DNA of 64,000 nt, taken from the IMG/VR virus record IMGVR_UViG_3300027608_000014, positions 84,873 through 148,872 of that record; one strand, 5' to 3'. Of the stretch, positions 1 through 64,000 are shown piece after piece. A program made the translations under genes and the position numbers. This stretch comes from a virus. The notes below the pieces were generated by a model. It made no database searches and was not told the origin of the DNA. It was given only the letters and a program-made list of their open reading frames with translations. Positions within the stretch are counted from its first letter, which is position 1; every line of letters begins with the position of its first letter.

Positions 1-2
1 TC

Positions 3-527
3 CTCAGTAAATGGTCCTTCAGCCGGAAGATTGCCCACTTTAAGGGACCAAAGATCCCAGTACCTGAGTGCAGAATAGGACACGCAGAATCCTTTAAGAT
101 AATAAAAGAGTTGATAGATAAAAATTTTTGCAAGTTCAGGATTCTTGAGTTTGCTATCGCAGTGCTGAAGATTGAGCCTATCTACATCATCACAATACTC
201 AATAGGATGCGACCACAGACCCCCGCCTACATTTCTACCAGAAGGTATGAGATGCTTAAGCGGGAGGAAACCTTTCAGAGATTTTATCGAGAGGGGAGAA
301 GATATCACGCTATTGCACTATCAGAGGGGCGTATCAAGTCAGGCAGTGGAGATCGAGCCCTATTTGATCAGAAGTCAATGGATGGCCTCCTTCCTGGATT
401 TTTATCTAACTGCGTAAAGCTACTGAAATATCCGTATTACATAACTAACCTGATAATGGTGGACGGTCGATGGTTCATCGACATCTATCTCTCTTCAGGT
501 TCACCACAAATCACCGTCAAACTATAA
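3..527 (+). CDS. 5'-truncated CDS, unknown function
   Basis: The frame is open from the left edge of the window to the TAA at 525-527 with no stop, so at least 174 residues belong to a gene whose start lies outside. The visible product is basic and mixed alpha/beta, with several Arg/Lys-rich stretches (for example TRRYEMLKREE). I recognise no domain. An internal ATG at 111 could start a shorter product, but the uninterrupted upstream frame makes truncation more likely. It ends 9 nt before the next gene on the same strand. Confidence 0.5.
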   Translation, partial: LSKWSFSRKIAHFKGPKIPVPECRIGHAESFKIIKELIDKNFCKFRILEFAIAVLKIEPIYIITILNRMRPQTPAYISTRRYEMLKREETFQRFYREGRRYHAIALSEGRIKSGSGDRALFDQKSMDGLLPGFLSNCVKLLKYPYYITNLIMVDGRWFIDIYLSSGSPQITVKL

Positions 528-535
528 ATATTCAA

Positions 536-1594
536 ATGAACGAACCCGTATTCTCATCATCCGTCTGCTCCGAAGCCTCAGCCTGGCCGTCTTGCCCGAA
601 CTGTAAAAGCAGGGAAGTTTTATCGCGTGGCCTGGTGCTAAAGTGTTTATCATGCACGCACTCTGGGCCGATTGTTTCAAAGTCCCCCGTTCTGCGTTTT
701 CTTAGGTCATACAATGCAGTTCGACCAACCATCCCATGCGCCATTCACTGTGGTCCTTTTCCACAGAGCGTTGATGACGAATTTGGAGACATCCTGATCG
801 AGAGATGCTCGGAGCTGTTTCACGAGCAACTTTTTGAGCGTGAGATCTTTAAGGCTAAAGAGCTGTTTCGTAAGAATGGTGACTTTCCAGCAGTGGCCCT
901 CACCGTTACCGTCCATGGCAGCCAGCCTAGCGTCCTCAAGCTGTCTCCACCGATCTGCGACTCCGTAGAGCAAGCGCGACTGCTTCTGGCGGACCAGGTA
1001 AAGGACATGAGTGCAGTGGCTGTGATCTTCAATCACAAATACTCTGGCAATATAGACTTCATGAGTGAAACTCAGAGCGATAATCAGGACAGCTTCCTGG
1101 TCGTCAACCTTCACTCTTATGGCAGTCGATCTATCGCTGGCTATGTATCGCCAGAATGTGACGGGCTCAAGTGGGACCACCTGAACGCTCCGAGGCAGAT
1201 CATCTGGCAACCCATTGACTGGGACATTATCAGTAGCGACGGAGTGTCCGAGGTCATTCGTTACGCCTCAGCTATCCTTGTGGATGGCGACGTTAGTCTG
1301 ACAATGGTGGTGGCAGAGAGCATGGATGGGGCTCCAGTAAGAGCTCAAATCAGCTTTCGAGATCCAGTCCAATGTACGACCACTGAGATCAAGAACATCA
1401 AGGCCGCAACTTCTGAAGATGCAATCCTTAAGATGAAGGGTAAGTACAAGGCCCTAATCGAACAGATTAAGACCTTGTCAGCCGACTCGATCGCTCTCTC
1501 CTTTGAAAAGGAGTGGGGACTCGAATGTAATCACTTCTCTATCATTCATCAGATCAAGGCGCTGGTCAGTAACAAAGGAGGAAAAATTGAGTAG
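536..1594 (+). CDS. Hypothetical protein with N-terminal zinc ribbon
   Basis: The product is 352 aa from the ATG at 536. This start was chosen because it follows an A/T-rich leader 9 nt after the upstream stop; the same frame runs open upstream inside the previous gene. Residues about 21-41 hold a CPNC...CLSC pair, which looks like a C4 zinc ribbon. The rest is mixed alpha/beta with no motif I know. It ends 8 nt from the convergent terminase gene. A zinc-dependent nucleic-acid-binding role is only a guess. Confidence 0.6.
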   Translation: MNEPVFSSSVCSEASAWPSCPNCKSREVLSRGLVLKCLSCTHSGPIVSKSPVLRFLRSYNAVRPTIPCAIHCGPFPQSVDDEFGDILIERCSELFHEQLFEREIFKAKELFRKNGDFPAVALTVTVHGSQPSVLKLSPPICDSVEQARLLLADQVKDMSAVAVIFNHKYSGNIDFMSETQSDNQDSFLVVNLHSYGSRSIAGYVSPECDGLKWDHLNAPRQIIWQPIDWDIISSDGVSEVIRYASAILVDGDVSLTMVVAESMDGAPVRAQISFRDPVQCTTTEIKNIKAATSEDAILKMKGKYKALIEQIKTLSADSIALSFEKEWGLECNHFSIIHQIKALVSNKGGKIE

Positions 1595-1601
1595 CCTAGT
1601 C

Positions 1602-3404
1602 CTACTCTTCTCCAATCAGCTCGGCCATTCCACGATTGACTGAGCTGTTTGGCGCCAATCCACACAGGCCAGGAAGATCTATATGGGCGGTGGCACACAT
1701 CACCAAGAGGGCATATCCAAGAGCATGCAGAAAGTCATCAGCTTTGGATGGAATGCGGGCGTAACGGCGAATCGTGCCATTGGGGGTATCAACTTCCTCA
1801 ATGGCAACCGCCATCAAATCCTTGCTGAACTCCTCAAACCAGGTTCCGGATGGAAATTTCAGTAGGCCGGTGACAATCAGAGTGTAGACGCAAAAGAGTA
1901 GAGTGGATCGATCCACAGTGAAGACATTGAATCTTCCGCTACTGTGACTAAAGAACTTCTTCTGAGCACCATAGAGAACAGAGGCACAGGGAACGCCAGT
2001 AGCTCCAGACAAAGTCTTGTTTTGGAGCGGGCCGACAAAAGCTCCGTCCGCACCCATACAAGATAGTTTTGATCCGCAGATTCTTTTCATCATTGCTGCC
2101 AGTGGCAGCGGTTGTTCCTCTGGTCTAAGTCCCAGCGGACGTACAGCTCCAAGGACGTGAAACTCTCCAGAACTATGTCTGCCAAGCGCAACACCAATCG
2201 TAAAACTGACGATTTCTGATCCGCCCCAGTCGGCTCCACCAGATGCATGAGTATACTCAGCCATATTTGGTGGATTCCCCTCAGAGTAAGGAAGGCTAGA
2301 TGCTCTTCGTAACTGATCGGGAGTTAGCGGCCTGGATCCACCCTCAGTACTTAGACCAAGAATCTCTTGATCAAAGCGCGATGGGCTCCAGGCACCAATA
2401 CCAGCAATGCGGGAGTAAATGTTTCTGTGGTAGGCCCTATAGTGCTCGGGCGTATCAACTCGAGCTCGATCGGAAATAAAAATCTGCGGAACGTGGAATC
2501 CCTGGAATGTACCCTCCCGCTCCGGATAGGCTGGCTCCCACCACCCATGGCCGACATCTAGAAGCTTGGGATTAGCATCAGTGGAGCATTTACTGCAGCC
2601 GATGCCCGCCCTCTGGATCATCTTCCTGGACTCCTCTGCCGTAGGAATATTATCATGGGAGCAATACTTGCACCTAACATGCCAGGTGTTCTGTGAGCTC
2701 TCCAGCCACAGCGTCTCGATGGTGTTCTCGATTCCACGAGCCGTTCCAGTGTAGGTTTCCCATCCGAACTCCACGTTCGCGCTCGAACACTGAAGCACCT
2801 GAGGAATCAGCTCGAAGTCCATATCTTGAACCTCGTCAAAGTAGGTAGCACAGATATTCGGGATTCCGAGAGCCTGACCAGCATTGGCGAAGCAGGACAC
2901 TCCATAGTAGTGTCCACCAGAGACATACGTCTTCTCACAGACGTTCTGAACGCAATGGCGATCGATGATGTTCCATGGAACAGCACAGCTACGAGCTAGT
3001 GGATCCAGATACGTATGGCTTAAACGCTGGGTGTAGAGACTCAAAGGAGAACAGTACAGAGCGTTGAAGTCCTGACGATAAATCATGTTCATCAGAATAC
3101 TAGCGGCAACCGACAAGCTCTTACCAAGCTGTCTGGCGCAGCGATAGACACAACGCTCTGCAGTTCTCGTTCTGCTGAACATGGGCCTGAACATCGGCCT
3201 TCGATGTTTGACATCCAGAGGCTCGCGCCCTAAACGCAAGGTCATAGGCAGAAGATCGTCAAACGGCAGGACGCCAATAAGATAGGCCATCTCCTCCTTA
3301 GAGATGTTTCCTCCTGACAGTTTCCGCTTAATTATTTCTGCAACTCTTGTGTCTATGCCCTCGAGACCCGGTATTTCCTGAATCATTAGTAGACCATAGC
3401 CCAC
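1602..3404 (-). CDS. terL: Terminase large subunit (TerL)
   Basis: This is the DNA-packaging motor of tailed phages: an N-terminal ATPase translocates DNA into the prohead and a C-terminal RNase H-fold nuclease cuts it. The 600-aa product has a terminase-type Walker A (RQLGKS, residues 91-96), a Walker B with adjacent Glu (ATYFDEVQDM, 186-195), and two CxxC pairs (C245/C248, C270/C273) that look like a zinc ribbon inserted in the ATPase. The nuclease acidic residues fit D392 (GADWGG), D453 (GADGAF) and D556/H560 (KADDFLH). It starts at a GTG (3404) or an ATG (3386). It is the only gene on the minus strand here and converges on the gene at 536. The small terminase subunit was not recognised. 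Confidence 0.9.
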   Translation of the reverse strand: MGYGLLMIQEIPGLEGIDTRVAEIIKRKLSGGNISKEEMAYLIGVLPFDDLLPMTLRLGREPLDVKHRRPMFRPMFSRTRTAERCVYRCARQLGKSLSVAASILMNMIYRQDFNALYCSPLSLYTQRLSHTYLDPLARSCAVPWNIIDRHCVQNVCEKTYVSGGHYYGVSCFANAGQALGIPNICATYFDEVQDMDFELIPQVLQCSSANVEFGWETYTGTARGIENTIETLWLESSQNTWHVRCKYCSHDNIPTAEESRKMIQRAGIGCSKCSTDANPKLLDVGHGWWEPAYPEREGTFQGFHVPQIFISDRARVDTPEHYRAYHRNIYSRIAGIGAWSPSRFDQEILGLSTEGGSRPLTPDQLRRASSLPYSEGNPPNMAEYTHASGGADWGGSEIVSFTIGVALGRHSSGEFHVLGAVRPLGLRPEEQPLPLAAMMKRICGSKLSCMGADGAFVGPLQNKTLSGATGVPCASVLYGAQKKFFSHSSGRFNVFTVDRSTLLFCVYTLIVTGLLKFPSGTWFEEFSKDLMAVAIEEVDTPNGTIRRYARIPSKADDFLHALGYALLVMCATAHIDLPGLCGLAPNSSVNRGMAELIGEE

Positions 3405-3445
3405 CGCTTACAAATCAACAAACCTTTTATAGAACTAGAACAAAC

Positions 3446-3781
3446 ATGAAGACTAACATCACGAATATCTCCGAAGGCGGGGACTTTGAAGTAATCAGTG
3501 GGGAACACCTCATCTGCACCTGCGGAACGAAAGAGAGTGCTCAGTGCATCAAGGACGCCATCGAGGCGCTGGAGTCTGTCTCCCGCGACTGTCAGATGGC
3601 CCTGAATGGCGATTGGGACAGGGGCGACGATGGCTTTGAGGCCACGCTGCAAAACGTCAATCTGGCCCTGCTGGGGCTCGGTGTGACTCCGCCGGTCGAA
3701 GAGAAGCAGGCAGACTTTCGTGGCGAACTGATCAAGGAGTTCAAGGCTCGCTTTGTCAAGATCGATCCCAAAGGGTCCTGA
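3446..3781 (+). CDS. Hypothetical protein
   Basis: The product is 111 aa from the ATG at 3446, which follows an A-rich leader just upstream of the divergent terminase. It is acidic, with an ICTCG motif near residue 26 and predicted helices. An upstream open frame overlaps the terminase 5' end and is unlikely to be translated. No family recognised. Confidence 0.55.
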   Translation: MKTNITNISEGGDFEVISGEHLICTCGTKESAQCIKDAIEALESVSRDCQMALNGDWDRGDDGFEATLQNVNLALLGLGVTPPVEEKQADFRGELIKEFKARFVKIDPKGS

Positions 3782-3894
3782 CCCTAGAATCAGCCAATTT
3801 CGTTTCGTCGCCGAAACAGAAACCCAATAGCGCTGGGCAGGAACCAACATTGTTTGCAAAGCAAACTTACCCTGGAAGTCGCCAACAGAACATT

Positions 3895-4092
3895 ATGTCT
3901 AGGATCCAAATTCCCGTCGAAAAGTTTCGCAACCGCGAAGAATGTATTCGGTCCCTTATGGGGGCAGGAGAAATCATCAACGACGCATTACTTATGCCGG
4001 TGAGAATGTCTAGGGAGGCTGCTGCTCGCAAGAGCCAGCCCTCCTATATCGAAAACCTACGCAGCGGAGCAAAAGCCGATTGCTTTCTGTAG
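3895..4092 (+). CDS. Small hypothetical protein
   Basis: The product is 65 aa from the ATG at 3895. A TTG at 3850 would extend it in frame, but the ATG gives the cleaner start. It is basic with helical character and has no recognised motif. It is followed by a strong hairpin at 4113-4140. Confidence 0.5.
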   Translation: MSRIQIPVEKFRNREECIRSLMGAGEIINDALLMPVRMSREAAARKSQPSYIENLRSGAKADCFL

Positions 4093-4112
4093 GTTTTCAT
4101 TGAGAACCAACG

Positions 4113-4140
4113 TCCCTGCTCAGCTCCGGCTGGGCAGGGA
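4113..4140 (+). terminator. Intergenic hairpin, terminator-like without T-run
   Basis: TCCCTGCTCAG pairs with CTGGGCAGGGA around a short loop (10 pairs, one mismatch). No T-run follows, so it may be an mRNA-stabilising hairpin instead of a terminator. Confidence 0.4.
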
Positions 4141-4174
4141 TTCCCATTTCACAAAAAACTGATAAGATATATTA

Positions 4175-4321
4175 ATGTCCACAACGAACAGAAAATCAGC
4201 TCGCAAGTACAAGTCTCAAAAGGCTGGTATCCCAGAGAAACCCCTCTCACGATTCCAGCCTGGCGCTGGTAAGCATCTCAAGGCCAAACAAACTGCTAAA
4301 CAAAAAGCTGAACAATCATGA
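4175..4321 (+). CDS. Small basic protein
   Basis: The 48-aa ORF starts at the ATG at 4175 behind an A/T-rich leader, and its stop overlaps the ATG of the next gene (ATGA-type coupling at 4318-4321). The product is rich in Lys, Arg, Gln and Ser, with a repetitive lysine-rich tail (KAKQTAKQKAEQ). It is probably disordered and possibly nucleic-acid binding; function unknown. Confidence 0.5.
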   Translation: MSTTNRKSARKYKSQKAGIPEKPLSRFQPGAGKHLKAKQTAKQKAEQS

Positions 4322-4542
4322 ATACCCTAATTCAAGTCGGAATAGCCATAGCCCTGGTCATTACGTACTTTCACCAAAAAGTCCTGGAGTCCAAGATCAA
4401 AGCCAGAAATAGGCCATCTCCTACAAAGGTTCGTCTTGAGAGACAAGAAAGGCCTGTAATTGATCTCGTTGCTATCGGCGAAGGCGATCGATATGGTAGC
4501 TATGAGGGTCGTCCCCAGAGGGCCACTCGCTATGAGCATTGA
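4318..4542 (+). CDS. Small membrane-anchored protein
   Basis: The product is 74 aa. Residues about 3-18 form one N-terminal hydrophobic helix, followed by a basic, probably cytoplasmic tail. It overlaps the genes on both sides (4175-4321 and 4532-4636), so it belongs to a coupled run of small membrane proteins between 4.2 and 5.3 kb. Function unknown. Confidence 0.5.
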   Translation: MNTLIQVGIAIALVITYFHQKVLESKIKARNRPSPTKVRLERQERPVIDLVAIGEGDRYGSYEGRPQRATRYEH

Positions 4543-4636
4543 TGCATCTTCACTATTTTTATTGTGCGAGCTAGCGCTCACTGTATTTTTGATTGATAGA
4601 CATCTAGATCAAATGAAAGTTATCTATGAAAACTGA
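4532..4636 (+). CDS. Very small membrane protein
   Basis: The 34-aa ORF starts at the ATG at 4532, inside the end of the previous gene, and its TGA overlaps the start of the next one (ATG at 4626). The central part, SLFLLCELALTVFLI, is a plausible transmembrane helix. The overlaps on both sides are the main support. Confidence 0.4.
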   Translation: MSIDASSLFLLCELALTVFLIDRHLDQMKVIYEN

Positions 4637-4844
4637 CGGAGCTCTACCGATCGCCTTAGGACTGGGTCTGCTTATGGCCTATTTAGACGGTAAGGGCAAC
4701 TCTGCCCTGCTCTGGATCATTTTGATGTTTGTTGGCACTCCAGCGTTTTACACGCTAGTCGTTTCTCGATCGTCTATAAGTGAGGTCGCAAAATGGTTGC
4801 TGACAGCAGCTTACATCTTTGGAGTGACTGCGCTTTTCATCTAA
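4626..4844 (+). CDS. Small integral membrane protein
   Basis: The product is 72 aa and mostly hydrophobic, with two or three transmembrane helices (about residues 6-20, 26-45 and 55-72) joined by short polar loops. It overlaps the upstream 34-aa ORF. Holin-like proteins can look like this, but the recognisable lysis genes are at 45-47 kb, so no role is assigned. Confidence 0.5.
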   Translation: MKTDGALPIALGLGLLMAYLDGKGNSALLWIILMFVGTPAFYTLVVSRSSISEVAKWLLTAAYIFGVTALFI

Positions 4845-4861
4845 CATGACATTGCAAATAT

Positions 4862-4948
4862 ATGGATGAATCAGAATCTAAAGGATCACCTTCATTGCCA
4901 GAGTCATCACCCGCACAGGCAGAGTGGTCAGAGAAATTGACGAGATAG
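4862..4948 (+). CDS. Tiny hypothetical ORF
   Basis: This 28-codon ORF starts at the ATG at 4862 and fills the gap between two membrane-protein genes. The product is rich in Ser, Glu and Pro and looks disordered. Support is positional only. Confidence 0.3.
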   Translation: MDESESKGSPSLPESSPAQAEWSEKLTR

Positions 4949-4957
4949 AAGTTTTTT

Positions 4958-5278
4958 ATGATTATTAATCAAATAGCCTGGATCTTTTTTTTCCTAATCG
5001 TGGCACCACTAGGCGCCGCCACCATGGCAAAGATAATTGTTGAAGAAGAGATCTTCTCTCACCCAAGAGCCTGGATTGAGGCGTATTGCTGGCCAATGTT
5101 CTCTTACATGGTCAATTGCGAAAGGTGCATTGTGCACTGGACTATGGCCTTAATTACATTGCTAGGGTACAGTGCCTGGGATAAGATCACCTTCTGCGAC
5201 AGTTGGGTGGCGGCATTGATTTGCTGGGCTGCGGCGACACGCCTGGCTATACGATTCTGGCTTCGTAATGATACATGA
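4958..5278 (+). CDS. Membrane protein resembling DUF1360
   Basis: The product is 106 aa with three hydrophobic helices (about residues 4-24, 58-72 and 80-98). A NCERCIVHWTMAL segment in the middle resembles the CxxCxxHW signature I associate with DUF1360 membrane proteins. It overlaps the next gene by 4 nt (ATGA). Role in the phage is unknown. Confidence 0.5.
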   Translation: MIINQIAWIFFFLIVAPLGAATMAKIIVEEEIFSHPRAWIEAYCWPMFSYMVNCERCIVHWTMALITLLGYSAWDKITFCDSWVAALICWAAATRLAIRFWLRNDT

Positions 5279-5775
5279 TCTCAATCACAGAAATTCAAGA
5301 GCATCGCGGAGTAACCGTGTTAGAAAGCGAGCCAGGGGAGTTTCACTTCTCTGTTCAGGCTCATGGTATCAGTGGCGGCCTGGCAACTACTATTCCACTA
5401 GATGTTGTCTGTCCAGTAGTTGGCCAAAACCTGCTTCTCCTTAGGGCAACAATAACGCCGCCTGATGGAGTTGCCTGTCCAGATTCTTGGACGACAAACA
5501 GCATTGAGTCCACCATCCAGAGTGCTATCAATACATTTAGAAGAATTCAAAAATGTAAAGATGATGAAGAGGCAAAAAGGACAAAGAAGGCTAGTAAGAT
5601 AGATAGAGAAGTTCGTTTTCGCATGGCCTTATCTCAGGCGGTCAGCGAATGGATGAGCGCAAGTGAGTATTTTACCCTGTCAGAATATCTGGCTATCTGC
5701 GGCGAGGTATTTTCGTCCGCTACCCAAAATGTCAACAATCATCGAACCAACGAGTCCAGCGACCCCAGCTCCTAA
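5275..5775 (+). CDS. Hypothetical protein
   Basis: The product is 166 aa. The N-terminal half is beta-rich and the C-terminal half is helical and charged (a Lys/Glu/Arg-rich stretch near 95-125). It overlaps the preceding membrane protein gene by 4 nt and the following gene by 47 nt. No family recognised. Confidence 0.5.
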   Translation: MISITEIQEHRGVTVLESEPGEFHFSVQAHGISGGLATTIPLDVVCPVVGQNLLLLRATITPPDGVACPDSWTTNSIESTIQSAINTFRRIQKCKDDEEAKRTKKASKIDREVRFRMALSQAVSEWMSASEYFTLSEYLAICGEVFSSATQNVNNHRTNESSDPSS

Positions 5776-6079
5776 TCGGGAATCAGTAGAAGTTTTACAG
5801 CAACAGTTAGCAACTCTTATTGGTCCAATTGCGGACCAGTTCATCGACAGCGGTGAGGCCCTCCTTATTGGTGTCGTATGTATTTCAGCTAACGGAGGTA
5901 GACGATCCATCCTCTACGTTCCAGGGGTCAATGAGGATATGACCATGGAACAGAAAGTTATTGCGGAAGAAGGCAGGGCCGTTGGACAGTTCCAAGCGGC
6001 TATTCAGTTTGGTAAATTACACGCAGCGCTTAGTGACGTCACAAATCAAGCACTTCGGACCTCTGTCCGACCAAGATAA
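5729..6079 (+). CDS. Hypothetical protein upstream of AAA+ ATPase
   Basis: The product is 116 aa from the ATG at 5729, inside the 3' end of the previous gene; earlier in-frame codons are less likely to be used. The N-terminus is Pro/Thr-rich and is followed by an alpha/beta body. It ends 2 nt before the AAA+ ATPase gene and is likely co-transcribed with it. Confidence 0.5.
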   Translation: MSTIIEPTSPATPAPNRESVEVLQQQLATLIGPIADQFIDSGEALLIGVVCISANGGRRSILYVPGVNEDMTMEQKVIAEEGRAVGQFQAAIQFGKLHAALSDVTNQALRTSVRPR

Positions 6080-6081
6080 CA

Positions 6082-7863
6082 ATGAAGCCAAAAACAAAAG
6101 TAGAAAGTAAATCGATTCTGTTGCCGCTAGCTTTGTCTAGTACTCCGCTTGTCTGGGTAGTAACTACAGAGGAATACAGAATGCTTAAGAAAGAACAGAG
6201 CGCTCTTCTTAATCAAAAGGCGGCGACGCAGGTGTTTCGCTACGATGCACTAGATGTCCTCAAGGAGGCTCTGATTACAAAGTCTGACGGGACCACGGAG
6301 GGTGGAAGATCTGCTCAGTTCGGTCACTGTCTTGAGGCGATCAACTGGTTCTCTAGACGTAATCCAGAGCCGGACACCCCTGAAGCGATGAGCAGCCTAA
6401 CCGCTCAATTTGGCAGCAATGCCAATTACGCACCTGCAGGTTCGGTCCTAGTTTTGTTTGATGTTCCAGCCAGGATTGAACATAAGAACGGTAGTAAGTG
6501 GACTGACGCTCTGATTAACCGCACAATCAAAAACGCTGTCGGCGATCTGATTGATGAGCAGAAGATGATTGTTCTAGTGTCTCACACGCTGGATGTTCCG
6601 CAAGAGCTGGAGCACATCGCTGTGGTGGTTGAGCACTCACTGCCTACCTATGAAGAACTATCGAACCTGGTGAGAAAAGCCTGGAAGTATCTAGGTGATG
6701 AAAATGAGGATGGAAGTAGAGAGCCAATGCCTGCAATCAGTGACGAGGATCTGGAGCTTACGGTCAACCTGATCTCTGGCATGAGAGAGTGGGAGGCTGA
6801 TAATATCTTGGCTCGCTCGGTCTATACCAATAAGACGAACCTCCGAAAGGATCCAACTATCCCCAAGATGTTTGACATTCCTACTATTCGTAAGGAAAAG
6901 GTTAAGTCGATTCGCAAAAACTCTTCTCTTGAGATTATTGAACCTCCGGGCTCTCTGGATCAAGTAGGTGGACTTGCTGAAATTAAGGCCTGGGCTGAAG
7001 AAGCCAAAGACCTATTTGGCAAAGCAGCAGCGGGTGACGGAATCAAATGTCCCAAAGGTATTGTTCTCTTTGGCCCCGGTGGAACAGGCAAGACCTACAC
7101 TATCTCCTGCCTTGGCAGTTTTCTTCAGCGCACAGTTCTGCGCTGGGATGTCGGTGCTAGTAAGGGTCGATATGTTGGTCAGACTGAGGAGCAGACCAGA
7201 AACGTCTTTAGGGACGCTAAGGCTCAGGCTCCCTGCATTCTGTTCATCGATGAGGCTGGTAAGCTCTTTGCTGACGCTAAGGGTGCCGGATCTGGTCTGG
7301 ACGGTGGCGTGAACCAAGGGATGTACGCATCTCTACTTACGTTCATGCAGGAAAACGATGGAGGAGTCTTGATTGCAATGGCTTGTAATGAAGACATCAT
7401 GAACTTCCCCGCACCCGCTCTCAGAGGTGGCCGCATTGACAATGTCTTCTTCGTCGATCTTCCCACACAGGAAGAGGTAAAGGATATCCTTAGAATCCAC
7501 ATTAAGAAAAGAGGATGGGACCCAGCGAGCCCAGAAATCGACATCGAGAAAGTGGCAACCTCACTGGCTGAGTATACTCCGTCTGAGATTGAACTGGTAA
7601 TCAATAAGGCTCTGATCCACAAGTTTAAGACTAGTGGTCCACGCCCTGCTGAGCTAAAGACTGAGAATCTGCTGGTTGCTATCTCAAAGGTGATTCCGAT
7701 GACTCGAACTAATAAGCTTGAAGTTGATTCACTTAGGGCTTGGGCGGTAGAGCGCGGGTATACAGTCGGTACGGCACAGCCCAAAGCAATAGTACGTAAA
7801 GCAGCCGGTCGAAGGATTGGCAGCTCTCTCTCGGCAATTGCCGATGAATCAGACGAGATGTGA
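6082..7863 (+). CDS. AAA+ ATPase, Ycf46-like
   Basis: The 593-aa product is a classic-clade AAA+ ATPase expected to remodel a protein or nucleoprotein partner using ATP. Residues about 50-270 resemble the N-terminal domain of the Ycf46 family. The AAA module has Walker A GPGGTGKT (331-338), Walker B CILFIDEA (385-392) and an arginine-finger region RGGRID (448-453), followed by a C-terminal lid. It is followed by DUF1257-like and DUF2997-like genes, an association that supports the family call. The substrate is unknown. Confidence 0.75.
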   Translation: MKPKTKVESKSILLPLALSSTPLVWVVTTEEYRMLKKEQSALLNQKAATQVFRYDALDVLKEALITKSDGTTEGGRSAQFGHCLEAINWFSRRNPEPDTPEAMSSLTAQFGSNANYAPAGSVLVLFDVPARIEHKNGSKWTDALINRTIKNAVGDLIDEQKMIVLVSHTLDVPQELEHIAVVVEHSLPTYEELSNLVRKAWKYLGDENEDGSREPMPAISDEDLELTVNLISGMREWEADNILARSVYTNKTNLRKDPTIPKMFDIPTIRKEKVKSIRKNSSLEIIEPPGSLDQVGGLAEIKAWAEEAKDLFGKAAAGDGIKCPKGIVLFGPGGTGKTYTISCLGSFLQRTVLRWDVGASKGRYVGQTEEQTRNVFRDAKAQAPCILFIDEAGKLFADAKGAGSGLDGGVNQGMYASLLTFMQENDGGVLIAMACNEDIMNFPAPALRGGRIDNVFFVDLPTQEEVKDILRIHIKKRGWDPASPEIDIEKVATSLAEYTPSEIELVINKALIHKFKTSGPRPAELKTENLLVAISKVIPMTRTNKLEVDSLRAWAVERGYTVGTAQPKAIVRKAAGRRIGSSLSAIADESDEM

Positions 7864-7888
7864 TATTAAACTTGTCTTGAAAGTTCTT

Positions 7889-7904
7889 TGCGCAATATAG
7901 CGCA
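7889..7904 (+). promoter_or_regulatory. Small hairpin upstream of DUF1257-like gene
   Basis: TGCGC-AATATA-GCGCA forms a perfect 5-bp hairpin in the 89-nt gap before the gene at 7953. The sequence downstream to the ATG is A-rich with no Shine-Dalgarno. Its role (operator or mRNA element) is unknown. Confidence 0.25.
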
Positions 7905-7952
7905 TGTCAGAGTTAGTATTTTTATCAGTTCAAGAAAAAAAAATACAACACA

Positions 7953-8351
7953 ATGTCACACCTTGTTCGTCAAGTAAACCAAGCGGGAGTTGAAATCAAA
8001 TCCCTAGACCTTTTGTCCTCTGCCTGCAAGAAGCTTGGCATGACTCTTCACCAGGATCGTAAGGTTGCTCACTACTATGGATCTTCCTCAGCCGCCTGTG
8101 ATGCGGTGATTGAGATCCCAGGCTGCAAGTCTGAGATCGCAGTCAAGAAGAATGCCGATGGCACCTATGGTGTTGAGGCTGATCATTATTATGCCGAAGT
8201 AACAAAAGCACTAGGTAAAAATAGCGACAGTCTTTTTCAAAGATATCGCGCAGAAGAGCTGATCAAGCAGGCTCGATACGATCGCTGGAGCGTCGAGTCT
8301 GAGACCTTTAATCCCCAGACTCAGGAACTGGAAATCCGCTTTAAGCGCTAA
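7953..8351 (+). CDS. DUF1257 (Ycf35-like) protein
   Basis: The product is 132 aa. It begins MSH, followed by a helical segment of the form LLSSACKKLGMTL, and has an ADGTYGVEADHYY segment near the middle. Both match my memory of the DUF1257/Ycf35 family. Such proteins are commonly encoded beside AAA+ ATPases and DUF2997 proteins, exactly as here. Biochemical function is not established. Confidence 0.65.
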   Translation: MSHLVRQVNQAGVEIKSLDLLSSACKKLGMTLHQDRKVAHYYGSSSAACDAVIEIPGCKSEIAVKKNADGTYGVEADHYYAEVTKALGKNSDSLFQRYRAEELIKQARYDRWSVESETFNPQTQELEIRFKR

Positions 8352-8357
8352 TGGTCT

Positions 8358-8383
8358 GGGGCTGGGTGAGTCCATCCAGCCCC
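8358..8383 (+). terminator. Intergenic hairpin
   Basis: GGGGCTGG and CCAGCCCC form an 8-bp GC-rich stem immediately after the DUF1257-like gene. No T-run follows, so it is only terminator-like. Confidence 0.45.
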
Positions 8384-8447
8384 ATGATCGTGCTTAGGTC
8401 ATCGAAAATTACCAAAGAAGTTTCATCTCAATCATCAATAAAATAAT

Positions 8448-8651
8448 ATGTCAGAAGAATCCATTACTATTACCCTGGGCCCTGGAGCCCGTAGCAGCAA
8501 GTCCGAAACTAAAGGCTTTTTCGGAGGCGCCTGTAAGACGGCCCTAGCCGCATTCAGCCGACTCTTGGGCACTGTAGAATCTAGCAAGAACACTGCTGAG
8601 TTCTACCAGGAAGAAGCCTGCCAGCGCCAGGAGCAGCTAGCTGGTAAATAG
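8448..8651 (+). CDS. DUF2997-like small protein
   Basis: The product is 67 aa. The order is a beta segment (ESITITLGPGA), a KGFFGGAC motif, a helix with RLLGTVE, and a NTAEFYQEE tail. This is the pattern I associate with DUF2997 (G.GxxC, LG, TxExY). It completes an AAA+/DUF1257/DUF2997 cassette with 6082 and 7953, and is closed by a strong terminator at 8672. Function unknown. Confidence 0.6.
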   Translation: MSEESITITLGPGARSSKSETKGFFGGACKTALAAFSRLLGTVESSKNTAEFYQEEACQRQEQLAGK

Positions 8652-8671
8652 TCTAGGTCACTAACTACTTG

Positions 8672-8709
8672 GGGCTTGGGAGCATTGCTGCTCCCAAGCC
8701 CTTTTTTTT
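8672..8709 (+). terminator. Intrinsic terminator
   Basis: GGGCTTGGGAGC pairs perfectly with GCTCCCAAGCCC (12 bp) and is followed by a run of seven or more T. It ends the ATPase cassette. The next start codon (8710) is directly at the end of the T-run. Confidence 0.8.
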
Positions 8710-8883
8710 ATGCAAGTCATACACCGAACTTACAACACCTCACAAGAGGCCAAAGCATTTTTAGACGGCATTGAGTTTGTCAACGACTCCAGTGTCATGG
8801 CCTGGATCAGCAATGTCGACAATTGCGTTGTCGTCATCGCAGACGAGGACGACAGAGATGACGAGCCTGCCAGTGAAAATTAA
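8710..8883 (+). CDS. Small acidic protein
   Basis: The 57-aa ORF starts at the ATG at 8710 at the edge of the terminator T-run. The C-terminus is strongly acidic (ADEDDRDDEPASEN) and the core is alternating hydrophobic. No family recognised. A competing frame in the same stretch (8771-8992) overlaps the next gene and is disfavoured. Confidence 0.45.
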   Translation: MQVIHRTYNTSQEAKAFLDGIEFVNDSSVMAWISNVDNCVVVIADEDDRDDEPASEN

Positions 8884-8912
8884 TTTAGCGCCTTCAAAGA
8901 ATAAACATTATC

Positions 8913-9191
8913 ATGACAAATCAAGAAGAAACATTCACCACATTTGTGTCCACAACAGGGGACCTTGCATATCTTCACAAGGAAGCTTTTGACATGGAGG
9001 GCTTTGGGCCAAAGATCGTCACTAGAGCCAGTGAGGTTGAGTTTGATGGCCCCAGCCAAGAGTGGTTTGCCAGGCTCAACGACGGCAAAGAGATTGCTCG
9101 GGATAAATCACGGGACGTAGTTCTTGCTAAAGAGCGGGAGATCATCGACATGATGCTTGCTCATGGAGAGATCATTCCCGGTGTCGACTAA
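8913..9191 (+). CDS. Hypothetical protein, first gene of RT operon
   Basis: The product is 92 aa, soluble and acidic, with no recognised motif. It sits behind an AATAAACA-type leader without Shine-Dalgarno. Its 3' end overlaps the next gene, starting a run of four coupled genes (8913-12430) that ends with the reverse transcriptase. Confidence 0.5.
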   Translation: MTNQEETFTTFVSTTGDLAYLHKEAFDMEGFGPKIVTRASEVEFDGPSQEWFARLNDGKEIARDKSRDVVLAKEREIIDMMLAHGEIIPGVD

Positions 9192-10101
9192 ATCCAAAGT
9201 TAAGTCTGTGGATCCAACTAAGCCCAAACGCTTTGGACCTTCAGATTACAAATCAGTCATCAGGTCTTGGCTAAAACATGAATACCTCTGCGCCAGGACT
9301 AGGCCCTGTAATGGCTTGGATGGAATAAGGATTAATAACGGCAGAATGTTCTATAAAGAAAATACTATTTTTTCCTACACTGACTTCTGGCCCATTGCTC
9401 GCATTATCAATAAGCACACCGTACTTATAGTAGACGGTGACATACACAATCGAGTCCTAACCCCGATGACTAAGTATCATCTGCGTATGGTCATAGATCA
9501 CTGCAAGGCTGCAAAGAAAAGAATCCTTTATGCTCCCTACCCAGTCGCTAGTCATGGTACCAACGTTGATTGTATGGTTTCCTACATCAACTCAGCCATT
9601 AATCGCCTGAGGGTCCAAAAGGAGCACCGCTCGAACAGGGTGACATTTGAAGACCAGGTTACAATGTACGATTCTTGTGCAGGTGATAGGCAGACATATG
9701 TGACAAGAAAAAGTGATCTGTCACGGCTTACAGGGCACATTACAAATCTCTATGCTTATGTAAAATACTTTAAGCTTCGTAAGTCACATGCCGCTCTGCT
9801 GTTGAATCTAATGGATAAACATCAAACTCCAAAGGAAATGGCGCAGAAGAACCTTAGGTCCATTGTCTGCCAGAGATTAAATAATATAGCCGACAGAAGA
9901 GAGCGACTGAGGATTGCAAAAAACACAAAGGCTAAGCAAAAAAGGAAAAGACAAAAGTGGATCAATGAAAAGAAGTTCTATAAGGAGCAGAACTGGCGAA
10001 TAAGAAAAATCAGTGAGCCCGAGGACACTGCGGAAGATCTTTGCGACCAACCTACAAGATTGGTTACACTCAACAGGAGGCCTAAAAACCTATACACATA
10101 A
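9181..10101 (+). CDS. Hypothetical protein with basic C-terminus
   Basis: The product is 306 aa from a GTG at 9181, preferred because GGAGAG lies just upstream; an earlier ATG in frame sits deep in the previous gene. The N-terminal half has an NGRMFYKENTIFSY...IAR segment reminiscent of a small phage/plasmid domain. Residues about 230-275 are extremely basic and rich in Lys and Arg, suggesting RNA or DNA binding. TAATG overlap couples it to the next gene. Its place in the RT operon makes a nucleic-acid partner role conceivable. Confidence 0.5.
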   Translation: MSTKSKVKSVDPTKPKRFGPSDYKSVIRSWLKHEYLCARTRPCNGLDGIRINNGRMFYKENTIFSYTDFWPIARIINKHTVLIVDGDIHNRVLTPMTKYHLRMVIDHCKAAKKRILYAPYPVASHGTNVDCMVSYINSAINRLRVQKEHRSNRVTFEDQVTMYDSCAGDRQTYVTRKSDLSRLTGHITNLYAYVKYFKLRKSHAALLLNLMDKHQTPKEMAQKNLRSIVCQRLNNIADRRERLRIAKNTKAKQKRKRQKWINEKKFYKEQNWRIRKISEPEDTAEDLCDQPTRLVTLNRRPKNLYT

Positions 10102-11126
10102 TGGAAACATCTATCTCAATTACATCAGACATTCTCGAACAGGCCCTTCTACTCAATGTTGAAACCGGCATGTGGTCAGGTAAGACATCACAGGATGCCG
10201 CTGACCTTGAGGCCCAAGGAGCAAACTCTCAGGATGAAATTTTTACAAAGGGGCAAAAGCTCCTGGTTCCCAAGACAGCTCTCGAGCCCTTTGCTCGGAT
10301 CAAGAATCGAATCGTTCAGTATCTTCGTCGGGAAGCCCGACACTTTTATATCAAGAGTACCTGGGTTGTAGCTCGCGACGCTCGTGAGAAGGTCAGTACT
10401 GAAATGGCCAAGTTTGAGGCTGACTGGAATGATATCGGAGAACGATTCATCCAGAACCTTCCTCAGTACAAGGCCACAATGCTAGCTATCTACAGAGAGA
10501 AGTATCCAACACTGGTAGATCGAATTGAGGCTCAGTACCCAACGGATGAAACTATCAGAGCTAAGTGCCGACTCCACTGGACATTTGGCGCCTGGCAGAT
10601 GGCTCAAATCGAAGATGCTGCTGCCGAGGTCGAAGAGCGTTTTCGCGCTAGAGCTAATTCCTATCTGAGCCAGCTGGAACAAGAAGTCTACGTCTCCTCT
10701 GTCGAGGCGGCAGTCGCTATGGCCAAGGGTATGGGAACCAAGACTGGTGAGATCAGTGATAAAAAGATTGCTAAGTTCAGGTCACTGATCAATCGTATTC
10801 GGCAAGACAACGTCTCGTTTTTGAATAGTGATCGCATTCAGTCGTTCCTCTCAAGTGTTGACGATAACATGCTCAACGTCAATAACTGGCAGACTGAAGG
10901 TGAGGCTAAACAGAGAGTAAAGGAGATCCTCGAGACCTACATCGCAGATGCTTCACTGACCGCTGAGGCTGCAGCTATCGCCAGCGCCTATGTCAGACGT
11001 GTGAGTGATGCCACTGAAACCGAAGTCGAAGAGGAAGAAGACGGTGGCGTTACACAGATTAGACGAGTAAAGGCACAGGGCGCTAATGTCGAAGCTGAAG
11101 ACGCTGAGGGCGAGACTCAAGAATAA
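10101..11126 (+). CDS. DUF3150-like protein
   Basis: The product is 341 aa and largely helical. It resembles DUF3150 proteins: an early SGKTSQDAADL segment, a KLLVP...LEPFARIKNRIVQYLR segment, then long helices and an acidic Glu-rich tail. It is coupled by TAATG overlaps both to the upstream gene and to the reverse transcriptase. DUF3150 proteins occur near AAA+ ATPases in phages and plasmids; function is unknown. Its tie to the RT may be operonic only. Confidence 0.5.
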   Translation: METSISITSDILEQALLLNVETGMWSGKTSQDAADLEAQGANSQDEIFTKGQKLLVPKTALEPFARIKNRIVQYLRREARHFYIKSTWVVARDAREKVSTEMAKFEADWNDIGERFIQNLPQYKATMLAIYREKYPTLVDRIEAQYPTDETIRAKCRLHWTFGAWQMAQIEDAAAEVEERFRARANSYLSQLEQEVYVSSVEAAVAMAKGMGTKTGEISDKKIAKFRSLINRIRQDNVSFLNSDRIQSFLSSVDDNMLNVNNWQTEGEAKQRVKEILETYIADASLTAEAAAIASAYVRRVSDATETEVEEEEDGGVTQIRRVKAQGANVEAEDAEGETQE

Positions 11127-12430
11127 TGAGCGTCCAAGGATATACCGTATCTTTTGTCTCTAAAAAGAAGGGTCATCTACAGGACAAAGTACGCCATTCG
11201 TACGGTCGACTTCTAGCTAATCTTGATGATCTTAGAATCTCTACTAGACTATTTATGCCTAGCGGAACTCGAGAGTCAGACCAGCTTGCGATCAAAAGCA
11301 TGGATAATGATCTGCCCCTGCGGGTCCTCAAGAGTAGCCTACAGAACGTTCTGGATTATGCACCATGTAGGGTCATCTGTGCTCCTGCATCAGAGCTCAA
11401 GTTGATTCAGGGTGAGATACTCAGAGAGCTGGAGCGAATTCCGGTTCATAGGGCTGCCCATGGATTTGTTCGTGGACGCAACTCGCTGAGTTGTGCCCAG
11501 GCGCATCTGTCGTACTGGGGACCTCAGCCTAAGGGCTTAGTTCTCTTAAACGCTGACGTGTCAGGGTTCTTTCACTCTATCTCTAAGGATATGGTAATAA
11601 CCGCCCTCTCTAAGCACGGACTCTCAGATTCTAGTGCCAGTGAGATCGTCAGGCTATGTATGATGCAGGCGTCACCCGAACTGGCCCTAGAGTCAATCCG
11701 AAACCTTGGCATCTTTACGGCTTATAATAGGACAGAACTCAAGGCAGCGATCTCTGAGCTAAAGCCAGTGTTGGAGTGGGACAATCCAGTTATCGATCAA
11801 TACCGACATATGATCACCAAAATGATCATGGGACTAGGGGCATCTATCCAGCCAAATGGTTGGTTTTTGCCTCAAGGGGCTCCAACCAGTCCGATCCTGT
11901 CTAATCTGGTATGTAAGATTGTCGATATACGACTGACTGCAATGGCCAAGGCTTTTGGGGCGTTCTATACGCGCTACGCTGATGATATCACATTCTCCTG
12001 GCCTGCTTTTACGAAGGGTAAAGTGATTGATAGTCTTAAGCGGTGTTCAGCTGAAGTGTTCTCTGAGTACGGAATGGCATACCATCCAAAGAAGATCCGC
12101 GTAGTTGGGCCAGGTGGCTCGCAAGACATTGTTGGATTCGTGATCAACTCTGGCAAGCCAACGGTTAGTCAGAAGTTCCGGAAGCGAATGAGAGCAGAGG
12201 TTTGTGCTCAACAGAAATCTAGAATTGCGACCCCACAGAGCATCATCAATCGACTGATCGGACAGGCTGGGTACATTCAGCCACTGCACCCTAAGGAAGC
12301 ACTTTGGATTAAGGAGCAGGTAGAGGACTTACAATACAAGACCAATAGAAAAGTGCGGATTAGCAATGCCACGGAAACCATCGAATCGACAACTACGACA
12401 AGCAACAGAAAAGTCTCAACAGTCAATTAG
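11126..12430 (+). CDS. Retron-like reverse transcriptase
   Basis: The 434-aa product is expected to copy RNA into DNA. Visible motifs, in order: HGFVRGRNS (112-120), the catalytic motif A NADVSGFFHSI (142-152, D144), LPQGAPTSPILSNL (248-261), the active site YADD (284-287), and GFVINSGKPTVSQKFRKR (337-354). The last resembles the retron-specific thumb-proximal region. No integrase, endonuclease or maturase domain is visible, arguing against a group II intron or retrotransposon. Its start overlaps the upstream stop. Downstream lie an overlapping small gene and nine tandem ncRNA units with a1-msr-msd-a2 layout, then RNase H. Known retrons usually have one ncRNA, most often upstream; here there are many, downstream. 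Confidence 0.88.
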   Translation: MSVQGYTVSFVSKKKGHLQDKVRHSYGRLLANLDDLRISTRLFMPSGTRESDQLAIKSMDNDLPLRVLKSSLQNVLDYAPCRVICAPASELKLIQGEILRELERIPVHRAAHGFVRGRNSLSCAQAHLSYWGPQPKGLVLLNADVSGFFHSISKDMVITALSKHGLSDSSASEIVRLCMMQASPELALESIRNLGIFTAYNRTELKAAISELKPVLEWDNPVIDQYRHMITKMIMGLGASIQPNGWFLPQGAPTSPILSNLVCKIVDIRLTAMAKAFGAFYTRYADDITFSWPAFTKGKVIDSLKRCSAEVFSEYGMAYHPKKIRVVGPGGSQDIVGFVINSGKPTVSQKFRKRMRAEVCAQQKSRIATPQSIINRLIGQAGYIQPLHPKEALWIKEQVEDLQYKTNRKVRISNATETIESTTTTSNRKVSTVN

Positions 12431-12812
12431 CCCAGATCAGGTATTTACACCAGGCGATCAGGTGCTAGTGAGTATACCGCACGGACCGGGGGAAACCTCA
12501 AAAGTGTGGGGCTACGTGTTGAAGTCTAAGCTGGTCAAAGGTAAGGTTCCAATAGTGGTTGATGCTGTTGTGGTTATCAACAGAGACCTGAGATTTCAAC
12601 CTGAGTCTTGTGTATTAGTTGATAAAAATAATATTATTTGTCACATACCTGTTGATAGTTCCGGCGCAACACTGAGCATTCAGGTCATCGAGGGTGAGAT
12701 CATAAGCATTAGGAGAATTGATGGACAGAAGTCCCCAATCATTCTTGAACTGGATGAAGACGGCGATCAGCAGTTGTACTCTGTGACTCATCAGCGCGAG
12801 CAGCGAATTTAA
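12366..12812 (+). CDS. Small beta-rich protein overlapping the RT gene
   Basis: The product is 148 aa. It overlaps the RT gene by 65 nt in another frame and is therefore probably co-expressed. The N-terminus is basic and Gln-rich (about residues 1-22). The remainder has repeated hydrophobic strands (GDQVLVSIP, VWGYVLKSKLV), suggesting a beta-barrel or SH3-like fold. It is the only protein gene between the RT and the ncRNA array, so it is a candidate RT/RNA partner. No family recognised. Confidence 0.55.
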   Translation: MPRKPSNRQLRQATEKSQQSISPDQVFTPGDQVLVSIPHGPGETSKVWGYVLKSKLVKGKVPIVVDAVVVINRDLRFQPESCVLVDKNNIICHIPVDSSGATLSIQVIEGEIISIRRIDGQKSPIILELDEDGDQQLYSVTHQREQRI

Positions 12813-12817
12813 TTTTT

Positions 12818-12945
12818 AGTGTTGGTTACCCATGGGATCTAAGAGGAACCCTCAAGGTCGGTCCCATGAGTAACCCGCTTTTACCCAAAACTGGGTATGG
12901 ATGAGCTCCTCCCCTTGGGGCGCAGGGCGAATCCTTATTGAATCT
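12818..12945 (+). ncRNA. Structured leader of the array, possible degenerate unit
   Basis: A 13-bp near-perfect stem is formed by GGTTACCCATGGGA (12824-12837) and TCCCATGAGTAACC (12862-12875). It is followed by CCCA/TGGG and CCCC/GGGG mini-hairpins. The terminal TGGC...GCA helix that defines the later units is not clear here. AGTGTTGG at 12818-12825 is complementary to 12997-13004, but that would cut across unit 1. It could be a leader, a processing signal or a decayed unit. Confidence 0.4.
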
Positions 12946-12950
12946 TTTCT

Positions 12951-13084
12951 GAACTGGCTTTGGGCACAATGGCTCTCCCCGAGGGTGCCCGAACGTCCAA
13001 CACTATGGGCGTTTCTTGCAACCGCACTTGATGAGTCGAGAGATAAACGAGCCTGGTCGCAGACCAGGCTTGGTATTGCAGTTT
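12951..13084 (+). ncRNA. Array unit 1
   Basis: a1 is GAACTG (12951-12956, followed by GC) and pairs with a2 CAGTTT (13079-13084, one G-T pair). Short hairpins: GGGCAC/GTGCCC (12962-12990) and GAACGTCC/GGGCGTTTC (12991-13015). The msd-like element has GCAACC/GGTATTGC at its base and a perfect 9-bp tip AGCCTGGTC-GCA-GACCAGGCT (13050-13070), which contains CCTGG. Confidence 0.6.
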
Positions 13085-13098
13085 ATTTGTTTTTTATC

Positions 13099-13292
13099 AA
13101 TATCTGGCTAAGGTCTTCAAGGCTTTCTTTGGCCCAATCGGCCAGAGTCTAACGTAACCGCCGTAAAACGCACAGTGCGACTGATACAGGGTGGGCACGT
13201 AACCGTCAGCGGCGGACAGCTTCGACGCCTCCCCTAACTCCGCTGGCCTAGCACTGACTACCTACGGGCCCACCCCGTATACTGCAGATTTT
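13099..13292 (+). ncRNA. Array unit 2
   Basis: a1 AATATCTG (13099-13106, then GC) pairs with a2 CAGATTTT (13285-13292) with one mismatch. Short hairpins: CTTTGGCC/GGCCAGAG (13127-13147) and CGCA/TGCG (13169-13179). The long stem runs 13184-13211 with 13252-13280 (the ATAC, GGGTGGGC, CGTA and GTCAG blocks pair in order), with CAGCGG/CCGCTG inside. A T-run at 13295-13303 follows, so this unit could also terminate transcription. Confidence 0.7.
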
Positions 13293-13303
13293 AGTTTTTT
13301 TTT

Positions 13304-13561
13304 GTTAGACTTGGCTTGTAATTGTGAGGTCACCCCTCACAGTTCGTCGGCTGTGCCGACGTCGATTATAACTACCTACAAGGAAGTGGGTACGATCTTT
13401 TGCTTACCGATTAGAAGATAATAGCACCGTATTTAAAGAATAAACAATGTTGGGGGAAGCCCAAGGCGCTGCGGACCCTGCTTCTGCGCCGCCCATTTTT
13501 TATTCATTTAAATAAGGCACTATTATAATCTAATCGTCTTCGCAAAATTGCTAGTCTTTAG
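13304..13561 (+). ncRNA. Array unit 3
   Basis: The a1 region GTTAGACTTGGC (13304-13315) can pair through AGACT with AGTCT (13553-13557) and through TTG with CAA in CTTCGCAA (13538-13545). Short hairpins: TGTGAGG/CCTCACA (13323-13341), CGTCGGC/GCCGACG (13345-13361) and TACCTAC/GTGGGTA. The long A/T-rich stem spans 13408-13536: CGATTAGA...TAATAG and TATTTAAAGAATAAA pair with the mirror region, capped by GGCGC/GCGCC. The a1/a2 helix is interrupted, so it is the least tidy of the set. Confidence 0.65.
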
Positions 13562-13572
13562 GTTTTTACTAC

Positions 13573-13786
13573 GAATTGGCTCAACATCATCCCGATGTCG
13601 TCAGCCACCACTGACGTTTTCTGATAGATGTTCAGGGTAACCATGAACCGAGGAGATGCTCGGAGTTATCCTGAAAATCTCTAACTCAATTTCGGATATA
13701 CTCAAAGCCCAAGGGCTATGTATTTCTATCCGATACGAGTTAGAGATTTTTCAGGAAACTCCTCGGATCTCCTCCGCTTGCAATTC
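13573..13786 (+). ncRNA. Array unit 4
   Basis: a1 GAATTG (13573-13578, then GC) pairs perfectly with a2 CAATTC (13781-13786). Short hairpins: ACATC/GATGT (13584-13598) and CGTCA/TGACG (13599-13616). The long stem pairs 13650-13698 with 13727-13774 over nearly 50 nt with few mismatches (the CTCTAACTC and TCCTGAAA blocks are complementary). AAGCCC/GGGCT forms a small hairpin in its loop. Confidence 0.8.
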
Positions 13787-13799
13787 ACAGTACCTTTCA

Positions 13800-14020
13800 A
13801 GAATTTGGCTAAAGCGCAGACTATCGTCTGCTTTGATCAATGGATGAACGTAATAACCCGGCGCGGTACTCCATGACAGGCGCCTGGGCCTCAACCGGTC
13901 GTCGATGGGTCCTACTTTGGGCTGATCGAAGTCCAAACGCTCACCTACAGGATCTCACCCGTCCAGGACCCATCGACGACCGGTTGCTGCCAGGGCGCCT
14001 GTCAGGTTCATGCAAATTCT
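13800..14020 (+). ncRNA. Array unit 5
   Basis: a1 AGAATTTG (13800-13807, then GC) pairs perfectly with a2 CAAATTCT (14013-14020). Conserved hairpin: GCAGAC-TATC-GTCTGC (13816-13831), followed by TTTGAT. The long stem pairs 13874-13913 with 13965-14004 as two perfect helices of 11 and 22 bp around a 7-nt internal loop. The helices include the palindromes GGCGCC and ACCGGT. This is the clearest unit of the array. Confidence 0.85.
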
Positions 14021-14031
14021 AAGTAACTTTA

Positions 14032-14217
14032 AATAATTTGGCCAAGCGCAGACCGAAGTCTGCTTTGATATATAAGTTGATTACAGTGAGTATGCGGTCG
14101 CAGAGCACGCGGAGCTCCGGCTCCACGTCGCACTCTTGCCACTGCTCTCTCCGAATCCCTCCGTGGCTGCGTTACGACGACGGCCCCGGAGCTCCGCGTG
14201 CTCCTTCGCAAATTATT
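14032..14217 (+). ncRNA. Array unit 6
   Basis: a1 AATAATTTG (14032-14040, then GCC) pairs perfectly over 9 bp with a2 CAAATTATT (14209-14217). Conserved hairpin: GCAGAC-CGAA-GTCTGC (14048-14063), followed by TTTGAT. The long stem GAGCACGCGGAGCTCCGG (14103-14120) pairs perfectly over 18 bp with 14186-14203, with CCACG/CGTGG inside. The stem contains GAGCTC. Confidence 0.85.
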
Positions 14218-14226
14218 GTTCTTTGG

Positions 14227-14367
14227 AAAGATTTGGCAAGCGCAGGTATCTACCTGCTTTGATTATTGGTCTCATGCACAGGCATGAGTGAGGTGTAATT
14301 CCCGGCCGCTTTACCTGGCCGTACGCAAGAGCGTGCTGCTTCTGGCTAGAATTCCACGCATATCTTT
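14227..14367 (+). ncRNA. Array unit 7
   Basis: a1 AAAGAT (14227-14232, followed by TTGGC) pairs perfectly with a2 ATCTTT (14362-14367, preceded by GCAT). Conserved hairpin: GCAGGT-ATCT-ACCTGC (14242-14257), followed by TTTGAT. A second hairpin is CTCATGC-ACAG-GCATGAG (14271-14288). The msd-like part is shorter and branched: GTGTAATTC (14294-14302) pairs with GAATTCCAC (14349-14357), enclosing CGGCC/GGCCG and ACGC/GCGT hairpins. Confidence 0.75.
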
Positions 14368-14368
14368 T

Positions 14369-14595
14369 GTACTTTTCATGACTTGGATGAAGCCTTAGGG
14401 CTTCCGTACCGACTTTGTCGGTGGTTAATTGTAAGACCGCTAGCCTCATAGAGTGGGGGCTACTCGAGCAGGTGGATCCCCCGGGTGCACCCGCCGCTAA
14501 TCACGTCCAGCCAGCGTATTCTCGCCGCGAGTACGTGATAACTGCGGAGCACCTCACGGATCCGCCTGCTCGAGTCTTCGCAAGTTGATCTGTAC
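14369..14595 (+). ncRNA. Array unit 8
   Basis: The two-part a1, GTAC (14369-14372) and ACTTG (14381-14385), pairs with a2 CAAGT (14581-14585) and GTAC (14592-14595). Short hairpins: GAAGCC-TTAG-GGCTTC (14389-14404) and ACCGAC-TTT-GTCGGT (14408-14422). The long stem ACTCGAGCAGGTGGATCC (14462-14479) pairs with 14558-14575 over 18 bp (one G-T pair), with GGTGC/GCACC and ATCACGT/ACGTGAT continuing inside. It contains CTCGAG and GGATCC. Confidence 0.8.
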
Positions 14596-14602
14596 TTTTC
14601 TC

Positions 14603-14830
14603 CTCTTGGCTTGGCCTAACAAGCCTGTCGATGCTCTCGTGTCGACATTTAAAGCAACTGACCGTCACTGATTACGTGACGTCGGGGTTGGCTCGCCCAC
14701 CCTCTGTACAAGACGCCCATACCTGCGTGGGTGCACCTGGCTCAGCCGCCTTCCCGGCCAGGCCAGCTGCCCTCACCCTGGTATTGACATTCTTGTACAA
14801 CGGGTCGGGCCCGCCATCCCTTCGCAAGAG
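14603..14830 (+). ncRNA. Array unit 9
   Basis: a1 CTCTTG (14603-14608, then GC) pairs perfectly with a2 CAAGAG (14825-14830). Short hairpins: GGCTTG/CAAGCC (14608-14625), GTCGA/TCGAC (14627-14646) and CGTCAC/GTGACG (14663-14681). The long stem has a TGTACAAG/CTTGTACA block (14705-14712 with 14792-14799) and G/C-rich blocks outside it. The loop carries further hairpins. The a2 segment ends 8 nt before the RNase H start codon, so folding could affect its translation. Confidence 0.75.
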
Positions 14831-14838
14831 TTAATAAT

Positions 14839-15294
14839 ATGAACAAAACAATCTATGAAGTATTTTCAGATGGATCAGCAAGCACTCATGGCTGTAAAGC
14901 CGGAGGATGGGCAGCTGTAATCCTAAAAGACGGAAGGCTAAAGAAGATTGTGTACGGAGCTACTTCTGACACTACCATTGGTAAGATGGAGATGCAGGCG
15001 CTGACCGAGGCATTCGCTTTCATCAGGGAACTGCCTGGTGCGTTTGACGCACACATAAAAGCCTTATCAGACAGTCAGTACATAGTGAATTGTGCTGTTG
15101 GCAGATATAAACGATCGGCTAATAAGCCTGAATGGCGCATCTTTGACGCTGCCTCTAAAGGACTAAGCGTAGAGATCGACTGGGTCGGAAGAAATCAAAT
15201 TCCAGAGCAGGCTCAGTGCGACGAACTTGCTGGAGCCTGTCGACTTAAAGTGGAAAATTCAAAAAATCACACTCCCATTAGATATAAACAATGA
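14839..15294 (+). CDS. rnhA: Ribonuclease HI
   Basis: The 151-aa product should cleave RNA in RNA-DNA hybrids. The catalytic carboxylates are visible in family order: D11 (SDGSAS), E51 (KMEMQAL), D78 (LSDSQYIV) and D128 (QCDELA). It sits directly after the ncRNA array on the same strand, with only 8 nt between the last unit and its ATG. That placement fits processing of RNA templates after reverse transcription; primer removal in phage replication is the alternative. It overlaps the next gene by 4 nt. Confidence 0.85.
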   Translation: MNKTIYEVFSDGSASTHGCKAGGWAAVILKDGRLKKIVYGATSDTTIGKMEMQALTEAFAFIRELPGAFDAHIKALSDSQYIVNCAVGRYKRSANKPEWRIFDAASKGLSVEIDWVGRNQIPEQAQCDELAGACRLKVENSKNHTPIRYKQ

Positions 15295-15644
15295 AAATCA
15301 AGAGCATCAATCATGCTGGCTTAAGGGCCAAACTATGGACAGTAAGAAGGCGCTATGCGTATTATATCCAAGGCTGCGCCAGCGATTTCCTTATCGGCAA
15401 GAATCACTCAGAGATCAACAGTGACACTGTGTCAATCAAGGTTGCTACGGAAATCCTAAAAGAACAACTTGAAAAGATCGCCCCGCAGCGAATCAAGTTC
15501 CTACGAAAAAGGATCATCAACGATGAACTGGAGGCCACCAGAATCCACGATGCCTTAACCAACCTAAGCCTCAAGCGACAAGACAAAAGAAACCTTGCAA
15601 AGAGAAAGGCATCAGCCTTGGCGCAGAACGCTTACTACAACTAA
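15291..15644 (+). CDS. Small basic hypothetical protein
   Basis: The product is 117 aa, Lys/Arg-rich and helical, beginning at an ATGA overlap with the RNase H gene. The C-terminal half is strongly basic (KRQDKRNLAKRK), suggesting nucleic-acid binding. No family recognised. Its coupling to RNase H makes it a candidate member of the RT locus. Confidence 0.5.
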   Translation: MKIKSINHAGLRAKLWTVRRRYAYYIQGCASDFLIGKNHSEINSDTVSIKVATEILKEQLEKIAPQRIKFLRKRIINDELEATRIHDALTNLSLKRQDKRNLAKRKASALAQNAYYN

Positions 15645-15645
15645 T

Positions 15646-15789
15646 ATGTTAAAAACCTATCAAGCTCAATACAAGGATGAGTGGTACCAGTTCTTATGCG
15701 TCAGTGGTTTTCATATGAACCCTGAGCGGCTAGGGAACATTAGAGGCGTACCGAGTATGAGAGTTCCTAGTTGCAAGGAGAAACTATAG
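15646..15789 (+). CDS. Small hypothetical protein
   Basis: The 47-aa ORF starts at the ATG at 15646, 1 nt after the upstream stop, and ends directly against the next ATG (15790). It has aromatic residues near the N-terminus. Support is tight spacing on both sides. Confidence 0.4.
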   Translation: MLKTYQAQYKDEWYQFLCVSGFHMNPERLGNIRGVPSMRVPSCKEKL

Positions 15790-15948
15790 ATGGCTTATGA
15801 TTATCTACAGAGTATAGAGGAAAAGCAGACGCTTCCTGAGCCAAAGATCTGTAATCACACACACCAAGAGCAGACCAACAGTGGATACCTAATCTGCTCT
15901 AGCTGTGGAAGATTAGACCCAGATAATGACCAAGATAAAGAGCAATAA
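15790..15948 (+). CDS. Small zinc-finger-like protein
   Basis: The 52-aa ORF starts at 15790, directly after the preceding stop. A CNHTH and CSSCG pair could bind one zinc ion, and the C-terminus is acidic. Possibly a small DNA- or protein-binding factor; no family recognised. Confidence 0.4.
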   Translation: MAYDYLQSIEEKQTLPEPKICNHTHQEQTNSGYLICSSCGRLDPDNDQDKEQ

Positions 15949-16005
15949 AATAAACACCTACAAGAGAGACCACACGGTCAATGTAAGTATAATAAAAAAA
16001 AATCT

Positions 16006-17109
16006 ATGAGTAATTTTAGGATCCTGTTAACGGCTGATTGCCACATCGGTAAAAATCAATACGGCTCATTTGAGCGCACCCAAGACTTTGCAGCAGTGCT
16101 TCCACAGATAGTACAGATAGCAAAGACTGAGGCTGTCGATCTTGTGGTGGTAGCCGGAGACTTGGCTGACGCTTATCACATTGGTGCCTTCTCCAGTAAG
16201 GCGATTCGCATTTTTGCTGACGACATGAATGAGGCTGGTATTCCAATGCTTATCATCGAGGGAAACCACGAGGCGCCCAAACTAGGACAGGAAAATAGAG
16301 CGGTTGCTCGAATTGACAGTCTTACTGATAAAGTTTTTCGCCCTTCAATGGCAACACTCTTTACTCACTTCAACGGTAAAGAGATTCGACTGGCAGCCGC
16401 CGACTGGATGCCTGCCACCAAACTACCAGACTTTTTGGACAGTCTTCCTTCGAGCCTTGATATACTTATCCTTCACCAAAGCTGTGAGGGGTTCCTGCCA
16501 AAGGTGGGACACACAGAGCTAAAGAAAGCCCAGCTGCTCAACAAAGCCAGAGTCATTGGGATTGGGGACCTACACATATCGAAGACACAGACACTAAGCG
16601 ATGGGTCCATCATCATCTCCCCAGGAAGCACAGAGCTGTGTGCTAGTGATGAGTCTACAGATAAGAGCGTAACGATCGTAGACATTGGAGATAAAATTTC
16701 TATCAGACAGGTGAAATTGGACACTAGAATGGTTGTCAAGTTTCGCATCTCTGAAGAAGCTTCTCTGACTGACGTTGATAGTCAACTCAGGGTCTTCGTG
16801 GATAGCAATCCATTGGTGTTCCTTGAGTACAGCAGTTCCATCAGACCGCTTGTGGAACTCAAACTTGTGGAGTGGGAAAACTTAGGTCTAACCCTGATCC
16901 AGTCAGATATGATTGTAGAGATTAATCTAAACGATAGATTTGTAGCTACCAAAGACAGTGCAAATGCAGAGATGGAGTCAATTATCGCAGAGAGACTGAA
17001 AGATCATCCACTCGAGCAAGATGCCAGCATTGCTCTGTGGAAATCCCCAAGCGCTGCTGAAGAAATTATTCAAAAACTAGAAAGTCAGATACGACAACAA
17101 TCACTATGA
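16006..17109 (+). CDS. sbcD: SbcD/gp47-like metallophosphoesterase nuclease
   Basis: The 367-aa product resembles the nuclease subunit of SbcCD (Mre11; T4 gp47), which processes DNA ends and hairpins with its SMC-like partner. The calcineurin-type motifs are all visible: ADCHIG (D11, H13), GDLADA (51-56), GNHEA (86-90), LHQSCEG, and a late GDLHIS. The SbcC-like partner is two genes downstream (18515), interrupted by a small gene and thyX. Hairpin-opening activity next to an array of hairpin templates is noteworthy but unproven as a link. Confidence 0.8.
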   Translation: MSNFRILLTADCHIGKNQYGSFERTQDFAAVLPQIVQIAKTEAVDLVVVAGDLADAYHIGAFSSKAIRIFADDMNEAGIPMLIIEGNHEAPKLGQENRAVARIDSLTDKVFRPSMATLFTHFNGKEIRLAAADWMPATKLPDFLDSLPSSLDILILHQSCEGFLPKVGHTELKKAQLLNKARVIGIGDLHISKTQTLSDGSIIISPGSTELCASDESTDKSVTIVDIGDKISIRQVKLDTRMVVKFRISEEASLTDVDSQLRVFVDSNPLVFLEYSSSIRPLVELKLVEWENLGLTLIQSDMIVEINLNDRFVATKDSANAEMESIIAERLKDHPLEQDASIALWKSPSAAEEIIQKLESQIRQQSL

Positions 17110-17486
17110 AAAAAGCACTAGCCAAATCCTGGGTCACGGCCCTCCGTAGCGGCAAATTCAAACAAGCAACAGGCGTACTAAAAACCACGGCAGACGCTCC
17201 ATGCCACTGCTGCCTTGGCGTTCTCTTGGAAGTATGCACCCAACAAAAGACATTCCAGGATCATCATAAAGAGATGAACTACGAACTAGAGAACAATACA
17301 TTGCTCAATGACGACATACTCGAGTTAGTAGGCCTTAGCAGTGACAATCAGTTCTTTCTTATCACCCATAATGATGGCGAAACCGATCCTTATACAAACA
17401 AAAATTGGCAAAAGTGGAGCTTCAATAGAATTGCCACCTGGATCGAGAAGAAGTTTGTAACCTCAACCAAGACAAAATCCAAGTAA
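17106..17486 (+). CDS. Conserved phage hypothetical protein
   Basis: The product is 126 aa. It opens with WVTALRSGKFKQATGVLK, followed by CHCCLGVLLEV and a C-terminal ATWIEKKF segment. This matches a widespread small phage family that I recognise by its ALRSG and CCLGVL motifs but whose function is unknown. Overlaps of 4 nt and 1 nt couple it to sbcD and thyX. Confidence 0.6.
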   Translation: MKKALAKSWVTALRSGKFKQATGVLKTTADAPCHCCLGVLLEVCTQQKTFQDHHKEMNYELENNTLLNDDILELVGLSSDNQFFLITHNDGETDPYTNKNWQKWSFNRIATWIEKKFVTSTKTKSK

Positions 17487-18499
17487 TGCACAAGACTAAC
17501 ATTGGCATCTTTAAGATTGCCCAAACCCGCGTCAACTGGCCAGCCGTTGCTGAATGGCTGACCTTCATCGGAGTCCAACTGCCCCTCGACGTAATCGGCC
17601 AGATTGGCACAGATGACGCCATGGACTTCATCGACCTACAAATGGGAGCCGGAGCGGGCGAAGGATGTCCGCCCGCTGTCGGAACTGATGCCTCCGCTCT
17701 CGTCGCTCTCTGCGGCAAGCGCTGCTACGCCAGCTTCGAGGTCGGGCTCAACCCCAACGTCTCGAAGATCCGCACCGATCATGCCGAGTATATCACTAAT
17801 GTACTCAAGAGTGGACATGGGTCTGTTTTGGAACATGCCACTTGGAGCTTTGCCATCGAGAACGTCAGCCGGGTCTTCACTGGTGAGATGAACCGTCATC
17901 GTGCCGGTGTTGCAATCAGTGAAGCGAGCATGCGCTATATCCGGTTTGACGACATTGGATTCACGATGCCGTCATCGCTAGAATTAACGCCCGAAGAAAG
18001 GGCGGCATTGCTGGAGGTGCGCGATGGCCTTGGTGGTGATCCAAACGATCTCGAGGGAATTGCAAGCCTTGTCGATCAAGAGTTAAATTTTCTGCAAACA
18101 GTTCTTTCTGAGTCTCAATTAGAGAAGGCAAAAGAGGGAGCCCGCAAAGTGGTCGCGTCGTCTATTTTTGCATCCGCATTCGCCAGTATGCAGAAGTGGA
18201 ATCTCGACCTCTGTAATATCTGGAAGATCGAGGAGATGACCGACTTCACCAAGAAGAAGCAACTCACCAGCATGTTCCGCCGGATCATCGGGATGGGTGT
18301 TTCTACTGGCGGTGTTTGGACTTTAAACGCTCGTGCCCTTCGTCACATCCTGGCGCTTCGAGGCTCTGTCCACGCCGAGGAGGAGATCTTTCACGTCTTC
18401 TCTAGGATTGCGGATATCATGATAGCCGACGAGCCATTGCTCTTCGGGGACTTCGTGAGAACTGAAGAGGGCTGGGTTCCTAAGTACCTTAAGGTCTAA
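17486..18499 (+). CDS. thyX: Flavin-dependent thymidylate synthase ThyX
   Basis: The 337-aa product should make dTMP from dUMP using FAD and methylene-tetrahydrofolate. The ThyX signature is visible at 137-151 (RHRAGVAISEASMRY, family form RHRxxSxxExSxRY), preceded by HGSVLEHATWSF and followed by a C-terminal NARALRHILALRGS segment. An N-terminal extension of about 70 residues precedes the usual core. It overlaps the upstream gene by 1 nt. Parts of this gene are GC-richer than its neighbours. Confidence 0.88.
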   Translation: MHKTNIGIFKIAQTRVNWPAVAEWLTFIGVQLPLDVIGQIGTDDAMDFIDLQMGAGAGEGCPPAVGTDASALVALCGKRCYASFEVGLNPNVSKIRTDHAEYITNVLKSGHGSVLEHATWSFAIENVSRVFTGEMNRHRAGVAISEASMRYIRFDDIGFTMPSSLELTPEERAALLEVRDGLGGDPNDLEGIASLVDQELNFLQTVLSESQLEKAKEGARKVVASSIFASAFASMQKWNLDLCNIWKIEEMTDFTKKKQLTSMFRRIIGMGVSTGGVWTLNARALRHILALRGSVHAEEEIFHVFSRIADIMIADEPLLFGDFVRTEEGWVPKYLKV

Positions 18500-18514
18500 T
18501 ATCTATTCAGCATC

Positions 18515-20593
18515 ATGAAAGCTAAAAAACTTCATCTAATAAATTACTGTCAACATCGTGATCTAACGGTGGAGTTTGATCCTGACGCCGGTCTCGTTGG
18601 GATCGTTGGAGAGATGGGCGCCGGTAAGAGCAATGTTGTTGGCGCCATCGCAGCAGCCATCTCCGGAAACTTTGACCGCAACAAAAAATCTCGCCTAGTA
18701 ACTCTAGGCGAGAAGGTTGGCAGCATTGACTTTAATATAGAGATTGAGCCTGGAGTTAACTACAACGTCTTCAGGAGCCTGAATACGTCTAAGGCCACGG
18801 TCGTTACTCCTGACGACGAAATCTCTGGAGCGGACTCTGTAACCCAGTTCTTACTTGATCGACTGCAGGTGGATCAGAGTGTTCTACAGAATATTGTATT
18901 TGTGAGACAGACCGAGATTTCTGAAATCCTATTTTGCCCTCCTAGTGAGCGAGATCGAATGGCAAGCAAGTTCTTTGGGTTAGAGAAAGCCGTGGCACTT
19001 GAGAAGGACATCTCAACTCGAATTAATGGGATCAACCTGATTACCCTTCCAGAGTCGGTGGCAAAGATTCGACAGAAGATCGGGCTTGCCCTTGATCGAG
19101 AGGCTATTTGGTCAGAAGAACTCAAGAGAATCGGAACCCCTGACACTGAAGAGCTCAAGTTACTTGAGACAACTCTAACACTCTATCTAGCTAATAACAA
19201 AGAGAGCGATGATCGAAAAGAATACGTAAGACACAGAGACGAGTTAAGGGCCAAGATTAAAACTCTCAACTCAACCTCTCTGAAGGACTCTATAGACGCA
19301 ATCCCAATTGACCGACTCAGGAGCAAGCTGAGTGAGGAACAGCGCAAGGCTGATCTGTATGCTCGAAGAGCAACCCTCAGTAAGGAGAAAGCTCGATTTA
19401 TTTCTGAGATAGAAAAGATCGGCTTGTCGCCAGTATTTGCTCAGGAGATCCAGGATCTGGAAATAGACATAGATCGAATCTCCAGACAGGAGTCAGTCAA
19501 TGAATCAGCTGTAACTCTTCGACAGCAGATGCTTGCAAAGATGAGCGCAGGCATAGCTCCAATCTGCGATACCTGCAATTCTCAGCTCTTACCAACGGGC
19601 TTACGTGACATGCAGAGTTTGGTGGATAATGATACATCAAAGAAAAAAGACACAGCGCGTCTGGCTTCACTCAGAGGCTCTCTATTACTGATGCGTCAGC
19701 GCCTTCTAGAATGGGAGAAAAGATCCTCGACGCCAAAGACCAGACTTCAAGAGGCGATCGACGAAGAGACATCCCTGGGTGAAGACCAGGGACCTGGAGA
19801 CCCAGAAAAGTGGAAAGGCATGATTGATACCTATAACGGCATGACCAAGAAACTAGCCAGCGACCAGGAAGAACTCGAGGATCTGCAGAAAACCCTTGAT
19901 GGGCTTTTAGAGCCTGACAGAAGTAATCAACAGGTTCCTGAGGACTTCGATCCTAGTGCGGCTCAGCTTAGGTCTCTTCAGATTCAGGCCCATATTCGCA
20001 ACACTCAAAAGGCTCAAGAGGAGCTAGTGATCGCTAAGACGGAACTAGAACTTCTCAATCAGAGCTTAGAGCGCGCCATAGCCATTGAGACTGAGAATTC
20101 AATACAGTCTGCCCTAAAGGTTAGTCTGATTCGTATTCGTCAGCAGTTTCATCCCGATGGGGCTCCCAGAGAGTTGATTGGTCGAAGGATTGAAAGAATG
20201 GAGCACAAGATCAATGAGTTGCTCTGCGCCTTCGATGCCAAGTTTACAGTATCAGCTAGTGGCGGATTTAGTTTTCTCGCTCACTTTAATAATAAAGCCG
20301 GGTCTATTGAGGCCGCCGAGCTGAGTGGTGGTGAAAAAATTATGCTTTCCATCTGCTTCAGAATTGCCTGTATTCAGACGTTCAGCAGTTCTGTTGGATT
20401 GATGGTCCTAGACGAGCCCACAGTGTGGTTGTCTAAGGCCGGAGTTGCTTCTTTTAAGAGGGTGTTGGATCGTATGAAGTCAATGTCTAAGGAATTAGGC
20501 TTTCAGTTTCTTATTATCACACACAGCGATGAGTTACTTGAATGCTTTGATCAAATCATAAACCTAGATGACCACAACAATAAACCTATGTAA
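18515..20593 (+). CDS. sbcC: SbcC/gp46-like SMC-family ATPase
   Basis: The 692-aa product is the ATPase partner of the SbcD-like nuclease (Rad50; T4 gp46). It shows Walker A GEMGAGKS (32-39), long coiled-coil arms, a zinc hook CDTC at 351-354, a late ELSGGEK signature and Walker B LMVLDEPT. The length is short for SbcC but normal for phage gp46-type proteins. Its 3' end overlaps the next gene by 26 nt. Confidence 0.85.
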   Translation: MKAKKLHLINYCQHRDLTVEFDPDAGLVGIVGEMGAGKSNVVGAIAAAISGNFDRNKKSRLVTLGEKVGSIDFNIEIEPGVNYNVFRSLNTSKATVVTPDDEISGADSVTQFLLDRLQVDQSVLQNIVFVRQTEISEILFCPPSERDRMASKFFGLEKAVALEKDISTRINGINLITLPESVAKIRQKIGLALDREAIWSEELKRIGTPDTEELKLLETTLTLYLANNKESDDRKEYVRHRDELRAKIKTLNSTSLKDSIDAIPIDRLRSKLSEEQRKADLYARRATLSKEKARFISEIEKIGLSPVFAQEIQDLEIDIDRISRQESVNESAVTLRQQMLAKMSAGIAPICDTCNSQLLPTGLRDMQSLVDNDTSKKKDTARLASLRGSLLLMRQRLLEWEKRSSTPKTRLQEAIDEETSLGEDQGPGDPEKWKGMIDTYNGMTKKLASDQEELEDLQKTLDGLLEPDRSNQQVPEDFDPSAAQLRSLQIQAHIRNTQKAQEELVIAKTELELLNQSLERAIAIETENSIQSALKVSLIRIRQQFHPDGAPRELIGRRIERMEHKINELLCAFDAKFTVSASGGFSFLAHFNNKAGSIEAAELSGGEKIMLSICFRIACIQTFSSSVGLMVLDEPTVWLSKAGVASFKRVLDRMKSMSKELGFQFLIITHSDELLECFDQIINLDDHNNKPM

Positions 20594-21362
20594 AAATGGA
20601 TGGGCAGAAAGAACACGAAAAGAAGAAAACAACCGTCGCGTTCGCATGGCTCTGTCAGAGAACATTTTAAGCTCAGACGAGTATCGAATGCTGTGCTTTC
20701 CGGCAGAGGGCTGGCTCTTTGAGCTGAGTCTGATGGATCGATTTGCTAGCGCCAAGTTCTCAATTACGGGACTGGAGTATAGCAAGAAGTTCTTTGATAA
20801 GTTCTACGCCACAGGAAATAGCATCAAGAAGGCAATTATAGATCAAGGAGACAGCACAGAGATCATTATTCCTGATCAACCATGCAGCCTTGAAAAGTAC
20901 GCAAGAACGTTCTCTGATAAGCCTTTCAATTTGATCTATGCTGACTGGATGGGAACCTGGGGCCTCACAAAGAAAAACGAGGTTGAACTCATCATGCAGA
21001 ATCGTATGATTGTATCAGGTGGACATCTGCTGATTACAATCAGCATGTGGAGGGGCGGTCGAGGACCATGTCACGAAGAGATTGCGGATCAAGTAGTTAG
21101 ACACATGGAGTTTCCTTCCCAGAAGGAGCCATTTCTTGTTGATAATAGTACTATTGAGTTTATCAAGTTGTCCAAGCATGGTAAGGAAAAAACATTTGGC
21201 GTTACACAGGTTATCAAGGATCTAGCTTCTGCCCATGGGCAAATGGCGACCCTTCAACAGGTATATTGTTACAAGGAGCCTAATGTTAAAAAGACAAAGA
21301 CGGCCCCATGTAAGACGTATATGCCGATGATAAGTATGCTTTTTCAAATTGATGAAGTGTAA
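20568..21362 (+). CDS. Putative Rossmann-fold (methyltransferase-like) protein
   Basis: The product is 264 aa. A pattern of alternating strands with FPAEGWLFELSL, then SITGLEYS, then NLIYADWMGTWGL and SGGHLLITISM looks like a class I SAM-dependent methyltransferase core without a textbook glycine loop. The substrate is unknown. It begins inside the sbcC gene and overlaps the following HD gene by 11 nt. Confidence 0.4.
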   Translation: MTTTINLCKNGWAERTRKEENNRRVRMALSENILSSDEYRMLCFPAEGWLFELSLMDRFASAKFSITGLEYSKKFFDKFYATGNSIKKAIIDQGDSTEIIIPDQPCSLEKYARTFSDKPFNLIYADWMGTWGLTKKNEVELIMQNRMIVSGGHLLITISMWRGGRGPCHEEIADQVVRHMEFPSQKEPFLVDNSTIEFIKLSKHGKEKTFGVTQVIKDLASAHGQMATLQQVYCYKEPNVKKTKTAPCKTYMPMISMLFQIDEV

Positions 21363-22080
21363 CGCACGAATCCTCAGAACAAGTCATGCCTACGGCAACA
21401 TTGTCATGGATGCCCATAGCCCCTCGGACCTACTCAGCAATAGCTCCTACACTGCAGAAGGTCACACACACAAGAAAGAAAATTGTAACTATAATCTCAA
21501 AGACTTTGACAAGGTCGTAGACGTAGACAGTAAGCCTTGGATCGTAACCTACACAGGAAAGAAGTATTGCCTTACCGATCCAGATCCAGGCAGTATTGAC
21601 GTTGAGACAATTGCTCACTCACTAAGCTTACTTTGCCGGTTTGCTGGGATGACTCGAGAGTTCTATAGTGTTGGAGATCACTCACTCCATGTGTGCGACC
21701 TACTCAAGGACATTTACCCCGACGACTACAGGCTGCAACTTCACGGACTAATTCACGACTTCACTGAAGGCCTGGGTCTAATGGATTGTATCCGACCACT
21801 CAAGGAGTTACTGCCGGTCTATCAGGACCTAGAGGCTAAAACTAAAACTGCAATCTATGCAGCCTTTGACCTGCTCATGCCTACTGATCAACAGGAGGTA
21901 CAGGTCAAGTGGGCAGACAACACCATGTTGGCGACCGAAGGACGAGATCTCTTGAACGATGGAGGCTACCAGTTAATTATCATTGAGCAGCCTCGAGCTG
22001 AAATTGTCAGGCCAAGACATCAGACCTTTGTTGAACAAGAGATAATTGCTCAGTACCTGAGACTACGAGCTTTAGTATGA
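21352..22080 (+). CDS. HD-domain phosphohydrolase
   Basis: The 242-aa product starts at the ATG at 21352. An HD core is visible: YSVGDHSLHVCDLL, LHGLIHDFTEGL with the paired His-Asp, PLKELLP and a late WADNTMLATEGRDLL. This order resembles YfbR-type 5'-nucleotidase/dNMP phosphohydrolases. A role in nucleotide salvage or nucleotide-pool control fits the neighbouring thyX. About 70 N-terminal residues are unassigned, so a later start is possible. Confidence 0.7.
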   Translation: MKCNARILRTSHAYGNIVMDAHSPSDLLSNSSYTAEGHTHKKENCNYNLKDFDKVVDVDSKPWIVTYTGKKYCLTDPDPGSIDVETIAHSLSLLCRFAGMTREFYSVGDHSLHVCDLLKDIYPDDYRLQLHGLIHDFTEGLGLMDCIRPLKELLPVYQDLEAKTKTAIYAAFDLLMPTDQQEVQVKWADNTMLATEGRDLLNDGGYQLIIIEQPRAEIVRPRHQTFVEQEIIAQYLRLRALV

Positions 22081-22532
22081 AGACGGTAGGATTCACTGGA
22101 ACACAGAAAGGATTTACCGACGCGCAACGGGACACCTTTGAATGTTTGATTAAATCGATCAAGGTCTCACAGTTCCATTCTGGTGACTGCATTGGTTGTG
22201 ACGAGCAGGCTTTTAAGATCGTACAGAAGGCGCATCCTAATGTCTGGATGGTAGTTCATCCACCGATCAAGCGACAGAAGAGGGCATTCTATAAACCCAG
22301 GCCGAACAGTGGTAAGATCCGTGAACCCCTAGACGGTCTTGTGCGTAATCACAATATTGTAGAGGAAACTAACTTGCTGATAGCCACTCCTGGGGAGATG
22401 ACGGAGAAACTTAGATCTGGTACTTGGGCGACAATCCGATGGGCCATAAAGAAACATAAGACAGCGGTGATTGTTTTTCCTGATGGAACGACTGAGTTAA
22501 AAAAAACCTATGAAGATCGACGACGCCTTTAA
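22077..22532 (+). CDS. SLOG-superfamily protein
   Basis: The product is 151 aa. It begins with TVGFTGTQKGFT and has FHSGDCIGCDEQAF, the DprA/SLOG-like nucleotide-binding Rossmann pattern, with IATPGEM and a C-terminal strand-helix. Phage SLOG proteins of this size are of unknown function; nucleotide or nucleotide-derivative binding is the family expectation. It overlaps both neighbours (ATGA upstream, 23 nt downstream). Confidence 0.6.
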   Translation: MKTVGFTGTQKGFTDAQRDTFECLIKSIKVSQFHSGDCIGCDEQAFKIVQKAHPNVWMVVHPPIKRQKRAFYKPRPNSGKIREPLDGLVRNHNIVEETNLLIATPGEMTEKLRSGTWATIRWAIKKHKTAVIVFPDGTTELKKTYEDRRRL

Positions 22533-23127
22533 TATCACAATGAAGACACTGCAGACGCTAAGTAATAGCGGTCACGACGTGATCTATGATTCGCTACAGA
22601 TGACTGATCAAGAAATTTATGAACTTGAATTTGATGATCGTCCACGAATTCATCCTCTAAAGTGGACACTGGTCAGTATTAGCACCACAGACCAGGCTCA
22701 ACTTGCTGCCGTGCAGCAAGCAGAAAAAGAGCTAGAGGAACTAGGAATCTTCTTTGATAAAAAAGGCTCCTGGGAGGGAGACCCCACATGTCTGGCTTCT
22801 ACGCGTGACTGGGAAATTGATTGGTCCTTTGGTGTAACAGATGCCGATGAGTCTGGCCCTAAAATCATCGAACTTCCGTGCTTTGATATTAAGATTCAGC
22901 TGTATGCCGATGGTCTCAGTGGAGAGATCTCCTCGAACCTAAAAGAGAGCAAAGAGGACGCCGAGTGCGATGGAGCACTCCAGCACTACAACACGGCCAT
23001 TCAGACCGTCCTCAATTTGATCCTGGCCCACGCCATTGCCGGTGTAGACATCCAGTCAGCAGCCTATCTTGAAGGAATTGATAGCACAGTATTTCACATA
23101 CAAGATCACTTAGAAGGCAATGAGTGA
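22510..23127 (+). CDS. Acidic hypothetical protein
   Basis: The product is 205 aa and strongly acidic, with helical segments at both ends and a beta-rich middle. It overlaps the SLOG gene and the helicase gene. No family recognised. Acidity and position suggest a protein-protein role, which is inference only. Confidence 0.5.
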   Translation: MKIDDAFNITMKTLQTLSNSGHDVIYDSLQMTDQEIYELEFDDRPRIHPLKWTLVSISTTDQAQLAAVQQAEKELEELGIFFDKKGSWEGDPTCLASTRDWEIDWSFGVTDADESGPKIIELPCFDIKIQLYADGLSGEISSNLKESKEDAECDGALQHYNTAIQTVLNLILAHAIAGVDIQSAAYLEGIDSTVFHIQDHLEGNE

Positions 23128-24565
23128 GCCAATCCAGCTGACCTCCGAAAAGGGGACCTTAAGGATATCAAGAGCCCTGCCAGAACTGACGAGCGTCCTG
23201 AGCTTCAGGCACACATTTGAGAAGCCTGGGGATACAGTTACATTCCGAGACAGGAAGACCGGAAAGGAAAAGACTATCGTCAAGCGTGGCAAGATCACCA
23301 GTCAGATCGAGCCGCTCTACATCGTTGGATCTGATAATTGTCTTTATACTCACGATGGATGCCTCTCCATGGTAATAGATACGTTGGTCAAACTAGGATT
23401 TCAGTATGAGTACGAGAGACTGAATCCGCAATGGCCAACGTACATAATTAATCGCGATGTCGTTAAAGGTCTATATCCAAACCAACGAGAAGGCATCGTA
23501 AGGTTACTCCTCTCTGTTGGCGGAGGCATGCTGGAGGCAGCAACCTCTATGGGCAAGACTAGGGTTATTGCAGCCTTGGTCAGAGCTTACCCAAATGAAA
23601 AGATCGTTATCATGACGCACCGACAATCTGTTGTTCGGGGTCTGGTAGCTAATCTAAATGACCTCCTCAAGGAGGACAAAATCGACGTGGGCATCTGTCA
23701 GGGTCCCAATCAGCGCCACACTAGAGTTACCGTCTCAACCATTGGCAGTGCCCATCATCTGGACGCTGGAGAGTGTCGAATATTTATCGCAGATGAGGTT
23801 CATCGCTTTGCCTCAGAGTCTGCCGCAGATACAGTTCTAAGTTTTACCAGGGCAGTAAAGTACGGAGTATCAGCAACTATCTCAGGAAAGTTTGCTGGAA
23901 CAACTAAGTTTCTCGAGAGCCTCTTTGGGCCAATCGTCTTTAAGGTAACTGACCAGGAGCTTGAGAGTGACGGCAAGGTTCCTCCAATTGACGCCTACTT
24001 CCTGTCTAATCCAGAGGGGCCAAGCGTAGACTTTCTTAATGGACCAACCCAAAAGAAGAGAGGTATCTGGGAGAATCTTCAAAGGAACATGTTGATCAAA
24101 CAAGTTATTGACCTAGCCCCAACAGACCAGCAGCTCCTGGTATTTGTGGAGACAAAGAAGCATCTTGATCAGATCGTACGTTTGTGCCCTGAGCTGGAGA
24201 TCTGTCACGCTGATCTGGGCGCCAAGGCCAGAAAGAGCATTGAGGAAAGGTTCACCTCTGGACAGGCTAAGCGAATCATTAGCACAGACTGTCTCTCAGA
24301 GGGAGTTGACCCCAGAGCCCTGATGATCATGATCGACGCTTCAGCAGTAAGAGGCGATTCTAGTCTAGTTCAAAAACGAGGAAGACTTCGCCGTCCAGGC
24401 AAAGCTAAAGGGGTCTTGATCAACTTCATGGATGAGTTTTCCGAAGTTTTTAATGCCAGAGCAGAAAAGAGAATCAAGGACCACAAATCCAGAGGAGACA
24501 CTGTCATTGAGATGGCCACCCCAGAGCAGATAAAATTCTTGGGTAGCTCTATTGATCCAGAGTAA
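23120..24565 (+). CDS. SF2 DNA/RNA helicase, UvsW-like
   Basis: The 481-aa product is a superfamily 2 helicase. Visible motifs: LYPNQREGIVRLL (Q-motif-like), SMGKTRV (motif I), VSTIGSAHHL, ADEVHRF (DEVH-type motif II), SATISGKF (motif III) and VQKRGRLRRPGK (motif VI). This resembles T4 UvsW-type branch-migration helicases used in recombination-dependent replication. It sits at the end of the SbcCD/ThyX block and is followed by a 353-nt noncoding structured region. Confidence 0.75.
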   Translation: MSEPIQLTSEKGTLRISRALPELTSVLSFRHTFEKPGDTVTFRDRKTGKEKTIVKRGKITSQIEPLYIVGSDNCLYTHDGCLSMVIDTLVKLGFQYEYERLNPQWPTYIINRDVVKGLYPNQREGIVRLLLSVGGGMLEAATSMGKTRVIAALVRAYPNEKIVIMTHRQSVVRGLVANLNDLLKEDKIDVGICQGPNQRHTRVTVSTIGSAHHLDAGECRIFIADEVHRFASESAADTVLSFTRAVKYGVSATISGKFAGTTKFLESLFGPIVFKVTDQELESDGKVPPIDAYFLSNPEGPSVDFLNGPTQKKRGIWENLQRNMLIKQVIDLAPTDQQLLVFVETKKHLDQIVRLCPELEICHADLGAKARKSIEERFTSGQAKRIISTDCLSEGVDPRALMIMIDASAVRGDSSLVQKRGRLRRPGKAKGVLINFMDEFSEVFNARAEKRIKDHKSRGDTVIEMATPEQIKFLGSSIDPE

Positions 24566-24570
24566 ATAAG

Positions 24571-24810
24571 GAGAGATCAGGGCAGACCTATTGGAAACAT
24601 CCCAAACAAAGCAATTCTTATTCACTACTCGTTCTACTTAGGACGTCTCGCGTGCCGCTCGAACATCCAAAGTAGAACGATGTGTTCTTAATAACTTTGG
24701 TTTGAGCTTTGTCGCAGCAGTCGCTTTGCTCCTGTCTTGCGCCGCAGGCTCAAACAAAGAACGCATGATGTGTGCGCGTCTGAAAAACCATTCGCGAAGG
24801 TAATTCAGTG
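24571..24810 (+). ncRNA. Candidate structured RNA after helicase gene
   Basis: The 353-nt gap 24566-24918 has no supported ORF. It holds a perfect 10-bp stem CGTTCTACTT/AAGTAGAACG (24630-24639 with 24670-24679). An overlapping alternative GAACATC/GATGTGTTC (24661-24687) excludes it, as in switch-like RNAs. A 12-bp stem CTTTGGTTTGAGC/GCTCAAACAAAG (24695-24707 with 24748-24759) and the palindrome TTCGCGAA (24791-24798) follow. The TGGC/GCA ends of the 13-kb units are not seen. Beyond 24810 I see only A/T-rich sequence. Confidence 0.5.
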
Positions 24811-24918
24811 TTCTGTGATCGTCAAATTGATATTCAAATTATTTTTGAAACAAGGTCATTTTACTCTGGAGAGGGTCTGTTAAGTTGACTTGACAAAAAA
24901 TTGATAAAAAACAAATCA

Positions 24919-25137
24919 ATGGCTAATAAAGAAATTAAGGGCAAGAGATGGGAATTGGTTCGGGACCTGTATCCTCCAAAGCTGGACAGTAAGAAGAAAC
25001 AATTAGAGGAGGGTCGTGGTTATGCAAGATATCCAATCAAACGATTCGCTGAAAGTTGCTCAGCCTGTAATCGAACAGGAAGGATCATTGGAATCAACGG
25101 AAAATATAAACCATGCCCACGCTGTATAGATAACTAA
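24919..25137 (+). CDS. Small zinc-binding protein
   Basis: The product is 72 aa from the ATG at 24919; an in-frame TTG at 24901 is less likely. CSACNRTGR and CPRC near the C-terminus form a CxxC...CxxC zinc site like half of a DnaJ-type zinc finger. The N-terminal part is basic. Possibly a nucleic-acid- or protein-binding adaptor. Confidence 0.5.
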   Translation: MANKEIKGKRWELVRDLYPPKLDSKKKQLEEGRGYARYPIKRFAESCSACNRTGRIIGINGKYKPCPRCIDN

Positions 25138-25231
25138 ATTACCGCAAGACTAATCCATTTCTGACCGTGAAATTTATACCCCAAAACCCCTAGACGTCCT
25201 TGGAAGACGAGCCCTATTATTCACAGTCCAC

Positions 25232-25894
25232 ATGCCAGAGAACACCGAATCTAAGGAGCGAAAGCTCATCACAATTGAGACAGCGCTAAAGGCTAGATAT
25301 CAATCAAGAAGAAGGATTACCCAACCATCTTATGTATCAGGCCCCAAGAATGACCTCAACTTTCAGAGGGCCGCTGATAAGGTACTGGATCTGGGAGCAG
25401 ACCCAGAGCAGTTTGTTGACGCCCTGTTCAACAGTTGGGCTGGAGAGCACCCACCCTCTCCTGCTAACCTAGCCTCTCCCCAAGCAGTTGAGGCCTTTGA
25501 GAAGCTTGAGGTTGAAGAGAGGTGTCCTCCTGAGCTCGAGTTTGAGGCTCAGAAGCGCTACCTGACTAACTACGTCAAGAGAGCCAAGCTGACCAAGGAC
25601 GAGGTTTTTCTTGCTCCTTGGACAAATCTGAGGTCTTACTTCAGATGCCTCTTCTGCTCAGACCAGATCCGTGATGATGTACTTTTCATGTATGGCAAAG
25701 TAGGCAGGGCTCAGATCGAGGAGGACACCTCACTAAAAAAGTACCTAGAAAAACTGTGTCCCAAGAACCTAGATCGGTTTTTAGAGCCTCCTTGCTATCA
25801 CATTCCTGAGGCAGTTGACGAGGAGCTACCAGCGGCCACAAGTGTAGAAAATTCTTGGGAGAACCAGCCTGAACCGGTAAGACTATGTCGCTAA
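25232..25894 (+). CDS. Hypothetical protein upstream of DnaB-like helicase
   Basis: The product is 220 aa and helical, with a CLFCSDQ segment near residue 138 and an acidic C-terminus. It overlaps the helicase gene by 10 nt. Helicase loaders are often encoded here in phages, but no loader motif (such as an AAA+ Walker box) is visible, so this is only a positional suggestion. Confidence 0.5.
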   Translation: MPENTESKERKLITIETALKARYQSRRRITQPSYVSGPKNDLNFQRAADKVLDLGADPEQFVDALFNSWAGEHPPSPANLASPQAVEAFEKLEVEERCPPELEFEAQKRYLTNYVKRAKLTKDEVFLAPWTNLRSYFRCLFCSDQIRDDVLFMYGKVGRAQIEEDTSLKKYLEKLCPKNLDRFLEPPCYHIPEAVDEELPAATSVENSWENQPEPVRLCR

Positions 25895-27339
25895 AAGCCA
25901 GCGGATATTACGATAAAAAATATCAGGAGTGCATGGTTGCCCATGTTCTCCGGTCCAAGAGAATGATTGAGGCTATGATAGCCGGTCAGATATCTCCGAA
26001 CGACTTTGACCTGAATATTCATAAATCCATTATTACAGCGGCTATAGAAGTTCTGCAGACAATGGGCAGTACTGAGATAGTTCCTCTTACGGCTCTGATG
26101 GTGCCTCTTCGCTTGATGATCACAGCTGACATCGTTAAAATCGATGAGGTTCCTGCTCTTAAGGTTGCTCTGGCCAACATGTATAGTATGGAGCTGGCTC
26201 CTAACTATTACGAGAAGGGGCTTAGAGAGTTCCTCAAGCAGCAACGAGTTCTTCGCGCTTATAATACGGCAAGTATTGGAGACATCGACGCACTGCAGGC
26301 CAACCTAGAGAACGCTATTGCAAGCTCTAGTTTTGGGATTGGGGTTACCCACAGGCCTCTACTTGATGTTCAATTGGGTGAGCCGGAAATTCCGGTTCCC
26401 TGCGGAATATCCAGCATCGACCAAAGAATGAAGGGCGGGCTTGGCCTTAAGCGGTCTATGCTTATTTGCGCCTTTACCGGGATGGGTAAAACAGCCCTGG
26501 CCATCAACTTTGCACTGGCGTCTGCCTTGCAGGGGTTTCCTTCTCGCATCGTCCAGACAGAGCTACCTAAAGAGGAGATGAATCAACGCATGCTGTCTTG
26601 TGCTGCCAGGTACAGTTACGACCTGGTTCAATTTAGCGATGCAGACGAGGATGACATCTTAGGTCTTGGAACTGAATTCGATCCTGGAATTAGTAGAGAT
26701 CAGATTCGACGCAACATCCAGGAAAGGTTGGCTCGAATCCCTGCTCGTCTCCTTGGTAACTACGGCCTATACGACTTCTCAGAGAAGACTTGTACGATCC
26801 AATTGATTGCCGATGAACTACATCGAGACCAAGATCTTAACCCGGAGAATCCGCCTAGGGTTCTCGACGTTGACTGGCTGGAGTGTATCGATCTTCCGCC
26901 AACCAATAATCGAGAAAAGCAAATCCAATCTATTAAGATTCAAGACCTTAGGCATAAACTTGAGAAAACCAGTGAGCTGTTCACTAGACTATGCGTCAAT
27001 GAAAACGTCGCTGGCCGAATGTACACTCAATCCGACTTTGCGGCTGAAGGCAAATCAGTAGTAAAGATGTCCAACAAGAGTGAGGGTAAGGGCGCCTCCA
27101 GACGCTACTCGTGGTTCTTGGGCGCAGGTGCCTCAAACGATGAGTTGAAAAGAAATATTTTAACAATTACAGCCGGTAAGGCCAGAAATGGTCGGCTCTT
27201 CAGTACGAAAATTAAGAGGGCTCTCCATGAGCAGCGCTTTGAAGATATGGCCGCTCATGAAGAATGGGTGGAGATCGACAATGTAATGCGAGAGCTTGAT
27301 GGCAATCAGTTTGCCCCAATAATAAACTCAACACTATGA
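25885..27339 (+). CDS. dnaB: Replicative DNA helicase, DnaB-like
   Basis: The 484-aa product is expected to unwind DNA at the phage fork. After a helical N-terminal domain (about 1-150) it has PCGISSIDQRMKGGLG, Walker A AFTGMGKT (196-203), a TELPKEEM segment, a Walker B-like VLDVDWLE and a C-terminal KARNGR region. These are in DnaB/RecA-core order. It overlaps the upstream gene by 10 nt and the following HD gene by 4 nt, with the primase next, a typical replisome order. Confidence 0.8.
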   Translation: MSLKASGYYDKKYQECMVAHVLRSKRMIEAMIAGQISPNDFDLNIHKSIITAAIEVLQTMGSTEIVPLTALMVPLRLMITADIVKIDEVPALKVALANMYSMELAPNYYEKGLREFLKQQRVLRAYNTASIGDIDALQANLENAIASSSFGIGVTHRPLLDVQLGEPEIPVPCGISSIDQRMKGGLGLKRSMLICAFTGMGKTALAINFALASALQGFPSRIVQTELPKEEMNQRMLSCAARYSYDLVQFSDADEDDILGLGTEFDPGISRDQIRRNIQERLARIPARLLGNYGLYDFSEKTCTIQLIADELHRDQDLNPENPPRVLDVDWLECIDLPPTNNREKQIQSIKIQDLRHKLEKTSELFTRLCVNENVAGRMYTQSDFAAEGKSVVKMSNKSEGKGASRRYSWFLGAGASNDELKRNILTITAGKARNGRLFSTKIKRALHEQRFEDMAAHEEWVEIDNVMRELDGNQFAPIINSTL

Positions 27340-27773
27340 ACTTGAATACAACAGCATTCACACATGAACAGGCACAAGCGATCGCTTTAGTAGCACACGC
27401 CGGTCAACTCAGAAGAGATGGCGTCACACCTTACGCTAATCATCTACAAGCGGTGGTTGGCAAACTAGAGGGTAACGATGCCAAGTGCGTTGCGTGGCTA
27501 CATGATGTTCTTGAGGATACGGCTCTAACTGAGCAGGATCTCTGCGACAAAGAGGTGCCTGAGCATATAATTGCGGCCATCAAGTTGCTGACTAAGAAGT
27601 CCAATCAGTCCTACGAGGACTATCTCAAGGGTATTACAGAATCTACTCTGGCAATCACTGTCAAGATGTCCGATATGATGCACAATCTGAGTGATACTCC
27701 GACTAATAAGCAAAAGGAAAGGTATGAAAAGGGTCTAAAGTTCTTTTGGGATTTTTTGGCATCGTCAATTTAA
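27336..27773 (+). CDS. HD-domain hydrolase, RelA/SpoT-like
   Basis: The product is 145 aa. HAGQLRRDGVTPYANHL, WLHDVLEDT and KMSDMMHNLSD reproduce the HD motif series of the (p)ppGpp hydrolase half of RelA/SpoT and of small alarmone hydrolases. A phage enzyme of this kind could remove alarmones or other pyrophosphorylated nucleotides during infection. It is coupled to the helicase gene by a 4-nt overlap and abuts the primase gene. Confidence 0.65.
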   Translation: MNLNTTAFTHEQAQAIALVAHAGQLRRDGVTPYANHLQAVVGKLEGNDAKCVAWLHDVLEDTALTEQDLCDKEVPEHIIAAIKLLTKKSNQSYEDYLKGITESTLAITVKMSDMMHNLSDTPTNKQKERYEKGLKFFWDFLASSI

Positions 27774-28859
27774 ATGTTAAGCCTAACAAAAGTTCGAAGA
27801 CGATTTCCTGAGGCTCGTCCGGGATATGGTCGCAATGGCTTAGAGTTTACAATTAACTGTCCAGAGTTTCATCGTAAGGGCGGCATTTACAAAATGCAGA
27901 TCAATGCAGAAACTGGTGTTTATCATTGTCATGATTGCGGAAACTCTGGTAGTGCCGTACATAGGTGGTTTGATGGCCCAGAGGACATGATCGAAGCATT
28001 GGCGATCGAACGTGACCAAGACATGGCCACGCACCTCGCCCAGTCGGTACAGGAACGCAGGGGTAACTTTGTGAGGCGTGGCGGAGCCGTCTGGGAAGAC
28101 GACGTTCCGTCACCAGGTCACCTCATTCCATTCAGGGAACTTCCCGACGACCATCCCGCAGTACGTTACTTAGCTAATCGAAAATATAACATTGAAGAAA
28201 TTCGAGAGTTTGATCGAGGTCAGCAACTGTTTTATTGCGACAAGCAGGCACGGCCATTTCGATGTGGAACGACCAAAGGTAGGCTTATCTTCCCCATCTA
28301 CATGAGTGATAATCTTAAGGGGTGGCAGGCCCGAAAAATCGACAGAACGACGATAAGCGAAGGCATTGTCACTCGAACTGTTTGGGATGGTGACTACTGG
28401 CATGAGACAAAGAAGAACAGTGATAACAAGTGGGCTGACCACGACGTTCCAAAGTACTTAACATGTCCCTTGATGGCTAGATCTGACGTTCTTTTCGGCT
28501 ATGATCAGGCCAGAAGGGGGGATGAGCTAGTGGTCATTGTCGAGGGCCCACTAGATCAGATACGAGTTGGATACCCAAGTGTGGGAACGCTTGGAGCGGC
28601 AACTCAACACCAGCTTCAGCTGATTCAGCTATACTGGAAGACAGCAGTAATTTTGAGAGATCCCGAAATCAATCCTGAATCAGACAAATTCCAGAGAATA
28701 CTAGCAAGCCTGCCCACAATGAGAACGTGTCACCTGGCCCTGCCAGAAAATAAGGACCCCGGAGACACTGAGTGTGAAGTGATCTGGGAGGAAATAATTA
28801 AAGAGATGAACAACTGTGACTATGATCTTCCCTCAGAACTAAATCCCGAAGCTAATTAA
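27774..28859 (+). CDS. DNA primase
   Basis: The 361-aa product should make RNA primers for lagging-strand synthesis. An N-terminal zinc site is visible (NCPEFH and CHDCGNSG, about residues 29-64). A central region is followed by a TOPRIM-like domain with VVIVEGPLDQIRVG and a later ILRDPE. It starts immediately after the HD gene and follows the DnaB-like helicase. Confidence 0.75.
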   Translation: MLSLTKVRRRFPEARPGYGRNGLEFTINCPEFHRKGGIYKMQINAETGVYHCHDCGNSGSAVHRWFDGPEDMIEALAIERDQDMATHLAQSVQERRGNFVRRGGAVWEDDVPSPGHLIPFRELPDDHPAVRYLANRKYNIEEIREFDRGQQLFYCDKQARPFRCGTTKGRLIFPIYMSDNLKGWQARKIDRTTISEGIVTRTVWDGDYWHETKKNSDNKWADHDVPKYLTCPLMARSDVLFGYDQARRGDELVVIVEGPLDQIRVGYPSVGTLGAATQHQLQLIQLYWKTAVILRDPEINPESDKFQRILASLPTMRTCHLALPENKDPGDTECEVIWEEIIKEMNNCDYDLPSELNPEAN

Positions 28860-28872
28860 TCAATAATAGACC

Positions 28873-29118
28873 ATGAAAATAGAAGCAGAAAATCAACATC
28901 TTGACGCCCTTGTCTACGATATCGTTAAAGCTCATCACCTGACCGGTGGAGCAAACAAGGGGCAGATTATAGTCGGCGTCGAAAGCGCCATCGGCAAAGT
29001 GCCCAGCAAGAACATTGACTATACAATCAACTGGTGGATCAAAGAGAATGGCGTTAAGGTTGATTCTAACAGGATGTATCATCACATTGATTTTGATACC
29101 GAAGTGCCACTGCCGTGA
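28873..29118 (+). CDS. Small hypothetical protein
   Basis: The product is 81 aa with mixed charge. It lies between the primase gene and the PHP gene, with which it overlaps by 4 nt (GTGA). No family recognised. Confidence 0.45.
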   Translation: MKIEAENQHLDALVYDIVKAHHLTGGANKGQIIVGVESAIGKVPSKNIDYTINWWIKENGVKVDSNRMYHHIDFDTEVPLP

Positions 29119-29978
29119 CCTGTCCCAGTTCGGCCCCACTCCACGTAATTCATGCACACTCCGTGAATTCAGTACTAGATGGAGCGGGGACGGTCGATGA
29201 GTATATTACCCACGTAAAAGACCACGGCCTTAACTTCCTGTCCCTTACCGAGCACGGCTATAATATTGGCTGGTATGAACTGGTCACTAAATGCGAGAAG
29301 GCAAACATCAAGCCATGCTGTGCCTGTGAGATCTATCTCATGCCAAGAGAGGATACTGTCTTTATACGCAAACCATTTAAGTTTTATCATCTGACCCTCC
29401 TGGCTCAGAATGAAATTGGATTTGCCAATCTAAGGAGAATCAGTAACCTGTCATGGGGACCTGGAAGAGTAACCACAGCCTATGGGCATAGTAAGCCCCG
29501 AGCAACCTTTGAAGATCTTGAGATCTATAATGAAGGAATTATCTGCGGCGCTGGCTGTATCGAGGGGCCGGTAGCCAAACATGTGATTCGTAATGAGCCT
29601 GATGAGGCCAAGAAAAATATGGCCCTACTCAAAGCTATCTTCAAAGATAGACTGTTCATCGAGGTGATGCCGAATATAGTTAATCAGGACTTTGAGGAGG
29701 AAGTTATCGAGGTTGAAAACATTTGCGGGAAAAAGTATATCCTAGGAGTAAGTGACACTGTGATGACCTCAAAGGGAAGAATCACAATCGTAGAGGCAAT
29801 GAAGCAGAATATCACTGAGATCTCTGACCCCCTTCCACTGAGATCTAATTCTGAGGAGTTCTTGGACGAGCAGGAAAGGGAGATTAGACACGCTCCAGAG
29901 ATGGGTTGTATTAGACCACCTGAGGTCGCGATGTCTGATTATCAGACCGTATGCCCTGAAAATGAACACGAAGACTAA
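29115..29978 (+). CDS. PHP-domain protein, N-terminal part of DNA polymerase III alpha
   Basis: The product is 287 aa from a GTG overlapping the upstream stop. It has the PHP motifs of DnaE-type polymerases: HVIHAHSVNSVLDGAG, FLSLTEHGYNIGW, CCACEIYLMP, HLTLLAQNEIGFANLRRI and a GAGCIEGPVAKH segment. It ends with YILGVSDTVMTS, where a DxHY-type motif would be expected, so one metal ligand may be lost. The polymerase core is a separate gene at 30317, with an unrelated small ORF between. This looks like a split PolIII alpha in which the two products work together. Confidence 0.75.
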   Translation: MTCPSSAPLHVIHAHSVNSVLDGAGTVDEYITHVKDHGLNFLSLTEHGYNIGWYELVTKCEKANIKPCCACEIYLMPREDTVFIRKPFKFYHLTLLAQNEIGFANLRRISNLSWGPGRVTTAYGHSKPRATFEDLEIYNEGIICGAGCIEGPVAKHVIRNEPDEAKKNMALLKAIFKDRLFIEVMPNIVNQDFEEEVIEVENICGKKYILGVSDTVMTSKGRITIVEAMKQNITEISDPLPLRSNSEEFLDEQEREIRHAPEMGCIRPPEVAMSDYQTVCPENEHED

Positions 29979-29983
29979 GCGAG

Positions 29984-30289
29984 ATGAAACTACCAATAGC
30001 ACCACTAAGTAAAGAAGAAGTAAGAGAGGAAGTGCAGCAGAATGGAAGGATTATCTATGCGGTAAAGATGACCTTAGAGGACTTAATAGATGCCTGTCAC
30101 AATGATGATTACCGTTATGGAATTGACGCCTTGGAGTCGTTGATCTGTGGTAAGATGGTTCCCTATGGAAATTGGCTGAAGGACATAAAGATTTCACTGA
30201 TTGAGGTGAATTACAAACAACAGCTGATTCTTCAGGTGGATGCTTATGCAGGGGATGTGATAGAGGAGCTTAAGGGCGAGGCGGATTGA
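29984..30289 (+). CDS. Small hypothetical protein between polymerase halves
   Basis: The product is 101 aa and acidic, with helix-strand character and no recognised motif. It lies between the PHP gene and the polymerase core gene, 5 nt and 27 nt from them. It may be an inserted gene that split the polymerase, or may help assemble the two halves. Confidence 0.45.
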   Translation: MKLPIAPLSKEEVREEVQQNGRIIYAVKMTLEDLIDACHNDDYRYGIDALESLICGKMVPYGNWLKDIKISLIEVNYKQQLILQVDAYAGDVIEELKGEAD

Positions 30290-30316
30290 GTTCTGCGTTG
30301 CGTCGAACAATACAGA

Positions 30317-33103
30317 ATGAGAGTTAAGAGCTACACCGTTAAGAAGCAGGCCTTTCTAGGAAAGGAGTGCACTCCTCGTCACATGGATGGTGACATTCAG
30401 AAGGAGGGAAATATTGCCATGATGGCATTTGCTGAAAAGCTTAAGATCCCGTTGCTGCTCACGCTAGACAGTCACTTCGTAAGGCCAGAGCATAAGTTCA
30501 GGCAAGACATCGCACTGATGTCTCAGCAGTTTCCATGGAAATTTAGTGGTAGCTACCACATTCAAACTCCAGATGAGGCATGGGCTAATTGGGTTCAGAG
30601 TCACGGCTGCGGTATCAAGTCTGAGTCCCAGTTCTGCGAGGCCCTGGAGAATAACCAGGCGGTCGTTGACATGATCGAGCCGGTGACATTCAAGAGGGAG
30701 TTTCATATCAGAGAGCCAGATCTGCCGATCAGTATTAGTTCGCGTGATATGCCACGGAATGAAAAACTGAGAATGTTTATCATGACACTAATCCTTAAGT
30801 GTGGACGGATTCCCAGCGATGAACGGCGCCCAGCCTATATCACTCGACTTAATGACGAGCTTGAGGTCATTGCCAACAATCCCACGGTCAACTTCCTTCC
30901 GTACTTCGTCATCCTGTATGACATCTGTGAGTTCGCTCGAGAGAACGAAATTATGATGGGACCCGGTCGAGGCAGTGCTGCAGGATCTCTTCTTGCGTAT
31001 CTACTCAAGATCACACACTTAGATCCTATTGAGTTCGGGCTGTCCTTTGCTCGATTCCTGTCACTTGGACGTATCAATCGTGGGAAGTTTCCAGATATCG
31101 ATCTGGACTTTGGCGATCCAAAGAAGATCACTGATTGGCTATCACAAAAGTATCAAGGCGCCTTTGCGCGAATCAGCACCACAGGAACCATGAAGCTGAA
31201 AGGTGCCATAAGGGACGTAAGCCGAGCCCTCTTGGATACCAAGACCAACAAGTGCAACTCCGACAGAGTTGATATGGTGTGCGAAACTCTTCCTAAGGCT
31301 CAGCCCCCTAAGCTGGACTCTAAGAAGTTTCTCTACGGATACCAAGACGAACAAGGCGGTCACCTTGGTCAGTATGACATCAGCCATGAACTCAAAAGGT
31401 TCCTCGATGACTATCCAGCCGTCAAGGAGGGGCTAGATAGTGTGCTTGATATTCCTAGGTCTATGGGTAAGCATGCCAGCGCATACTGCCTATCAGACAT
31501 TGACATTGCAGATGCCATTCCAATGTGCAATCTCAAGGATGAGGTATGCACACAGTTCACGATGAAGCCCATGGAAAGCCTAGGCTTCCTCAAGATCGAC
31601 TTGCTGGGTGTAAATACTTTGAATGATATTCAGGGGGCATTGTCCTTAATCAAGAAAAGAACGGGACTAAATATCGACCCATACAACTTCGATCACATTC
31701 CAATTGATGATCCAGAGGTCTTTCAGGATTTTAGCGAGGGACGCACAGAGACCACTTTTCAGTTTAATACCTCGATCTCAACTAGTCTCTGCAGAAAGAT
31801 TAAGCCCAAGGTCCTGCTCGACTTGTCTGCGATCACCGCTAATGGCCGTCCTGGAACAATGGAGGCATTGATGGAAGACGGACAGACGACGCTGATCAAT
31901 GCCTGGGTTGACCGGCGAAATGGCAACAAGAGGGTAGAGTACTTGCACCCCGATCTGGTGGATATCCTTGAGGAGACTCAGGGCATCTTTACCTATCAGG
32001 AGCAAATGATGAGCGCCTTTCAGAAGTGCTGTGGCTTCTCAGAAGAACGATCTGACGTCGTTAGAGAGGTCATCGGTAAGAAAGACAAGGAGACAATGGA
32101 CACTTTGATCCCTGAGATCAGGGAGATCCTTTGTAATCGTGGATGGGAGCCAGAGAGGTCAGCGGCATTTATCAGCGCCTGTCAGGCGGCTGCCGGATAC
32201 TCTTTCAACAAGAGTCATAGCGCTTCCTACGCATACCTTGGCTATATCTGTGGATGGCTCAAGCATCATTATCCACTAGAGTGGTGGACATCCGTTCTGA
32301 GTAATTCTAGTCCTGATGATCTCAGAGACAGCGCTCACCTCTGCAAGGACTTCGTTGTTCCTCCTGATATCAATGACTCGGAGATGGAATTCTACATTAT
32401 TGATTCCCGAAGAGAGAAGATCGTTTACCCGCTGGGAATGATTCGATCGGTAAAGGCTGCTGGACTGGAGATCGTCGCCAAGAGACCTTACACATCTCTC
32501 GCCGACTTTTACGCCAGAGTCAATCATAGGGTCGTCAATCGTGGGGTTGTTGGTTGGCTGATTTGGGCCGGGGCCTTTGACAAATTATACCGACTTAGAG
32601 ACGTCTCAGGACGTAATCAGATTTATCGGGACTACCTCAAGCTTCGCCCTGAGATCAAAGAGAAGGACTATCCGGAGGACCTGACTCCGCTGCAGATTCT
32701 AATCAGGCAGAACGAGGCTCTGCCTCTTAACTCGGCTCCGTTTAGTGACTTGATCAGGTCTGAGACCGGAAGGGAGATTGATACCCTAGAGAGGGCAATG
32801 TCAAAGCTTCCCGGTCAAACAGTCCATATCGCTGGAGCTCTAACTGACTTTCATGCCTTTGTTCCCAAAAAGAACAAGAAGAATGAAATGATGTGCTTCC
32901 TTTACTTTGCTGATAAGTCGTCTACCGTCAAGGTGACAATGTTCAACAAGGCCTATGAGAAATACAAACAGCATCTGACAAAAGGAAACGTATTGGAAGT
33001 TATAGGAAAAGTTAATCGCTACAATGATGAAACAGGCCTTGTAGCCGATAAGCTAGTTGCATACGGAGTCACATTCCCTGATGAAAGCGAGGTGGTCATT
33101 TAA
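30317..33103 (+). CDS. dnaE: DNA polymerase III alpha subunit, polymerase core
   Basis: The 928-aa product is a C-family replicative polymerase. The first 90 residues correspond to the end of a PHP domain (LLLTLDSHFVRPEHKFRQDI), a region that also has a counterpart at the end of the gene at 29115. The core shows GPGRGSAAGSL (215-225), the catalytic PDIDLDF (259-265), FTYQEQMM and HSASYAYLGYICGWLKHH. The C-terminal part looks like an OB-fold region. It is shorter than bacterial DnaE, partly because most of the PHP domain is encoded separately. Confidence 0.88.
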   Translation: MRVKSYTVKKQAFLGKECTPRHMDGDIQKEGNIAMMAFAEKLKIPLLLTLDSHFVRPEHKFRQDIALMSQQFPWKFSGSYHIQTPDEAWANWVQSHGCGIKSESQFCEALENNQAVVDMIEPVTFKREFHIREPDLPISISSRDMPRNEKLRMFIMTLILKCGRIPSDERRPAYITRLNDELEVIANNPTVNFLPYFVILYDICEFARENEIMMGPGRGSAAGSLLAYLLKITHLDPIEFGLSFARFLSLGRINRGKFPDIDLDFGDPKKITDWLSQKYQGAFARISTTGTMKLKGAIRDVSRALLDTKTNKCNSDRVDMVCETLPKAQPPKLDSKKFLYGYQDEQGGHLGQYDISHELKRFLDDYPAVKEGLDSVLDIPRSMGKHASAYCLSDIDIADAIPMCNLKDEVCTQFTMKPMESLGFLKIDLLGVNTLNDIQGALSLIKKRTGLNIDPYNFDHIPIDDPEVFQDFSEGRTETTFQFNTSISTSLCRKIKPKVLLDLSAITANGRPGTMEALMEDGQTTLINAWVDRRNGNKRVEYLHPDLVDILEETQGIFTYQEQMMSAFQKCCGFSEERSDVVREVIGKKDKETMDTLIPEIREILCNRGWEPERSAAFISACQAAAGYSFNKSHSASYAYLGYICGWLKHHYPLEWWTSVLSNSSPDDLRDSAHLCKDFVVPPDINDSEMEFYIIDSRREKIVYPLGMIRSVKAAGLEIVAKRPYTSLADFYARVNHRVVNRGVVGWLIWAGAFDKLYRLRDVSGRNQIYRDYLKLRPEIKEKDYPEDLTPLQILIRQNEALPLNSAPFSDLIRSETGREIDTLERAMSKLPGQTVHIAGALTDFHAFVPKKNKKNEMMCFLYFADKSSTVKVTMFNKAYEKYKQHLTKGNVLEVIGKVNRYNDETGLVADKLVAYGVTFPDESEVVI

Positions 33104-33175
33104 TGACTTAACAGAACTTTCTTCCGACACAAATGCAGTGAGTAACTTAACTAAATATAGAATAAACAATACCAA

Positions 33176-34489
33176 ATGTCACTAGACGTCAACGAAGAAG
33201 ACAACAACAATTATGAAGGAAGCTTTCACTACGGAGTTTTCAAAGACAATGTCAGAGTCCGACAGACTCTTAAAGACGGAGTAACCAGGCTGTGCGTCAT
33301 GCCAGCATTCGGCGATCCCGGAGATCCAATGAGCTGGATTCCGTACCGCAATGCAGATAGCAATCAGGACAGCAACGGCAATCATCTCTTCACTGCGTGG
33401 ATTCGCCGATATTACGCCTACCAGTTTGTGGGCGCCAAGGGAAACCAGGGTCATTTCCTGGCTCCTAAAACCTTCGACTCCAATGCGATTGATCCAATCG
33501 CTCGAATGCTCGAGGTCGCCAAGAGAGATCGTCGGTACTACGAGATTCTAGGCCTTGGTGAGGACGGAAAGAAAAGTCCTGATCCTGATGCGTTCATGAG
33601 TGTGCTCTTGCAGGGCGCTGATGAACTGTATGCGGTAAATGCAGTGTGCCTTAATCCGGCCCGAGAAGAAGACGAGGGAGTCTCCTGCATCTACACCCTC
33701 CGTAAGACAATGGTGAATGGTAAATTCGACGTAAAGGAGACCGGCCTGCTTCATCAGCTTAACCTCAAGAACCGTGGAGTAGACGGCACTGTCGATCCTT
33801 CGGACTTTGCCAATTACTACTACTGGGGCGACATCACGGACATCGCAAAGCTGATTCCAATCAATGTCCTAAAGGTTCAGGTCAAGGGTGTATCTGGAAA
33901 GAAAAGCTTTCCGTACTTCAATGCAACCCCTGACGATAAGGCTCAGCCCATCACGGGCACTCGCAAGATGCTTGAGAGCAGATACTTCTTGGATGACTCC
34001 TTTAATTCAGATGTTGATCCGGCTGATACTATTGAGCGACTAGTGGATATCTTTCGGGATTTTCCTGATCTTATTAAGAAGTCCTTCGAGAATCAGTTCC
34101 CTGGAATTGATAACCTGCTTCGTCAGACTGGAATTATCTCTAGCTCCAAGGTTCACACTCCAAGTAGCAGGTATGAAAGCGAAGAGGTGGACGATCTAAG
34201 TCCAGCCAATTCAACATACCGTCCAGGTGAGTCTGCCTCTAAAAAGGTAGTCACTCCCAGTAAAGTTGATGATCTCCCAGCCCCCACTGGTCGATCCTTC
34301 AGCCCAAAGCTGACTGAGAAGGTTTACGCCCCTACGGCTACCGAGAGCCTTCCCGCTCCAATGATCAAGGAATCCAAGGCCCCTAAAGCCCCAGTCAAAA
34401 CTCAGGCCGGAAACTCGGCCGCTCTAAATGAAGAAGCTATGAAGGTACTCAAGGAACTTGACGACCTTGACCTCGACAGAGTGTCCTAA
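33176..34489 (+). CDS. Putative single-stranded DNA-binding protein
   Basis: The product is 437 aa. A folded N-terminal part (about 1-310) is followed by a long Pro/Ser/Lys-rich linker and an acidic C-terminal tip (LKELDDLDLDRVS). That architecture, together with the position between the polymerase and RecA-like genes, fits a phage SSB (gp32-like). I see no direct OB-fold signature, so the call rests on context and tail. The leader has an AATAAACA motif and no Shine-Dalgarno. Confidence 0.45.
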   Translation: MSLDVNEEDNNNYEGSFHYGVFKDNVRVRQTLKDGVTRLCVMPAFGDPGDPMSWIPYRNADSNQDSNGNHLFTAWIRRYYAYQFVGAKGNQGHFLAPKTFDSNAIDPIARMLEVAKRDRRYYEILGLGEDGKKSPDPDAFMSVLLQGADELYAVNAVCLNPAREEDEGVSCIYTLRKTMVNGKFDVKETGLLHQLNLKNRGVDGTVDPSDFANYYYWGDITDIAKLIPINVLKVQVKGVSGKKSFPYFNATPDDKAQPITGTRKMLESRYFLDDSFNSDVDPADTIERLVDIFRDFPDLIKKSFENQFPGIDNLLRQTGIISSSKVHTPSSRYESEEVDDLSPANSTYRPGESASKKVVTPSKVDDLPAPTGRSFSPKLTEKVYAPTATESLPAPMIKESKAPKAPVKTQAGNSAALNEEAMKVLKELDDLDLDRVS

Positions 34490-34502
34490 GATAAAAGAAT
34501 GC

Positions 34503-34528
34503 GGGGTTGTTCCACATGGAACAACCCC
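34503..34528 (+). terminator. Hairpin between SSB-like and RecA-like genes
   Basis: GGGGTTGTTCC-ACAT-GGAACAACCCC is a perfect 11-bp stem followed by a weak T-rich stretch, and it lies 14 nt before the next start codon. It could be an intrinsic terminator or an mRNA-processing/stability hairpin. Confidence 0.55.
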
Positions 34529-34542
34529 GATTTTCTCTAAAT

Positions 34543-35754
34543 ATGGCAAGACCTAAAAAGAAAGTTGAATTGGTTTCAGGGGATATATCCATTGGAGATC
34601 TCAGCGGGCTGAGTGCAATGGAAAGATTCAGACTGATTAATGCAGATCGAATGGCAAAACAATTCCCAAAAAAACTACACGTCGCAGATCGAAAGTTTCT
34701 GATAATTCCAGACCTTGGTAATCAGTACGCACTGGGACGAATTGGATACTGCATGGGTAGGATCAATTATATCCTCGCCGCAGAAGGCGCTAGCAAGACC
34801 TCGCGTCTGCTACACCTCTGTCGCTTGGCAATGGACCAGGGAGGCCTGGCATCAATCGTTGAGGCAGAGGGAGAGATCGACGAAGATATCGTCAGTTACT
34901 ACCTTGGCCCCCACACTGAAGAGTTCCTAAAGAACATTTATCATCCAGATACCTTGGAAGAGGGAATGGAGATGAGCCGCACAATCCTCAAGAGCTACAA
35001 AGAGGTCGACCCAGACAATGAGCTAGTCAAGGTTCTTGGCTACGACAGCGTTGGTGGATCAGTCATGAAGCGTGCCCTGGAAGATGACAGGGAGATTGGT
35101 GATAACCGAGTTGGTGGTAGTGGCCTATACATGAGTGAGGCCGTGGGAACCATCAAGCATTTCTGTAAATCTACTGGAACACTGTGGGTAGTCCTAGGTC
35201 AGCTTCGAGAGAAAATCGAGACTGGCTTCAGTGGTCCTCCCAAGGCCTACCTGGAAAAGGTTACAGGTAAGGGCGGAAGCGCCCTGAACTTCGAGAGTGC
35301 TTATTGGGAAATCCTGCAACGCCAAGGTACACTAAAAGACAGTGATGGAGCCAAGGATGGCTTCAGAACCAAGTCTACCTTTAAGAAGAACAAGCGTGGT
35401 ATCCAATGGAGGGAGTATTTCTATGACATTGAATTCTATCAAAATCTGAGTGGTATCACTCCGACAATGAACATGCTCTCCTTAGGCTCTATCTGCGGAC
35501 TCAGGTCTAAGAATTACGGCAGTCAAGGTAAGCGGTTTTGGTGCGATGATCTAAACATGACAGAAGCCGACCGGCTTCCGATCAAGGACATGTACCAGAT
35601 GATCCATTCGCCGTGCAACATTGGTCTCTTCCAAGAGGCCCTTGGAATCCGGAAGGACATGGAGAAGATGGGAACAGACCCAGAAGATGATGTTCCTAAT
35701 CCGGTAGACGACGTACAGTCGCCTTGCACTGCCAATCCAGATGTCGCTGAGTAA
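34543..35754 (+). CDS. RecA/UvsX-like recombinase
   Basis: The product is 403 aa from the ATG at 34543; the upstream in-frame ATG lies inside the hairpin. It has RecA-core order: a Walker A position at 79-87 (AAEGASKTS), SIVEAEGEID and VLGYDSVGG as Walker B, then VVLGQLRE. The P-loop carries Ser where the invariant Gly before Lys is expected (ASKT instead of GKT), which is unusual. It should catalyse strand exchange with the SbcCD, SSB-like and UvsW-like proteins. It overlaps the next gene by 14 nt. Confidence 0.75.
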   Translation: MARPKKKVELVSGDISIGDLSGLSAMERFRLINADRMAKQFPKKLHVADRKFLIIPDLGNQYALGRIGYCMGRINYILAAEGASKTSRLLHLCRLAMDQGGLASIVEAEGEIDEDIVSYYLGPHTEEFLKNIYHPDTLEEGMEMSRTILKSYKEVDPDNELVKVLGYDSVGGSVMKRALEDDREIGDNRVGGSGLYMSEAVGTIKHFCKSTGTLWVVLGQLREKIETGFSGPPKAYLEKVTGKGGSALNFESAYWEILQRQGTLKDSDGAKDGFRTKSTFKKNKRGIQWREYFYDIEFYQNLSGITPTMNMLSLGSICGLRSKNYGSQGKRFWCDDLNMTEADRLPIKDMYQMIHSPCNIGLFQEALGIRKDMEKMGTDPEDDVPNPVDDVQSPCTANPDVAE

Positions 35755-36247
35755 CGACCTAAACAACACCAACTTACAGAAACGAGTCGCTGGAGCCCAA
35801 GAAAGGCTCCAGCGCCAATCTGTCACTAATAAGCTAAGAAAAGCATTTCGAGACCGAGATGGAGTGTGGCCAACAGTAGAAGATCAGTCTAGTGAAGAGC
35901 CAGATCCATTGATCAAACTCTGCTTCCAGGATCCTAAGTCACGGATTGGATTTGTCTTTGAGGCTATTAAGGCTCCGACCTTTAGTTCGCTCCTTAAGCG
36001 AGTCGGTTTTCGAAAGAAGATTGTCGAATTTGAGAGTGGGCTCGAGAGGGCCTGTGAGATCTATGGAGCAACAAGGTCGCTCGTTGGCTTGATTTTTGAG
36101 ATCTCAGGAATTTACTATATTTACTCTGGTAATCCAGTTTTTGAAGAGAGTGACGTAGACTTCATGAGAATGACGCTGCCATCCGGCGAGCGTCGTTACA
36201 TTTGTTCCTTGGATGGAGCAATTGATAGAATCTTTAACCTAATCTAA
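35741..36247 (+). CDS. Hypothetical protein
   Basis: The product is 168 aa. The N-terminus is basic and coiled; the C-terminal two thirds are alpha/beta and hydrophobic. It begins inside the recA-like gene. No family recognised. Confidence 0.5.
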   Translation: MSLSNDLNNTNLQKRVAGAQERLQRQSVTNKLRKAFRDRDGVWPTVEDQSSEEPDPLIKLCFQDPKSRIGFVFEAIKAPTFSSLLKRVGFRKKIVEFESGLERACEIYGATRSLVGLIFEISGIYYIYSGNPVFEESDVDFMRMTLPSGERRYICSLDGAIDRIFNLI

Positions 36248-36255
36248 TTACACAC

Positions 36256-36594
36256 ATGCAAATAACTACTATCATTGATGAAGAGCAGATGGTCAAAGAT
36301 ATCTTTGACTCCCTGCAAGAAGGCTGCGGAATCGGTTACTACGATCTGATTGCAGAGAGCCCAGGCGAGTTCGAATACACGTTCCGAGACCCTGAGACCA
36401 AGGAGGAACATGAGGTTGATCTCGAAATGGCCAAAGAGGGCTTCCGAGAGTTTGGTGCCGCTGTCAGTCGTGGAGAGCTCAGTGACTCACTTGATTTCTT
36501 CACAGATGACCTGACCCAGGTAGAGTTCTTTGACGAAATGGCTATCGATTATTTGATTCAGTTTATTATCAACGGTGAGGTAACACACCCATGA
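36256..36594 (+). CDS. Acidic hypothetical protein
   Basis: The product is 112 aa and highly acidic (many Glu/Asp), predicted helical, overlapping the next gene by 4 nt. DNA mimicry is conceivable from the charge, but nothing specific supports it. Confidence 0.45.
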   Translation: MQITTIIDEEQMVKDIFDSLQEGCGIGYYDLIAESPGEFEYTFRDPETKEEHEVDLEMAKEGFREFGAAVSRGELSDSLDFFTDDLTQVEFFDEMAIDYLIQFIINGEVTHP

Positions 36595-36785
36595 CCAAGG
36601 TCGACACTAGAATTCTAATGAACTTTGTCAGAGACGTCGCTGGTGACTCTAAGCACGGAGAGCCAGAGGTAGAAGATCAGGGCTATATTCAGAACTGGGA
36701 AGCAGACGGGGGCTTAAAAGCCATCGATCAACTTCACAAGTATATCGATGAGGCTCGAGAGCTTTTACTTGAACTGGAACAGTGA
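36591..36785 (+). CDS. Small acidic hypothetical protein
   Basis: The product is 64 aa, acidic and helical. Overlaps of 4 nt on both sides (36591-36594 and 36782-36785) place it in a coupled operon with the HD gene. Confidence 0.45.
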   Translation: MTKVDTRILMNFVRDVAGDSKHGEPEVEDQGYIQNWEADGGLKAIDQLHKYIDEARELLLELEQ

Positions 36786-37492
36786 CTTCATTCGAAACAA
36801 TCAGAGCTCGGATCAGCAGTATGTGCTCCCCAAGCCGACAGGTGCTACTGGAACCAATTCTGGCCAAGCTAGAGCAGCACCAAGACTGCCCTGCCTCGAC
36901 TTCCCTTAAAAAGCATGGAGGGTACGTAGGAGGTCTGTGTGATCACATCAACTTTGTTTCAGACCTAGCTCATGAAATTAGCGCTGATGTGTTTGCAAAG
37001 GCAGTGCATGTTATAGCCAAAGATGACTCAACAGCTCTTGATGGATTGCTTGGGTCATCCCAGGCTGTTGCCACCATTGCACTGATACACGATCTGAATA
37101 AGATCTGCGATCTTGACGGGAATCTGTACTACGTTCCTAACATCCTTGTTGACGGAAAGCGAAGTGAGAAAAAGCCTTGGGTGATCAATAAGAACTATCG
37201 AGCCATACAAGCCTCTATAGACGCTCACCTGAATCACCTTACGCATCCTACGTTTAGCGTATTCTTGCAGCATCCATCTATTCAGTACCCCTCGGGTCTC
37301 ACCAGCCTAACACTAGCTGAGTCTTGGTCACCCGGCCTCATAGCTAGTCTAACGAGCGATGAGATTCAGGCGATCATTTGGCACGGTGGTCTTTACGAGC
37401 GTGGATCTAAAGAGGGATTTTCTAATAGTGAATCTCTGCTTCAGATCATCATTCACGCTGCGGACATGATCGCCTCAAGGATCGGAGTGTAA
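36782..37492 (+). CDS. HD-domain phosphohydrolase
   Basis: The product is 236 aa from a GTG overlapping the previous stop. HD features: KKHGGYVGGLCDHINFVSDL, ALIHDLNKICDLDG with the paired His-Asp, IIWHGGLY and HAADMIAS. This is the third HD-domain gene in the window. The substrate is unknown; nucleotide or cyclic-nucleotide hydrolysis is the family expectation. Confidence 0.65.
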   Translation: MTSFETIRARISSMCSPSRQVLLEPILAKLEQHQDCPASTSLKKHGGYVGGLCDHINFVSDLAHEISADVFAKAVHVIAKDDSTALDGLLGSSQAVATIALIHDLNKICDLDGNLYYVPNILVDGKRSEKKPWVINKNYRAIQASIDAHLNHLTHPTFSVFLQHPSIQYPSGLTSLTLAESWSPGLIASLTSDEIQAIIWHGGLYERGSKEGFSNSESLLQIIIHAADMIASRIGV

Positions 37493-37502
37493 ATAGTCTT
37501 GC

Positions 37503-37530
37503 GGGATTAGGGGTTATCGTCTCTAATCCC
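37503..37530 (+). promoter_or_regulatory. Leader hairpin abutting a start codon
   Basis: GGGATTAG pairs with CTAATCCC (8 bp), and the stem ends 3 nt before the ATG at 37534. There is no room for a Shine-Dalgarno after it, so it may control translation or mark a processed 5' end. Confidence 0.45.
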
Positions 37531-37533
37531 GAC

Positions 37534-37818
37534 ATGACTAAACAAGAAGACGCAGTAAATGCCCTCGAGGACTATCTGAAGAGTGTACTGAAAGGGCCCT
37601 TCAGTGTAGATCACAGGACAGACCCATCAGAGGCCACAGTAATTAAGAGGGACGGTTGTGTAGACCTGGTACTGACTAAGCAAGGTGAGAAGTTTCATGG
37701 AACCACCTACGCCTTCATGGCACATGATGTTCTGAAACAGATTCAAGAAATCATCAAGGAGAGCCCAGTGGAAGTCGCTCAGCCTCTTGGTACACACATG
37801 AGGCCAGACGGAAGGTAA
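37534..37818 (+). CDS. Hypothetical protein
   Basis: The product is 94 aa, alpha/beta and mixed charge, directly behind the 37503 hairpin. It overlaps the next gene by 1 nt (TAATG). No family recognised. Confidence 0.45.
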   Translation: MTKQEDAVNALEDYLKSVLKGPFSVDHRTDPSEATVIKRDGCVDLVLTKQGEKFHGTTYAFMAHDVLKQIQEIIKESPVEVAQPLGTHMRPDGR

Positions 37819-38135
37819 TGAATGCGCCAGTAGACGATGAGCACAAGATAGAGATCGGAGACTACGTGGAAGTAGTCAACACCAATGATGAGTTTGAAGG
37901 TCTCATTGGGGTTGTAGAAGATTTTTATGACAGTGAGGGTAAAAGCTGTCAGTCTGATCGTAAGGGGGCGCTTTGTGCAATCCGGATCCCACTTCAAAGA
38001 CAGGATCAGGTAATGATGCGCCTAGTCGGCGTAAATTTCATAACTCCTTATGTGCGACATGAGCTGAAAGCTAATGAGGAGCTCTGTCTGTTCACAAAGG
38101 ACAAACTAGAGTGGTTCGACCCCAACGAACTGTAG
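37818..38135 (+). CDS. Small beta-barrel-like protein
   Basis: The product is 105 aa. It opens with EIGDYVEVVNTNDEFEGLIG, a pattern seen in SH3/KOW-like barrels, and remains beta-rich. Nucleic-acid or protein binding is possible; no family is certain. Confidence 0.45.
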   Translation: MNAPVDDEHKIEIGDYVEVVNTNDEFEGLIGVVEDFYDSEGKSCQSDRKGALCAIRIPLQRQDQVMMRLVGVNFITPYVRHELKANEELCLFTKDKLEWFDPNEL

Positions 38136-38204
38136 TATGTAACTTGACAAATGGGAGCGTCAGCCCAATCTGACGGCAACAAGAGAACAACAAAAAAAAA
38201 GATA

Positions 38205-39434
38205 ATGAATAATACTAACCTAACATACGACATCAACTCACAGGCCATCAGAGATCTTCGTCAGCTTCCTGGTGGAACATCACGGAGCGGCAAGAGTCAT
38301 GGCAAGCGCCCCGCGATGAAACCGCAGCATAGTGCATGCCGAATCATCGTGATGCTGAATAACCACCACACTGGGACGCCCTTTGGCGCTGCTAATGCCG
38401 AGCTCGACGGATTGCTTCCTTCTGAGAGGGCTATCCTGACGGTTGGCATCTCCGGAATGAGACGCTCCGGTGAGCCAATCAGACGTATGGCCATCTATGG
38501 CTATCGCGACGGACGCGCACAAATGCGCTTTCCAGTAAATTTCGACCCTATCACCGGAGATCCGCAGTTTAGCGGTGATGGGCTCCCAAGAGAAGCAGAA
38601 CTCGCTGCAGTCAACTGGATGCAGGGCGCTATGTTTAACACCGAACTTGTTGCTGGTACTTACGACTTCCAGGATCGGGTAATCTCAGAAGAAATGCCGC
38701 TTCGCCGAGAGTTTGCCTCAGAGCGTCGGACTGAGGCCTCAATCGATATGTTCAGTCGTCACTTCGGTCTCAAAGTGAAGTCAGCCGACTTCACTTTGCC
38801 AGAGGTCAATCCGCTCCTGACTCCCGGCCAGCTTCCTGCAAGTGTCAATCCAAGCTCCCTTCCCGTTCGAGAGATTCCGATGTCCCCCGTGAGTTACATT
38901 GCCCATGCAGTGGATCGGTTTGTTCTGGGACTACACAGTGCTGCAGGCGACGGTTTCAAGGAGCTCAAGCGTGCGTACATTAAGCAATTTGATATTGCTG
39001 ATGACACTATTCATGCCACCCAAAGTGACCCTAACAATGGTTACTCTCGTCTGGCATCTATTTGCGCTGAGCAGACCGGTCTCGGGTGCGATGTCGAACT
39101 AAGCCAGCAACATAGCATCCTTAAGTTTGCTCATGCCTATCTGCAAGACCTCAACCTTGGTCCTGAAGCAACCCAAAGCGCTGGCCTGATCACTTATCAG
39201 GCTATTCGTATGCTTGAGAACTACTTTCTCAATCGCATGGAGAACGGAAAGGTGCTGATGTTTGCCCCTTCACAAAGCTGCGCCTTGGATGAGCAGCTCT
39301 TCAGTAAGCCGTCGAGCTACACAGTAAGTGGCTCACCAGTCTTGATCTGCAATGGCTACTCCAGTAGTGGCATGTTTCCGTATCTTGCTGGTGACCTGAT
39401 TCCGACCGAGTATCGCGGCGGAGATCTAAGTTAG
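38205..39434 (+). CDS. Hypothetical protein
   Basis: The product is 409 aa from the ATG at 38205, preferred over an upstream in-frame ATG because it follows an A-rich leader. It has a basic N-terminal 40 residues and a mixed alpha/beta body with no known motif. It is the largest unassigned gene in the 36-45 kb region and is followed by a strong terminator, so it may be well expressed. Confidence 0.5.
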   Translation: MNNTNLTYDINSQAIRDLRQLPGGTSRSGKSHGKRPAMKPQHSACRIIVMLNNHHTGTPFGAANAELDGLLPSERAILTVGISGMRRSGEPIRRMAIYGYRDGRAQMRFPVNFDPITGDPQFSGDGLPREAELAAVNWMQGAMFNTELVAGTYDFQDRVISEEMPLRREFASERRTEASIDMFSRHFGLKVKSADFTLPEVNPLLTPGQLPASVNPSSLPVREIPMSPVSYIAHAVDRFVLGLHSAAGDGFKELKRAYIKQFDIADDTIHATQSDPNNGYSRLASICAEQTGLGCDVELSQQHSILKFAHAYLQDLNLGPEATQSAGLITYQAIRMLENYFLNRMENGKVLMFAPSQSCALDEQLFSKPSSYTVSGSPVLICNGYSSSGMFPYLAGDLIPTEYRGGDLS

Positions 39435-39445
39435 TTGATTAATTC

Positions 39446-39486
39446 GGGGCTGCGACCAATTCGGGTCGCAGCCCCTTTCTCTTTAT
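39446..39486 (+). terminator. Intrinsic terminator
   Basis: GGGGCTGCGACC pairs perfectly with GGTCGCAGCCCC (12 bp) and is followed by a T-rich tract that runs to the next start codon (39489). Confidence 0.75.
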
Positions 39487-39488
39487 TT

Positions 39489-40088
39489 ATGTACCAACCA
39501 GTAAAATTAGTTAAAACCTGGACTCTCCTAAATGTGACTCCTCCAGAGAGTGGATCTGTCGGCTTCATCAGGAATGAAGTTGATGATGAGCAGATTAAAA
39601 ATATTCCACCACAATTGAGAGTATCTATTGTCTCATCTCTTCTTGCGCTTCAGCTGATCTTAGAGTGCGAAGATCCTAAAGGAGAGATCCATCGGCTTGG
39701 GTGGCCAGATGAAGCTATCAGCGAAGAAAGTTTAGATGGTGATGAAATCTTACCCGAAATTAAGAGTAGCATAGAGCATCTTTCGGTCATCTGGAAGTTT
39801 GAGTACACTATAGCGAAACAAACAATTACAGACCTTAATGCTGCACTTTACTGCATCTCAAAGGTTCCCAATAATCAGATGGTCGGAGCCTTCTGCCCAA
39901 AGGAGTCTAAGGGTTTTGCACGAGCCGTTTCAATTGCTGGCGTGAATAACCCAGCATCTATTGTAAGCAAAATAGCCAATCCTAGGCCCTCATCCTTTGA
40001 GGAGATTTTCAAGCAAATCCTGGCTAAGAAAGGCCTTGTGCTTAACGGCGAAGAACAGCAGCCTATAGTGGAGATCGACTTTGAATAA
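39489..40088 (+). CDS. Hypothetical protein
   Basis: The product is 199 aa from the ATG at 39489, just past the terminator T-run; codons upstream in the same frame cross the hairpin and are unlikely to be translated. Mixed alpha/beta, acidic C-terminus. It overlaps the RuvC-like gene by 8 nt. No family recognised. Confidence 0.5.
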   Translation: MYQPVKLVKTWTLLNVTPPESGSVGFIRNEVDDEQIKNIPPQLRVSIVSSLLALQLILECEDPKGEIHRLGWPDEAISEESLDGDEILPEIKSSIEHLSVIWKFEYTIAKQTITDLNAALYCISKVPNNQMVGAFCPKESKGFARAVSIAGVNNPASIVSKIANPRPSSFEEIFKQILAKKGLVLNGEEQQPIVEIDFE

Positions 40089-40590
40089 GATCTACGCAGC
40101 GCAAGATAACGGAGTATCAGGATCGTTAGCCGTTCTATATCCTGATGGTAATATCTTTTATAAAGCGACCCCAGTCCAGAAGAGCCTGAATTATACCAAG
40201 GTTAAGGCTTTCATCAATCGCCTGGATTACGATGAGTACGCGAAAATGCTGCAGTCCCAGATTCTAGATAGGAATCTGCCAAGCATTCTTTTGCTTGAGC
40301 GTCCCATGATCATGCCAGGGAGGTGGAAGGCATCGGTCTCCGCCATTCGCTGTGATGAGGCTCAGCGTAGCGTTCTAGAGCGACTGAGAGTTCCGTTTAG
40401 ATATATCGACTCCAAAGAGTGGCAACGAGACAGTAAGAACACCAAGGGGATATTACCCTCTGGACTTGAGGGAGATGAACTCAAGACTGCATCAAAGCAA
40501 ATTGGTCAGCAGTTGTTTCCTTCAGCCAATATCAAGAAGGACGCTGATGCTCTTCTTATGGCTGAGTTTGCTAGAAGAAATAATCTATGA
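40081..40590 (+). CDS. RuvC-like Holliday junction resolvase
   Basis: The 169-aa product starts at a TTG overlapping the previous gene. The RNase H-fold resolvase residues are visible: D9 in AAQDNGVSG, E73 in LLLERP and a late KKDADALLMAEFAR. It should cut branched DNA made during recombination-dependent replication or before packaging. It overlaps the next gene by 4 nt. Confidence 0.7.
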   Translation: MNKIYAAQDNGVSGSLAVLYPDGNIFYKATPVQKSLNYTKVKAFINRLDYDEYAKMLQSQILDRNLPSILLLERPMIMPGRWKASVSAIRCDEAQRSVLERLRVPFRYIDSKEWQRDSKNTKGILPSGLEGDELKTASKQIGQQLFPSANIKKDADALLMAEFARRNNL

Positions 40591-41015
40591 AACATGATAT
40601 GAAAGTAGAGAACAAGGAGTTAAGGAGCGCTGTGTTTGATCGGCTCAAATCACAAGGTCTACAGGAATGTCTCCTTGTTGACTATAATGGTAGTGGTGAC
40701 AGTGGCTCACTAGAAGCGCCTAATGAAGCGGGTGTCACAGACGAGCAACTGTCTGCTCCACTAGGGACATTTCAGGTCTTAGAGGCGTATCGGTACGATA
40801 AGTTGACTAGGTCCCCAGTATACACCTCCCGAGTGCTGAGCCTATGGGAGGCGATTGAAGAGATCTGCTATAGTATCCTGTCTAATGAACATTCTGGATG
40901 GGAGATCAACGAAGGTTCCTCTGGAGAGTTCAAGTTCAATATTACAGACCAAACTATTTCCCTGACTCATAATGAATATTATACCGAAACCATAACCTCA
41001 ACTCGCGAGTTCTAA
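40587..41015 (+). CDS. Hypothetical protein
   Basis: The product is 142 aa and acidic, with a Gly/Ser-rich turn near residue 35 and a beta-rich C-terminus. It overlaps both neighbours by 4 nt and 1 nt. No family recognised. Confidence 0.45.
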   Translation: MKHDMKVENKELRSAVFDRLKSQGLQECLLVDYNGSGDSGSLEAPNEAGVTDEQLSAPLGTFQVLEAYRYDKLTRSPVYTSRVLSLWEAIEEICYSILSNEHSGWEINEGSSGEFKFNITDQTISLTHNEYYTETITSTREF

Positions 41016-41419
41016 TGTCAAAACCTTGGATTCACGCTTCATCAGACGCAAAGCTATGGGGCATTAAGCCAGAAGATACCCTGCCAATTCATGATCTCAT
41101 GGATTCATCAAAGTCAGCTGTAGGGTCTAATCTTCATCGGGCGTTAACTCATAATGCTTGGTTCATTGGCACCATATTGGAAAAGATTTTTGGAACATAT
41201 ATTACTGCGCAGAATGGCCGAATTATTCAAGTGAGAGATGTTGGCGAACGCCATGTCCTCCAGGACTTCGGAAACAAGTTCATCCCAACTGCGGAGGACT
41301 GGATCACGACAATGCAGGTTCAGCCATGGCAACTAGGTCGAGGATGCCCACCGTCATTCAGACCACTAGAGGCCTTTCACGGAACGTCAGAGAAGCAGAG
41401 CTTTCGGGTAGTCGACTAA
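41015..41419 (+). CDS. Conserved phage protein resembling DUF6915
   Basis: The product is 134 aa. WIHASSDAKLWG, PIHDLMDSSKSAVG, LHRALTHNAWF, VRDVGERHVLQDFG and PTAEDWITT follow the motif order I associate with DUF6915, a widespread phage family. Conserved His and Asp residues suggest a metal-dependent or binding role, but the function is unknown. Confidence 0.55.
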   Translation: MSKPWIHASSDAKLWGIKPEDTLPIHDLMDSSKSAVGSNLHRALTHNAWFIGTILEKIFGTYITAQNGRIIQVRDVGERHVLQDFGNKFIPTAEDWITTMQVQPWQLGRGCPPSFRPLEAFHGTSEKQSFRVVD

Positions 41420-41424
41420 AAATA

Positions 41425-42072
41425 ATGAAGGTGTACACAATTATCCCGGTAAATTTTGAATACAATGATGAAACCTACGACGCTATCGGATTTCAGCTCC
41501 CAGTAAAAAATGCCTATCGAAGTCTAAAGTCCGCTCAGGAAGAGTTTGATCGGCTTACTAAGAAGTTCAATAAGAAGTTCAAATATATGCTTAACGGCAA
41601 GTCGACTTCGTTTGTTATTCAGGAAGTCGAAATAGCCGATAATGATGCCTCGACATACGACGCTCTGAGGCAGGTTGTGGGGGAAGCTAGGATTGAAATG
41701 TATAAAGCTGGAAAGGAATACTTTCAGGATCAAGCCAAGGCACTCTTTAGTAAATGGCCGCAATTGGAGGGGTTCTCCATAAGTGCTTATACTCCATACT
41801 TTGCAGACGGTGATGAGTGCGTCTATGGAGTTGGCGATGCGCGCATCAAGCTGAAAGGCTTTACGCCTGATGATGAAGATTGTAAGGATGGGTACACCAC
41901 TCACTGGGGTTATCAAGAAGACCTTCCCAAGGACGCCATCACAATCCAAGATGCGGTCGAGCGCGTGATTGAGTCCATTGATGCCGAAATCTTCAAGGAG
42001 CTTTTTGGAGACCACATCCGTATTACAGTCACCCGAAAGGGAATCGACGTTAGTGACTACGAGCACTACTGA
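41425..42072 (+). CDS. Hypothetical protein
   Basis: The product is 215 aa from the ATG at 41425; a longer frame upstream shadows the previous gene. It has helical segments rich in Lys and Glu and a beta-rich middle. No family recognised. Confidence 0.5.
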   Translation: MKVYTIIPVNFEYNDETYDAIGFQLPVKNAYRSLKSAQEEFDRLTKKFNKKFKYMLNGKSTSFVIQEVEIADNDASTYDALRQVVGEARIEMYKAGKEYFQDQAKALFSKWPQLEGFSISAYTPYFADGDECVYGVGDARIKLKGFTPDDEDCKDGYTTHWGYQEDLPKDAITIQDAVERVIESIDAEIFKELFGDHIRITVTRKGIDVSDYEHY

Positions 42073-42077
42073 GGCCC

Positions 42078-42131
42078 ATGGCCACAGTTGATCCGTTTGT
42101 TGTCTGTAGATACATAACGGAATATGACTAA
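42078..42131 (+). CDS. Tiny ORF in overlapping chain
   Basis: A 17-codon ORF starts 5 nt after the previous stop and overlaps the next tiny ORF. It is the first of a chain of overlapping short frames (42078-42454); support is positional only. Confidence 0.25.
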   Translation: MATVDPFVVCRYITEYD

Positions 42132-42168
42132 CGACACTAGCAGTACTTTAATGAGATCGCATCTGTGA
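42124..42168 (+). CDS. Tiny ORF in overlapping chain
   Basis: A 14-codon ORF whose ATG lies inside the previous tiny ORF and whose stop overlaps the GTG of the next gene (GTGA). It may act as a coupling leader more than as a protein. Confidence 0.25.
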   Translation: MTNDTSSTLMRSHL

Positions 42169-42377
42169 TCAAAAGAAAAACCCCTAGGATTGTTCAAATG
42201 AGCAGCATCATAACCATATCAACCGTAAAGAAGAGAGCATTGTATTTTGGTAGCCTGCGTGAGTGGAAACCCACTCAGGTATCAAAGGCCTTCCTTGATC
42301 GTTACGCCGCACAGTGTGACGCCCTACTAAAGTCAATGGTCGAGTCTCATCCATCAAAGGGAAAGACACTACTGTGA
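42165..42377 (+). CDS. Small basic protein
   Basis: The product is 70 aa from a GTG at 42165; an ATG at 42198 is an alternative. It is basic, with a KKRALYFGSLREWKP segment. It is linked by GTGA overlaps to ORFs on both sides. Confidence 0.4.
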   Translation: MIKRKTPRIVQMSSIITISTVKKRALYFGSLREWKPTQVSKAFLDRYAAQCDALLKSMVESHPSKGKTLL

Positions 42378-42454
42378 GTAATATACAAAAGGCCGATAAG
42401 GAATTTCAAGGGACCCATGATAGCCACGAGCACGAGCTCGACTGCCATAAATGA
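42374..42454 (+). CDS. Tiny His-rich ORF
   Basis: A 26-codon ORF from a GTG in a GTGA overlap, ending in an ATGA overlap with the gene at 42451. The C-terminus, THDSHEHELDCHK, is His-rich and could bind a metal. Confidence 0.35.
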   Translation: MSNIQKADKEFQGTHDSHEHELDCHK

Positions 42455-42702
42455 CCGAGAAGGTCTTCTTTTATCATTACAACAAACTTGCCTCAGCTAA
42501 AGCTGGTAAACCGCAACTATCAGTTCACTACGACAAGAAGTGTCAGGTCGTAGACGGACTAGTCTGTGCGGTGCCAACCTTCAGCCACATCAATAAGAGG
42601 CAGCCAAAAGTAGTAATGAAGGGTAGGGGTGTCGTCACAGTAACTAATGGCATCGCCCACGTCTCCTCATCCAGTAATTTGCGACCTCAAAGAATTAAAT
42701 AA
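42451..42702 (+). CDS. Small hypothetical protein
   Basis: The product is 83 aa, basic and beta-rich, starting in an ATGA overlap and ending 1 nt before the dNMP kinase gene. No family recognised. Confidence 0.45.
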   Translation: MTEKVFFYHYNKLASAKAGKPQLSVHYDKKCQVVDGLVCAVPTFSHINKRQPKVVMKGRGVVTVTNGIAHVSSSSNLRPQRIK

Positions 42703-42703
42703 T

Positions 42704-43225
42704 ATGTCAAAACTAGTCGCCCTCGCTGGGAGAAGGAACAGCGGTAAGACTACCGCTGCAGATTTCTTGGTGAGCTTGGGGTACAAAAAAGAATCTTTTG
42801 CTTCTCCAGTGAAGTCCATGCTTAGGGCTATTGGGGTTCCGTACTGCTCATTGTATGGAACCAACGAGCAGAAGCACGAGGTCCTTCGTTTGTTCAATAT
42901 GTCAGGTAGATCCTTGATGCAGATAGCAGGAACTGAGTTCGGTCGAAATATGATCCATCCAGACATCTGGGTGCGCACCTTCTTCGAGCGACACCTTCCA
43001 CCTCTCACCGTGATTGATGACCTTAGGTTTAAAAATGAGTTGGATGCAGTCAAGGCCAAGGGGGGACTTGTGATTGGGATCATACGTCCAGATTCTCAGA
43101 ACCTTGACGATGCCCACTCGTCTGAGACTGGGATTGATGATCTCAAAACTGATCTGACGATCATCAATAATGGAACTGTTTGGGATATGACCGAGAAGAT
43201 CAAGAATCTACTAGGCGATGTCTGA
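42704..43225 (+). CDS. Deoxynucleoside monophosphate kinase-like protein
   Basis: The product is 173 aa. An N-terminal P-loop (GRRNSGKT, 9-16), an FASPVKSMLRAIGV segment, LMQIAGTEFGRNM and an LTVIDDLRFKNEL strand match phage dNMP kinases, which phosphorylate dNMPs to feed replication. It overlaps the next gene by 8 nt. Confidence 0.7.
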   Translation: MSKLVALAGRRNSGKTTAADFLVSLGYKKESFASPVKSMLRAIGVPYCSLYGTNEQKHEVLRLFNMSGRSLMQIAGTEFGRNMIHPDIWVRTFFERHLPPLTVIDDLRFKNELDAVKAKGGLVIGIIRPDSQNLDDAHSSETGIDDLKTDLTIINNGTVWDMTEKIKNLLGDV

Positions 43226-43460
43226 GCTATGCGTGCTGGAGTCTTACAACTCTGAGAAGTCCAAAGAGGCAACTAAAGTTAGATTAGAATACTTTGACTC
43301 TTACCAGGATGGTGTCAACGAGGCTATCAAGTGGGCCAAGAGTAATTCGTGCAGGTGCTTTTTAATCAGTGAGAAGCTTGCCAAGAGCATCTACAAAGGC
43401 GTCGCCATAGTAGAGCTCAAGCAGAAAAATAAAACACCCGAAAAGGGAAAGAACAAATGA
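43218..43460 (+). CDS. Small basic hypothetical protein
   Basis: The product is 80 aa with a basic C-terminal tail (KQKNKTPEKGKNK). Overlaps of 8 nt and 4 nt couple it to the dNMP kinase and the following gene. No family recognised. Confidence 0.45.
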   Translation: MSELCVLESYNSEKSKEATKVRLEYFDSYQDGVNEAIKWAKSNSCRCFLISEKLAKSIYKGVAIVELKQKNKTPEKGKNK

Positions 43461-44188
43461 GCACTAAAACCATCACTACACTTCAATCCGTCACCGCCGC
43501 AGACCTTAACGCTGCTGCACAGAGTATTCCTTTGAATCCAAATGCTAAGGCTACCAAGGAGCTCAAAGACCACGTTGCTGGTGTTGTCCGTGAAATTGCC
43601 AAGCGCAGAGGCACAATTACTGCTGAGCAGAACCGCCAGAAGAAAGAAGAACTCTTGGCTTCTTATCGCCAGTCTGTCAATTATGATGTCCTCAGTCAGA
43701 GACTGGTGAAAGCTGAAATGGCCAAGCGCGAAGATGGACTTCGATTCAGTGCCGCTATGGAGGCCCTTAAGGTCAAGTTTGCCGCGTCCTCTGAGAAACT
43801 CGACGATGCTGTCAGAGGGGCCAAAGGCGAGCTCCTCAAGATGGGTCTCTCTCCGAATGGATGCTTACTGGAGCCTGTATTCGTCGAGGACAACAAACGA
43901 GGACACTACGACCCGCTACCGATTGGTAGAAGTGGCGGACACTGGGAGGTGAATGGCTCCAAGGTCACTCAGACTCAGGTTGATCGCATCAACCAGATCA
44001 AGGAGGTAATCAAGGCAGTCGGTGCTTCCGCTCAGACATTAACGTCCACAGAGGCTCTGACCATGCGTCTCATGATGTCTTCAACTGTCGGCGAATTGAT
44101 CGCTATCGTTAACGCTGTCGCTGGTGAAGATGTGTTCCAGATGGGCTTGATTCCTGGCACCAATATCCTGTCGATTTCCGAAGAGTAA
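43457..44188 (+). CDS. Hypothetical helical protein
   Basis: The product is 243 aa. The N-terminal half is an Ala/Lys/Glu-rich helix likely to form a coiled coil (about 40-130), and the C-terminal half is mixed. It has GGGAAAG before its ATG, one of the better ribosome sites in the main part of the window. It is followed by a 129-nt A/T-rich gap with nothing recognised. Confidence 0.5.
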   Translation: MSTKTITTLQSVTAADLNAAAQSIPLNPNAKATKELKDHVAGVVREIAKRRGTITAEQNRQKKEELLASYRQSVNYDVLSQRLVKAEMAKREDGLRFSAAMEALKVKFAASSEKLDDAVRGAKGELLKMGLSPNGCLLEPVFVEDNKRGHYDPLPIGRSGGHWEVNGSKVTQTQVDRINQIKEVIKAVGASAQTLTSTEALTMRLMMSSTVGELIAIVNAVAGEDVFQMGLIPGTNILSISEE

Positions 44189-44317
44189 TATTTTGACTTA
44201 GTTGAGTTGAGGTCCGACCCCTCCAATTAGTCCTAATTTATAAACCTTTAGTATTTTAATATTTGCGACATTATCAGAACGCGCTCTCAGTACAACACTC
44301 AGTAAAACTATTATACA

Positions 44318-44536
44318 ATGAAGGCTATTATCTACTTCAAGAACACAAAGATTGAGCTGGAGGGAGACGCCGATAATGTGACCGAAGCTGTCAAAAAGAT
44401 CATGGAGCCTCAAGAGGAAGCCTCTCCGTTCCTTGAAACAATCAAGCCGACTGGGCACACAATCGACTTCCCTACCTGGCCCAATCATCCTTGGACTTAT
44501 CGTCCAGGCCCGCCGGAGGAAAACTACAACGACTAA
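44318..44536 (+). CDS. Small acidic hypothetical protein
   Basis: The product is 72 aa with a short beta-alpha N-terminus and a Pro-rich C-terminus. Its TAA overlaps the ATG of the Nudix gene. No family recognised. Confidence 0.45.
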   Translation: MKAIIYFKNTKIELEGDADNVTEAVKKIMEPQEEASPFLETIKPTGHTIDFPTWPNHPWTYRPGPPEENYND

Positions 44537-45180
44537 TGAGCAATCAAGAAGAACAAGTAATGGCGGTTCCACGGGCCCTTGTAGATAAGCTAGGGCTTCA
44601 TCAGGGATTTAATGCAATGAGAGTGGGGGCATTCAAGGGTCTAATAAAGGAGGAGAATTTTCGATTCATACCCAGGAGCGAGGCCGAGACAGACGAAACG
44701 CATCTTCAGCTTATTCCCTATGTCATCGTCATGAAGAAACACAGTGTCCTGACATATCAGAGAACCAAACTCTCTGGAGAGCAAAGGCTCATCGGAAAGC
44801 ATAGCATTGGTTTTGGAGGCCACATCAATAGTGACGATGTGACATTCCAGAGGGGCCTTATCCGAGAAATCTTTGAAGAAGAACTCAAAGGTCTGAATGT
44901 TATCGAAGATTGCCCTTCGTTTAGAGGGCTAATCCTGGACGACTCAAGTGCCGTTGGTAGGGTTCACCTTGGGATTGTCTATGTCATTGAGATCGGTGAT
45001 GAGCATAAGCCGATTAACTCTGATGATCCAAATATCCGACTTCTCGACTTCGTCAGCCTCGACAGATTAGATTCGATGGTCACTTATCCTGAGATCTATC
45101 CATTTGAGGAGTGGTCCAAGATCCTATTGCGCTCTTCAGACGACCTGGTGAGGATTGACACGGTCTTTGGTCAGGTATAA
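44536..45180 (+). CDS. Nudix hydrolase-like protein
   Basis: The 214-aa product starts at the ATG in a TAATG overlap. The Nudix box lies at about 94-119 (GGHI at its start, RGLIREIFEEELKG at its end), with the REIFEEE core that binds metal. Expected to hydrolyse a nucleoside diphosphate linked to another group; the substrate is unknown. Large N- and C-terminal parts surround the box. Confidence 0.7.
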   Translation: MSNQEEQVMAVPRALVDKLGLHQGFNAMRVGAFKGLIKEENFRFIPRSEAETDETHLQLIPYVIVMKKHSVLTYQRTKLSGEQRLIGKHSIGFGGHINSDDVTFQRGLIREIFEEELKGLNVIEDCPSFRGLILDDSSAVGRVHLGIVYVIEIGDEHKPINSDDPNIRLLDFVSLDRLDSMVTYPEIYPFEEWSKILLRSSDDLVRIDTVFGQV

Positions 45181-45191
45181 TATTCCAGTGT

Positions 45192-45638
45192 ATGAAAAGT
45201 TATATCTCAATTCTTGTCGCCCTGTGCTTGTCGCTGTCCTCATGTGCCACTTTGACACTTAGTCAGAAAGGCTCTCTCTCCAGGGCTGGTCAGATCTCTC
45301 TGAATCTGGCCCAAGCCGTAGCAAATACTGCTATTCAGATTGTTATCGCTAAAGCCACAAATGATTCTGATCTGATCAAGAAGGGCAATCTCCTAGATTC
45401 AGCCGCCGCTGGGCTCCGAACCCTAGACACCAAATCTGGGGGTCTGATTACGCCTCAGCTGGTCTCGAATGCTATTCTTCAATTTACGGATCCAAGCAAA
45501 TCTCACTGGGGAGATATGGCCAAATCGATCTCTAAAGAAGTTACCGAGTCTAGTCTTCCAAGAGCAGAGGCCATTGAGTTGGCGGCGAGTGCTCTAAATT
45601 CTATTGCCAGAGATACAAGAATTCCAACACAACCGTAA
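45192..45638 (+). CDS. Lipoprotein
   Basis: The product is 148 aa. The signal peptide MKSYISILVALCLSLSSC ends in a lipobox (LSSC, Cys18), so it is probably lipid-anchored. The mature part is helical and Ala/Ser-rich. It opens the lysis region (membrane protein, second lipoprotein, endolysin), where an envelope or spanin-like role is possible. Confidence 0.6.
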   Translation: MKSYISILVALCLSLSSCATLTLSQKGSLSRAGQISLNLAQAVANTAIQIVIAKATNDSDLIKKGNLLDSAAAGLRTLDTKSGGLITPQLVSNAILQFTDPSKSHWGDMAKSISKEVTESSLPRAEAIELAASALNSIARDTRIPTQP

Positions 45639-45641
45639 CTT

Positions 45642-46031
45642 ATGAATCTGATTCCTCCACTCATCCGTAACAAAGCGATCCAATTCTTTGTTAGTAAAAC
45701 CGGAAGCGCCGCCCTTCCATTTCTCAGTGTGGGAGTTGGCATCGCTGTTGCTAAGCTCTGCCATTACTTCCCAGGAGTGGAGGCCCTCATCGACCAGAAG
45801 GCCGTTGTTGCCGTGATCTGGGGGATTATCATGGCGGGAGCAAACTACGCTACAAATCACTGGCTGACAAAAGACGCCAAAGTGATTCAGGAATCCTTGG
45901 TCAAATTGGGAGCTAAACTAGATCTAGACGGCTGGGTCGGTGACGATACCGTAAAAGCCTTTGAGATGAAGACAGGGATCGAAGTTCGAAAGACAGTTGC
46001 CGTTGAGCCTAAAGACAACAGCGGTTCTTAG
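45642..46031 (+). CDS. Membrane protein with peptidoglycan-binding-like tail (holin candidate)
   Basis: The product is 129 aa. Two hydrophobic segments (about 21-39 and 50-70) are followed by KLGAKLDLDGWVGDDTVKAF, which matches the repeat pattern of PG_binding_1 domains found in the endolysin downstream. A holin fused to a wall-binding motif would be unusual. It overlaps the next lipoprotein gene by 35 nt. Confidence 0.55.
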   Translation: MNLIPPLIRNKAIQFFVSKTGSAALPFLSVGVGIAVAKLCHYFPGVEALIDQKAVVAVIWGIIMAGANYATNHWLTKDAKVIQESLVKLGAKLDLDGWVGDDTVKAFEMKTGIEVRKTVAVEPKDNSGS

Positions 46032-46272
46032 TCTCTGCCTTGCACTCTTCGGATGTGCAGGCATGATTCCAGTCATACATGTCAGCACTCTACCCGAGCA
46101 GATTGCGGAGAACATTCGAAAGAATGATCCCCCAAAGCAGGAGCTATATGATCTGTATCATTTACCTCACTCTGCTAAGCCGGTAATCTCTGTCTCTGTT
46201 GAGTCGGTAAGCGACCAAAGAAAATCATTGTCAGGGGTGGAGGGTTGGGTGTATATCAAGGGGACTTGGTAA
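45997..46272 (+). CDS. Small lipoprotein, spanin-like candidate
   Basis: The product is 91 aa from a TTG at 45997 (the start is uncertain). AVLSLCLALFGC gives a hydrophobic signal and lipobox with Cys20. Its gene is embedded in the end of the membrane protein gene, an arrangement seen for outer-membrane spanins. The family cannot be confirmed. Confidence 0.5.
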   Translation: MPLSLKTTAVLSLCLALFGCAGMIPVIHVSTLPEQIAENIRKNDPPKQELYDLYHLPHSAKPVISVSVESVSDQRKSLSGVEGWVYIKGTW

Positions 46273-46281
46273 TATAATTCT

Positions 46282-47073
46282 ATGAATCTACGACAACTCA
46301 ACCCTGAAGATCTAAAGGTTCGCCAGAGATTTCTAAAATCTTGTAATTTTGATTGTGGAAAAATAGACGGAGTATACGGCCCTTGGACACAAAAGGCTGA
46401 GGATGCCTATCAGGAGTCCAATACACACATCGATCAAGTCAAGAGCGTGCAGACGTTCCTTAACAAACACGGCGCCAAGCTAGACGTGGATGGAGTTTAC
46501 GGAGAGGCCACCCGAGCCGCTGAGCAAAAGTATCAGGACCTCCTCAAGGATACCGACAGTAGTCCCCCCGCTGTCACAGTTGCTGGAGACGATAGATCAA
46601 AGATCATCCAGGTCGCCAAGTCCCTTATTGGAACTCGCGAGTTGACTGGAAGAAACGACGGAGTAACAGTTGATGCTATCCTTGACTCGTGCGGACTGAA
46701 GGGGACAAAAAACCCATACTGTGCCTGCTTCGTGGTTTACTGCGGAGACATGGCCCTAGGACGGAAGAGTAATCCGTATCCTCGAAGCGCCTGGTCTCCC
46801 GATATGGTTAAAAAGCCGACCTGGAAGCAGGGTCTCGGAGGCAAAACTCCACAGCCAGCAGACACATTCGGGCTATACTTTGCCAAGCAAGGTAGAGTTG
46901 CACATACCGGACTTATCTGTGAGTGGCCAGAAAAAGAGAAGTACTGTACAACCTTAGAGGGAAATACAGGTGCAACCGGATCTGTTGGAGAGGCTGACCG
47001 TAATGGTGATGGTGTGTATCTTAAGCGTCGTAATAAAACGGACATCTACGCTGTCCAAAACTGGATTGAATAA
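46282..47073 (+). CDS. Endolysin with two peptidoglycan-binding repeats
   Basis: The product is 263 aa. Two repeats of the PG_binding_1 type are visible (GKIDGVYGPWTQKA and AKLDVDGVYGEATRAA, within about 1-90). After a linker comes a cysteine-peptidase-like domain with YCACFVVYC, GRVAHTGLICEW and TLEGNTG, the Cys/His/Asn order of CHAP-type amidases. It should cleave cell-wall peptidoglycan at lysis. Confidence 0.75.
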   Translation: MNLRQLNPEDLKVRQRFLKSCNFDCGKIDGVYGPWTQKAEDAYQESNTHIDQVKSVQTFLNKHGAKLDVDGVYGEATRAAEQKYQDLLKDTDSSPPAVTVAGDDRSKIIQVAKSLIGTRELTGRNDGVTVDAILDSCGLKGTKNPYCACFVVYCGDMALGRKSNPYPRSAWSPDMVKKPTWKQGLGGKTPQPADTFGLYFAKQGRVAHTGLICEWPEKEKYCTTLEGNTGATGSVGEADRNGDGVYLKRRNKTDIYAVQNWIE

Positions 47074-47075
47074 TC

Positions 47076-47600
47076 ATGGAATTGCCCTCTCGCTCTTCTG
47101 ACGGAGATCTCGTCAGACAACACCTAATGAGTCTCGGTGCCAAAATTATGACACCGGAGGCAGTAAAGGATCATATGGCAACGGCCTTCGGTGGTGAAGT
47201 CGCCTCGTCAGTTCCTGCCGCATCCACAGCTGCACCTTTTATTCTGAGAGCTGATCCCCTAGTTATCAATCCAGGTAAAAAGTCCAAAAGCAAAGCCAGA
47301 TCAGTGGTTACTGCAGACGGAGCACCTGGACCAACTCTTCTTGTCGAGTATATTGCCAAACTAGATAATGGGGTTCCAATCAGAATTCCAGAGTACGCAC
47401 ACTTAGTTAAAGTTGACGGAGAGACGCTGCTGCTTGGATTTCCAATCTCAAACAAGAGCCGTCTCAAGCCGCTGCGATCAGCGCAGATTGAGATTCAAAC
47501 TAAAGACAAACAAATGAACTGCTACTGCACGGGTATCCATGTTGATATCCCTGAGTGGGGCATCAGTCTCAGCGTTTACCTAATCCTACCTAATGTATAA
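47076..47600 (+). CDS. Hypothetical protein, possibly virion-related
   Basis: The product is 174 aa. A helical N-terminus, an Ala/Ser-rich linker and a beta-rich C-terminal domain (about 80-174) can be seen. It overlaps the next gene by 8 nt and sits between the lysis genes and the portal. No family recognised. Confidence 0.45.
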   Translation: MELPSRSSDGDLVRQHLMSLGAKIMTPEAVKDHMATAFGGEVASSVPAASTAAPFILRADPLVINPGKKSKSKARSVVTADGAPGPTLLVEYIAKLDNGVPIRIPEYAHLVKVDGETLLLGFPISNKSRLKPLRSAQIEIQTKDKQMNCYCTGIHVDIPEWGISLSVYLILPNV

Positions 47601-47820
47601 TTCACCAACCCAAGACCCGTCACAATCACCACTAAGCTCGATGTCCTCGGCAGCTCTATCAGCTGATTACGATAGTAGAGATAGTCTGTTTGGTGGTGAA
47701 AACGAACAAACCTATTCGGGACCAGCTGCCTCCGTTCTCACGCCTCCGATTGATCCAGTATTAGAAGTCGATGATCAGGATGCTCAGTTTAAAACCGAGT
47801 CTCTACGGCCACTACTGTGA
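47593..47820 (+). CDS. Small Ser/Pro-rich protein
   Basis: The product is 75 aa, low complexity and acidic, probably disordered. It ends in a GTGA overlap with the next small gene. No family recognised. Confidence 0.4.
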   Translation: MYNSPTQDPSQSPLSSMSSAALSADYDSRDSLFGGENEQTYSGPAASVLTPPIDPVLEVDDQDAQFKTESLRPLL

Positions 47821-47996
47821 ACAAGACCGGATCTATAACAGAGGGGTCACCTTGTGCATACTGCGGAAGACCAAGTTACCTCATCAGTAACGGAACTCCA
47901 ATATGTGAAATGCACACTCAAAGATTAGAGCGGCCAGTCACTCAGCCACAGGCTATCGACAAAGTGGCCGAATTGCTGAGTACAACCGACAAATGA
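47817..47996 (+). CDS. Small zinc-finger-like protein
   Basis: A 59-codon ORF from a GTG in a GTGA overlap. CAYCGRPS and CEMH suggest one CxxC...CxxH zinc site. It precedes the portal gene by 41 nt. Confidence 0.4.
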   Translation: MNKTGSITEGSPCAYCGRPSYLISNGTPICEMHTQRLERPVTQPQAIDKVAELLSTTDK

Positions 47997-48037
47997 TTCT
48001 GGACAGAAGCTAGTTCACTGGCTACCGTCCTGCTCCT

Positions 48038-50140
48038 ATGGCTAACCTCGATATTTTCAATCAGAGCGACCTTACGACTCCCCGTGGAAGATTTGCTTCA
48101 CCGTGGAGCGATCTGGCTCAACAGTATGCTCCGAGAACTTGGTTAGACGCCATCAAACTCGCCGAGTTTCTGTATATTAACAACTCAACATGGCGCAAGG
48201 CCAGTGAGCGAATTGTTGCCTATTTCATCACCAAGATAAAGCTCTCAGGTCAATCTGATGGAGAGCTCGAGAAGTTTCGTCCTCTCATAGAGAGAAAGTT
48301 TGGCATCCTAAATCATCTTCGGGAGATGGGAAATGACTATATGGCGACTGGAAACAGTATCGCTCAGATCATCCCCAGCTTCATCCGTGGACTTAAGTGC
48401 ACGAATTGCAAGAGTAACGGACACGACACTTTGGTCAACATACTTAAGTGTGACTTCGAGTTTCGAATTGGCGACCTTAGCTTCTACACTACATGCAATA
48501 AGTGTAAGCGGACTTGTCGCCATATGGTTCATGATTATCCAGATCCGAACCCAGAAAACATTAAGCTGGTTCGTAGAGACGTAAAGTCCATTACGATCGA
48601 GCATAACCCTGAGCGCGGTATGAGCAACTACTGGATGGACATTGATAATCTGATAGCCTCAAGGATCAGAAACAACGACAAGTTTCTTATAGCCACTACG
48701 CCCTGGAGTATCATTCAGGCAATTGCTCGCAATCAGAGATACAAGCTAAATCCAGAATACACCTTTCATCTAAAGGAAAGCTCCATTGCTGGACTTAAGC
48801 TGTATGGCTGGGGAATTCCATCCATTCTCTCTGCCTTCAAGGATTTCTTCCGAGTTCAAATTCTCCGTCGTTATGATGAGACTTTGATGATGGATTATAT
48901 TGTTCCCATTCGAATTATCAGCCCAGCTAGGGGTGGTGGCTCCTCGGATGGTAGCTCCATGATGGAGATGGCCAACATGAATTCGTTTCGTACCTCCATG
49001 GAGGGAGCGATCACAAACCATCGTCGTGATGGAGCTGATTGGAACATCTTTCCTTTCCCAGTAGAATACCAGCCAATCGGCGGTGAGGGTCAGTCGCTGT
49101 CTCCAAGAGAGATGATCGCTGGCGAAGAGGATCGCCTGCTCAATGCTCGTGGTATTCCTCCGCAGCTTTACAGAGGAGATCTTCTACTTCAAACTGCTCC
49201 AACCGCCGTTCGTTTGTTTGAACGTGGATGGCAGCCGCTGGTGGACGGACTGAGTGAAGCCGCTCAGTGGATGGTTACAGTCATCGCCAAGCAAATCAAG
49301 AGTGGTGATATTGAGTGCGAGATGTCTAGCGTCACGCTGGTAGATGACCTACAGAAGGAGAGCCTGCGTATACAGCTCATGCAGGCCCAGATCCTCAGCA
49401 AGGAGACTGGACTTGAGGGGATGAATATTGATCCCAAGAATGAGCGTAGGCGCATCATTGAAGAGCAGAAGTCTGATCAGAGATCACAGCAGAGGGCTCA
49501 GCAGGATCTCGAAATGGAAAACATGAACTTAGATACCCCAGAGGCCGATGCCCAGGGCAGTCCCGGTGGTGGATCTACCCCTATGGATATTCAAGGTCAG
49601 GGCGAATCTATGGCTCAACAGCTTCTAGATCCAAGTGTTCCAGAGACATCTCGTCGTCAGCAGCTTACGGCTCTACGACAGAGCAACTCAACACTGCATG
49701 CCGTAGTCATCAAGGAAATGGATAGACTTCGTAATCAGGCTGGAACGGCCGGTGCTGCAGCGGCCATGCCTCAGGTTATTCAGCTAGCCCAACAGGCTCA
49801 GCAGGAGGCTGGACCGGTTCCAACTCCGGATGCCGCTCAGGGTTCAGGTCAAGATATGTCTAAACAAGCATCACATAACATCATTACGCCAGACCTCAAG
49901 GATGGCGATCAACTAGTTGACAGCGCCGTTACCTTTAGTAAGACGGCCGGATATTTTCCGACAGAAATCCACATCACTCGAGCCGATGAATTCGGACTGA
50001 TCAAATGGGGAGCTCAGAATCTCGGAATCTCTCTCGATCAAATGGGCGATATCCGTCGCACAGGAACTTTGACCAACACAGTAAAAGAGATCCTGGGTAT
50101 GAAGCTAGTCTTCAACGCCAAGGAAACAACCTTCGAGTAA
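48038..50140 (+). CDS. Portal protein
   Basis: The 700-aa product is expected to form the dodecameric head-tail portal. Portal-like features are the LYINNSTWRKASERIVAYF opening, GLKLYGWGIPSILSAFKDFF, and a RGIPPQLYRGDLLLQTAPTA helix-turn region before a long Gln-rich C-terminal tail. A CTNC (121-124) and CNKC (153-156) pair suggests an inserted zinc finger in the N-terminal domain. It heads the virion-protein block. Confidence 0.75.
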   Translation: MANLDIFNQSDLTTPRGRFASPWSDLAQQYAPRTWLDAIKLAEFLYINNSTWRKASERIVAYFITKIKLSGQSDGELEKFRPLIERKFGILNHLREMGNDYMATGNSIAQIIPSFIRGLKCTNCKSNGHDTLVNILKCDFEFRIGDLSFYTTCNKCKRTCRHMVHDYPDPNPENIKLVRRDVKSITIEHNPERGMSNYWMDIDNLIASRIRNNDKFLIATTPWSIIQAIARNQRYKLNPEYTFHLKESSIAGLKLYGWGIPSILSAFKDFFRVQILRRYDETLMMDYIVPIRIISPARGGGSSDGSSMMEMANMNSFRTSMEGAITNHRRDGADWNIFPFPVEYQPIGGEGQSLSPREMIAGEEDRLLNARGIPPQLYRGDLLLQTAPTAVRLFERGWQPLVDGLSEAAQWMVTVIAKQIKSGDIECEMSSVTLVDDLQKESLRIQLMQAQILSKETGLEGMNIDPKNERRRIIEEQKSDQRSQQRAQQDLEMENMNLDTPEADAQGSPGGGSTPMDIQGQGESMAQQLLDPSVPETSRRQQLTALRQSNSTLHAVVIKEMDRLRNQAGTAGAAAAMPQVIQLAQQAQQEAGPVPTPDAAQGSGQDMSKQASHNIITPDLKDGDQLVDSAVTFSKTAGYFPTEIHITRADEFGLIKWGAQNLGISLDQMGDIRRTGTLTNTVKEILGMKLVFNAKETTFE

Positions 50141-50153
50141 ACAACCAAATACC

Positions 50154-50678
50154 ATGCAAGCATTCATTAATATCAATACTCAGCGAGACAATGTAACGGG
50201 ATCGCTCATCTTCGAACCAGCCAGAAATACTGACGGGGCCGACCATGAGATTGTCCGAAAGGCCTATGATCGTCTAGTTGAGGATCTTTCTAGTTATTAT
50301 GCCCGCGTTAAGACTGTAACATCAGGCTCAGAAGCGGGCTCAGAAACCTCGACTAAGTCTGCAGATCAAAAGCCTGCTCGAGTTGAACCTCCAGCAGAAC
50401 ATCATGAGCCCACTGAAGTCTTTGCTTCTATCTTTGGCGCTCCAACTTCGAATGTGTCTGACAACCTAGTAGCTCAGGTTCAGATCGCTCCAGTTGTCGC
50501 TGAGGCCGCAGAGGTTCCTAAGCTTCCCATTGGAGGCGGATCATCTGCAGCTAATTCAAGAATTGAGAAGGCTAAGGCGTCAGCCAAGATCCCTACTGCC
50601 CCAGCAATCTCCGTTCAAGGAGCCAAGACCAACACGCCCGATCACCAGGCTATTTCGGTAAATCTTACAGGTCAATAA
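50154..50678 (+). CDS. Hypothetical protein in virion block
   Basis: The product is 174 aa. A short folded N-terminus is followed by a Ser/Thr/Ala/Pro-rich, probably disordered region. It lies 13 nt after the portal gene. Possibly a scaffold- or tail-associated protein; no family recognised. Confidence 0.45.
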   Translation: MQAFININTQRDNVTGSLIFEPARNTDGADHEIVRKAYDRLVEDLSSYYARVKTVTSGSEAGSETSTKSADQKPARVEPPAEHHEPTEVFASIFGAPTSNVSDNLVAQVQIAPVVAEAAEVPKLPIGGGSSAANSRIEKAKASAKIPTAPAISVQGAKTNTPDHQAISVNLTGQ

Positions 50679-50710
50679 TTCAGCTAAAGTTTAGTCTTTC
50701 GTAGAAGGGT

Positions 50711-50750
50711 GGGATCAGATATTCTCTTTCAAATGAATACTTCTGATCCC
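50711..50750 (+). promoter_or_regulatory. Hairpin with the start codon in its loop
   Basis: GGGATCAGA (50711-50719) pairs perfectly with TCTGATCCC (50742-50750). The ATG at 50733 lies in the 22-nt loop, and the 3' arm is coding sequence. It is followed by a T-rich stretch. It may regulate initiation or act as a terminator-like element. Confidence 0.5.
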
Positions 50751-51566
50751 AACTTTTCTTTGGCATTGATATCTAAGGTTGCTAGCGCTAAATCCATCTC
50801 ACTGAGTAAGGATGACGCTCCAGCCATTATCACTGGTTTTATAGAGTACCTCCAGAAAGAGGCTGGCTGCTCTGAAGGAGAAGCCCTCGGAACAATCCTG
50901 TGGTTTGCTGAGCTGGGCGGTATGCCCAAGACCGCCGCACCAGATACTGTGGTGGTAGCTCCAACTCCAGCCCCCGCTTCCGCTCCAGAGTCCGATCCGA
51001 TTGAATTTAAGGATTCACCTTGGGGGAAGAAATTTATTGCGGAAGCTGACAGACGACAGGCTCAGATCAGTGCCGGAATGGAAGGTGCCGTCACTAAGGC
51101 GCTTGATCCAAAGGTTGTAATTAGTAAGTCCCTCGAGGGCTATCCACAGATCCAGGGTGTAGCTAATAAGATCATGGGTGGAGACTTTGGCGGTGGAATG
51201 TCTGATGCCTACAAAGGTCTCGCTAGCAATCCGACCGTCAGATCGTTGGCTCCATACGCACTTGCTGGAATTGGTTCATACCTTGCCAGCAGAGCTATGG
51301 GCGCAGACAAGTCAACAGCCGCCCTTACTGGACTAGCTGGTGGAGCTCTTCTCGGGTACGGCTACAATAACAGGGATCAACTTATACCAGCCGTGCGAGC
51401 TAAGCCGGTCCCTCCTAACGTCGACGACCGTGATGCCGCTGCTGCTGCTGCCGCTGCCGCTGCTACTGAAACCGCCATTGCTGATGCTAAGTCTTCCGCT
51501 AGTGTAGAGGCCGCTCGAGAACAGACTAGGGAAGCCAATCGGGTCGATCCGCCCTCTAGAAAGTAA
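50733..51566 (+). CDS. Ala/Gly-rich protein, probable virion component
   Basis: The product is 277 aa from the ATG at 50733. It has a helical N-terminus, a Pro/Ala linker (about 70-90) and glycine-zipper-like hydrophobic segments near 185-220. A run of ten Ala encoded by GCT/GCC repeats lies near 235. Similar hydrophobic Gly-rich segments occur in 51809 and 55442, suggesting proteins that enter the envelope during DNA delivery; this is inference. Confidence 0.5.
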   Translation: MNTSDPNFSLALISKVASAKSISLSKDDAPAIITGFIEYLQKEAGCSEGEALGTILWFAELGGMPKTAAPDTVVVAPTPAPASAPESDPIEFKDSPWGKKFIAEADRRQAQISAGMEGAVTKALDPKVVISKSLEGYPQIQGVANKIMGGDFGGGMSDAYKGLASNPTVRSLAPYALAGIGSYLASRAMGADKSTAALTGLAGGALLGYGYNNRDQLIPAVRAKPVPPNVDDRDAAAAAAAAAATETAIADAKSSASVEAAREQTREANRVDPPSRK

Positions 51567-51575
51567 ATCGTCCAT

Positions 51576-51812
51576 ATGACCGGTGGCAGCGTCGTCAGCA
51601 TTACGCCAGGTGACGGGTTCATTGCCCTCGATGTCGCTGACGAAAACGCCACCCAGACGACATTAAAGATTGCTCGTACAAACTACGTAACAAGAATTGG
51701 GGACTACATCTCCTGGAATGATAAGACTGCCTTTTGGCACTCACAGCAACTGCCTGAGAAAGAGGTCATGCTGCCGATCTTCATTCCAGAACTAATCCTT
51801 GAAATCAAATGA
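51576..51812 (+). CDS. Small beta-rich protein
   Basis: The product is 78 aa and mostly beta strands, overlapping the large gene at 51809 by 4 nt. No family recognised; a small structural role is plausible. Confidence 0.45.
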   Translation: MTGGSVVSITPGDGFIALDVADENATQTTLKIARTNYVTRIGDYISWNDKTAFWHSQQLPEKEVMLPIFIPELILEIK

Positions 51813-54427
51813 GTTTAGCCTTACTCAAGACAGCTATTGTGGAACAAGGAGTCCAGAGGCTTTCGCATTCCGGTATCCCTACGTATGGAGCCCAGAAAGG
51901 GCAGCCGCGCTGGAGGTATGCTGTGGTCGGAGAGGAGGAAGGAGACAAAATTCTAAGATTGTCCACTGGTGACAAGATCATGCAGTGGAAACTCAACAGC
52001 GCAGAGGATGCAACTCGCATCGAAGATCTCGCTGATAAGAAGCTAGAGGACGGACCAGTCCACGCCTCAGGTGCTGCTCAGGTTCACAAGAGCAGCCCAT
52101 CGCTAATCCATGCCACCATGCAGGATGGCAGAGTGGGTTCCACCTTCAGTCTAACTAAGCAGCAGGGAGACAACTGGAAGATTCAGCACAAGCCAGGCAA
52201 AGAGCCACTTCAGAACACAGCGCTTCAGTTTGTACGGGCGTTCAAGGAGAAGACTGCAGCCCTTCAAGGTAGCAGTCAGCGTGCATATTCAGGTGTCCTG
52301 AGTAAGGTTGCCGAACTCAGTAAGGTGATGTCTGAGTGCCCAGTGTGCGGCAAGATCTTTGACACTGGAATGCTCAGCGACAACCCTGAGAAGGTCAGGG
52401 ATAAGAAGTGCCCCAAGTGCAAGGGTGAATCCAAACTCGAGCGTACCCTTGACGAGAAGACAAAAGACATGGGTAAGGTCGCCATCATTGAAAAAATAGA
52501 TGGGGAGTACGTACTCTGGACCAAAGACAGATCCAAGCGACTGGGGACACACAAGACTCGCCTCGGTGCGATCAAGCAGGAGTATGCGATTCAGAAATCT
52601 CAAGAGTCGGAGAGTAAGCTTGCCCACCTACTGGCTCACTACTCTCGAGCCGAGCATAAAGAATTGCGCCCACTGAGTTACGACGAACTGGTAACAGATC
52701 GCACGAGCGGTAGATGGAAAGACAAGCCAGAGATGGCCCAGCAGTATGTGGCAGACAGAAGGCGCTTCGAGAGTGCACTGCACAAGCGACTTGCTGCTAA
52801 GAACATGCCCATCGACAGAGGGCAATCCTTTCTGTATTCGACCATTGATGGCAAAGAAGGCTTTGGACAATCAGGTCAGTACAAACATGTAACTCCTCTA
52901 GATGAGGACACAATCAATCGGTCATTCTTTGACGTTGTCGGTGCCGGTAAGGGAAGAACCACCCTAGGACTAAAGGGACTTCAGCTTGCCCTAAAGAGGT
53001 GGGATGCAGCCAAAGCCTCAAATAGCCTTACAGAATCTGAGTATATGGGTATGAAGATTAAACCACGCATCGAAGTGATCACGCCAAAAACAATCATTCC
53101 AGAGAAGATCGAAAAGTTCATGACCAACAAACCAGCTCAGAAAACTGGCAGCCTTAATTCTTTTATATCCAAGCTGGCGAATGACTCGGAAAAGCGATTC
53201 AAAAAGGTCATCACTAATCCGGATACAGGAAGAAAAAAAACTGTTGAGTATGGTCAGGCAGGGAAAGCTTCGGACGGAGGCGACCGCATTCGTCCAGGCA
53301 CATCTAAGGGGGACGCCTACTGCGCTCGCAGCGCAAAGATCAAAGGGGATTGGGCGTCTGACCCCAATAGCCCAAACAGACTGTCCCGACGTAAATGGAA
53401 GTGCCGTGGATCAAAATCAGTTGTCAAATCTGCAAACGCAGATGCAGCAATTCCGGAGACGACGGAGCGACTAGAGACGGCTGGCGGCAAGGCCTCTGTT
53501 AAGGTGCGCAACTGGCTTAATACACAGCTCAAGGCGGGAAACAAAATTGAACGTTACACCGCCGCCCTTAAAAATATGGGCAAGAAAAATCTTGATCCAG
53601 AGATCGACAATGACCTAACGCAACTGCTGTTTGAGTCTGGCGTAGAAGATGCGCCGCTATCCTTTGAGGGCCAGGCTTACGACGATTTCTGGCAAGATTT
53701 TAATGAAGCCTATACCGCCCCTTTAGACGTTGCATCTTCCAGAGTAAAGGCATCACCATCAGGGGCGCAGAAGTTAAGCATATTCCACAAGAAAGCTAAA
53801 CTCGACTCACCAAGGTGTAAGACTCCCAATCTCAACAAGTTAGCTGACTTTACCTTCGATGACTTTACTAGCCCACTTACTGACCCAAATCCAATCAAAG
53901 CCACAGCTACTGCTGCAGTGGTCGGAGCGGGTTTAGGAGCTGGAATGCATTACTTTCAAAAACTGAAGCGCATCCTGGCAGGAGAAGAGGAGCCAGATAA
54001 CGAGCCAAGCCTCCTAAGTCACATTGGACGAGGAGCTGCCGCTGGCGCTGGAACCTCACTAGCGTGGAGAGGCGTTAATGAACTCCTTGGTGGACAGCGG
54101 CAGCGTTATTATGATCAGCCGGTAAAGAGAGCGTCTCTAAATCGATCGGAAATCATTGCCAGGATCATGAGTGATTATTCCCTTTCCGACCGCGAGCGGT
54201 CACTCCTGATTGCTATGGTTGAAGAGGCGTCCCAGAGTGGTCTCAGCCTGTCTCCTGCTACCCTCAGTAATGCTGGGCTCGGAGCCCTAGCTGGATGGAT
54301 TGCGTCTAAGATGGGAGGCTTTGGAGGTACGGGTCAATTAGTTGGTGCTGGACTAGGAGCCGGTATTGGAGCAATGTTTACTAATCCCAGTTCCGCAGAA
54401 TATTACAGAGGATACACCACCTACTAA
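51809..54427 (+). CDS. Large probable virion protein
   Basis: The product is 872 aa. A CPVCGKIF and CPKC pair (about 175-205) forms a zinc ribbon. The segment with GRKKTVEYGQAGKAS, AYCARSAKIKG and RLSRRKWKCRG (about 475-540) is a motif I associate with phage virion proteins. The last 250 residues have glycine-rich hydrophobic helices interrupted by a charged region. The size, position after the portal and mosaic architecture suggest an internal or ejected virion protein; no enzymatic motif is seen. Confidence 0.5.
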   Translation: MSLALLKTAIVEQGVQRLSHSGIPTYGAQKGQPRWRYAVVGEEEGDKILRLSTGDKIMQWKLNSAEDATRIEDLADKKLEDGPVHASGAAQVHKSSPSLIHATMQDGRVGSTFSLTKQQGDNWKIQHKPGKEPLQNTALQFVRAFKEKTAALQGSSQRAYSGVLSKVAELSKVMSECPVCGKIFDTGMLSDNPEKVRDKKCPKCKGESKLERTLDEKTKDMGKVAIIEKIDGEYVLWTKDRSKRLGTHKTRLGAIKQEYAIQKSQESESKLAHLLAHYSRAEHKELRPLSYDELVTDRTSGRWKDKPEMAQQYVADRRRFESALHKRLAAKNMPIDRGQSFLYSTIDGKEGFGQSGQYKHVTPLDEDTINRSFFDVVGAGKGRTTLGLKGLQLALKRWDAAKASNSLTESEYMGMKIKPRIEVITPKTIIPEKIEKFMTNKPAQKTGSLNSFISKLANDSEKRFKKVITNPDTGRKKTVEYGQAGKASDGGDRIRPGTSKGDAYCARSAKIKGDWASDPNSPNRLSRRKWKCRGSKSVVKSANADAAIPETTERLETAGGKASVKVRNWLNTQLKAGNKIERYTAALKNMGKKNLDPEIDNDLTQLLFESGVEDAPLSFEGQAYDDFWQDFNEAYTAPLDVASSRVKASPSGAQKLSIFHKKAKLDSPRCKTPNLNKLADFTFDDFTSPLTDPNPIKATATAAVVGAGLGAGMHYFQKLKRILAGEEEPDNEPSLLSHIGRGAAAGAGTSLAWRGVNELLGGQRQRYYDQPVKRASLNRSEIIARIMSDYSLSDRERSLLIAMVEEASQSGLSLSPATLSNAGLGALAGWIASKMGGFGGTGQLVGAGLGAGIGAMFTNPSSAEYYRGYTTY

Positions 54428-54612
54428 TGAACCCAAATAGATTTGATCGCGACCACGGAGACGAGGTTCCTGATTCCACTCCCCGAACCGACACTGCTAA
54501 TAAAAAAGCAAAAATCCTTGAAACTGAGTCTGAAGCCATCTGGCACGATCTGAGTCATCGTCCGTCTTTTATCTGTTCCCCTCCTCTTGATTTCTTTATT
54601 ATGCCACTATGA
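54427..54612 (+). CDS. Small hypothetical protein
   Basis: The product is 61 aa, hydrophilic with a hydrophobic C-terminal end. It overlaps both neighbours (1 nt and 4 nt). No family recognised. Confidence 0.4.
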   Translation: MNPNRFDRDHGDEVPDSTPRTDTANKKAKILETESEAIWHDLSHRPSFICSPPLDFFIMPL

Positions 54613-54971
54613 GTACTCTTTCCCTTTCCGAATCCCGTCAAGCAGTCCGCATTGGAGTAGCCCGCGCTATGAGTGAAGCCGGTTTTATTCCATCTGAGGC
54701 TGAAGTCAAACTGGCATCTTCCATCCTTAACAAGACGGCTGGTGTACTCGAATTCCTGGAGAAGGTCGTTACCACCGTTCCACCCTATGCTGTCCTGGCT
54801 AGTGCGGGTATTGGCGCCTATGCTGGGCATCTTCATCACGCCGCTGATAAAGCGTTCTCTGGAGAGGACGATCCTGAGATCAACACTATCAAGAAAAAGA
54901 CTGACGCTTATCGCAAGATGACAGCTGATCTGGCTCAGACAGAAGCTGCTACGCAACCGATCGTCACATAA
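54609..54971 (+). CDS. Small membrane-associated protein in virion block
   Basis: The product is 120 aa. Helical, with an Ala/Gly hydrophobic segment (about 56-74) similar in character to those in neighbouring genes, and a charged C-terminal helix. It is followed 2 nt later by the next gene. Confidence 0.45.
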   Translation: MSTLSLSESRQAVRIGVARAMSEAGFIPSEAEVKLASSILNKTAGVLEFLEKVVTTVPPYAVLASAGIGAYAGHLHHAADKAFSGEDDPEINTIKKKTDAYRKMTADLAQTEAATQPIVT

Positions 54972-54973
54972 TT

Positions 54974-55432
54974 ATGTCAGAACCATATCAAGCAGAGATG
55001 TTTGAGGATTCAGCAGTTCTTTCACCAGAACTGATTAACGACCTCGCAGTCTTGACGGGAGGATCAGGGAATTTTGGGGCCGCACTGCCTAGCGCCGCTA
55101 AGACCGGGCAAGAACGATTCCTGGAGGAAAGATCCAGGTCTACAGAGAAGACTGGCTTTAAAATCATCAAGCCAACCATCCTGGTCATGGACCTTGCTAC
55201 TGAAGCTGGAAGGCAACAGTACGAAAGTATCATTCAGGACGTGATGCCTCTGGCAATGGCCGATCCAAAAAGTTGGAGATTCAGTGAAGCCTCAAGTCCG
55301 GTAATCGCTGATCCATCCTCAGATGCAGGGTACAGGATTATCGTTACTATTCGATACTGGCAACAAGAAGAGTATAAAATTCCTGGAAATCACGGATTCA
55401 CAGTGATTGACGCTGGTGCAAAGTCCACATAG
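54974..55432 (+). CDS. Hypothetical protein
   Basis: The product is 152 aa. A loosely ordered N-terminal half is followed by an alpha/beta domain (about 60-150). No family recognised; position suggests the virion block. Confidence 0.45.
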   Translation: MSEPYQAEMFEDSAVLSPELINDLAVLTGGSGNFGAALPSAAKTGQERFLEERSRSTEKTGFKIIKPTILVMDLATEAGRQQYESIIQDVMPLAMADPKSWRFSEASSPVIADPSSDAGYRIIVTIRYWQQEEYKIPGNHGFTVIDAGAKST

Positions 55433-55441
55433 AATAGAATA

Positions 55442-56854
55442 ATGATCGAGAAACAAGCCGGTGGTATCTATGATAGTGTCGCTGATCCCGTAGTTAAGGC
55501 ATTGAAACAGTACGGACCTGAAGCTCTGGCCATGGGCGGAGCTGGAGCTGGTCTGGCTTATCTTGCGTCAAGAGTTGCCCAACACAGGGCTGACGTTCGT
55601 AAGCGTGAGAGGGCAGAAGCTGGTAGTAGTGATATTTTAATTGTTAATATTCCTCAGGCGCAAAAAACAGCGGCGTTTAGCATGAATGCGCTTCGTGCTT
55701 TGGTCAATAATTACGGAAGACAAGCTCGTGCGGCGGTAACTCAAGCCGCCCGCCAGACAGGAATGGGAGTTCAGAGTGCCATTACCTCCGCCGGGCAGAA
55801 TATCTATGGGGCTGGGCTTGCAACGGCAGGTGCAACGGCAAGGCATATGCAAAGAAATCCATACAAGTACTCACTCGGTGTAACCGCCGTGGCGGGCAAT
55901 GAGATCGGTAATAAATACTTTGGAACTCCTGATTATATCGCTCAAGCGAATGATGCCGCCAAGGAGTACGAACGTAAGGCTTTAGATGCCGCCACGCATG
56001 TCGTGCAGAGTGCCCCTGAGACTTATAAGAACGTCAAGGAGTCCGTTGCTAAGGCTTTTGCACAACCTTCGAATCCGAAACCCGAGGGCAATCCGGGAGG
56101 AGTACTAATGGCACCAGCCCTGTGGCTCGGATCTTCCATCATAGGTTCTACGCTGGGATTCGGAGCGGTCAATGACTACCTCCGTAGCAAACAAAAGGTG
56201 GAAGAGGGCGCTAAGCTGGAAAGGGCAAAGGCTGAGTACTCACGCCTGCTAGGGCGATCACTAGTTGGACCAAAGACGGCTGCGATGGCTGAATGGCCGA
56301 CAGTTGAGGGCTACGTCACTGGAGTAGCAGAACAATTTTGTGCAATGGACAAATCGGCTGTGCCGGACAACATCAGTCCAGCTGGATGGGTAATTGGAGG
56401 AACGGGAATGCTTGCCATGATTGCTGGCATCATAGGTCACAACTATGTTTACAATCGTGAGACCGCAGCGGACGAGGCGCTCAAAGATAGTCGCATCAAG
56501 CCGCCAAGATCTATCAGACTAGTTTCAACTCCAGTGCCAAACGAGGAGCCCCAGAAGCTGGCTAATGTCCAAGCTGAAGTTTTAGATTTCATCATCAAGG
56601 GCGCTGGTATCGTCGAGATAATTGAACAGGGCATAATTGGTCTAAAGGAGGACGATGACAAAGACCGAGATACCAAAAAGAACGAGTCAGCCAAAGCCCA
56701 CTCTGAGCAGATCGATAGTAATACTATTATTATTCATACACCAAATGGAGATATTGAGGTGAATGCCAACGATCCCAGAGCTAGAGAGATTATGCTCAAG
56801 AAAAAGAAACAACTAACCAATGCCATGGCTGGAGCAGTAGCAATTTCGGAATAG
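55442..56854 (+). CDS. Ala/Gly-rich protein with hydrophobic segments, probable virion component
   Basis: The product is 470 aa. Hydrophobic segments occur near 26-45, 222-245 and 318-338, separated by long Ala/Lys helices, and the C-terminus is a charged beta segment with an IIIHTPNGDIEVNA stretch. It is the last gene of the block that starts with the portal and precedes a terminator. An ejected or membrane-interacting virion protein is the most likely class. Confidence 0.45.
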   Translation: MIEKQAGGIYDSVADPVVKALKQYGPEALAMGGAGAGLAYLASRVAQHRADVRKRERAEAGSSDILIVNIPQAQKTAAFSMNALRALVNNYGRQARAAVTQAARQTGMGVQSAITSAGQNIYGAGLATAGATARHMQRNPYKYSLGVTAVAGNEIGNKYFGTPDYIAQANDAAKEYERKALDAATHVVQSAPETYKNVKESVAKAFAQPSNPKPEGNPGGVLMAPALWLGSSIIGSTLGFGAVNDYLRSKQKVEEGAKLERAKAEYSRLLGRSLVGPKTAAMAEWPTVEGYVTGVAEQFCAMDKSAVPDNISPAGWVIGGTGMLAMIAGIIGHNYVYNRETAADEALKDSRIKPPRSIRLVSTPVPNEEPQKLANVQAEVLDFIIKGAGIVEIIEQGIIGLKEDDDKDRDTKKNESAKAHSEQIDSNTIIIHTPNGDIEVNANDPRAREIMLKKKKQLTNAMAGAVAISE

Positions 56855-57020
56855 TTTCTGTTGATGTAAGTAACTAACGCCGTTTTAATTCCCTCCCAAA
56901 TGAGCTGCTATCACCCATCAAGTCAGCAGCCCACGGCCATCGTGGGATCGCTACCTGGTGCTTGGAATCGTAAAGTCGAATCCATTATGTAGTAGGTTAA
57001 GAAAAGCAGTTTGCTTCTTG
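56855..57020 (+). other. Noncoding spacer with short hairpins
   Basis: No ORF is supported here. CCCACG/CGTGGG and an imperfect TGGAATCG/CGAATCCA hairpin are visible, but no tRNA cloverleaf could be built. It leads into the terminator at 57021. Confidence 0.3.
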
Positions 57021-57060
57021 ACCCAATCAGCCCACCAGCTAGATTGGGTTTTTCTTTTTG
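57021..57060 (+). terminator. Intrinsic terminator after virion block
   Basis: ACCCAATC pairs with GATTGGGT (8 bp, 13-nt loop) and is followed by TTTTCTTTTT. It separates the virion genes from the tRNA cluster. Confidence 0.75.
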
Positions 57061-57141
57061 GAGGAGCAAGTACTCCGTGTAATCTTTGAAATTTCAGCGG
57101 TCCAGCTATAATTAGTCCGACCGACGCCAATTAAATAACGT

Positions 57142-57169
57142 GCTGCTACAGCAAATTGACTGTAGCAGC
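57142..57169 (+). promoter_or_regulatory. Perfect hairpin upstream of tRNA cluster
   Basis: GCTGCTACAG-CAAATTGA-CTGTAGCAGC is a perfect 10-bp stem ending 8 nt before the first tRNA. It may be a processing signal or a remnant of another structured RNA. Confidence 0.4.
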
Positions 57170-57177
57170 TATTCATA

Positions 57178-57253
57178 CGTGTACGAGCCAGCTAGCGACG
57201 GCACCTGATTTGGGGTCAGGAATAGCAGAGTGCAATCCTCTGGTACACGACCA
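57178..57253 (+). tRNA. tRNA-Pro(TGG), atypical
   Basis: A cloverleaf can be drawn: acceptor CGTGTAC/GTACACG, D-stem GCC/GGC, anticodon arm CCTGA-TTTGGGG-TCAGG with anticodon TGG, T-stem CAGAG/CTCTG, discriminator A and an encoded CCA. The D-loop lacks the usual GG and the T-loop is TGCAATC, not TTCRANN, so it is divergent. Confidence 0.6.
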
Positions 57254-57260
57254 TTTTAAT

Positions 57261-57334
57261 CGGAGTGTAGCTTAGCTTGGTAGAGCGCCTGGTTTGGGAC
57301 CAGGAGGTCGCAGGTTCGAATCCTGTCACTCCGA
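57261..57334 (+). tRNA. tRNA-Pro(TGG)
   Basis: A canonical cloverleaf: acceptor CGGAGTG/CACTCCG, anticodon arm CCTGG-TTTGGGA-CCAGG with anticodon TGG, and a T-loop TTCGAAT. CCA is not encoded. It follows a divergent tRNA with the same anticodon. Confidence 0.85.
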
Positions 57335-57400
57335 TCTTTTATTAGGTACTTACTTTCAAAGGGGGAGTCCTAGTTCAAGATCATCAATCCCTAATTTCAT

Positions 57401-57486
57401 GCCGGAGTACCCAAGTAGTCAACGGGACCAGTTTTGTAAACTGACGACGAAAGTCTCCGCAGGTGCAAATCCTGTCTCCGGCTCCA
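57401..57486 (+). tRNA. tRNA-Thr(TGT), long variable region
   Basis: Acceptor GCCGGAG/CTCCGGC, D-arm CCC/GGG, anticodon arm CCAGT-TTTGTAA-ACTGA giving anticodon TGT, T-stem CAGG/CCTG with loop TGCAAAT, and an encoded CCA. The variable region is 14 nt with a possible GAC-GAAA-GTC arm, unusual for Thr. A Tyr (GTA) reading would break the anticodon stem. Confidence 0.65.
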
Positions 57487-57505
57487 CTCAATAACCAATT
57501 CAAAC

Positions 57506-57784
57506 ATGAATCAAGAAAACGACCCCTCAATAGCATGGCAGCCACACGGGTCATTGAGAAGACTTAGAACTCACAGCATCAAGGTCTGTCAGCCAGGACC
57601 ATGCTGTGTGCACAGCCCCAGCGACCATCACATGAAGGACTGGCCACAGAACTACCGAGATGACACTGGAGTAACAGAGAGAATTTGTGAGCACGGAGTG
57701 GGACATCCCGATCCAGATCAGCCCTGGCCTGATAATGACCACAGATGGGTTCACGGATGTGATCTCTGTTGCATACCTGGATGA
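57506..57784 (+). CDS. Cys/His-rich small phage protein
   Basis: The product is 92 aa. CQPGPCCVHSPSDHHMKDWP, RICEHGVGHPDPD and HGCDLCC are motifs I recognise from small proteins scattered through many phages. Several Cys and His residues suggest a zinc-bound fold. Function unknown. Confidence 0.6.
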   Translation: MNQENDPSIAWQPHGSLRRLRTHSIKVCQPGPCCVHSPSDHHMKDWPQNYRDDTGVTERICEHGVGHPDPDQPWPDNDHRWVHGCDLCCIPG

Positions 57785-57865
57785 ATGCTTGTTAAAATAT
57801 TCTTGCGCATATCTAGAGTGGCTAGAGCTAGGACGTCACAGCCTATTTATGCCAAAACAAACAAA

Positions 57866-58072
57866 ATGAACCTCAAATACATAGCTATCGCAGCAGTAAA
57901 TAGATTCCTCTCCGACAATAGAGGAATCAAAAACGAACTGCTTAAGCCTGCGGTCCTACGATCGATGGAGGCAATCATTGAAGATGCCTGCATGAAAACC
58001 ATCAAGCTCAAGGATCTAGAGGCAGCAAGATCGGATCCAAATCAAACTGAGGCTATTGGAGCAGAGATATAA
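57866..58072 (+). CDS. Small hypothetical protein
   Basis: The product is 68 aa from the ATG at 57866; earlier in-frame codons are possible but less likely. Helical with an acidic C-terminus. No family recognised. Confidence 0.4.
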   Translation: MNLKYIAIAAVNRFLSDNRGIKNELLKPAVLRSMEAIIEDACMKTIKLKDLEAARSDPNQTEAIGAEI

Positions 58073-58257
58073 ACAGTATGAGCCAATCGCTAGGCATTGG
58101 TAAGCCCATTACTGTCCCACAAGTAAGGGATGCAATTCATGTATCAATTGCTCCGATTGTCACTCTGGCCTGCCACCACTGAAAGTCGTCTCCATGGCGT
58201 CGCGGGGCATCCCGCTTAGGTGAATGGCGGGCCTAATTACCACTCCAAGTAATCATT

Positions 58258-58491
58258 ATGGACAACCCATTAAAAGAAACTCTAGCCCGCCTGGATCAAC
58301 TCCTAGACGACTGCCTCAATGCCAAGGATCAAACAACCCTCTGCATTGACTTCGGCATTATCTTAGGAACCTTAACAACGTTGATAGAGCTCAATGTCGT
58401 CAAAGCCAGTGTCGTCCAGAACTACAACGATCAGATAGAACATCTCATCGGACTTTATCACCTAGGAGTGATCCTGGAAAATGATGATTAA
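58258..58491 (+). CDS. Small hypothetical protein
   Basis: The product is 77 aa, acidic and helical with hydrophobic heptads, so it may dimerise. No family recognised. The following 352 nt hold only a tRNA. Confidence 0.45.
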   Translation: MDNPLKETLARLDQLLDDCLNAKDQTTLCIDFGIILGTLTTLIELNVVKASVVQNYNDQIEHLIGLYHLGVILENDD

Positions 58492-58630
58492 ACGATTGCC
58501 TGTCAGCGGGCTCCAGTAGCTGAATACGGCCAACGTCGAGTTCGTTGGAGTCTTGCCCCGTACTCGACGGTGCACATTTTCAGACCCGCCGCGCCTCTGC
58601 TTGCATGCGTAATTCGGTGGGTTTTCTAAC

Positions 58631-58702
58631 TGCGGAGTAGTGTCAAGGTAACACGCTCGTCTTGTAAGACAGAACTCCCCGTTTCAATTACGGCCTCCGC
58701 AC
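58631..58702 (+). tRNA. tRNA-like, probably tRNA-Thr(TGT)
   Basis: Strong acceptor TGCGGAG/CTCCGCA, D-stem GTGT/ACAC with a GG-containing loop, and T-arm CCGT-TTCAATT-ACGG. The anticodon loop reads CTTGTAA (TGT), but the anticodon stem pairs poorly in that register, so identity is uncertain. The sequence 58492-58630 contains hairpins but no supported gene. Confidence 0.55.
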
Positions 58703-58843
58703 TCAATTTTAGGAAGATAAATCAGACAAGCGATACTGACTCTGCTTTGAAACCAGATGGGGCCTCCGGGCCTGGGGTGCAACTCCTCTGTCTTCCGTTT
58801 TTTCAGTAATTTCTTCTCCCCAAAACAAGCCAACAAACTAGCA

Positions 58844-59536
58844 ATGAAAACTAAAGTATCAAAAGATTCTAAGCCTGAAACCAAGTCCAGCCTGCCGAGG
58901 GGATTTGCCGATCGCAATAAGCTATTCAAGGCCGCCACTGCCGCCGAGAAGCGCGTAATGATTGCCAAGGACGTTCTTGCTCATCTCAAGAAAGGCAAAA
59001 TCATGGCCTTACAAGGAAACTGGGCAGAGATCAGGGTGGCGGAGTGTCTCGATGGAAACGAACAGCTCTGCTCAGTAATCGCAAATAAGTATACCACCTG
59101 CGAGTGCTGTGCCTTGGGAGCGCTTATGATCGCAGAGATCGGCATCAACGATAAGTTGAAGGTCAAGGAGGCTTTCTATGATAGCGACTACTGTGTCGGT
59201 CTGTCTCACAAAAAAAACTGGCCAAAAAAACTAATCACGGAAAAAACGGACTTTAGGGGTTGTTCTTATCAGGGTGATCGACTGAGTAAGTACTTCAGCG
59301 AACAACAGCTCAGATGCATTGAGGCTGCCTTCGAAAGCGGCGGCGGCTACTACCCCATAAGTAGTATCAATAACTGCGCCGCAGCAAAAAATGTGAAGTC
59401 GTTCGCTGACCGGGTGATAAAGAAGTCTTGTGGATCCAGTAAGAAGTGGCACAGCTATTCTAATGGAAAAGAACATCTCGTTCTAGTAGCCATTATGAAA
59501 AATATTGTGAAGAACAAAGGCACTTTTGTACCTTAA
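58844..59536 (+). CDS. Hypothetical Cys-containing protein
   Basis: The product is 230 aa from the ATG at 58844; the frame upstream is open but crosses the gap after the tRNA. A CECCALGALMI segment near residue 87 recalls the CCLGVL motif of the gene at 17106, so the two may share a domain. The C-terminus is Lys-rich. Function unknown. Confidence 0.5.
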   Translation: MKTKVSKDSKPETKSSLPRGFADRNKLFKAATAAEKRVMIAKDVLAHLKKGKIMALQGNWAEIRVAECLDGNEQLCSVIANKYTTCECCALGALMIAEIGINDKLKVKEAFYDSDYCVGLSHKKNWPKKLITEKTDFRGCSYQGDRLSKYFSEQQLRCIEAAFESGGGYYPISSINNCAAAKNVKSFADRVIKKSCGSSKKWHSYSNGKEHLVLVAIMKNIVKNKGTFVP

Positions 59537-59685
59537 GAATTTAGAATTGCTCAGTTAAGATATCAGCTCATGGGCCGTTTAATGCAGCAGGGGCCCTTGA
59601 AGTTGTGAGCATCACAGTACCGGAGAGTTACTGGAGCAAGCCTCACTTCAGTTAGTAATTTGCCTAAATAAGTTCTATCTTATGA

Positions 59686-59721
59686 GGCGATCATCATAAG
59701 AAGACAAATCCTTAGATCGCC
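59686..59721 (+). promoter_or_regulatory. Leader hairpin upstream of 59739 gene
   Basis: GGCGATC (59686-59692) pairs with GATCGCC (59715-59721). An overlapping alternative TTATGA/TCATAA stem (59680-59699) excludes it. It lies 17 nt before the ATG and could control expression. Confidence 0.4.
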
Positions 59722-59738
59722 AAGAGAAAACAAATACA

Positions 59739-60164
59739 ATGAAAGAAACCCTACTAAATGTACTTAAAGCCTTGATGTCCCTGCTCAAAGCAGAGCCAAA
59801 TCAAGTGGCTGAGCTAGCTAACGCTCAACAGGCCATTGCAAACGCCAAGGCTGAGACTGCTGCCGCCCTCGCAGAGGTCGCTAACGCACAGGGAAGAGTC
59901 TCTGTGAGCGCTATTGAAGCAGGTGCTGCCAAATCAGCACTGGCAGATGCACAGGCCGCTAACGTGCTCAATGACCCAGAGGTTGCTGCGCTCCTTGATG
60001 AGGTGTCATTGGCCCTTGCCGCGATCAGCCCAAGTGGCGGATTGGTTGTGACTAACGCTGCGACTCTGATTGCGACCACAGTTACTGACACTACGCCCAC
60101 CTCAGTGGCTGGCAGTACGACTGAAGTGCTCGTCGAAACTCCCGTCGAAGTTTCCGAAGCCTAA
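59739..60164 (+). CDS. Ala-rich coiled-coil protein
   Basis: The product is 141 aa. An Ala-rich amphipathic helix covers residues about 20-95 and is followed by a Thr/Val-rich tail. It looks like a fibrous or structural element. It is closed by a terminator at 60177. No family recognised. Confidence 0.5.
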   Translation: MKETLLNVLKALMSLLKAEPNQVAELANAQQAIANAKAETAAALAEVANAQGRVSVSAIEAGAAKSALADAQAANVLNDPEVAALLDEVSLALAAISPSGGLVVTNAATLIATTVTDTTPTSVAGSTTEVLVETPVEVSEA

Positions 60165-60176
60165 AGTGAATTCCGC

Positions 60177-60210
60177 TGATAGACCGGAAAAAGTCTATCA
60201 CTATTTTTTT
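60177..60210 (+). terminator. Intrinsic terminator
   Basis: TGATAGAC pairs perfectly with GTCTATCA (8 bp) and is followed by CTATTTTTTT. Confidence 0.75.
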
Positions 60211-60670
60211 ATACTTGTTTGATAAACAAGCCCCATAGAGCTTGATGAGACTCAACACAATGATGTTCCTCAGGACTGTTTTCTATAACGGTTTTCTGGA
60301 TATTCGAACGCCACCTCGCCAAGCAGGCACCGAAGGCGTTGGATGCGTTGAAGTAATGCTGTGCATGGAGGATACTAAAGGCGTGAGGCGTAAGCCTTAG
60401 ACGAGCCTAAGTCACAAGGTCTCCACGTCGCTGTTCAGCCAGCTATGTTCGACGTTAACAACTAAAGCTGCTCGTGTGCCAGTAGTTTGTGTGTGGGTGC
60501 TGGCCCGTATAAGAAACACTCCTTTGTAGGTGAGCTTGAGAGTCCGTAGCCTATGAAGATAAAGCAACTCGTCCGCATCCCGGCCTGCGTAATGACCGGC
60601 TTCTTTATGGCCCGAATGTATAGGTCAACCCACTAGGAATTTACAGCAAATATAAATACCAAAAATAAAT
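60211..60670 (+). other. Noncoding region with several hairpins
   Basis: There is no supported ORF over about 460 nt. CTTGTTT-GAT-AAACAAG (60214-60230) and several weaker stems can be drawn. I could not match it to tmRNA, RNase P, a group I intron or a hammerhead. It may be a structured RNA or a long leader of the gene at 60671. Confidence 0.35.
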
Positions 60671-61174
60671 ATGACCAAGCTTGATGAGCTGATTGCTAAA
60701 GTGCCACCGATGCCGTGGAGAAAGATTGAGGATGTTCCATATACGGACTACTATGCTCCCGGCGCTGTGTTCACCCAAGATGGAACTATCCGTATCCTGA
60801 CCCCACACGGGTACTTTGGACAAAGAGGTCCTATCGCCGACCTGGTTCTCCATGCGCTCAAAATGTTACCGAGGATGAGGGAGGCGCTGGAGGAAATGAC
60901 AGGTGCAATGCAGGCTATGTGGGAGGAGCTCCCGGATGACGCCACTGAGGAACAGGAGATGAGGTTTAACGGTCTCAGTGCTGCACAGCACGTTCTCGCC
61001 GAGGTCACCGCATGCCCGGAAGGCGTGGAGGTGGAGATCATTGATCACGATGATCTGGATCGAGAGCCGCAGTCTCACGGCCCGCTATGCGCCTCCCGAG
61101 CGTGCGGCGAATGCACCTGCGGGGAATTCGAGAGGATGGAGGCCATCGCAGACGAGATGGGGGTCGAGCTATGA
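60671..61174 (+). CDS. Hypothetical protein, start of GC-richer cassette
   Basis: The product is 167 aa. An alpha/beta N-terminus is followed by acidic helices and a Cys cluster (CASRACGECTCGEF) near the C-terminus, perhaps metal-binding. From about 60.95 kb the base composition becomes GC-richer than the rest of the window. It overlaps the next gene by 4 nt. Confidence 0.5.
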   Translation: MTKLDELIAKVPPMPWRKIEDVPYTDYYAPGAVFTQDGTIRILTPHGYFGQRGPIADLVLHALKMLPRMREALEEMTGAMQAMWEELPDDATEEQEMRFNGLSAAQHVLAEVTACPEGVEVEIIDHDDLDREPQSHGPLCASRACGECTCGEFERMEAIADEMGVEL

Positions 61175-61383
61175 GTTCATACACCGGCTTCTGCCAGCAA
61201 GCGAACGGCGCAGGAACAATCTGGATCGAGACCTTTAAGGCTCCTGATCTCGGCTCCGCCATCAAGAAGGCGCAGAAGCTCTGCGCTGAAGCGTGGTACG
61301 ACAACAAGGAAGACATCCATGTGCTCGGCATTCTCGCGGGAGATGTCGAAGTGCTGCACTGGGAAGATCTCAACGAAAACTAA
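61171..61383 (+). CDS. Small hypothetical protein
   Basis: The product is 70 aa from the ATG at 61171 in an ATGA overlap, with GGGGG a few bases upstream as a possible ribosome site. The fold appears beta-alpha. No family recognised. Confidence 0.5.
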   Translation: MSSYTGFCQQANGAGTIWIETFKAPDLGSAIKKAQKLCAEAWYDNKEDIHVLGILAGDVEVLHWEDLNEN

Positions 61384-61396
61384 GAAAGGAACAGTA

Positions 61397-61645
61397 ATGA
61401 CCAATCACAACAAAAGCGGAGGAGGGGAAATGAGCCTGCTGCATGAGGCTGTTGAGTCCGGCGTATGCCCGAGCTGCGAGACCCCGCAGCCCGGCATCGC
61501 AGAGCAGTACAGCTACGGCGTCTATGCCGGAGTGATGTGCGAAGCCTGTGCGATCCGCCGGTTCAATGATGCCTGCGGCCACCGCCCTGAAGGACAGGGT
61601 GACTGGCGTGAGCTGGATGAGCCGTACTGGGAGGAGGGCGAATGA
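61397..61645 (+). CDS. Small zinc-ribbon-like protein
   Basis: The product is 82 aa from the ATG at 61397, preceded by AAGAAAGGA, a clear Shine-Dalgarno. CPSC and CEAC pairs (about residues 24-27 and 48-51) suggest a zinc ribbon. It overlaps the next gene by 4 nt. Confidence 0.5.
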   Translation: MTNHNKSGGGEMSLLHEAVESGVCPSCETPQPGIAEQYSYGVYAGVMCEACAIRRFNDACGHRPEGQGDWRELDEPYWEEGE

Positions 61646-61908
61646 GCCTGATCCTAATCCGTAAAGGTGGACTGATCTACGCTCCGTTCGACGGTAGTCC
61701 AGACGGACCTCAACTGCTCTGCGATCACAACGAACACGGAGAAGCCGTAGTCCCAAGCGGACCGGGAGAGGACCTCGATATGTGCCTCTACTCGCTACGT
61801 AATTGCAGCGAGGAGGCAGGCGATCTCCCGGATGGGACAACAGTAGAACTGGATGGGGTAGTTCTCGGACACTTCGAGAGTTTCCACTTCATCCCAACCA
61901 AACAATAA
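61642..61908 (+). CDS. Small acidic hypothetical protein
   Basis: The product is 88 aa with GGGAGGAGGG just upstream, a strong Shine-Dalgarno within the end of the previous gene. Beta-rich and acidic. No family recognised. Confidence 0.5.
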   Translation: MSLILIRKGGLIYAPFDGSPDGPQLLCDHNEHGEAVVPSGPGEDLDMCLYSLRNCSEEAGDLPDGTTVELDGVVLGHFESFHFIPTKQ

Positions 61909-61909
61909 T

Positions 61910-62305
61910 ATGACAACACCATCCACACCCAGAGCTGAGCACGAGAAGCGGTGTGCACAGATCGTGGATCAGCTCACGGCAATCATCATGGGCGATACTG
62001 GTTACGTAGGCCCCGAGAAGTTCAAGGCGCTGACCCTCCGGCTGGCAGAGCTGCTGGATGACGACAGCCCGGAAGTCCGGCTGCTCGAAGCAGTGGCGGA
62101 CATCGCCTTCCTGGCGGGGGCGCAGCGGTATCACTCCGGGGACTCCCGCGAGGATGTCGCGCAGTTCATCGCATGGGCGAGGGAGTTCGAGCCCCGCCGG
62201 GAAGTCAGCACTGCGGGCGAGGAGACCTATGACGGCCAAGACTACATGACCGCGATCGAGGAGTTCTCGGTCTCGAAGTTCAAAGAGAAAGGTAAATGCG
62301 AATGA
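61910..62305 (+). CDS. Hypothetical helical protein
   Basis: The product is 131 aa, helical and acidic, 1 nt after the previous gene and overlapping the next by 4 nt. Its GC-rich codon choice contrasts with the replication genes. No family recognised. Confidence 0.5.
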   Translation: MTTPSTPRAEHEKRCAQIVDQLTAIIMGDTGYVGPEKFKALTLRLAELLDDDSPEVRLLEAVADIAFLAGAQRYHSGDSREDVAQFIAWAREFEPRREVSTAGEETYDGQDYMTAIEEFSVSKFKEKGKCE

Positions 62306-62763
62306 CAACACCATCAACGACTACGATTGACCCGATGGAATACTACCGTAAATTCGGAAGCGACACCGGGATTGGACTGAGTGTGTCCGATAGCCTATGC
62401 AACAAAACAAACAAGCGACTGTGCAGCTTGCTTCAAACGCAAGTGCCAGACCGGGGTCGATACGCTTGTGCCTATCTCACTCCAGACGAGATGCGGGACT
62501 TGGCTAGTGAACTATTCAATCTGGCTTCGATTATTGAAACCGAAAACTTAGTTTTGGAGAATGTGAAGCCATCAAAGTGGAATCACATGATGGACGTGGC
62601 GTTTGGTGTGACAAACTCGCCGCATGAGAATTGGGAGGATGTCCCATACGACGACATTATTGCTGCGTTGGAGAGTCGAGTTCAGAATCTTAAGCATTAT
62701 AGGGATCAAGGAACTGAGCCATTTGGCTTTTGCGACACCATTGAAGAGGAGGAGGGGAAATGA
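62302..62763 (+). CDS. Hypothetical protein
   Basis: The product is 153 aa from the ATG at 62302 in an ATGA overlap; an in-frame ATG at 62296 is equally possible. AAAGG lies upstream. Mixed alpha/beta with an acidic C-terminus. No family recognised. Confidence 0.5.
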   Translation: MTTPSTTTIDPMEYYRKFGSDTGIGLSVSDSLCNKTNKRLCSLLQTQVPDRGRYACAYLTPDEMRDLASELFNLASIIETENLVLENVKPSKWNHMMDVAFGVTNSPHENWEDVPYDDIIAALESRVQNLKHYRDQGTEPFGFCDTIEEEEGK

Positions 62764-62981
62764 GCTGGTTTGTCGCAACGATAGCAGCCTGTCCGACCAA
62801 CTTTACGACGCCCTTTACCGTGGCGATTGAGGGTCGGGATTTGGATCACGCCATAGATCGCCTCTATAAGCTCTACTCAAACGACATCTACTCTGGCCTC
62901 GGCCAGAACATGAGTGAGGCAATTCGGGAAACTAGCGACCCTGACGAGATGGAAAATGCACGAAAGCATCCGATGAAGTAG
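62760..62981 (+). CDS. Small hypothetical protein
   Basis: The product is 73 aa with an exceptionally strong ribosome site (GAGGAGGAGGGG) in the end of the previous gene. It is an alpha/beta domain with a polar C-terminus. No family recognised. Confidence 0.5.
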   Translation: MSWFVATIAACPTNFTTPFTVAIEGRDLDHAIDRLYKLYSNDIYSGLGQNMSEAIRETSDPDEMENARKHPMK

Positions 62982-63049
62982 CAACAAAAGAACCAACCCC
63001 GGTGCGGGTCCGATCCCTGCACCAACCAAGAAGGATCAATAGACCAAAT

Positions 63050-63844
63050 ATGAAATGTATAATTGTGACACCCGCAGGGCGACAGCGTTACCTTGAACTT
63101 CTTTTTCAACATCTTATTGCGCAAAAAGATGACTTTGATGAATGGCACCTATGGATAAACACAGCTGTTCAGCCAGACATTGACTACTGCCGCAAGCTTG
63201 AGTCCGAAAATACCTGGATTAAATGTGTCATTGTTCCGTCTAGTAATTACACCTCTTTTAATATCTGCAACTTCTTTAAAACCTGTACAGATATCGACAC
63301 AGTATATATCAGGCTCGATGATGATATAGTATGGTTAGAGCCAGGTTTCGTAAGCTCTATGAAAAGATTTCGGATTGCTAATCCCGATTTTTTCCTTGTG
63401 TATGGCAATATAATTAACAATGCAATCACATCTCACCTCCAGCAACGTTTCTTAAATATTACTCTTGATCAAGGAATTGCTGGATACGAGTGTATGGATG
63501 ATGTCGGGTGGAAGAACCCTGCATTCTCGGAGCACTTGCACAGAAGTTTCATTAGAGACTGTAAACTGGGCAAACACGCGCAGTGGAAATTTTCACCTTG
63601 GGTGCTATTTTTTAATGAGCGTATGTCCATTAACTGCATCTCGTGGCTAGGATCTGAGTTCGCTAAGTTTGATGGGGCGGTTGGAATAGACGAAGAAGTG
63701 TGGTTATCGATCGACAAGCCGAAGCAGCTACAGAAGCTCAACTGTATACATGGAGGTGCACTCTGTGTCCATTTTAGCTTTTATACCCAACGTGCCCATC
63801 TAGATCAAACAAACATTCTCGATGAATACAGATCACTTATCTGA
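63050..63844 (+). CDS. Glycosyltransferase-like protein (GT-A fold)
   Basis: The product is 264 aa from the ATG at 63050. It starts with a beta strand and helix (KCIIVTPAGRQRYLELL) and carries VYIRLDDDIVWL (about residues 82-93), a DxD-type motif that binds a metal and a nucleotide-sugar. The C-terminal half contains GIDEEVWLSID. It may modify phage DNA, virion or host glycans. The gene is A/T-richer than the cassette before it. Confidence 0.6.
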   Translation: MKCIIVTPAGRQRYLELLFQHLIAQKDDFDEWHLWINTAVQPDIDYCRKLESENTWIKCVIVPSSNYTSFNICNFFKTCTDIDTVYIRLDDDIVWLEPGFVSSMKRFRIANPDFFLVYGNIINNAITSHLQQRFLNITLDQGIAGYECMDDVGWKNPAFSEHLHRSFIRDCKLGKHAQWKFSPWVLFFNERMSINCISWLGSEFAKFDGAVGIDEEVWLSIDKPKQLQKLNCIHGGALCVHFSFYTQRAHLDQTNILDEYRSLI

Positions 63845-64000
63845 CCTAGAACGGCTCGAAAAACTGTTAAATAGATACTATACTTTGACTCTCCCCGAAA
63901 GCTCAGCGTCACGCTGCTCACAAACCATTGCGGATGCACTGTCCCACGCGCCTTTGTATTTGATGACATGCTCATTTTGTATTATGGCGTTCATTCGTCC
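63822..64000 (+). CDS. 3'-truncated CDS, unknown
   Basis: An ATG at 63822 inside the end of the glycosyltransferase-like gene opens a frame that stays open to the window edge (at least 59 residues). The visible part is helical with a Cys pair. The remainder lies outside. Confidence 0.4.
   Translation, partial: MNTDHLSDLERLEKLLNRYYTLTLPESSASRCSQTIADALSHAPLYLMTCSFCIMAFIR

Follow-up and report, generated by a model that had tools for sequence, protein, structure and literature searches.

The locus and its array

The window, a 64,000-nucleotide stretch within a 149-kb phage record, carries at positions 11126–15294 a reverse transcriptase (RT) gene, an overlapping small gene, nine tandem units (12950–14830) and an RNase HI gene, a system placed among phage replication genes. 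Its features are as follows, with fold z-scores given for the units.

11126–12430, plus strand: reverse transcriptase of 434 aa, retron-clade by sequence; YADD at 284–287, CAQAH for NAXXH, IVG for VTG
12366–12812, plus strand: small gene of 148 aa, conserved immediately behind the RT in each of the four array phage lineages
12950–13085, plus strand: unit 1; a1 TGAACTG, a2 CAGTTTA; msr GGGCAC..GTGCCC; short msd stem; z -3.4
13096–13295, plus strand: unit 2; a1 AATATCTG, a2 CAGATTTT, one mismatch; msd stem; z -2.5, the weakest
13307–13557, plus strand: unit 3; imperfect, bulged a1/a2 (AGACTTG, CAAAATTGCTAGTCT); two strong msr hairpins; long msd stem; TTCG before a2; z -7.9
13567–13792, plus strand: unit 4; a1 GAATTG, a2 CAATTC; msr hairpins; msd stem 13650–13774; z -9.5
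13800–14020, plus strand: unit 5; a1 AGAATTTG, a2 CAAATTCT; msr GCAGAC-tatc-GTCTGC; 40-nt msd arms 13874–13913/13965–14004; z -10.8; top model match
14032–14217, plus strand: unit 6; a1 AATAATTTG, a2 CAAATTATT; msr GCAGAC-cgaa-GTCTGC; TTCG before a2; z -5.8
14226–14368, plus strand: unit 7; a1 AAAGATTTG, a2 CATATCTTT, one mismatch; msr GCAGGT-atct-ACCTGC; z -2.6
14379–14587, plus strand: unit 8; a1 TGACTTG, a2 CAAGTTG; msr GAAGCC-ttag-GGCTTC and a second hairpin; msd arms 14462–14575; TTCG before a2; z -6.8
14603–14830, plus strand: unit 9; a1 CTCTTG, a2 CAAGAG; msr TGTCGA..TCGACA; msd arms from 14696; TTCG before a2; z -8.2
14839–15294, plus strand: RNase HI of 151 aa, a plausible helper in template removal, not conserved as a neighbour of RT or array

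The RT matches RVT_1 with an E-value of 9e-15, its motif A aspartate falls at D144 and, with YADD at residues 284–287, its active site reads as intact; the start of the small gene overlaps the RT 3′ end by 65 bases, bearing out an earlier note that had described this gene pair from the DNA letters. Retron types were compared through PADLOC RT_XIII and RT_III-A and the NCBIfam retron St85 model. The RT scores 201 bits (9e-60) against RT_XIII and 134 bits (7.6e-39) against St85, the latter below the curated cut-off of 235, versus 51 bits against the group II intron model TIGR04416 (cut-off 300 not reached) and 36 bits against Drt2 NF041746, the DRT2 defence RT (cut-off 390 not reached). The best PDB sequence match is the retron Ec86 RT. 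Judged by these profiles, the window RT belongs to the retron group, in line with its description as retron-like in the earlier note. AlphaFold models are of low confidence for both the RT (pLDDT 48) and the small gene (pLDDT 50). The NAXXH site of region X reads CAQAH in the window RT and CANFH or CANYH in L010/L011, with the N also changed in L012; this N is missing from two validated retrons too (PMC6868368). At the VTG site of region Y, array RTs carry IVG or ILG, the window RT having IVG, and the triplet also varies in two validated retrons (PMC6868368).

The nine units are consecutive and non-overlapping; in each, a1 pairs with a2, a G sits in [CT]TGG, msr forms a hairpin and msd a stem. 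The G lies directly 3′ of a1 in every unit, in the context [CT]TGGC in eight of nine (unit 8 has TTGGA), and a2 starts with GCA in all nine; msr loops span 3–6 nt in most units. Strict a1/a2 matches number five in the array, versus a mean of 0.43 and a maximum of 3 over 200 dinucleotide shuffles. Fold z-scores range from -2.5 to -10.8 and are modest in units 1, 2 and 7 (-3.4, -2.5 and -2.6), where folding of the long msd hairpin is also weakest; units 1, 2, 3 and 7 are weaker than the rest. This common grammar of a1, YTGG, msr, variable msd, TTCG and a2 leaves template recognition open to testing.

The earlier suggestion of nine such units lacking a convincing reading frame thus holds at 12950–14830. 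All open reading frames (ORFs) of 12813–14838 are short, eight of these lack a Pfam match above cut-off, and protein-coding conservation of the array was not seen either in this Pfam scan or among 50,697 phage and 72,556 plasmid records. Rfam gave no credible match in 12813–14838 and nothing above gathering in the array; matches there to miRNA and other Rfam families fall far under gathering and were set aside as chance matches to long hairpins. The adjacent genes scanned yielded no match to a defence family, in agreement with the earlier view that no toxin or other retron effector can be recognised nearby.

Related arrays, pairing and msd change

Scanning viral contigs with a single sequence, RT or DUF3150 protein, found no relatives, which surfaced only when searching with alignments. 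Three related phage lineages, with RTs 26–32% identical, carry the RT, the small gene and arrays of two, three and three units located about 9 kb downstream of the RT, ahead of DNA polymerase III alpha; their gene cluster joins RT, small gene, SbcD, SbcC, DnaB, primase and polymerase. The array RTs group in a single clade (100/98) nested in an all-viral clade (90/94), in a tree built without a non-retron outgroup. The co-occurrence of RT and array, one of three sequence-level checks named in the earlier note, each of which turned out in its favour, was found in four of four lineages of this clade, and a distant viral RT of 297 aa, L065, picked out by a shared-motif detector, has its own independent six-unit array upstream, beside MoxR-like ATPase genes, with the unit motif a1 ..TATA|G and a2 TAG|TATA... 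Since the relatives’ arrays lie 9 kb off the RT, the link between RT and array comes from this co-occurrence, in four lineages and L065.

A unit-head model built from the relatives recovers exactly 2+3+3 units in them and no others in their genomes. Against the window array, its two best matches coincide with where units 5 and 6 begin (E 0.23–0.24), the model's divergence being too great for it to establish the window units unaided. Arrays could not be told from AT-rich background by a generic chain-of-helices detector, a1/a2 confirmation failed for candidate extra units (CG-NNN-CG hairpins) in L051/L220, L023 and L024, and what looked like another copy of the ncRNA in L026 was set aside because it lies at a contig end.

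Pairing is kept while sequence varies between units, in a1/a2 as in the msr stems. For a1/a2, 115 of 128 pairs are Watson-Crick versus 74.1 (sd 5.6) with the a2 arms redistributed, and 96 of 96 msr stem pairs are formed versus 31.8; for the a2 of several window units and for the msr arms the test is biased in favour of pairing, these having been located by complementarity. In the relatives alone, where a2 was located at a CGCA motif, the outer 6 bp of a1/a2 are paired in 46 of 48 cases versus 28.5 (sd 4.0), and the 6–7-bp covarying msr hairpins have loops of 3 nt. Double-changed cells number 22 versus 6.5 (sd 2.1), with a covariation score of 0.96 versus 0.25. The msd sequences, by contrast, share nothing across units and are unrelated between phages too. 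Of the 10 substitutions that distinguish two phages 99.95% identical to each other, 7 lie in the array (P 8e-8; one pair of metagenome assemblies), within one msd, including one compensatory A-T/G-C pair, with most others unpaired; template switching during replication of palindromes can produce paired changes too. In the sequences compared, unit shape is conserved while the stems change in a compensated manner.

Readings of the array

The locus is probably a phage-borne multi-template retron, with its array RNA reverse-transcribed by the single RT. The array RNA would provide nine templates, the RT recognising their common a1/a2, [CT]TGG and msr architecture; priming would occur from the 2′-OH of the second G in TGG, and each msd would be converted to its own multicopy hairpin DNA. 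All nine units are candidate substrates of this RT. The altered NAXXH and VTG sites, the TGGC priming context and the weaker units 1, 2, 3 and 7 speak against this reading. An RNase H, from phage or host, would strip off the RNA. The RNase HI gene named in the earlier note is present at 14839–15294, its D, E, D and D residues standing where they should, but a dedicated role is not supported: it is no fixed neighbour of RT or array in the relatives.

The hairpin DNAs may act in trans on host proteins that bind DNA or take part in defence, serving these as decoys or ligands, a role we put forward tentatively given the lack of a recognisable effector gene, the replication-gene setting and fast msd change with stems kept paired. 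Alternatively, the hairpins could serve phage replication or repair as primers, repair templates, or substrates or ligands of the SbcCD that the phage encodes downstream. SbcCD enzymes cleave DNA hairpins and the relatives’ cluster joins RT and small gene to replication genes, but SbcCD is common in phages without an RT, so this neighbourhood may be coincidence, and housekeeping would not predict unrelated, fast-changing msd; we regard such a role as unlikely. Also improbable is a regulatory or structural role for the hairpins at RNA or DNA level, as attenuators, terminators or packaging signals that the RT does not copy: long hairpins are capable of such roles and some msr hairpins are terminator-like, but the a1/a2-G-msr-msd order is common to the units with pairing kept, the relatives’ genomes hold no other units, and the L065 viral RT directly adjoins a second array.

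We likewise give little credence to a multi-template retron whose DNAs mimic host retron msDNAs and hold host effectors inhibited, as anti-retron antitoxins. In tripartite retrons the toxic effector is neutralised by RT plus RT-DNA (PMC12548924), and several msd per phage would suit several host retrons, but no msd matched beyond chance in the neighbourhoods of the retrieved viral and bacterial retron-like RTs. Recombination donors, for self-mutagenesis or for other genomes, are very improbable, although retron DNA is so employed in engineering: no msd match occurs in 50,697 phage and 72,556 plasmid records, in the searched relatives or elsewhere in the phage’s own 149-kb record, against the donor role floated earlier, and long self-complementary stems make poor donors. 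Restriction decoys are no more credible: many six-base palindromes are seen by eye in units 5–9, but over 17 units palindromes are not enriched relative to dinucleotide shuffles (z 1.2, 0.8 and 1.3 for 4-, 6- and 8-mers).

Returning to the multi-template retron, one RT is kept alongside 2–9 unrelated templates in several phage lineages and, if these are used, the phages would produce many defined ssDNA hairpins simultaneously. Similar arrays in distant relatives suggest that array viruses probably make sets of different, fast-changing DNA hairpins, with action against their hosts as the favoured, if tentative, use. A possible, still speculative scenario is that large phages domesticated retrons into vertically kept arrays, one RT printing a hairpin library whose msd turn over fast with pairing kept, the pattern one would expect from a DNA-decoy arsenal directed at host defence. 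Hairpin production from these templates, if it occurs, would be a new type of viral weapon or tool, and naturally multiplexed retrons of this kind would have direct use in making ssDNA in multiplex.

Comparison with known retrons

A described retron comprises one RT and one template and has a role in cellular defence. The phage systems share with retrons the RT clade, the inverted repeats a1/a2 and the hairpins of msr and msd, together with a candidate priming-type G (definitions in PMC6868368), but hold 2–9 non-homologous templates per RT; instead of one RT-adjacent ncRNA there are nine units downstream in the window or 2–3 units 9 kb away in the relatives. They also differ in their replication-gene setting in a phage, with no recognisable effector, the window RT in its CAQAH and IVG, and the units in a putative priming context of TGGC versus the usual TAGC/AGC. 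Retron arrays in phages were not described in the open-licence papers searched. The nearest precedent is Retron-Nex1 (Ne160) of Nannocystis exedens, where several msr and msd repeats, apparently duplicated, lie together with no RT within a kilobase (PMC6868368); that locus is bacterial and RT-less, whereas the phage arrays come with an RT, have unrelated msd and recur in several phages. Within the same all-viral RT clade, nine phage loci (L015, L022, L025, L027, L028, L030, L047, L067 and L088) combine RT, RNase HI and a structured ncRNA, but each RT there has a single ncRNA, positioned downstream of both RNase HI and a small ORF. L065 shares with the window tandem a1-G-msr-msd-a2 units served, on this reading, by one RT, and differs in its motif, in an array upstream of the RT and in its MoxR-like ATPase gene setting.

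The phage reverse transcriptase and its array

The window (bases 84873–148872 of a 148,872-base virus record) encodes a phage terminase, DnaB-like helicase, primase, DNA polymerase, UvsX-like recombinase and endolysin, together with ThyX and an SbcC/SbcD-like pair, a gene set indicating that the source is a large phage. Clear tRNA-Pro and tRNA-Thr lie at 57260–57486, while a third tRNA-like match (58631–58702) scores exactly at the Rfam threshold and has no ARAGORN call. The locus under study is, with good probability, a multi-template phage retron, its best reading:

11126–12430, + strand, retron-clade reverse transcriptase (RT)
12366–12812, + strand, small gene preceding the array
12950–14830, + strand, nine-unit array
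14839–15294, + strand, RNase HI following the array

The RT motifs are intact, with YADD at 284–287. Its top-scoring families are retron RTs (PADLOC RT_XIII, 201 bits; NCBIfam retron St85, 134 bits, under the curated cut-off), compared with 51 bits for group II intron and 36 bits for Drt2 models, and the closest solved structures by sequence are the RT of retron Ec86 and other retron RTs, bearing out the retron-like enzyme described in the earlier note.

Neither a credible protein nor a known RNA family was found in the 2.0 kb between the small gene and RNase HI. An unbiased search for [CT]TGG[CA] and then a complementary arm after G, 90–330 bases downstream, returned nine consecutive units without overlap; strict matches number five, whereas 200 shuffles averaged 0.43 and never exceeded 3. 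All nine fold into a closed helix of the inverted repeats a1 and a2, one or two small hairpins and one stem (z −2.5 to −10.8), although the a1/a2 helix carries bulges or mismatches in units 2, 3 and 7 (a bulge in unit 3) and the folding energy of units 1, 2 and 7 is weak. Search, shuffles and folds agree with the claim of nine tandem units in about 1.9 kb lacking a convincing ORF. Just 5′ of unit 1, a strong hairpin (12823–12880; GGTTACCCATGGGATC..GGTCCCATGAGTAACC) may serve as the leader of the array transcript or in its processing. Elsewhere in this phage, outside the window (L120:8071–8160, 9084–9152 and 16352–16458), scattered long hairpins differ in their stems and share an apical GTTAGT; judged by the unit model, they are not retron-like.

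Arrays and single ncRNAs in related phages

Relatives came from an alignment-based scan of viral contigs (80 loci). Three array-carrying lineages (L010, L011 and L012–14) share the order DUF3150-like protein, RT, small-gene homologue, SbcD and SbcC, with no gap after the small gene. Their arrays, read in flanking DNA, begin some 9 kb beyond this cluster, flanked on one side by a primase-like gene, joined in two of them by a small ORF, and on the other by DNA polymerase III alpha. These contain two (L092), three (L093) and three (L095 with L112) units, all eight starting with [CT]TGGCT, carrying a 7-bp msr hairpin and ending in CGCA and a2. A search located RNase HI in the L013/L014 records, and the sequence itself shows it at L010:665–1114; in neither case does it adjoin the RT or array, so it is not a dedicated component, contrary to the earlier proposal.

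Across 16 units, 115 of 128 a1/a2 positions form Watson-Crick pairs, compared with 74 after re-dealing a2 arms among units; at the outer six positions of the relatives' eight units (a2 located at the CGCA motif), the figures are 46/48 and 28.5. Pairing of msr arms (96/96 versus 31.8 re-dealt) is partly due to selection, because these arms were picked as hairpins. For the msr helix in the relatives' aligned heads, 22 doubly changed cells were counted where shuffles gave 6.5, and covariation scored 0.96 versus 0.25. A model built from the relatives alone, run over 440 kb, hits all eight of their units and nothing else; within the window array, its two best matches mark where units 5 and 6 begin (E 0.23 and 0.24).

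The RTs of the window, L010, L011 and L012 form one clade (100/98) nested in an all-viral clade (90/94), separate from the sampled bacterial RTs in a tree without a non-retron outgroup. The same all-viral clade includes phages whose RT is accompanied by RNase HI and just one structured ncRNA. Such large phages, also with a small ORF, are L015, L022, L025, L027, L028, L030, L047, L067 and L088, most RTs of this group having VCG or ICG instead of VTG; for example:

L025:5824–7800, locus of this group with RT, RNase HI, small ORF and one retron-like ncRNA

A third branch comprises RTs 35–43% identical to that of locus L065, itself not in the tree. There, six tandem units stand immediately upstream of a 297-aa viral RT (L065:4660–5707, equal to L207:2744–3791), all six with a1..TATA|G and TAG|TATA..a2 (shuffle maximum 3), and array and RT adjoin MoxR-like ATPase genes. 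This is a second, independent tandem array; template arrays therefore occur beside viral retron-type RTs in at least two settings. Separately, two to four CG-NNN-CG hairpins flank viral RTs on both sides in L051/L220, L023/L214 and L024/L218, perhaps multiple dispersed templates serving a single RT.

Variable msd content and possible function

The RT would recognize the common part of each unit (a1/a2, the second G of TGG and the msr hairpin), with the msd, the putative template part, as variable cargo. No msd resembles those of other units, the rest of its own record or the relatives, and the array has no matches in phage or plasmid collections. Comparison of two versions of one array-carrying relative (L205 and L206, 99.95% identical), just one pair of metagenome assemblies, shows 10 differences over 21,383 positions. 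The array, 1,071 bases long, holds seven of them (P 8e-8), every one within the last unit's msd (L206:13501–13615). Of the seven, two make a compensatory A-T to G-C stem exchange (L206 13501/13517), four fall at unpaired bases and the last affects a marginal pair. Replication template switching, copying one arm onto the other, can also produce such paired changes.

Among possible roles of the DNAs, decoys or ligands for host proteins are, tentatively, the best fit with the lack of a recognisable effector and the fast msd change. The DNAs could possibly instead be antitoxin mimics against host retrons, or act with phage replication and SbcCD proteins. Restriction decoys are not supported, nor, given the lack of msd similarity to the phage's own record, are recombination donors for its genome.

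Comparison with known retrons

A literature search, incomplete in coverage, turned up no retron arrays in phages; as a multi-copy precedent it yielded just Retron-Nex1, described with apparently duplicated msr/msd repeats and no RT within a kilobase (PMC6868368). Set against the published retron definition (PMC6868368), the array locus has the structural features, whereas it departs from the rule of one RT and one ncRNA and shows no recognisable effector in the adjacent genes scanned. Its RT reads CAQAH at the NAXXH position and IVG at the VTG position, two sites at which two validated retrons also vary (PMC6868368), and the putative priming G stands in [CT]TGGC, the usual context being TAGC. 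The system would work like a retron, yet is a variant of one.
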